DNA of 16,665 nucleotides, from positions 1 through 16,665 of the forward strand of contig JAITAM010000053.1 of NCBI GenBank assembly GCA_031284085.1, in the 5' to 3' direction. Under the pieces are notes generated by a model. That model was not told where the DNA came from, ran no database searches, and saw only the letters and a list, made by a program, of their open reading frames with translations. Both the position numbers and the translations under genes were made by a program. How positions within the stretch are numbered: position 1 is the stretch's first letter; every line of letters starts with the position of its first letter. Origin of the DNA: Spirochaetaceae bacterium. Its GTDB lineage: Bacteria; Spirochaetota; Spirochaetia; Treponematales; Breznakiellaceae. Positions 1 through 16,665 of this stretch are shown piece by piece.

Positions 1-84
1 TTTATACCAGCTCAGCCCTTGAAGCCATAGACTCACGCACTATTTATACCAGCTCAGCCCTTGAAGCCGCAGGCTCACGCATCG
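1..84. repeat. 42-bp tandem duplication at the leuA 3' end
   Basis: Positions 1-42 and 43-84 are two adjacent near-identical copies. The first 26 bases match exactly, with only a few differences after that. The second copy carries the last codons and stop of leuA (minus strand). The first copy lies just past the stop, in the same frame because 42 is 14 codons, and would encode an almost identical C-terminal tail ending in SRAELV with its own stop. The duplication therefore left a relic of the gene's end downstream of the working stop. Confidence 0.9.
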
Positions 85-1660
85 CGACCAGAGCTTCTCC
101 GGCTTCCTCGCCCTTCACGGCAGGATGAGCCGCACCTTCAAGTTCCGATTCCATTGCATTGATCGCCGCTATGTATGCCTTTATTGACGATTCAACAATG
201 TCAGTCGATAGCCCCCGGCCGTTCCATTGCTGGCCCTGCCATGCTATCTTTATAGTCGTTTCAGCTTGCGCATCCTCTCCTGAGCTAAGCGCTTTAAGAT
301 CATAGAAAACAAGAGCAAGGTCCTTGCCTATAATCCGGTTTACCGCCTTGAAAGCACTGTCTATCGGACCGTCTCCCGTAGAAACGCACTCGCTTAACGC
401 GCCGTTACGATCTCCAAGCCTAATCGTACAGGTGCTGGTAAAGTTTGATCCCGAATTGACTACCCACCGGTCGAGTTTCCACATTTCAGGCGCCCGTATC
501 GCAAGTCCCATAACCAAAGCTTCAATGTCTTTGCCGCTTATTACCTTCTTGAGATCGCTCAGCGCCTTGAATTGCTCAAACGCCTTCTCGATCTGAGCCT
601 CTTCAAGCTTAAACCCCATCTGGCTTAGATAGTCTTCAAAGGCGTGAATACCGGAATGCTTGCCAAGCACCATAGATCTCTGCGGCATTCCCAACTCTTG
701 CGGCGTCATAATCTCATACGTCGCCCTGTTGGCTAAAAGTCCGTGCTGGTGTATCCCGGACTCGTGGGCAAAAATATTGTCCCCCACAATAGCTTTATTG
801 GGCGGCACTCTCATTCCCGTTACCTGCGAGACAAGACGGCTGGTAGGATAGAGGCGCTCGCTTTTAATACCGGTCTTTGCCATGAAAAAATCACGGCGCA
901 CCTGCAAGCCCATGGCGAATTCTTCAAGGGACGCGTTCCCTGCCCGCTCCCCGATGCCGTTCATCGTACATTCCACCTGATCAACGCCGGCCTTCACCGC
1001 AGCAAGACTGTTGGCAACAGCCAAACCAAGATCATTGTGGCAATGCACCGAAAGTTTCACCTTTTCTATTCCACAAGTTCTCTCTTTTATATACTTAATA
1101 AACTCTTCAAACTCATCAGGCATTGCATACCCGACCGTGTCCGGCGCATTAACCACAGTCGCTCCAGCCTTTATAACACCGGAAAAAACTTCAGCTACAA
1201 AATCCCATTCGCTGCGAAAAGAATCCTCTGCGGAAAATTCAACATCGCTGCAAAAACATTTGGCATAGCTGACCGCAGCACAAGCCTGCTCAAGTACTTC
1301 CTCTGGTCTCATCTTGAGCTTATAGAACATATGCAAAGGCGATGTTGCCAGAAACAAGTGAATACGAGGATGCACAGCTCTGTACAAAGCAATGCGGCAC
1401 GCATCAATATCCTCCGCCCTAGCCCGGCATAAGCCCGCCACAGACGCATTCTTCACCATGCCGGCTATCGCTTTAACCGCCTCAAACTCCCCAGCGCTTG
1501 AAGCAGGAAACCCCGCCTCAAGCACATCCACTCCCAATAATTCAAGAGCGCCTGCAACTTCGAGCTTCTCGGATAGATTCATACTGCAGCCGGGAGCTTG
1601 TTCTCCATCGCGCAAGGTTGTATCAAAAACAGCAACCGTTCTTATTTCACTTTCAATCAT
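44..1660 (-). CDS. leuA: 2-isopropylmalate synthase
   Basis: Catalyses the first committed step of leucine synthesis, condensing acetyl-CoA with 2-oxoisovalerate in the cytoplasm. At 538 aa it has the full length of the bacterial enzyme. The catalytic TIM barrel begins with FDTTLRDGEQAPG (residues 12-24; D13 is a metal ligand and R17 binds substrate). It continues with HCHNDLGLA (206-214, the two His metal ligands) and NGIGERAGNASLEE (234-247). The linker subdomain has HESGIHQHG (299-307) and GKHSG (333-337). Residues about 395-515 match the regulatory LeuA dimer domain that binds leucine in the family, so feedback inhibition is likely (inference). The ATG is preceded only by a weak AGG-type ribosome site. 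It lies 56 bp behind the small repeat gene and pyrF on the same strand and may be cotranscribed with them. No leuB, leuC or leuD is nearby. The 3' end is tandemly duplicated just past the stop. Confidence 0.97.
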   Translation of the reverse strand: MIESEIRTVAVFDTTLRDGEQAPGCSMNLSEKLEVAGALELLGVDVLEAGFPASSAGEFEAVKAIAGMVKNASVAGLCRARAEDIDACRIALYRAVHPRIHLFLATSPLHMFYKLKMRPEEVLEQACAAVSYAKCFCSDVEFSAEDSFRSEWDFVAEVFSGVIKAGATVVNAPDTVGYAMPDEFEEFIKYIKERTCGIEKVKLSVHCHNDLGLAVANSLAAVKAGVDQVECTMNGIGERAGNASLEEFAMGLQVRRDFFMAKTGIKSERLYPTSRLVSQVTGMRVPPNKAIVGDNIFAHESGIHQHGLLANRATYEIMTPQELGMPQRSMVLGKHSGIHAFEDYLSQMGFKLEEAQIEKAFEQFKALSDLKKVISGKDIEALVMGLAIRAPEMWKLDRWVVNSGSNFTSTCTIRLGDRNGALSECVSTGDGPIDSAFKAVNRIIGKDLALVFYDLKALSSGEDAQAETTIKIAWQGQQWNGRGLSTDIVESSIKAYIAAINAMESELEGAAHPAVKGEEAGEALVAMREPAASRAELV

Positions 1661-1716
1661 AGCTTAAACCTAACCCTAAAAAACCGTCAAAGTCTAGTCT
1701 GTCTAATCCGCTCTGC

Positions 1717-2007
1717 TCAAGCACCTATGAGACGTCTGGCTTTGAGCGCTTCTTTCAGCATGATGCGGTACCACGGCCTGACCTTCAACGCCTCTTTCAG
1801 CCTCACTCGATACCACGGCCTTGCCTCGAGTATTTCCTCAAGCCTAAACCGATACCACGGCTTTGCCATAAACGCCTTCCTCAGTCTAAGGCGATACGAC
1901 GACCGAGCCTTGAGCAGCTTCTTGAGCCTCATACGATACCACGGCTTATCTCTCAGCGTTTCCTCAAGCCTTGTATGATGCCAAAACTTCGATTTACCTC
2001 TTTGCAT
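1717..2007 (-). CDS. Small basic protein of six 14-residue repeats
   Basis: I do not recognise a family. The 96-aa product is almost entirely six consecutive 14-residue repeats (residues 7-90), with a consensus close to RPWYRxRLKEALKA. The third repeat has SSY in place of PWY. Arg and Lys dominate, so the protein is strongly basic. Each unit has an aromatic/proline turn followed by an amphipathic stretch, which suggests an array of short helices (inference). Translation is supported by a good Shine-Dalgarno site, AAGGAAG at 2014-2020, six bases from the ATG. The start overlaps the end of pyrF by 14 bp, suggesting translational coupling. No signal peptide or membrane segment is visible. The amino acids are better conserved between units than the DNA, which favours a real protein over a neutral satellite. 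The alternative is an expanded non-coding 42-bp repeat that happens to be open. Confidence 0.6.
   Translation of the reverse strand: MQRGKSKFWHHTRLEETLRDKPWYRMRLKKLLKARSSYRLRLRKAFMAKPWYRFRLEEILEARPWYRVRLKEALKVRPWYRIMLKEALKARRLIGA
1738..1989 (-). repeat. Six tandem 42-bp repeats
   Basis: Six 42-bp units with no spacer underlie the 14-residue protein repeats. On the plus strand the best conserved parts are CTCAAGCCT-like and CGATACCACGGC segments. The units differ at many positions, so the array is old rather than a recent expansion. The total of 252 bp equals that of the 21-bp array at 3236-3487, although the sequences are unrelated. Confidence 0.9.
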
Positions 2008-2929
2008 GAATTTCTTCCTTTGATAGCAAAACTTCTACAGCATCCCGTATGTCGTCCCTCATCGTAACAACAAACGAACGCACCTCTTCCATCGCTCCTA
2101 AAAGCGCCTCTCTTTTACCCATTCCTTCTATTCTCTCATTTTTTTTCCATGCCTTCAAGACCGCTCTTGACGCGTTAACCACCCCGCCGTTTCCGCGGCC
2201 GTCCAAAAGCAGCGCCGCTTCTTTGCCGCCGCCCCCTTGAACGCCGTAACCGGGGATCAAAAAAAACAAGTCTTTGTACCGTTTGCGTATAGCCGCCGCC
2301 TCTTCGCTTTCGGTGCATCCAACAACCGCACCGAACAGAGCATAGCCGCACTCACCGCGGCAGGAGGAGGCAAGGGCGCGCAGTTTATCCCCTACAGCCT
2401 CGTAAACGCTCCCCCCAGCCAAAAGCTTCTGACATTGAAAATCCTGCCTGCCTGCGTTAGAGGTGCGCATCAAGACAAAAGCGCCTTTCCCGCTTTCCTG
2501 CGCGGCCGAAACCCACGGTGCAAGTGAATCCATGCCCATATATGCGGATAACGTTACAAAGTCGGCCTCAAAATCTCCTGAATAGTGAGCCTTAGCGTAA
2601 CGCGCAGCAGTATCGGCAATATCTCCACGCTTTACATCGGCTATAATGAGCAGTTTCTTGAACCTAATGTACGAGAGTGTTTTGGCGTAAAGCTCTAAGC
2701 CTTTAAGTCCGAGCGCCTCGTAATAGGCAATCTGTACTTTATAGCACGCTGTAATATCCTCTGTAGCATCGACGACCGCGCAGTTATAGTTCAGGATGGC
2801 CTGCATGGGGTCATAAGCGGCTGCTATAAGGGGATGCGGCAAATATTCGAGTGCTGTATCCAAGCCGACGCATACATTTCCGTATTTTTCTACTTTATGA
2901 TAAAGGGTATCGAGAGCTGTCATAAGCAT
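1994..2929 (-). CDS. pyrF: Orotidine 5'-phosphate decarboxylase, type 2
   Basis: Decarboxylates OMP to UMP, the last step of de novo pyrimidine synthesis. The 311-aa length and motifs fit the longer type 2 subfamily. VGLDTALEYLP (21-31) holds the first substrate-binding Asp, K64 lies in CYKVQIAYYE, and the catalytic cluster ADVKRGDI (97-104) supplies D98, K100 and D103. PGYGVQGGGG (226-235) and NASRAVL (252-258) form the phosphate-binding region. Two starts are possible, ATG at 2927-2929 or ATG at 2921-2923 two codons later; neither has a clear Shine-Dalgarno site. A minus-strand promoter lies just upstream (2952-2982). The gene overlaps the following repeat-protein gene by 14 bp, and leuA comes after that. 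No other pyr genes are present. Confidence 0.95.
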   Translation of the reverse strand: MLMTALDTLYHKVEKYGNVCVGLDTALEYLPHPLIAAAYDPMQAILNYNCAVVDATEDITACYKVQIAYYEALGLKGLELYAKTLSYIRFKKLLIIADVKRGDIADTAARYAKAHYSGDFEADFVTLSAYMGMDSLAPWVSAAQESGKGAFVLMRTSNAGRQDFQCQKLLAGGSVYEAVGDKLRALASSCRGECGYALFGAVVGCTESEEAAAIRKRYKDLFFLIPGYGVQGGGGKEAALLLDGRGNGGVVNASRAVLKAWKKNERIEGMGKREALLGAMEEVRSFVVTMRDDIRDAVEVLLSKEEIHAKR

Positions 2930-2951
2930 TGTTATAGTAACATATATTGAG

Positions 2952-2982
2952 ATAGTATGCCAGTAATTTTTTTTTATTGCAA
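2952..2982 (-). promoter_or_regulatory. Candidate sigma-70 promoter for pyrF
   Basis: Read on the minus strand, a TTGCAA -35 element (2977-2982) and a CATACT -10 element (2954-2959) are 17 bp apart. The spacer carries a nine-A tract. Transcription would start about 20 bases before the pyrF ATG. Confidence 0.5.
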
Positions 2983-3028
2983 GGGTAAATTTTTGATAAT
3001 TTTTTATAAAAAAACCGAGTATAAGGGA

Positions 3029-3058
3029 TTGACATACTTTTGGGGTATTACCTATAGT
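3029..3058 (+). promoter_or_regulatory. Strong sigma-70-like promoter, divergent from pyrF
   Basis: A perfect TTGACA (3029-3034) and TATAGT (3053-3058) are separated by 18 bp. This is the best promoter match in the window. No coding gene follows for about 600 bp. The start point would be near 3064-3065, at the beginning of the candidate small RNA. Confidence 0.7.
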
Positions 3059-3063
3059 ATAGA

Positions 3064-3191
3064 GGCTCCTCCTCGTAGTTAACGGTATTTCCGAAGGGTT
3101 GGGTAGCAGTAAGAAACGACTGAAAAATATCCTTAAAGAATCGCATAGCTGTCATTACAGGGAGTAAACGGTACGAGGGGGAGTTTTTTTT
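3064..3191 (+). ncRNA. Candidate structured small RNA with closing stem and U-tract
   Basis: The segment starts at the expected transcription start of a strong promoter and ends with eight T (3184-3191). The two ends pair: 3066-3077 (CTCCTCCTCGTA) with 3172-3183 (TACGAGGGGGAG), 12 bp with a single G-U wobble. Inside the closing stem, smaller hairpins are possible: CGG/CCG at 3083-3085 and 3091-3093; GGGTA/TATCC plus CAGT/ACTG between 3101 and 3132; CTGT/ACAG at 3149-3152 and 3157-3160. No open frame or ribosome site runs through it. The architecture resembles housekeeping RNAs with a terminal closing stem (6S-like, SRP-like) or a multi-branched riboswitch. I do not see the SRP tip motif, a tRNA-like end, or any riboswitch core I can name. 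It could also be an attenuator for something downstream. Confidence 0.5.
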
Positions 3192-3235
3192 GAATAGGGA
3201 GCCTTTTTGGAGGCGGCTTAGGGGCCGTTTTAGGT

Positions 3236-3487
3236 GGCGGGAGGCTTAAAAGATAGGGCGGGAGGCTTAAAAGACATGGCGGGAGGCTTGGAAGACATGG
3301 CGGGAGAGTCAGAAGACATGGCGGGAGAGTCAAAAGACATGGCGGGAGGCTTGGAAGACATGGCGGGAGAGTCAAAAGACATGGCGGGAGAGTCAGAAGA
3401 CATGGCGGGAGGCTTAGAAAACATGGCAAGAGGCTTGGAAAACATGGCGGGAGAGTCAGAAAACATGGCGGGAGAGTCTCCCGCCAT
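3236..3487 (+). repeat. 21-bp minisatellite, 12 units of two types
   Basis: Twelve contiguous 21-bp units begin GGCGGGA. Units come in two versions: type A continues GGCTTGGAAGACAT and type B continues GAGTCAGAAGACAT, each with small A/G changes. The order is A A A B B A B B A A B B, the last B being cut into by a palindrome. Unit 10 has GGCAAGA at its start. Because 21 is divisible by 3, several frames stay open on both strands, so the long open frames here are not evidence of coding. The G content is concentrated on the plus strand. Between the small RNA and this array (3192-3235) I see only G-rich sequence resembling degenerate units. Further partial units follow to about 3530. Confidence 0.95.
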
Positions 3488-3492
3488 GTTTT
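3460..3492. terminator. 33-bp palindrome closing the minisatellite, possible bidirectional terminator
   Basis: AAAACATGGCGGGAGA (3460-3475) is followed by one G and then its exact reverse complement (3477-3492). The left arm is the end of unit 11 and the start of unit 12; the right arm is the same sequence inverted. As RNA it forms a 15-bp GC-rich stem flanked by A4 and T4, so it could terminate transcription in either direction, although the U run is short. A terminator is an inference; the palindrome itself is certain. Confidence 0.6.
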
Positions 3493-3513
3493 GAGAGTTA
3501 AAAAACATGGCGG

Positions 3514-3541
3514 GAGGCGCAGGCGGGAGGGTCTGCGCCTC
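3514..3541. other. Inverted repeat, 9-bp stem
   Basis: GAGGCGCAG (3514-3522) and CTGCGCCTC (3533-3541) are perfect inverted copies around a 10-base loop built from a minisatellite fragment. No T run follows. It is followed at once by a second 9-bp inverted repeat, GTGCGGCTT (3542-3550) with AAGCCGCAC (3565-3573), which overlaps the -35 region of the next promoter. Confidence 0.6.
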
Positions 3542-3559
3542 GTGCGGCTTTGCGGGGAC

Positions 3560-3590
3560 TTTACAAGCCGCACAAATTATTATATATAAT
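3560..3590 (+). promoter_or_regulatory. Promoter for the 3657 gene
   Basis: TTTACA (3560-3565) serves as -35, with TATATA/TATAAT (3583-3590) as -10 at 17-19 bp spacing. The right arm of the GTGCGGCTT...AAGCCGCAC inverted repeat (3542-3573) covers the -35 element and could act as an operator (inference). The predicted start near 3597 is directly before the leader hairpin. Confidence 0.55.
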
Positions 3591-3597
3591 AAAGCGT

Positions 3598-3628
3598 CTA
3601 TACGGTATCGCAGAGCCGATACCGATAG
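3598..3628 (+). promoter_or_regulatory. 5' leader hairpin upstream of the 3657 gene
   Basis: CTAT-A-CGGTATCG (3598-3610) pairs with CGATACCG-ATAG (3617-3628): 12 base pairs with one bulged A and a six-base loop CAGAGC. It would sit at the extreme 5' end of the transcript, where such stems commonly stabilise mRNA. It could instead be a protein-binding operator. It leaves the Shine-Dalgarno site (AGGAAG, 3646-3651) free. Confidence 0.55.
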
Positions 3629-3656
3629 TGCTTTATCTTAAAAAAAGGAAGTATGT

Positions 3657-4313
3657 ATGGCTGATTATGTTCCATCAAAAGATGCCGATTTTTCAGAGTG
3701 GGTTAAGCTGCTTTTATTGTACGTGCAGGCTCATTTGACTGCATTTAATATCTCATCCGAAGCTTTGCAGCCCGTGCTTGCGCTGCAAATTGCATTTGAC
3801 GCGGCTTATGCAAAAACACTCGATCCCAACAAAGGCTCGGTTGATGTCGCTGAGAAAAACCGCACACGCCAAGACTTGACACGGGTTCTGCGCGCCTTTA
3901 TCAAAGGATTCCTCTTGTACAACCCTTTGGTAAGCAGCAACGACCGCGATAAAATGAAGATACCCACCCATGCAACCACCCATTCCCCAGTCCCCAAACC
4001 CTCGACATTCCCTGAGTACAGCCTAGACAGCTCAGTACCTAACAGGCTCGCACTGCACTTTTGGGACTCCGCCACTAAGCGCAGAGGAAAACCAAGAGGC
4101 GTTCACGGAGCCGAAATACGCTGGGAAATAAAAGAAGAGCCGCCCATCAAAGCGGAAGACTTGTTCAACTCAGATTTTGCAACAAAAACCCCCTGCATCT
4201 TTGATTTCACAGGCGATAAGCGGGGAAAAACGGTCTATTTCTGCGCACGTTGGGAAAACCCTACAGGTTCTAAAGGGCCGTGGGGAACTATCGCCAACGC
4301 CATCATCCCTTAA
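3657..4313 (+). CDS. Conserved-type hypothetical protein with fibronectin-III-like C-terminus
   Basis: A 218-aa protein of unknown function. The N-terminal half (about 1-95) opens with VPSKDADFSEWV and is predicted helical. A Pro-rich linker (about 102-120, TTHSPVPKPSTFPE) leads to a beta-rich C-terminal domain (about 122-218) with features of a fibronectin type III fold: LALHFWD, GAEIRWEIKEEPP, GKTVYFCARWENPTGSKGPWG and a final IP. From memory, this layout resembles a group of uncharacterised bacterial proteins of about 200 aa found in Bacteroidetes, Planctomycetes and treponemes; I cannot confirm that here. There is no signal peptide. The ATG at 3657 has AGGAAG five bases upstream; an overlapping ATG at 3653 is out of frame. 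The gene has its own promoter and leader hairpin, and lies 90 bp before the transporter gene. Confidence 0.8.
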   Translation: MADYVPSKDADFSEWVKLLLLYVQAHLTAFNISSEALQPVLALQIAFDAAYAKTLDPNKGSVDVAEKNRTRQDLTRVLRAFIKGFLLYNPLVSSNDRDKMKIPTHATTHSPVPKPSTFPEYSLDSSVPNRLALHFWDSATKRRGKPRGVHGAEIRWEIKEEPPIKAEDLFNSDFATKTPCIFDFTGDKRGKTVYFCARWENPTGSKGPWGTIANAIIP

Positions 4314-4403
4314 AACCCTTCACCGTAAGAAGCGCTGCAGTACGGCCGCACAAAAAGCCCTTCTGCCAAAGCGCAAAAGCCTCCAATAAGGTCAATCAAC
4401 ACT

Positions 4404-5660
4404 ATGGAAAAAGAAAATGTCAGTTTCAGAAACTATCTAGGCATAACATTCTTAATCGGCTTCGGCTTCTTAACTATGGGGCTTATGGACCCCCTCTACG
4501 ACACCTATATTCCCATATTTCTAAAGCGCTACATACAATCTAATGCGGCGGTGGGCGGCATTATGACGGTGGACAATGTCCTGCAGTTGCTGCTCATTCC
4601 GATCATTTCTATATGGTCTGACCGCACCAGAACAAAAATAGGGCGGCGTATGCCGTTCATCATCGTCATGCTGCCAATATCCGCGGTTATTTTTATTTTC
4701 ATACCGAGCGTTGCACGAATATCCCTCTTGGCCCTCATAAGCATTATATTTGTCTTCAATATATTCAAAACATCCGTGCGCGGCCCCGTTGTCGCGCTCA
4801 TGCCCGACACAGTTCCGCCCTCTTTCCGTTCAGAGGCAAACGGAGTAATCAATATGATGGGCGGCATAGGCTTAATCATCAGCACCCTAGCCCTAGCCCG
4901 GCTCATGGACGAGGAGGAGCGCCTGCCGTTTTTTGTCGCGGGGCTTTGCATCATCATAGCGGTAACCGTTCTCTTTATCTTTGTTAAAGAGCGGGTTCCG
5001 AGCGGCAAAAAAGAAGAGAAGACAGCCGTCCTCAAGGCCGTGAAGCAAGCCTTCTCGACCGGCGGTTCAAGCGTCCCCCGCATTCTTATCTCGTTATTTT
5101 TCTGGTTTATGGCCTACGAAGGCGTGAAGCCTTTCTTGGGCTTATACTTGACTGAGTCCCTCGGCGTATCGGAGGGCAGCGCAGCCTTAGCGCAGGGGGT
5201 AGCCGGCATCTCAAGCGTTATCATGGCCGTCCCGGCAGGCTACCTAGCTCACAGATTCGGGCGCAGAAACTATATATGTATGAACCTTATCATGCTGGCC
5301 GCCATTCTCTTTCTTATACCGCTTGGGGGACTCGTGGTGAACATGGCGGGCATCCCTTCATCGGCCGCCCTTGTCTTGTTTTTAATATTGATGTTTCTTT
5401 ACGGCGCCGTATGGATGGGAGTGGTCGTTAATTCGTTTCCTATGCTTTGGCAAATGGCCTCGTTCGGGACCATAGGCGTTTACACTGGCTTGTACTACAC
5501 CTTTAGTCAAGGTGCGGCTATTTTAGCCCCGCCGATTACTGGTGCAATTATAGACTTTTTTGATTACAAGGGCATTTTTATTTTCGGTGGTCTTTGTATG
5601 GTTGCTGCTCTATTCACGATGCGGAAGGTAAGAGCCGGAGAAGTAACTCGTAGCGCCTAG
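4404..5660 (+). CDS. MFS transporter, GPH/sugar-cation symporter-like
   Basis: A 418-aa integral membrane protein with about 12 hydrophobic segments, acting in the inner membrane. The signature between helices 2 and 3, SDRTRTKIGRRMPFI (72-86), is typical of the glycoside-pentoside-hexuronide and sucrose-transporter-like branch of the major facilitator superfamily. MPDTVPPSFRSEANGVINMM, in the helix 4-5 region, is a second hallmark of this branch. A charged loop (about residues 200-225, KERVPSGKKEEK) separates the two halves. A sugar or glycoside taken up with a cation is the usual substrate of the family; the actual substrate cannot be read from sequence. The ribosome site is weak (AAGG about 12 bases from the ATG). 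It follows the 3657 gene by 90 bp without a clear terminator and may be cotranscribed with it. Confidence 0.88.
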   Translation: MEKENVSFRNYLGITFLIGFGFLTMGLMDPLYDTYIPIFLKRYIQSNAAVGGIMTVDNVLQLLLIPIISIWSDRTRTKIGRRMPFIIVMLPISAVIFIFIPSVARISLLALISIIFVFNIFKTSVRGPVVALMPDTVPPSFRSEANGVINMMGGIGLIISTLALARLMDEEERLPFFVAGLCIIIAVTVLFIFVKERVPSGKKEEKTAVLKAVKQAFSTGGSSVPRILISLFFWFMAYEGVKPFLGLYLTESLGVSEGSAALAQGVAGISSVIMAVPAGYLAHRFGRRNYICMNLIMLAAILFLIPLGGLVVNMAGIPSSAALVLFLILMFLYGAVWMGVVVNSFPMLWQMASFGTIGVYTGLYYTFSQGAAILAPPITGAIIDFFDYKGIFIFGGLCMVAALFTMRKVRAGEVTRSA

Positions 5661-5675
5661 CTCTTCTCTCAGGGT

Positions 5676-5990
5676 AGCGCTCTTGTAGCTGCGAAGTACA
5701 GATAAACGGCAGTCTTTCCAGCGGCGTTAGGTACAAAGCATAGCTAGCTGTCCATGAGAAGCGCTGTTGTAGCTGTGAAGTGCAGATAAACGGCAGTCTT
5801 TCCGGCAGCGGCAGGCATAAAGCATAGTTAGCTGTCCATGAGAAGCGCTGTTAGAGCTGGAAAGTGCAGATAAACGGCAGTCTTTCCAGCGGCGCTAGGC
5901 ACAAAGTATAGTTAGCTGTCCATGAAGAGCAGATCGGCGGCGATATTTCCGGCAGTGGCAGGCACAAAGCATAGTCAGCTGTCCATGAGA
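5676..5990 (+). repeat. 84-bp tandem repeats in front of lysC
   Basis: Three full 84-bp units (5676-5759, 5760-5843, 5844-5927) are followed by a shortened 63-bp unit (5928-5990) missing exactly 21 bp. A further start of a unit (AGCGCCGTGCAG) merges into the lysC leader. Conserved blocks are GCAGATAAACGGCAGTCTTT, a CCGGCAGCGGCAGG-like stretch, and TTAGCTGTCCATGAGAAGCG. Both strands are interrupted by stops, so it is not coding. The array fills nearly all of the 369 bp between the transporter and lysC. No lysine riboswitch is recognisable. Its position makes a regulatory role possible but unproven. Confidence 0.92.
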
Positions 5991-6029
5991 AGCGCCGTGC
6001 AGTATGTATATAAAGATGGAGGAAACACC

Positions 6030-7364
6030 ATGATTACTATGAAGTTTGGAGGCAGTTCCGTTGCAGATGCAAATAGGATACGCCACGTTGTTGACATTGT
6101 CGACATGCACCGAGAGCGCACGCCGGTCGTGGTGCTTTCGGCGATGGCGGACACAACGGATCATCTGCTTGAGGCGGCGAACACCGCAATACAAACAGGC
6201 GTCGTTGGTATTGCTAAAATAACCGGGCTGCACATAAAAACAATGCAGGAGCTGGGTGTAGAGTGGATAGAAGGCGAACTGGCAATACTTTTTAATGAAT
6301 TGCATGCCTTGGTTACCGGCATAGCTCTTACCAGAGAATTAACGGGGCGTGCCAAGGATCATATTGTGTCTTTTGGGGAGCGCCTTTCGGTGCGTGTTGT
6401 TGCCGCATACTTCAACAAGCTGGACATTCAGGCTAAAGCCATTGATGCGTGGGATATAGGTTTTGTTTCGGACTCTAACTTTACCGCCGCAGATCTTTTC
6501 AAGGAAAGTTGGACTGCTATTCCAAAGTACATAAATCCTGTTTTGGAGGCCGGTTTTCTCCCGGTGGTAACTGGTTTTATTGCCAAAGACGGTTCGGGTA
6601 GAATCACTACATTAGGACGCGGCGGGTCGGACAGGAGTGCGACTATTATTGCCGCTGCATGCGGCGCTGAAGAAGCGCAGGTATGGAAAGATGTCGACGG
6701 TATATTGACGGCTGATCCTCGTATTGTTCCGGATGCCCGCCCGGTAAAAGAAGTTACCTACGATGAAGCTGCTGAATTGGCTTACTTTGGCGCTCAGGTA
6801 CTGCATCCGCGCGCCATGCGTCCTTGTATGAATACCGGCACGCCGGTATTGGTTAAGAATTCGTATAACCCTCGTGCGCCGGGGACGCGCATAGTACCGA
6901 CATTGGCAGAGCGTCCGCAACCAGTCGTTGCAATTAGCACGCGGAAAAACATACTTTTGGTTGATATTGTATCGACTCGTATGTTAGGGCAAGCGGGATT
7001 TTTGTCCGGCGTATTCTTGTGCTTTGCTCAACAAGGTATTTCTGTGGATATGGTTGCTACCAGTGAAGTGTCCATCTCGCTGACTTTGGATATAGCCTAT
7101 GACATCACCGCATTAACTGAAGAACTTTCTAAGATCGCCTCGGTAGCAGTTAAAACCGGCAAAGCCATTGTAACTATTATTGGAAATGTACGCCGATCTT
7201 CTGAAATATTAAAGAGAGCTTTCGGGTTGTGCGAAAAACTCAATATACAAGTCCAGATGATCTCTCAAGGGGCAAGCAAGGTCAATATTAGCTTTATTGT
7301 AAATGAAGAGCAAGCAACAGAGGTAGTTCGAGGATTGCATCAGGAATTTTTTGGTATTTCATGA
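6030..7364 (+). CDS. lysC: Aspartate kinase, monofunctional
   Basis: Phosphorylates aspartate, opening the pathway to lysine, threonine, methionine and diaminopimelate. It has 444 residues from the chosen ATG, which has GGAGG (6018-6022) seven bases upstream; the frame is open further upstream into the 84-bp repeats, but that part is repeat sequence. The kinase domain shows MKFGGSSV (4-11), SFGERLS (114-120), TTLGRGGSDRSAT (193-205) and VWKDVDGILTADPRIV (218-233). Two ACT domains follow (about 308-370 and 375-444), including QAGFLSGVFLCF and MISQGASKVNISFIV, the usual site of feedback inhibition by lysine or threonine (family knowledge). Length and lack of a dehydrogenase domain fit the monofunctional E. 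coli LysC class. A GAAAAGCTTTTG palindrome spans the stop, but no clear terminator follows. Confidence 0.96.
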   Translation: MITMKFGGSSVADANRIRHVVDIVDMHRERTPVVVLSAMADTTDHLLEAANTAIQTGVVGIAKITGLHIKTMQELGVEWIEGELAILFNELHALVTGIALTRELTGRAKDHIVSFGERLSVRVVAAYFNKLDIQAKAIDAWDIGFVSDSNFTAADLFKESWTAIPKYINPVLEAGFLPVVTGFIAKDGSGRITTLGRGGSDRSATIIAAACGAEEAQVWKDVDGILTADPRIVPDARPVKEVTYDEAAELAYFGAQVLHPRAMRPCMNTGTPVLVKNSYNPRAPGTRIVPTLAERPQPVVAISTRKNILLVDIVSTRMLGQAGFLSGVFLCFAQQGISVDMVATSEVSISLTLDIAYDITALTEELSKIASVAVKTGKAIVTIIGNVRRSSEILKRAFGLCEKLNIQVQMISQGASKVNISFIVNEEQATEVVRGLHQEFFGIS

Positions 7365-7495
7365 AAAGCTTTTGTTGTTCAAGCGTATACAAAGCAAAGC
7401 GTTCCGCCACTCTTCACAAGAGCAGTCGCTCATGCGTCTTAAAAAGAGTGTATTGTATTTTACAACAGTATCAATGCAGTCAAAGCTTTCATCTT

Positions 7496-8416
7496 TTAGT
7501 AAGATACTCTGTTTCTTCCGGATTTCTTAGCATTGTATAGATGAACATCAGCACGAGTTATAAACTCTTCAATACTATCATTTTCTTGAGGAATAAGAGA
7601 TGCAACCCCTAAACTTATAGTAACGGTGGTGATAATTTTTCCATCGGCAGTAGGAACTCGTAACGCTTCCACAGCGGCGCGTAGCTTTTCAGCAACATGT
7701 ACCGCACCATCTAGATTGGTATCCGGCAATATTACCGCAAATTCTTCACCGCCAATCCGAGCGCACATATCAGTAGGACGCATCACCGTTGTTGCTAATA
7801 CATGAGCCACCGCTTTAAGAAGAGCATCGCCATGAGGATGGCCATAGGTATCGTTATAACTCTTGAATTTATCAATATCAATCATTAAAGATGAAAGAGG
7901 CTGATGTTCGCGCAAAGCCCGCCGCCATTCTATGACAATACGGTCGTCAAAATACCGGCGATTAGGAATGTTAGTAAGTCCGTCCATTATCCCACGTTGC
8001 TCAACAATACGAAATTGTTGTACTATTTGTATATGCGTTTTTATTCGTGCCTTTAACACTCTTGTATTGAATGGTATTTTAATATAATCCACTGCACCAA
8101 GTAGAAATCCCTTTTCTTCATTATCTATATCATTGAAGCTGCTAACAATAATAACCGGAATATGTGATATTTCCGATATATTTTTCATGGTTGACAGCAG
8201 TTCAAATCCATTCATATCAGACGTAACAATATAAAGTAAAATTAAATCTGGTTTTTCTTTAATAGCTTGCTCTAGAGCAACCATATCTAATTTTGCAAAA
8301 GAAATAGTGTAATCAGGAGAAAGAAGAGTATCCACTATCATTGACTCTGATTTTTCATCAGCAATTACTAAAATGTTATTCCTTTCTATAGGAATTTCTT
8401 TTAAGAAAATATCCAT
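7496..8416 (-). CDS. Diguanylate cyclase with degenerate receiver domain
   Basis: A 306-aa cytoplasmic signalling protein with an N-terminal receiver domain (about 13-130) and a C-terminal GGDEF domain (about 142-306). The GGDEF domain looks active: GGEEF at 222-226, the metal-binding Asp of MIDIDKFK at 180, and an intact inhibitory I-site RPTD (213-216) five residues before GGEEF. It should make cyclic di-GMP from GTP with product inhibition. The receiver is unusual. The phospho-acceptor Asp is replaced by Tyr62 (ILLYIVTSDMNGFEL), and the N-terminal acidic pair reads A-D (19-20). The conserved Lys113 and Ser92/Ser93 remain. Classical phosphorelay control is therefore unlikely. It stands alone, convergent with lysC and upstream in direction from nothing obvious. 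The ribosome site is weak. Confidence 0.93.
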   Translation of the reverse strand: MDIFLKEIPIERNNILVIADEKSESMIVDTLLSPDYTISFAKLDMVALEQAIKEKPDLILLYIVTSDMNGFELLSTMKNISEISHIPVIIVSSFNDIDNEEKGFLLGAVDYIKIPFNTRVLKARIKTHIQIVQQFRIVEQRGIMDGLTNIPNRRYFDDRIVIEWRRALREHQPLSSLMIDIDKFKSYNDTYGHPHGDALLKAVAHVLATTVMRPTDMCARIGGEEFAVILPDTNLDGAVHVAEKLRAAVEALRVPTADGKIITTVTISLGVASLIPQENDSIEEFITRADVHLYNAKKSGRNRVSY

Positions 8417-9046
8417 CTGTACCGACTTTTCACCACCAAAATTAGAATACTATTTTTTTCATCGGAATCTTCTTCTTAAAAATCTTTTGGGTAGAAATAT
8501 TAAGAATAATAAGATAGATAGACAAAAATCTATCGTTGTTCCGGCACCGTCAAAACATTATTTTTTCATGGCTATTGAAGCTCTTACTATATAGTATCAT
8601 TCGACATTTATTAAAATCTCTTGTTGCTGATCGTCTTAACCTTAAAGTTATGTAAGGTAGTCTATCATACTCTCATAGCTTTTGTAAATAGATATTCGGT
8701 GATAAAACAAGATAAAAACTATTTGCTCTCGATTGAAGGATTGGCATCAAGACATTTGGATACTATAAAAAGCATAAACATGGCCTTAAAAATCTTCAAG
8801 TCAACAATACTGGAGGCACAGAAACAAAGACATTCCTAGCAATGTTCCGTATGATTCTGGAAGATAACCTGATGGAAAAGATAAGACGAGCGGCATTTCA
8901 GGCTAAAAATAAAATATTTTTAGTCTACGCGGAAAAGACAGGCATACCGAAATACCGTACTCAGCTCAGAACAAAACTAGTTCCTTAAAATAATTACACA
9001 GAGTAGCGGTACAAAAAGAGGGAGTTGACCAGAACATCAATATACG
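8417..9046. other. AT-rich spacer between fliP and the cyclase gene
   Basis: I see no recognisable gene over 630 bp and no fliQ-like sequence on the minus strand after fliP. Small structures are present: GATAGAT (8513-8519) with ATCTATC (8528-8534), and a 10-bp palindrome ACTATATAGT (8586-8595). Short plus-strand open frames exist at 8621-8839 and 8842-8988. The first has no ribosome site or plausible composition; the second is listed separately. The stretch could be the decayed remains of genes. Confidence 0.5.
8842..8988 (+). CDS. Possible 48-residue orphan peptide or gene remnant
   Basis: The frame encodes 48 residues: a helical, charged first half (MILEDNLMEKIRRAAFQAKN), then IFLVYAEKTGIPKYR and a basic end. 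The residue composition looks protein-like, but there is no good ribosome site (only a weak GGAG about 28 bases upstream) and no recognised family. It may be a fragment of a decayed gene. I am not confident that it is expressed. Confidence 0.2.
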   Translation: MFRMILEDNLMEKIRRAAFQAKNKIFLVYAEKTGIPKYRTQLRTKLVP

Positions 9047-9853
9047 TTACATAAACGATTGTACAATCTGACTAGTCAGCAATCCCCAACCGTCTACCAA
9101 AATAAACAAAATCAGCTTGAATGGCATAGAAATCATAACCGGCGGCAGCATGATCATACCCATAGACATAAGCGCACTGGCTACGACCATGTCGATCACA
9201 ATGAAGGGAATAAAAAGCAAAATACCTATATTGAAGGCGACAGTCAGTTCATTCAAAATGAAAGCCGGAATTAAAATATAGGTCGGCACATCAGCGAGCG
9301 TCTCGGGCCTGTCAAGCCCACGCATCGTCATAAAGAGACGAATATTGTCCGGATTATTGTACATCTGTTGGTACATAAAAAGACGCAAAGGTGCTTCGGC
9401 TTCTCGGTAAGCTGTCTCCACCGAAATAGTACCTTCAGACAAAGGCTTAAATGCGTTGTTGTAGATCGTCTCAAAAGTCGGCCACATAACAAAAATAGTT
9501 AAAAAAAGGGATATACCTAACAAAACTTGATTAGGCGGTACTTGTTGTAAAGACAGTGCTCGTTTGATGAAATCAAATACAATAGAAATACGCAAAAAGC
9601 TTGTCATCAGAATGATGATACTCGGTGCTAATGATAACACTGTAAGGAGAAGGAGTAGTTGCAGAGAAAAAGCAACTTCCTGTCCGGATTCCGGATTGCG
9701 TATAGTAAGATCAATAAAAGGGATTGTTGTTGGTTGAGCTGGAGTGGGAATATTCATGGTACTTGGCACAGACATATCCGGGAAAGGCGATAATTGCGCC
9801 GGTAGTGGCAGAATACTCACAACAAGCATCACAACAAGCGCTATAAGGTGCAT
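9047..9853 (-). CDS. fliP: Flagellar export apparatus protein FliP
   Basis: Core inner-membrane subunit of the flagellar type III export gate, which assembles with FliQ and FliR. The 268 aa start with a cleavable signal peptide (about 1-20), as usual for FliP. Four membrane segments follow. Family motifs are TSFLRISIVF (84-93), QVPPNQVLLGISLFLT (104-119), IPAFILNELTVAFNIG (195-210) and MGMIMLPPVMISMPFKL (231-247). The ATG directly follows the fliO stop (TAA then ATG), so translation is probably coupled. It is the last flagellar gene of this run. The usual next gene, fliQ, is missing. Confidence 0.97.
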   Translation of the reverse strand: MHLIALVVMLVVSILPLPAQLSPFPDMSVPSTMNIPTPAQPTTIPFIDLTIRNPESGQEVAFSLQLLLLLTVLSLAPSIIILMTSFLRISIVFDFIKRALSLQQVPPNQVLLGISLFLTIFVMWPTFETIYNNAFKPLSEGTISVETAYREAEAPLRLFMYQQMYNNPDNIRLFMTMRGLDRPETLADVPTYILIPAFILNELTVAFNIGILLFIPFIVIDMVVASALMSMGMIMLPPVMISMPFKLILFILVDGWGLLTSQIVQSFM

Positions 9854-10438
9854 TTACAGAAGCCTCCTGATTTTTTCCCTGTTTTTACGAATACTGTCAG
9901 TTTTTGGAGTCTTATCCTTTTGTTCTTTGGAACCGGTTAAATCTTGCAAGAGACGTGAGAAGTTAAGCATTTTTCCGGATATTTCGCTTTGCCTTTGTGA
10001 AGCATCAAGAAGCATAGCATCGACTGTTTCTTGATCAGTGATTTCAGCTATGAGGGAAACGCCGTTTTCTGCAGCGCCGACAAGCCACGCTTTAGTTCCC
10101 ACAGCAACAATATGAACTGAACGGCCTGTTACCAAAGAAGCGCCGGCGAGCACTTTAAGATGTGGACTTTCTTTAACAGAAGTTCGCACAATACGTTTAA
10201 GGAAGAAAATCGTCCCATAAATTACCACAGCAACCACTGCTAAGACTAAAATCGTCCGAAATACGGTCCAAACAGATAAGGCCTGTGATCCGGTAGTGAC
10301 GGTTCCGGTATCATTTGCGATAATAAAGCTACGCTCACGATCTTCTATAGCATTGTCATCGGTCTGTGCCAATACTCTAACATTACAGAACGTGGTAGCA
10401 ATAAAAACAATACAAAGGATTTTCAAATGATGTTGCAT
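9854..10438 (-). CDS. fliO: Flagellar biosynthesis protein FliO/FliZ
   Basis: A 194-aa membrane protein between fliY and fliP, the place of FliO (also called FliZ or orf304 in treponemes). FliO helps assemble the FliP ring in the export gate. An N-terminal signal peptide (about 1-24, ending VLAQ) is followed by a membrane helix (about 57-80, WTVFRTILVLAVVAVVIYGT). The basic KRIVRTSVKE follows, then a cytoplasmic domain with HLKVLAGASLVTGRSVHIVAVGTKAWLVG-type beta strands typical of the FliO fold. The C-terminus is charged and probably disordered. Its ATG abuts the fliY stop (TAG then ATG) and its stop abuts the fliP ATG. Sequence is poorly conserved in this family, so the call relies partly on position. 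Confidence 0.88.
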   Translation of the reverse strand: MQHHLKILCIVFIATTFCNVRVLAQTDDNAIEDRERSFIIANDTGTVTTGSQALSVWTVFRTILVLAVVAVVIYGTIFFLKRIVRTSVKESPHLKVLAGASLVTGRSVHIVAVGTKAWLVGAAENGVSLIAEITDQETVDAMLLDASQRQSEISGKMLNFSRLLQDLTGSKEQKDKTPKTDSIRKNREKIRRLL

Positions 10439-11521
10439 CTAGTCACTTGTTCTTTCTGAAGGAGAAACGATCTCGGTTACACGGACACCGAAATTTTCAT
10501 CAATGACAACTACTTCACCTTTAGCAATGAGTTTATGATTCACCAATATATCAACCGGTTCACCTGCCAGTTTATCAAGTTCTATAATTGTACCTTCACC
10601 CATACCTAAAATTTCTTTAATCAATTTTTTTGTTCGTCCCAATTCGACCGTCATTTCCATGTATACATCGACAATTAAGCCGATATTTCCTTGTTCTTGC
10701 GGAATTGTCCGCGGGGTCAAATTGGGGAATTGAACCGGCTGAACATTAGTCGGTGTACCCATACCTTGCATACCTCCCATCATATTTCCTCCCATCATCC
10801 CTGTGTTAGGCATACTTTGCATCCCACTCGTTACTCCACTTGCCGCCGGCTGAGCAGCTTGTGAAGTGCTTCCAGTATTGAGAGCATGAGCAATTGCACT
10901 AGATACACTGGTACCAAAGACTTCCCATAATTGTTGAGGGCTACCCTTCCCCATATCTATTTTATAGGCTGCAACTAAGAATGTATCGGATGGTAAGGCT
11001 GCTACTGCTTTGGGGACATTACTTGTTTCAGGCGACAGCGATGCTATGGATTTATTACCAGTTTTGTTGGTAAGTGCGGTTATTTGTGTTCCCACCATAG
11101 TTGAAATAACTTCACCTATGACAGAAAGAGCCATGTCATCCATTTGTATATCTGTTTCATGAGTCATAATACTAGCAATAGTTTTTGACATATCTTCACC
11201 CATGATAAAGCTATGTTCGCCCGGAAATCCGGAAGAGTAGTCTGTTTTAATAAAAGTTACCGTACTGGGGAGCTGTTCTAAGAGGTTATCACGTGTTGTA
11301 AATGAAAGTTCCGGACCGGTAAGTGATACCGGAAACCCAAGAAAAGTCGAAAAATTAGAAGATTGATTTTGAAGTGTAGTGGACAAAAAATTTGAAAGAG
11401 CTGTACGCTCATTCTCATCACCATGGGCTGCTCCCCCTGCAGGAGCAGAACCATCATCTATATTCATTCCACCTAATAACGCATCTATTTCAGATTGTGA
11501 CAGAGCACCATCACTCATCAT
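10439..11521 (-). CDS. fliY: Flagellar motor switch protein FliY (FliN-type with CheC-like domain)
   Basis: Component of the cytoplasmic C-ring that controls rotation direction. In order over 360 aa: an N-terminal SQSEIDALLGG motif (8-18), like the CheY-phosphate-binding peptide of FliM; a CheC/FliY-like middle domain (about 40-215); a Gly/Met-rich flexible linker (about 234-254); and a C-terminal SpoA/FliN domain (about 283-352) with VDVYMEMTVELGRTKK and VNHKLIAKGEVVVIDENFGV. In CheC phosphatases the helix motif is ExxN; here IGEVISTMVG reads ExxS at 137-140, so phosphatase activity toward CheY-P is doubtful on this side (inference). The start overlaps the fliM stop by 4 bp (ATGA type), giving tight coupling. 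Confidence 0.94.
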   Translation of the reverse strand: MMSDGALSQSEIDALLGGMNIDDGSAPAGGAAHGDENERTALSNFLSTTLQNQSSNFSTFLGFPVSLTGPELSFTTRDNLLEQLPSTVTFIKTDYSSGFPGEHSFIMGEDMSKTIASIMTHETDIQMDDMALSVIGEVISTMVGTQITALTNKTGNKSIASLSPETSNVPKAVAALPSDTFLVAAYKIDMGKGSPQQLWEVFGTSVSSAIAHALNTGSTSQAAQPAASGVTSGMQSMPNTGMMGGNMMGGMQGMGTPTNVQPVQFPNLTPRTIPQEQGNIGLIVDVYMEMTVELGRTKKLIKEILGMGEGTIIELDKLAGEPVDILVNHKLIAKGEVVVIDENFGVRVTEIVSPSERTSD

Positions 11522-12552
11522 AAGGTCTCCTCTCCTTCATTAGTCAGACTTTCTAAATCAGCCTGCTCTATTTCTGCAGTTTTCTTGATGATCTGCACTG
11601 CCATCTTTTTTCCGATAACACCAGGCCGACATAGAAATTTTTTCTTATTACCAATGTTGAGAGAATAAGGATCGCCGACACGGGTATTATAAAGGCGAAT
11701 TACATCCCCCGGCCGTAATGTCAGCACATCCCGTACCGACACTTGTATTTTCCCTATTTCGGCCACCACATTCACATCAACTGTTGCCAATTTTTCTTTA
11801 AGTATATTCAAGTTTTCAGTTGTAGTGCCTCGGCGAACCGATGAATACCAAAATTGTGCAGATAATTTTCCAATTATAGGTTCGATAGTAAGGTAGGGAA
11901 TACAGAAGTTCATCATGCCTTCAACCTCACCTACTTTGGTTTCCAAAGTAACCAGAACAACCATCTCGGTTGGTGGTACAATTTGGGCAAATTGTGGATT
12001 CGTGTCAATTTGCCCAAGCCGAGGCCGCAGATCAATAACTGTGGTCCACGCTTCACGCATATTCCCCAAAATCCGGACTATGATTCCTTCCATAACCGAA
12101 GTTTCAATATCGGTAAGTTCATGTTGAGCTTTTGCTCCTTCACCTGACCCCCCGAAAAGCCGGTCTATAATAGAAAAAGTAATAGCCGGATCTACTTCTA
12201 AAATAGCATTTCCTTTAAGAGGATCCATATTGATAATTGCCAAAGTAGTCGGCGTAGGTATGGACCGGATAAATTCTTCATAAGTAAGCTGATCTACTGA
12301 GGCAACATGAACATGGACCATGCTACGAAGGTTAGCTGAGAGACTCGTTGTTGTCAGTCGGGCAAAAGTATCATGCATGATTGAAACAGTACGAATCTGC
12401 TCCTTAGAAAATTTATCAGGACGCTTAAAATCATAAACTTTTATTTTGCGGCGAGTCTCGGTAACAGGCTTGAACGATTCAGGCTCTGGTTCGCCTGCAT
12501 TTATCGCGGTAAGAAGCTGATCAATTTCGTCCTGGGACAGAACTTCTGTCAT
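11518..12552 (-). CDS. fliM: Flagellar motor switch protein FliM
   Basis: C-ring protein that binds phosphorylated CheY and switches rotation. At 344 aa it begins with LSQDEIDQLL (5-14), the conserved CheY-P-binding peptide. The middle CheC-like domain (about 40-240) contains the FGGSGEG loop (133-139) that contacts FliG. The C-terminal SpoA domain (about 255-330) includes VSVRDVLTLRPGDVIRL and GVIGKKMAVQI. It is separated from fliL by 105 bp, the only sizeable gap in the cluster. A strong AAAGGAGGAGGGG stretch on the minus strand is about 20 bases from the ATG, too far for a normal ribosome site. A T7 run directly precedes the start. No upstream in-frame start would shorten this distance. 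Confidence 0.97.
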   Translation of the reverse strand: MTEVLSQDEIDQLLTAINAGEPEPESFKPVTETRRKIKVYDFKRPDKFSKEQIRTVSIMHDTFARLTTTSLSANLRSMVHVHVASVDQLTYEEFIRSIPTPTTLAIINMDPLKGNAILEVDPAITFSIIDRLFGGSGEGAKAQHELTDIETSVMEGIIVRILGNMREAWTTVIDLRPRLGQIDTNPQFAQIVPPTEMVVLVTLETKVGEVEGMMNFCIPYLTIEPIIGKLSAQFWYSSVRRGTTTENLNILKEKLATVDVNVVAEIGKIQVSVRDVLTLRPGDVIRLYNTRVGDPYSLNIGNKKKFLCRPGVIGKKMAVQIIKKTAEIEQADLESLTNEGEETL

Positions 12553-12657
12553 AAAAAAACGGCGCGGTAGCCCCTCCTCCTTTACAAATTACTATCTACC
12601 TAATTCGACGGTTTATTTTGCGTCCTCTGCCTCAATCAAAGACAAAACGGACCATGC

Positions 12658-13209
12658 TCACATTTCTGATACACTCAACTGATTAAAGGTAATGTTACGA
12701 ACCTTTGCCGTATCTAGTACTTGGGTATTTAATTTTTCTATAATATCCTGCTTCAACCGGCCTTCGTTTTCCGGCGCCAACTCAGCAGCACTTTTTGAAC
12801 TAAAATAGCGTCTGGTAAAATCACGCAATTCATATTGCCGGTTAACAATTTCGGTTTGAGCGGCTGCGTCATTCAAGGTATACCCAAGTATCATATCAAC
12901 TACTACTGCATGTGGAACTGCATCTTTAGTAGTTGCCCGCACCGGACCTATAATAGTTGACCATGCATACTGAGGTCTGGTGCCAATATACGGAGAACTA
13001 TCCGGAATCGCAGTTTGCGATTGTCCGCCTTTGTTAAGTATATTAAACACTATCACAGTAATAGTAACAATGACTATAAGCGCGCCAAGTCCTATAGCAA
13101 CAAATTTGAGCAAAGTAGGCAAAAGCGCGGCTAATTTAGAAGGTTTTTTTTGAGTGGTACCTTCTCCACTTTCTTCTTCATTAAGACCAAGATCGTCGTT
13201 GTCAGACAT
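12658..13209 (-). CDS. fliL: Flagellar basal body-associated protein FliL
   Basis: Single-pass inner-membrane protein that rings the stator units and supports torque generation. Its 183 aa comprise an acidic cytoplasmic N-terminus (1-25), a membrane helix (about 34-57, KFVAIGLGALIVIVTITVIV), and a periplasmic domain (about 75-183) with the family pattern VVVDMILGYTLND...RQYELRDFTRRYFSSKSAAEL and a C-terminal DIIEKLNTQVL segment. A GGGGGA ribosome site precedes the ATG. It is the first gene of this minus-strand run. Spirochaetal operons normally have motA and motB directly upstream, but none is present here. Confidence 0.95.
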   Translation of the reverse strand: MSDNDDLGLNEEESGEGTTQKKPSKLAALLPTLLKFVAIGLGALIVIVTITVIVFNILNKGGQSQTAIPDSSPYIGTRPQYAWSTIIGPVRATTKDAVPHAVVVDMILGYTLNDAAAQTEIVNRQYELRDFTRRYFSSKSAAELAPENEGRLKQDIIEKLNTQVLDTAKVRNITFNQLSVSEM

Positions 13210-13219
13210 ATCGTCCCCC

Positions 13220-13231
13220 TACGATATCGTA
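13220..13231. promoter_or_regulatory. 12-bp perfect palindrome upstream of fliL
   Basis: TACGATATCGTA is an exact palindrome about 10 bp before the fliL start codon, directly upstream of its ribosome site. It could be an operator or could affect translation initiation. Further upstream on the minus strand, TATTAT (13258-13263 region) may serve as a -10 without a good -35. Confidence 0.35.
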
Positions 13232-13998
13232 CTTAAAAGCACTTTCATATTTTCGGCTTATAATACATCGTTGTTTAACTATTTTTCCGGGTATTCTTCG
13301 CCGTCTTTCCTATTAAATATGACCGGTAAGGAGGGTGAATGTCAAGCACTTCTGTTGAAATATAGAAACCATGAAAGATAATTGCAATAACCTGAGTTCG
13401 ACAGAATAAAAAACCTTCTACCCGAATCTGGTATAATACCAAAACATACACCATACAAGAAACGGGAGCGGTTCCTTATGGACGAAGACTCTATAACAAG
13501 AATCTATCATCTTCCTATTCTACTTCCAACGATTAGTATTGTTTCGACTGGTATTATCAGCGGCATACTTAGGCCTCAAATAAAGGGTGATGGGCAGCCT
13601 GCAGGCAATGATGATTATTGTTTGGATGGGCGTATACGAGGCAGATATAAAACCCATCCTCCATAAGCCCTTAAGAATTAAGACGTTTTGCTACCTACGG
13701 TAAGCGGAAACTTGTAGCTAATGCTACGCGGCTCATTAAGTAACAAGCGTACTATGAGAATAACAGGTTACAACGTTGAGTGTGTACGTCTCGTCAGACA
13801 ATGCTAGAAATCGAAATACCAGTTTCTTGGGCATGTTCTCCGTAAGGAGATATAACTCCATTCTCTGCCTGTCAGTCTCAGAGCTGCACCGACACGTAGA
13901 GAACTTTTGCCTATGGTATAGGGAGAAACAGCCTTGCCTGCTGCCTGAAAGCTTAAAACCTCTTCCCTTCATCTTTTTTTCACGATATACTCTAAACT
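13232..13998. other. Non-coding spacer between fliL and the 13999 gene
   Basis: No recognisable gene lies in about 770 bp. A 62-codon open frame at 13478-13666 has GGGAG near its start and an ATG, but its composition is poor and it matches nothing I know. A GGTATAATACC palindrome at 13431-13440 contains a good -10 hexamer without a convincing -35. A small stem-loop, GTAGC-TAAT-GCTAC, lies at 13714-13727. No motB remnant is seen on the minus strand. The region may be decayed mobile or duplicated DNA. Confidence 0.45.
13986..13991 (+). promoter_or_regulatory. -10 element placing transcription start at the ATG
   Basis: TATACT sits eight bases before the ATG of the 13999 gene, with a weak pyrimidine-rich -35 region. 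If used, transcription would start at or next to the ATG, producing a leaderless mRNA. There is no Shine-Dalgarno site in front of this ATG, which fits. Confidence 0.4.
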
Positions 13999-14547
13999 AT
14001 GATTCAACGGTATTTTTGTGTATGGAGTTTTATCATAATCTTTTGCGCCGGCTTTGTGTTGCAGGCGCAAGAGCAGGAGTATGCGCCGCTTTCCCGTTCT
14101 TTCCGAAACTTGTCGTTAGGAATAGGGCTTGATGAACTTAAAGCGGCTTTGCAGCAAGATGAATTGTTTTTATTCCGTGGAGACCGAGATGTATCGCTCT
14201 TGCCTTTCCGAGATGAAAGTCTTGTTGAAACAACCGGCACTTCATTTGTCCGGCGTGCTTTGTTTCAGCTCCGTGATGGGCAGGTCTTTATCATGTCTTT
14301 TACCCTGAATACGCAGCTCATCGATCACTACAGTGTCTTTACTTCGTTAGTACAAAAGTATGGAGAACCGGCAGAACTCGATCCTAAACAGACGATTTGG
14401 GAGTCAGAGGGGACTCGGATAGCGCTTGAGAGGCCGCTCACGATTAAATACATCGACACTCAAATCTTCAATGAAATAAGGAATGAATCTCAGACAGATG
14501 AGTCCGACTTTCTACAGTTACGCGAAGGTTTTTTGAATGAATTTTAG
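13999..14547 (+). CDS. Exported hypothetical protein
   Basis: A 182-aa protein I cannot assign to a named family. It starts with a signal peptide (about 1-23, basic start, hydrophobic FIIIFCAGFVLQAQ), so it probably acts in the periplasm. The mature part shows FRNLSLGIGLDELKAALQQD (35-54), a pattern seen in small periplasmic spirochaetal proteins that use a helix after a short amphipathic strand. It ends with a YGEPAELDPK...WESEGTRIALERPLTIKYID segment (121-153). The layout suggests a small alpha/beta domain. No lipobox is evident. No ribosome site precedes the ATG. The last 11 bases overlap the start of the DUF192 gene, so the two are probably translated together and may work together. Confidence 0.75.
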   Translation: MIQRYFCVWSFIIIFCAGFVLQAQEQEYAPLSRSFRNLSLGIGLDELKAALQQDELFLFRGDRDVSLLPFRDESLVETTGTSFVRRALFQLRDGQVFIMSFTLNTQLIDHYSVFTSLVQKYGEPAELDPKQTIWESEGTRIALERPLTIKYIDTQIFNEIRNESQTDESDFLQLREGFLNEF

Positions 14548-15040
14548 ACGTTCTTGTGTTGTTCTTGTCCTTTTCTGTACCTGCATGTATAACTGTGCTG
14601 CCGCTACTCAAACATTTGAGAAAAGACAGTACACACTTGAGACAGCCGAGGACACGATCACCATCAATGTAGAAATTGCCCGTACCGACGCCCAGCGCGC
14701 ACAAGGCTTGATGTTCCGTAAAACGGTGCCGGACGGCACCGGCATGTTGTTTATTTTTGAACGTGATCAAATCCTTTCGTTCTGGATGAAGAACACCGGC
14801 GTTCCGCTTTCCATTGCTTTTATCAGCTACGATGGTCGAATAGTGGAAATCCGTAATATGGAGCCTTTGAGCCGAATGCCCATACAGTCAAGCCGTTCCG
14901 TCCGCTATGCCCTTGAAGTACCGCAAGGCTGGTTCGACCGAGTTGGTGTAACGATTGGAAGTAGAATCGAGCTGCATGAGTCGGCAAGCCAAGCAGATTT
15001 TGAGGAGCGTTCTTCTGCTATTGGAGAGAATAGTCGATGA
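14537..15040 (+). CDS. DUF192 family exported protein
   Basis: A 167-aa member of the DUF192 family (PF02643), small secreted beta-rich proteins of unknown biochemical role. Family signatures are VEIARTDAQRAQGLMFRKTV (45-64), GTGMLFIFE (68-76) and FWMKNTGVPLSIAFI (82-96). The signal peptide (1-23) ends VLFCTCMYNCAAAT. Cys20, in MYNC, could be a relaxed spirochaetal lipobox, making it a lipoprotein; otherwise cleavage would follow AAA. The ATG has GAAGG (14524-14528) eight bases upstream, inside the preceding gene, and overlaps its stop by 11 bp. The C-terminal tail after residue 148 is charged and outside the domain. Its 3' end overlaps pncA on the other strand by 23 bp. Confidence 0.9.
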   Translation: MNFRRSCVVLVLFCTCMYNCAAATQTFEKRQYTLETAEDTITINVEIARTDAQRAQGLMFRKTVPDGTGMLFIFERDQILSFWMKNTGVPLSIAFISYDGRIVEIRNMEPLSRMPIQSSRSVRYALEVPQGWFDRVGVTIGSRIELHESASQADFEERSSAIGENSR

Positions 15041-15653
15041 TATTTCGAGAATTTATTAAAACAACACCCTCTTTCTCCATAGAAAGGAGCGCTTTTTCCA
15101 CAGAGCCTGACGGATAGCCAACGCCTCTGACCGCATCAAGCAGCACAATCGTTGTAAAGCCGAGGCGGCGGCCGTCAAGAGCCGTGTAAAGAACACAATA
15201 ATCAGTTGCAAGGCCGCCTATAAAAATCGTATCAACACCTGCTTCTCGCAAGAAGCCGTTAAGACCGGTTACGGTGCGGCGATCATTTTCAAAGAAAGCG
15301 GAATACGAATCGGTATCGGGACGGAAACCTTTGCGCAGCACGAGCCTAACCGGCTTGAGGTCAAGGGCTTCGTGAAAAGCCGCTCCGTAAGTTCCCTGCA
15401 CGCAATGATCGGGCCATAAAGCTGGCTTTTCTGCACTGCTTTCCTTTTGCGCCGATCTAAAAGAGATATGATTGTGGGGATGCCAGTCTTGGGTTGCAAT
15501 GACTGCTGCGCCTTTATGCACACAATGTCGAGAGACTGTATTCAGTGGTATAATGACTGCATCGCCGTCGGCCACTGCAAGCGAGCCGCCGGGGCAGAAA
15601 TCATTTTGTACATCAATGATCAACAACGCTGTTCGGGCAAAATCCATAATCAT
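15018..15653 (-). CDS. pncA: Nicotinamidase
   Basis: Hydrolyses nicotinamide to nicotinate and ammonia in the NAD salvage pathway. From the chosen start it has 211 aa, the family norm. The catalytic triad is visible: D14 in LLIIDVQNDFCPGGSL (10-25), K108 in VLRKGF, and C153 in GLATDYCV. Metal ligands lie in TQDWHPHNHISF (D56, H58, H62), with H83 in WPDHCVQGT. The frame is open further upstream to a TTG at 15689, but that extension (MCQRKLSCKLPS) does not fit the family. ATG at 15653 or 15647 is more likely; neither has a good ribosome site. It is convergent with the DUF192 gene, their last 23 bp overlapping on opposite strands. Isochorismatase-superfamily relatives are the alternative, but the WPDHCVQGT motif favours nicotinamidase. 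Confidence 0.93.
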   Translation of the reverse strand: MIMDFARTALLIIDVQNDFCPGGSLAVADGDAVIIPLNTVSRHCVHKGAAVIATQDWHPHNHISFRSAQKESSAEKPALWPDHCVQGTYGAAFHEALDLKPVRLVLRKGFRPDTDSYSAFFENDRRTVTGLNGFLREAGVDTIFIGGLATDYCVLYTALDGRRLGFTTIVLLDAVRGVGYPSGSVEKALLSMEKEGVVLINSRNIIDYSLQ

Positions 15654-15695
15654 AGAAGGTAGTTTACAAGAAAGTTTTCTTTGGCACAAGTCAGG

Positions 15696-15762
15696 CCAGC
15701 TTGTTTCAAAACTTCGGCGCCGGTATCGGCAATGGATGCACGGCTTTTTGCCTGCAAAAAGC
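15696..15762 (+). repeat. Left 67-bp flanking repeat of the RAYT element
   Basis: Starts CCAGCTTGTTTC, contains GGTATCGG and ends in a perfect hairpin, GCTTTTTG (15743-15750), loop CCTG, CAAAAAGC (15755-15762). A copy of the same length, order and orientation lies downstream of the transposase at 16509-16575, with small substitutions and two compensating one-base shifts. Confidence 0.85.
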
Positions 15763-15791
15763 GGGAGAAGGAACAGACAGTCAAGTCAAAT

Positions 15792-15802
15792 AGGTCAGAC
15801 CT
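15792..15802 (+). repeat. REP-like palindrome copy 1
   Basis: AGGTCAGACCT, two 5-base inverted arms around a central A. It shares a longer context, AAATAGGTCAGACCTT, with the copy at 16468. Confidence 0.8.
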
Positions 15803-15854
15803 TTACAGCGTAGTGTGGAGAGCTTCCACAGCATAAGGAGGAGAACCAGAAATC

Positions 15855-15865
15855 AGGTCAGACCT
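15855..15865 (+). repeat. REP-like palindrome copy 2
   Basis: AGGTCAGACCT again, same orientation, 52 bp after the first copy and 47 bp before the transposase start. Confidence 0.8.
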
Positions 15866-15912
15866 AGCTTCAAGAAAAAAAGAGTAAAAAAAGAGCAGCT
15901 GACTAAAGCAAA

Positions 15913-16464
15913 ATGCCATGTTTTCCCCGTTATCTATGTATGGCATCGCATTATTCGCCACGAGGCCGTACTGATTTAGGCCTTACCTATTATATCTTCT
16001 CGGTAGTTAATCGTTTCCTCTTTGAACTCGATCCTGACAGGATGAAAGAGCTGTTCCTCGTTATAGTTGAGGAAGCACTAACGGTAAAAGGTTTCAAGTT
16101 CAAACTTTGGAACTTTTGTATCATGTCGAATCACTTCCATTTTCTTATCACTCCAGCAGAAGGACAGAGTCTTTCTGAGATATTGAAATGGATTAAGATG
16201 GTATTTGCGATTCGGTGGAACAAAATGAACCACAAGACAGGACATTTCTGGGGAGATAGGTTCTATTCGCGGGTAATAACGGACGAAAAGGACTTCTGGG
16301 CTGTATATAATTACATTGATCAGAACCCTGTTGAAGCCGGGCTTGTAAAAGAGCCGTGTGAATGGAAATACAGCGGAGCGTATCATCGGGAACACGGGAT
16401 TACAAGAATTATCTCTTTCGTGGACGACACAATCTTGAAGTCAGAATTGAAGGCACTCCAATGA
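15913..16464 (+). CDS. REP-associated Y1 transposase (RAYT)
   Basis: A 183-aa HUH endonuclease of the Y1_Tnp (PF01797) class, which nicks single-stranded DNA at hairpins. The metal-binding HUH motif is His74-Phe75-His76 in MSNHFHFLI (71-79). A probable catalytic Tyr (134, in YIDQNPVEAGLV) follows, with the family segments SLSEILKWIKMVFAIRWNK (86-104) and TGHFWGDRFYSRVI (109-122) between. All key residues are present, so the enzyme may be active. Starts at 15913 or at ATG 15940 (Met10) are both possible and neither has a clear ribosome site. It is bracketed by 67-bp direct repeats and by AGGTC(A/T)GACCT palindromes, the first right-hand copy starting only four bases after the stop. RAYTs are usually single, domesticated genes that maintain dispersed REP sequences rather than classical insertion sequences (family knowledge). 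Confidence 0.92.
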   Translation: MPCFPRYLCMASHYSPRGRTDLGLTYYIFSVVNRFLFELDPDRMKELFLVIVEEALTVKGFKFKLWNFCIMSNHFHFLITPAEGQSLSEILKWIKMVFAIRWNKMNHKTGHFWGDRFYSRVITDEKDFWAVYNYIDQNPVEAGLVKEPCEWKYSGAYHREHGITRIISFVDDTILKSELKALQ

Positions 16465-16467
16465 AAT

Positions 16468-16478
16468 AGGTCAGACCT
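16468..16478 (+). repeat. REP-like palindrome copy 3
   Basis: AGGTCAGACCT directly after the transposase stop, same orientation as copies 1 and 2, with the same AAAT leading sequence as copy 1. Confidence 0.8.
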
Positions 16479-16508
16479 TATGGGCGGGAAGGGGACAGAC
16501 TTTACAGA

Positions 16509-16575
16509 CCAGCCTGTTTCTAAGTTCTCGGCGCTGGTATCGGGAACGGAGTACGGCTTTTTGCCTGCAAGAAGC
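16509..16575 (+). repeat. Right 67-bp flanking repeat of the RAYT element
   Basis: Counterpart of 15696-15762. The hairpin is kept: GCTTTTTG (16556-16563), CCTG, CAAGAAGC (16568-16575). The one A-to-G change still pairs as a G-T wobble, so the stem is retained. A third CCAGCTTGTT copy begins at 16594. Confidence 0.85.
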
Positions 16576-16581
16576 AGCATA

Positions 16582-16592
16582 AGGTCTGACCT
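16582..16592 (-). repeat. REP-like palindrome copy 4, inverted
   Basis: AGGTCTGACCT, the reverse complement of the other three copies. It gives the order forward, forward, transposase, forward, inverse, like a BIME-type pair at the right end. Confidence 0.8.
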
Positions 16593-16665
16593 GCCAGCTT
16601 GTTCTATTTTTACTGCCCATTTTTCTCTTGACACCACCGCTAATGCCGCCTACTGCTGCTTGAAC

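Follow-up and report, generated by a model that had tools for sequence, protein, structure and literature searches.

A consensus-like promoter beside pyrF leads into approximately 125 nt that are enclosed by a long inverted repeat and end in a run of T residues. This arrangement raises the question of whether the locus is a small RNA gene in its own right, a leader of the next gene, a divergent housekeeping RNA or a product of chance. An earlier note on this DNA had proposed an independent small RNA with a structured, junction-like interior. We analysed the locus within a window of 16,665 nucleotides from an uncultured treponeme, which is contig 14 of an incomplete source genome (67.6%); all positions refer to this window.

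The outer architecture, consisting of the promoter, the stem and the T run, is real and was found just as the earlier note had described it. A sigma-70-type promoter on the plus strand (3029-3058) consisted of the -35 element TTGACA (3029-3034), a spacer of 18 nt and the -10 element TATAGT (3053-3058). It matched 11 of 12 consensus positions, lay downstream of AT-rich DNA (26-28% GC at 2900-3049) and scored best among the three promoter-like sites found in 2800-3700, where 1.4 were expected. The pairing scan placed the arms of a closing stem on the plus strand at 3065-3077, beginning 7 nt past the -10 element, and at 3172-3184. The previously described pairing of 3066-3077 with 3172-3183 comprised 12 pairs in a row, including a single G-U pair, and an extra G-U pair (3065/3184) extended it to 13. 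The terminator tract of eight T residues (T8) was read from the plus-strand sequence at 3184-3191. The ordinary terminator scan was blank at this stem because it permits loops of 3-8 only. A possible alternative 3' partner for this 5' end, overlooked in the earlier note, was also observed on the plus strand (3197-3208): positions 3197-3206 could form 10 pairs with 3061-3070, two of them G-U, next to a T run at 3204-3208. Taken as a plus-strand unit, the candidate small RNA gene occupies 3062-3191, with a predicted start near 3064 and a predicted end within the T run.

The whole candidate RNA folded at -39.4 kcal/mol (z -2.91), and none of 200 shuffled sequences reached a value as low. When the 94-nt interior (3078-3171, plus strand) was folded alone, the z-score was +0.24 and 116 of 200 shuffles were equally or more stable, indicating that the excess stability of the whole RNA belonged to the closing stem. 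The predicted fold of the whole RNA showed the closing stem and one inner helix. The three smaller hairpins and the junction-like fold claimed previously were not supported, as the interior carried no more structure than chance gives. This lack of excess structure counts against a small RNA gene; it is also compatible with an RNA that has no structural role, or with a long-range inverted repeat that arose by chance. When only the first 105-112 nt were folded, the 5' arm could pair with GGGAG at approximately 3160-3164. As for coding capacity, four predicted frames of at least 20 aa touched the region: 41 aa (2957-3082, plus strand), 35 aa (3048-3155, minus strand), 22 aa with a TTG start (3099-3167, plus strand) and a repeat-driven frame of 146 aa (3133-3573, minus strand). 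The statement that the region has no coding capacity was roughly right, with these four frames as its qualification.

The Rfam covariance search of the whole window yielded no family at its gathering cut-off, and riboswitch families gave no match at cut-off in the window, which agreed with the earlier failure to name an RNA family. At E<=10 on 2950-3300, seven rows were obtained, the best of which was the PyrR binding site (RF00515; 18.3 bits, E 3.5). This weak row lies near pyrF, but its matched part was AT-rich DNA and the terminator, it fell far below the 54-bit cut-off, and pyrF is divergent from the candidate on the other strand. On the same stretch and at the same threshold, there was no row for SRP RNA, for Y RNA (Ro-associated) or for 6S RNA (RF00013), and 6S RNA also had no row at gathering in the window. 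Across the order, the Rfam 6S model, which exceeded its cut-off in only 4 of 14 controls and is therefore weak, gave no match over cut-off in any of 58 genomes, and with laxer filters 6S RNA was unrecognised in 13 genomes. These results indicated that 6S RNA in this order is either missing or escapes recognition. The search for Hfq was negative in all 24 genomes examined and positive in 5 of 14 controls.

To place the candidate among its relatives, positions 3020-3200 were searched by blastn against 195 genomes of the family. Only the genome of origin and one chance locus were recovered; inspected by eye, the latter (G104, E 0.0028) corresponded to the beginning of a recG-like gene. Used as the query in an identical search, the genome's own SRP RNA reached 158 of the 195 genomes, among them the three other genomes of the genus, of which G002 matched at 92%; the broad conservation expected of a core RNA was thus not seen for the candidate. 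Among 58 genomes searched by blastn at E<=10, the strongest matches beyond the genome of origin were 19-24 nt long with E values of 0.0094 and above; a G002 row (20 nt, E 0.04) was rejected, its surroundings being without a promoter or a T run. A single-sequence covariance model of the candidate (R1) gave 39 rows in the 195 family genomes, one of which was the candidate, and no convincing row was found there, in the genus or in the part of G001 searched. At the 15 loci, out of these 39 rows, that were read with open frames, each overlapped a stop-to-stop frame of at least 70 aa (a weak criterion), and no pair of promoter and T run was seen by eye. Among the R1 rows rejected, L101 lay just past a tRNA-like sequence, and L103 was a short terminator hairpin to which only the stem had been fitted. 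The best G001 row (L325; 24.4 bits, E 0.0018 for 301,854 bases) was attributed to chance; it lay immediately before an ABC-ATPase-like frame, and inspection by eye revealed no separate promoter for it.

The R1 model was also run on 75 of 80 named pyrF loci, omitting L166, L200, L201, L206 and L207 (titles Clostridium or Oscillospiraceae), and returned six rows, none convincing (best E 0.029). By eye, no similar element was seen in the pyrF flanks of 20 loci, eight of these with the side adjusted for strand. The named pyrF relatives were mostly uncultured Treponema and Spirochaetaceae records, which, judging from their sample codes, we take to be mostly of termite-gut origin. Plasmids and phages gave no match to the candidate at E<=1e-5, and two exact candidate patterns gave no result in viral contigs. 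Nothing bearing on the candidate RNA was found in the accessible portions of the published literature, PMC7160235 included. The genomes are incomplete (G001 80%, G002 81%), so absence from any single one is not certain.

The neighbourhood was compared with the matching site in G002, which had the same order of leuA (83% identity), a repeat ORF (65%), pyrF (67%), fliP (96%), a FliN/FliY-like gene (92%), fliM (100%) and fliL (96%). The pyrF-fliP interval measured approximately 6.1 kb in the window (2930-9046); in G002 it spanned approximately 2.3 kb and held a Y1 transposase gene, and the 20-kb stretch of G002 showed no match to the RNA region, the 218-aa ORF, the MFS gene, the aspartokinase or the GGDEF gene. 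Since the G002 interval differs and is without the element, the candidate sits in a variable interval beside pyrF. The window has a Y1 transposase gene of its own at 15913-16464. Between leuA and pyrF, the window carries a frame (1717-2007) with a 15-residue repeat and a recurrent WYR motif, which occupies the same place in G002 at 65% identity.

Downstream of the candidate, the ORF at 3657-4313 encodes 218 aa and belongs to a multicopy family with no Pfam or NCBIfam match, which was found in 13 of 39 genomes, with up to 36 matches in one; G002 holds other copies elsewhere. Upstream of the ORF in the window, we observed a tandem array at 3235-3478. We examined 20 ORF copies taken from 30 fetched loci (L066-L095) of 10 genomes, omitting 10 partial or cut loci. 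A tandem array with a period of 21, 42, 63 or 84 lay within 500 nt upstream in 17 of the 20, with a unit sequence that differed between copies, and a downstream array accompanied 2 of the 20. For random G001 windows, an array with any period from 8 upwards was present in 29 of 200. The G001 stretches L215-L332 (1,675,220 bases) contained 441 short tandem arrays, 212 with a multiple of 21 as the smallest listed period (186 exactly 21), 61 with period 23 and 34 with period 22. Nothing relevant on such arrays was found in the literature searched. The leader of the ORF (window 3590-3660) also contains a hairpin with an 8-bp perfect core, CGGTATCG/CGATACCG, with a fold of -21.6 kcal/mol for 70 nt.

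The SRP RNA gene of the same genome (G000:C202), identified by Rfam (RF00169), provided a comparison for the design of the candidate. It combined a promoter matching 11 of 12 positions with a 16-pair end-to-end stem and T5, and was similar in length. The candidate is built in the same way, which makes a stand-alone RNA gene plausible. The two are not alike in sequence (837 of 1000 shuffles scored as high), and the SRP RNA differs in being far better folded than its shuffles (z -6.16) and in its presence across the family. A wider architecture scan was applied to L001-L214 (1,359,850 bases, overlaps included), requiring a promoter of at least 10/12 with at least 9 pairs, or at least 9/12 with at least 11 pairs, plus T4 or more. 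It returned three rows, namely the candidate twice, once for each 3' partner, and the own SRP gene. An earlier, narrower scan (1,042,909 bases of the same loci) had returned the candidate and the SRP gene, along with one palindromic repeat locus that had no promoter. In the congener G001 (1,675,220 bases), scanned in two parts with slightly different T-run limits, 16 rows were obtained: the one with a promoter of at least 10/12 was the SRP gene of G001, two had promoters of 9/12 (L243 and L306), and the rest were stems without a promoter, several in tandem repeats. The wider scan recovered only one of six SRP loci (L209-L214), the own one, indicating that it is specific rather than sensitive and that its lack of analogues elsewhere means little.

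The chance level of the architecture was estimated on shuffled windows. A stem of at least 12 pairs followed by T6 or more occurred once in 60 dinucleotide-shuffled windows on both strands. The combination of a promoter of at least 10/12, a stem of at least 10 pairs and a T-rich end occurred in 3 of 400 shuffled windows, at thresholds laxer than the actual 11/12, 13 pairs and T8. Because these figures are window-wide and the candidate was chosen by eye from the whole window, they are supportive rather than conclusive.

The alternative readings can now be weighed against these results. The locus may represent a chance or decaying combination of a promoter-like site beside a long inverted repeat, with no RNA gene at all; a relic left behind in the variable interval would be one example. 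The unstructured interior, the variability of the interval and the lack of a homologue in the 194 other family genomes, one chance match apart, are consistent with this, as are the occurrence of the laxer combination in 3 of 400 shuffled windows and the choice of the candidate as the best spot of the whole window. We nevertheless consider it rather unlikely, since the actual values, including an arm beginning 7 nt after the -10 element, exceed the lax thresholds and the design is that of the genome's own SRP gene. It is also conceivable, although we judge it unlikely, that the element acts in cis, as a leader or attenuator of the 218-aa ORF, in which the stem with T8 would stop transcription unless the 5' arm were held, in which case transcription would read through the array into the gene. 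The ORF is the next gene downstream on the same strand, and the 5' arm could pair elsewhere, with GGGAG near 3160 or with 3197-3206. What makes such a leader less likely is the distance of 465 nt, with the 21-bp array, from T8 to the next start codon, together with the ORF's own TTTACA...TATATAAT stretch, seen by eye and unlisted in the promoter scan of 2800-3700, and its strong leader hairpin. Furthermore, no such element was found at the fetched paralogue loci, either by the architecture scan, whose sensitivity is low, or by blastn, and no riboswitch family reached its cut-off.

The housekeeping 6S RNA imitates an open promoter and binds to RNA polymerase, and a divergent member would resemble the candidate in outline, through the closing stem, the open centre and a hairpin inside it. 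Its place in the order is unfilled by Rfam, and positions 3083-3092 bear what we take to be a short likeness to the bubble of the E. coli 6S RNA. However, 6S RNA is usually longer than approximately 125 nt, no 6S row appeared even at E<=10, and the candidate was unfound in relatives in which SRP RNA is found and missing from the matching interval of G002. The divergent 6S RNA that the earlier note had kept in view is thereby weakened to a very improbable reading, even with no 6S RNA otherwise recognised in the order, and other core RNAs are likewise unlikely. Finally, the open frame at 3099-3167 might make the locus a small mRNA for a 22-aa basic peptide from TTG 3099, or a dual-function RNA. 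This seems scarcely credible, as the start is TTG, the purine-rich stretch abuts it without the usual spacing, chance alone is expected to yield frames this small, and there is no homologue in which conservation could be followed.

The reading we favour, to which we give about an even chance, is that the locus is a candidate species-restricted, free-standing small RNA gene of approximately 125 nt, whose closing stem would serve as its terminator and whose product might act by antisense pairing without Hfq. As sequence signals, it carries its own promoter and terminator and no coding gene. The SRP-like design, the gap of 465 nt and a repeat array before the next start codon, and the finding of nothing similar at the paralogue loci favour an independent small RNA, so that this part of the earlier proposal is retained while the structured, junction-like interior is not. 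Since a core RNA should be as easily found in relatives as SRP RNA is, the candidate is more readily taken for an accessory RNA than for a housekeeping RNA that had escaped notice.

For this small RNA gene, we infer transcription, termination by the closing stem, stability and action in trans. RNA polymerase would start near 3064 from the consensus promoter and produce a transcript of approximately 125 nt. During transcription, the 5' arm might pair with GGGAG at approximately 3160-3164 and then be captured by 3172-3184. The last 12-13 nt would thus pair with the first nucleotides of the transcript, and this long-range stem, together with U8, would cause termination and leave both RNA ends locked in a helix. 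The interior of approximately 94 nt is predicted to be largely flexible and open, offering stretches for base pairing. Antisense pairing with one or more mRNAs in trans is the most likely action on these predictions; given the lack of a recognised Hfq in all 24 genomes, target pairing would proceed unaided or with another protein. The same 5' end may pair with 3197-3206 before its T run, forming a possible back-up terminator. A more elaborate version, in which the two alternative terminators (3172-3184 with T8, and 3197-3206 with its T run) share the 5' end, and a 5'-end binder decides whether a short or a longer RNA is made or the polymerase continues through the 21-bp array into the gene, seems to us quite improbable.

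Orphan, lineage-restricted intergenic small RNAs with their own promoter and an intrinsic-type terminator are a known kind. The candidate shares with them the promoter, a short body without a convincing gene, the T-tract end, the intergenic site and the narrow distribution. In contrast to their local 3' hairpin, its terminator stem joins both RNA ends across approximately 94 nt. Judged by its sequence features, the candidate would be of this ordinary kind, with no known family and no homologue found. Being isolated and restricted to one species, it is of modest broader importance, and the 21-nt-period arrays beside the ORF family may prove to merit closer study than the candidate does. Should it be transcribed, a group in which Hfq has not been found would possess a stand-alone small RNA, and its two-ended terminator design, shared with the SRP RNA gene, could help in the search for other RNA genes among these little-studied bacteria.
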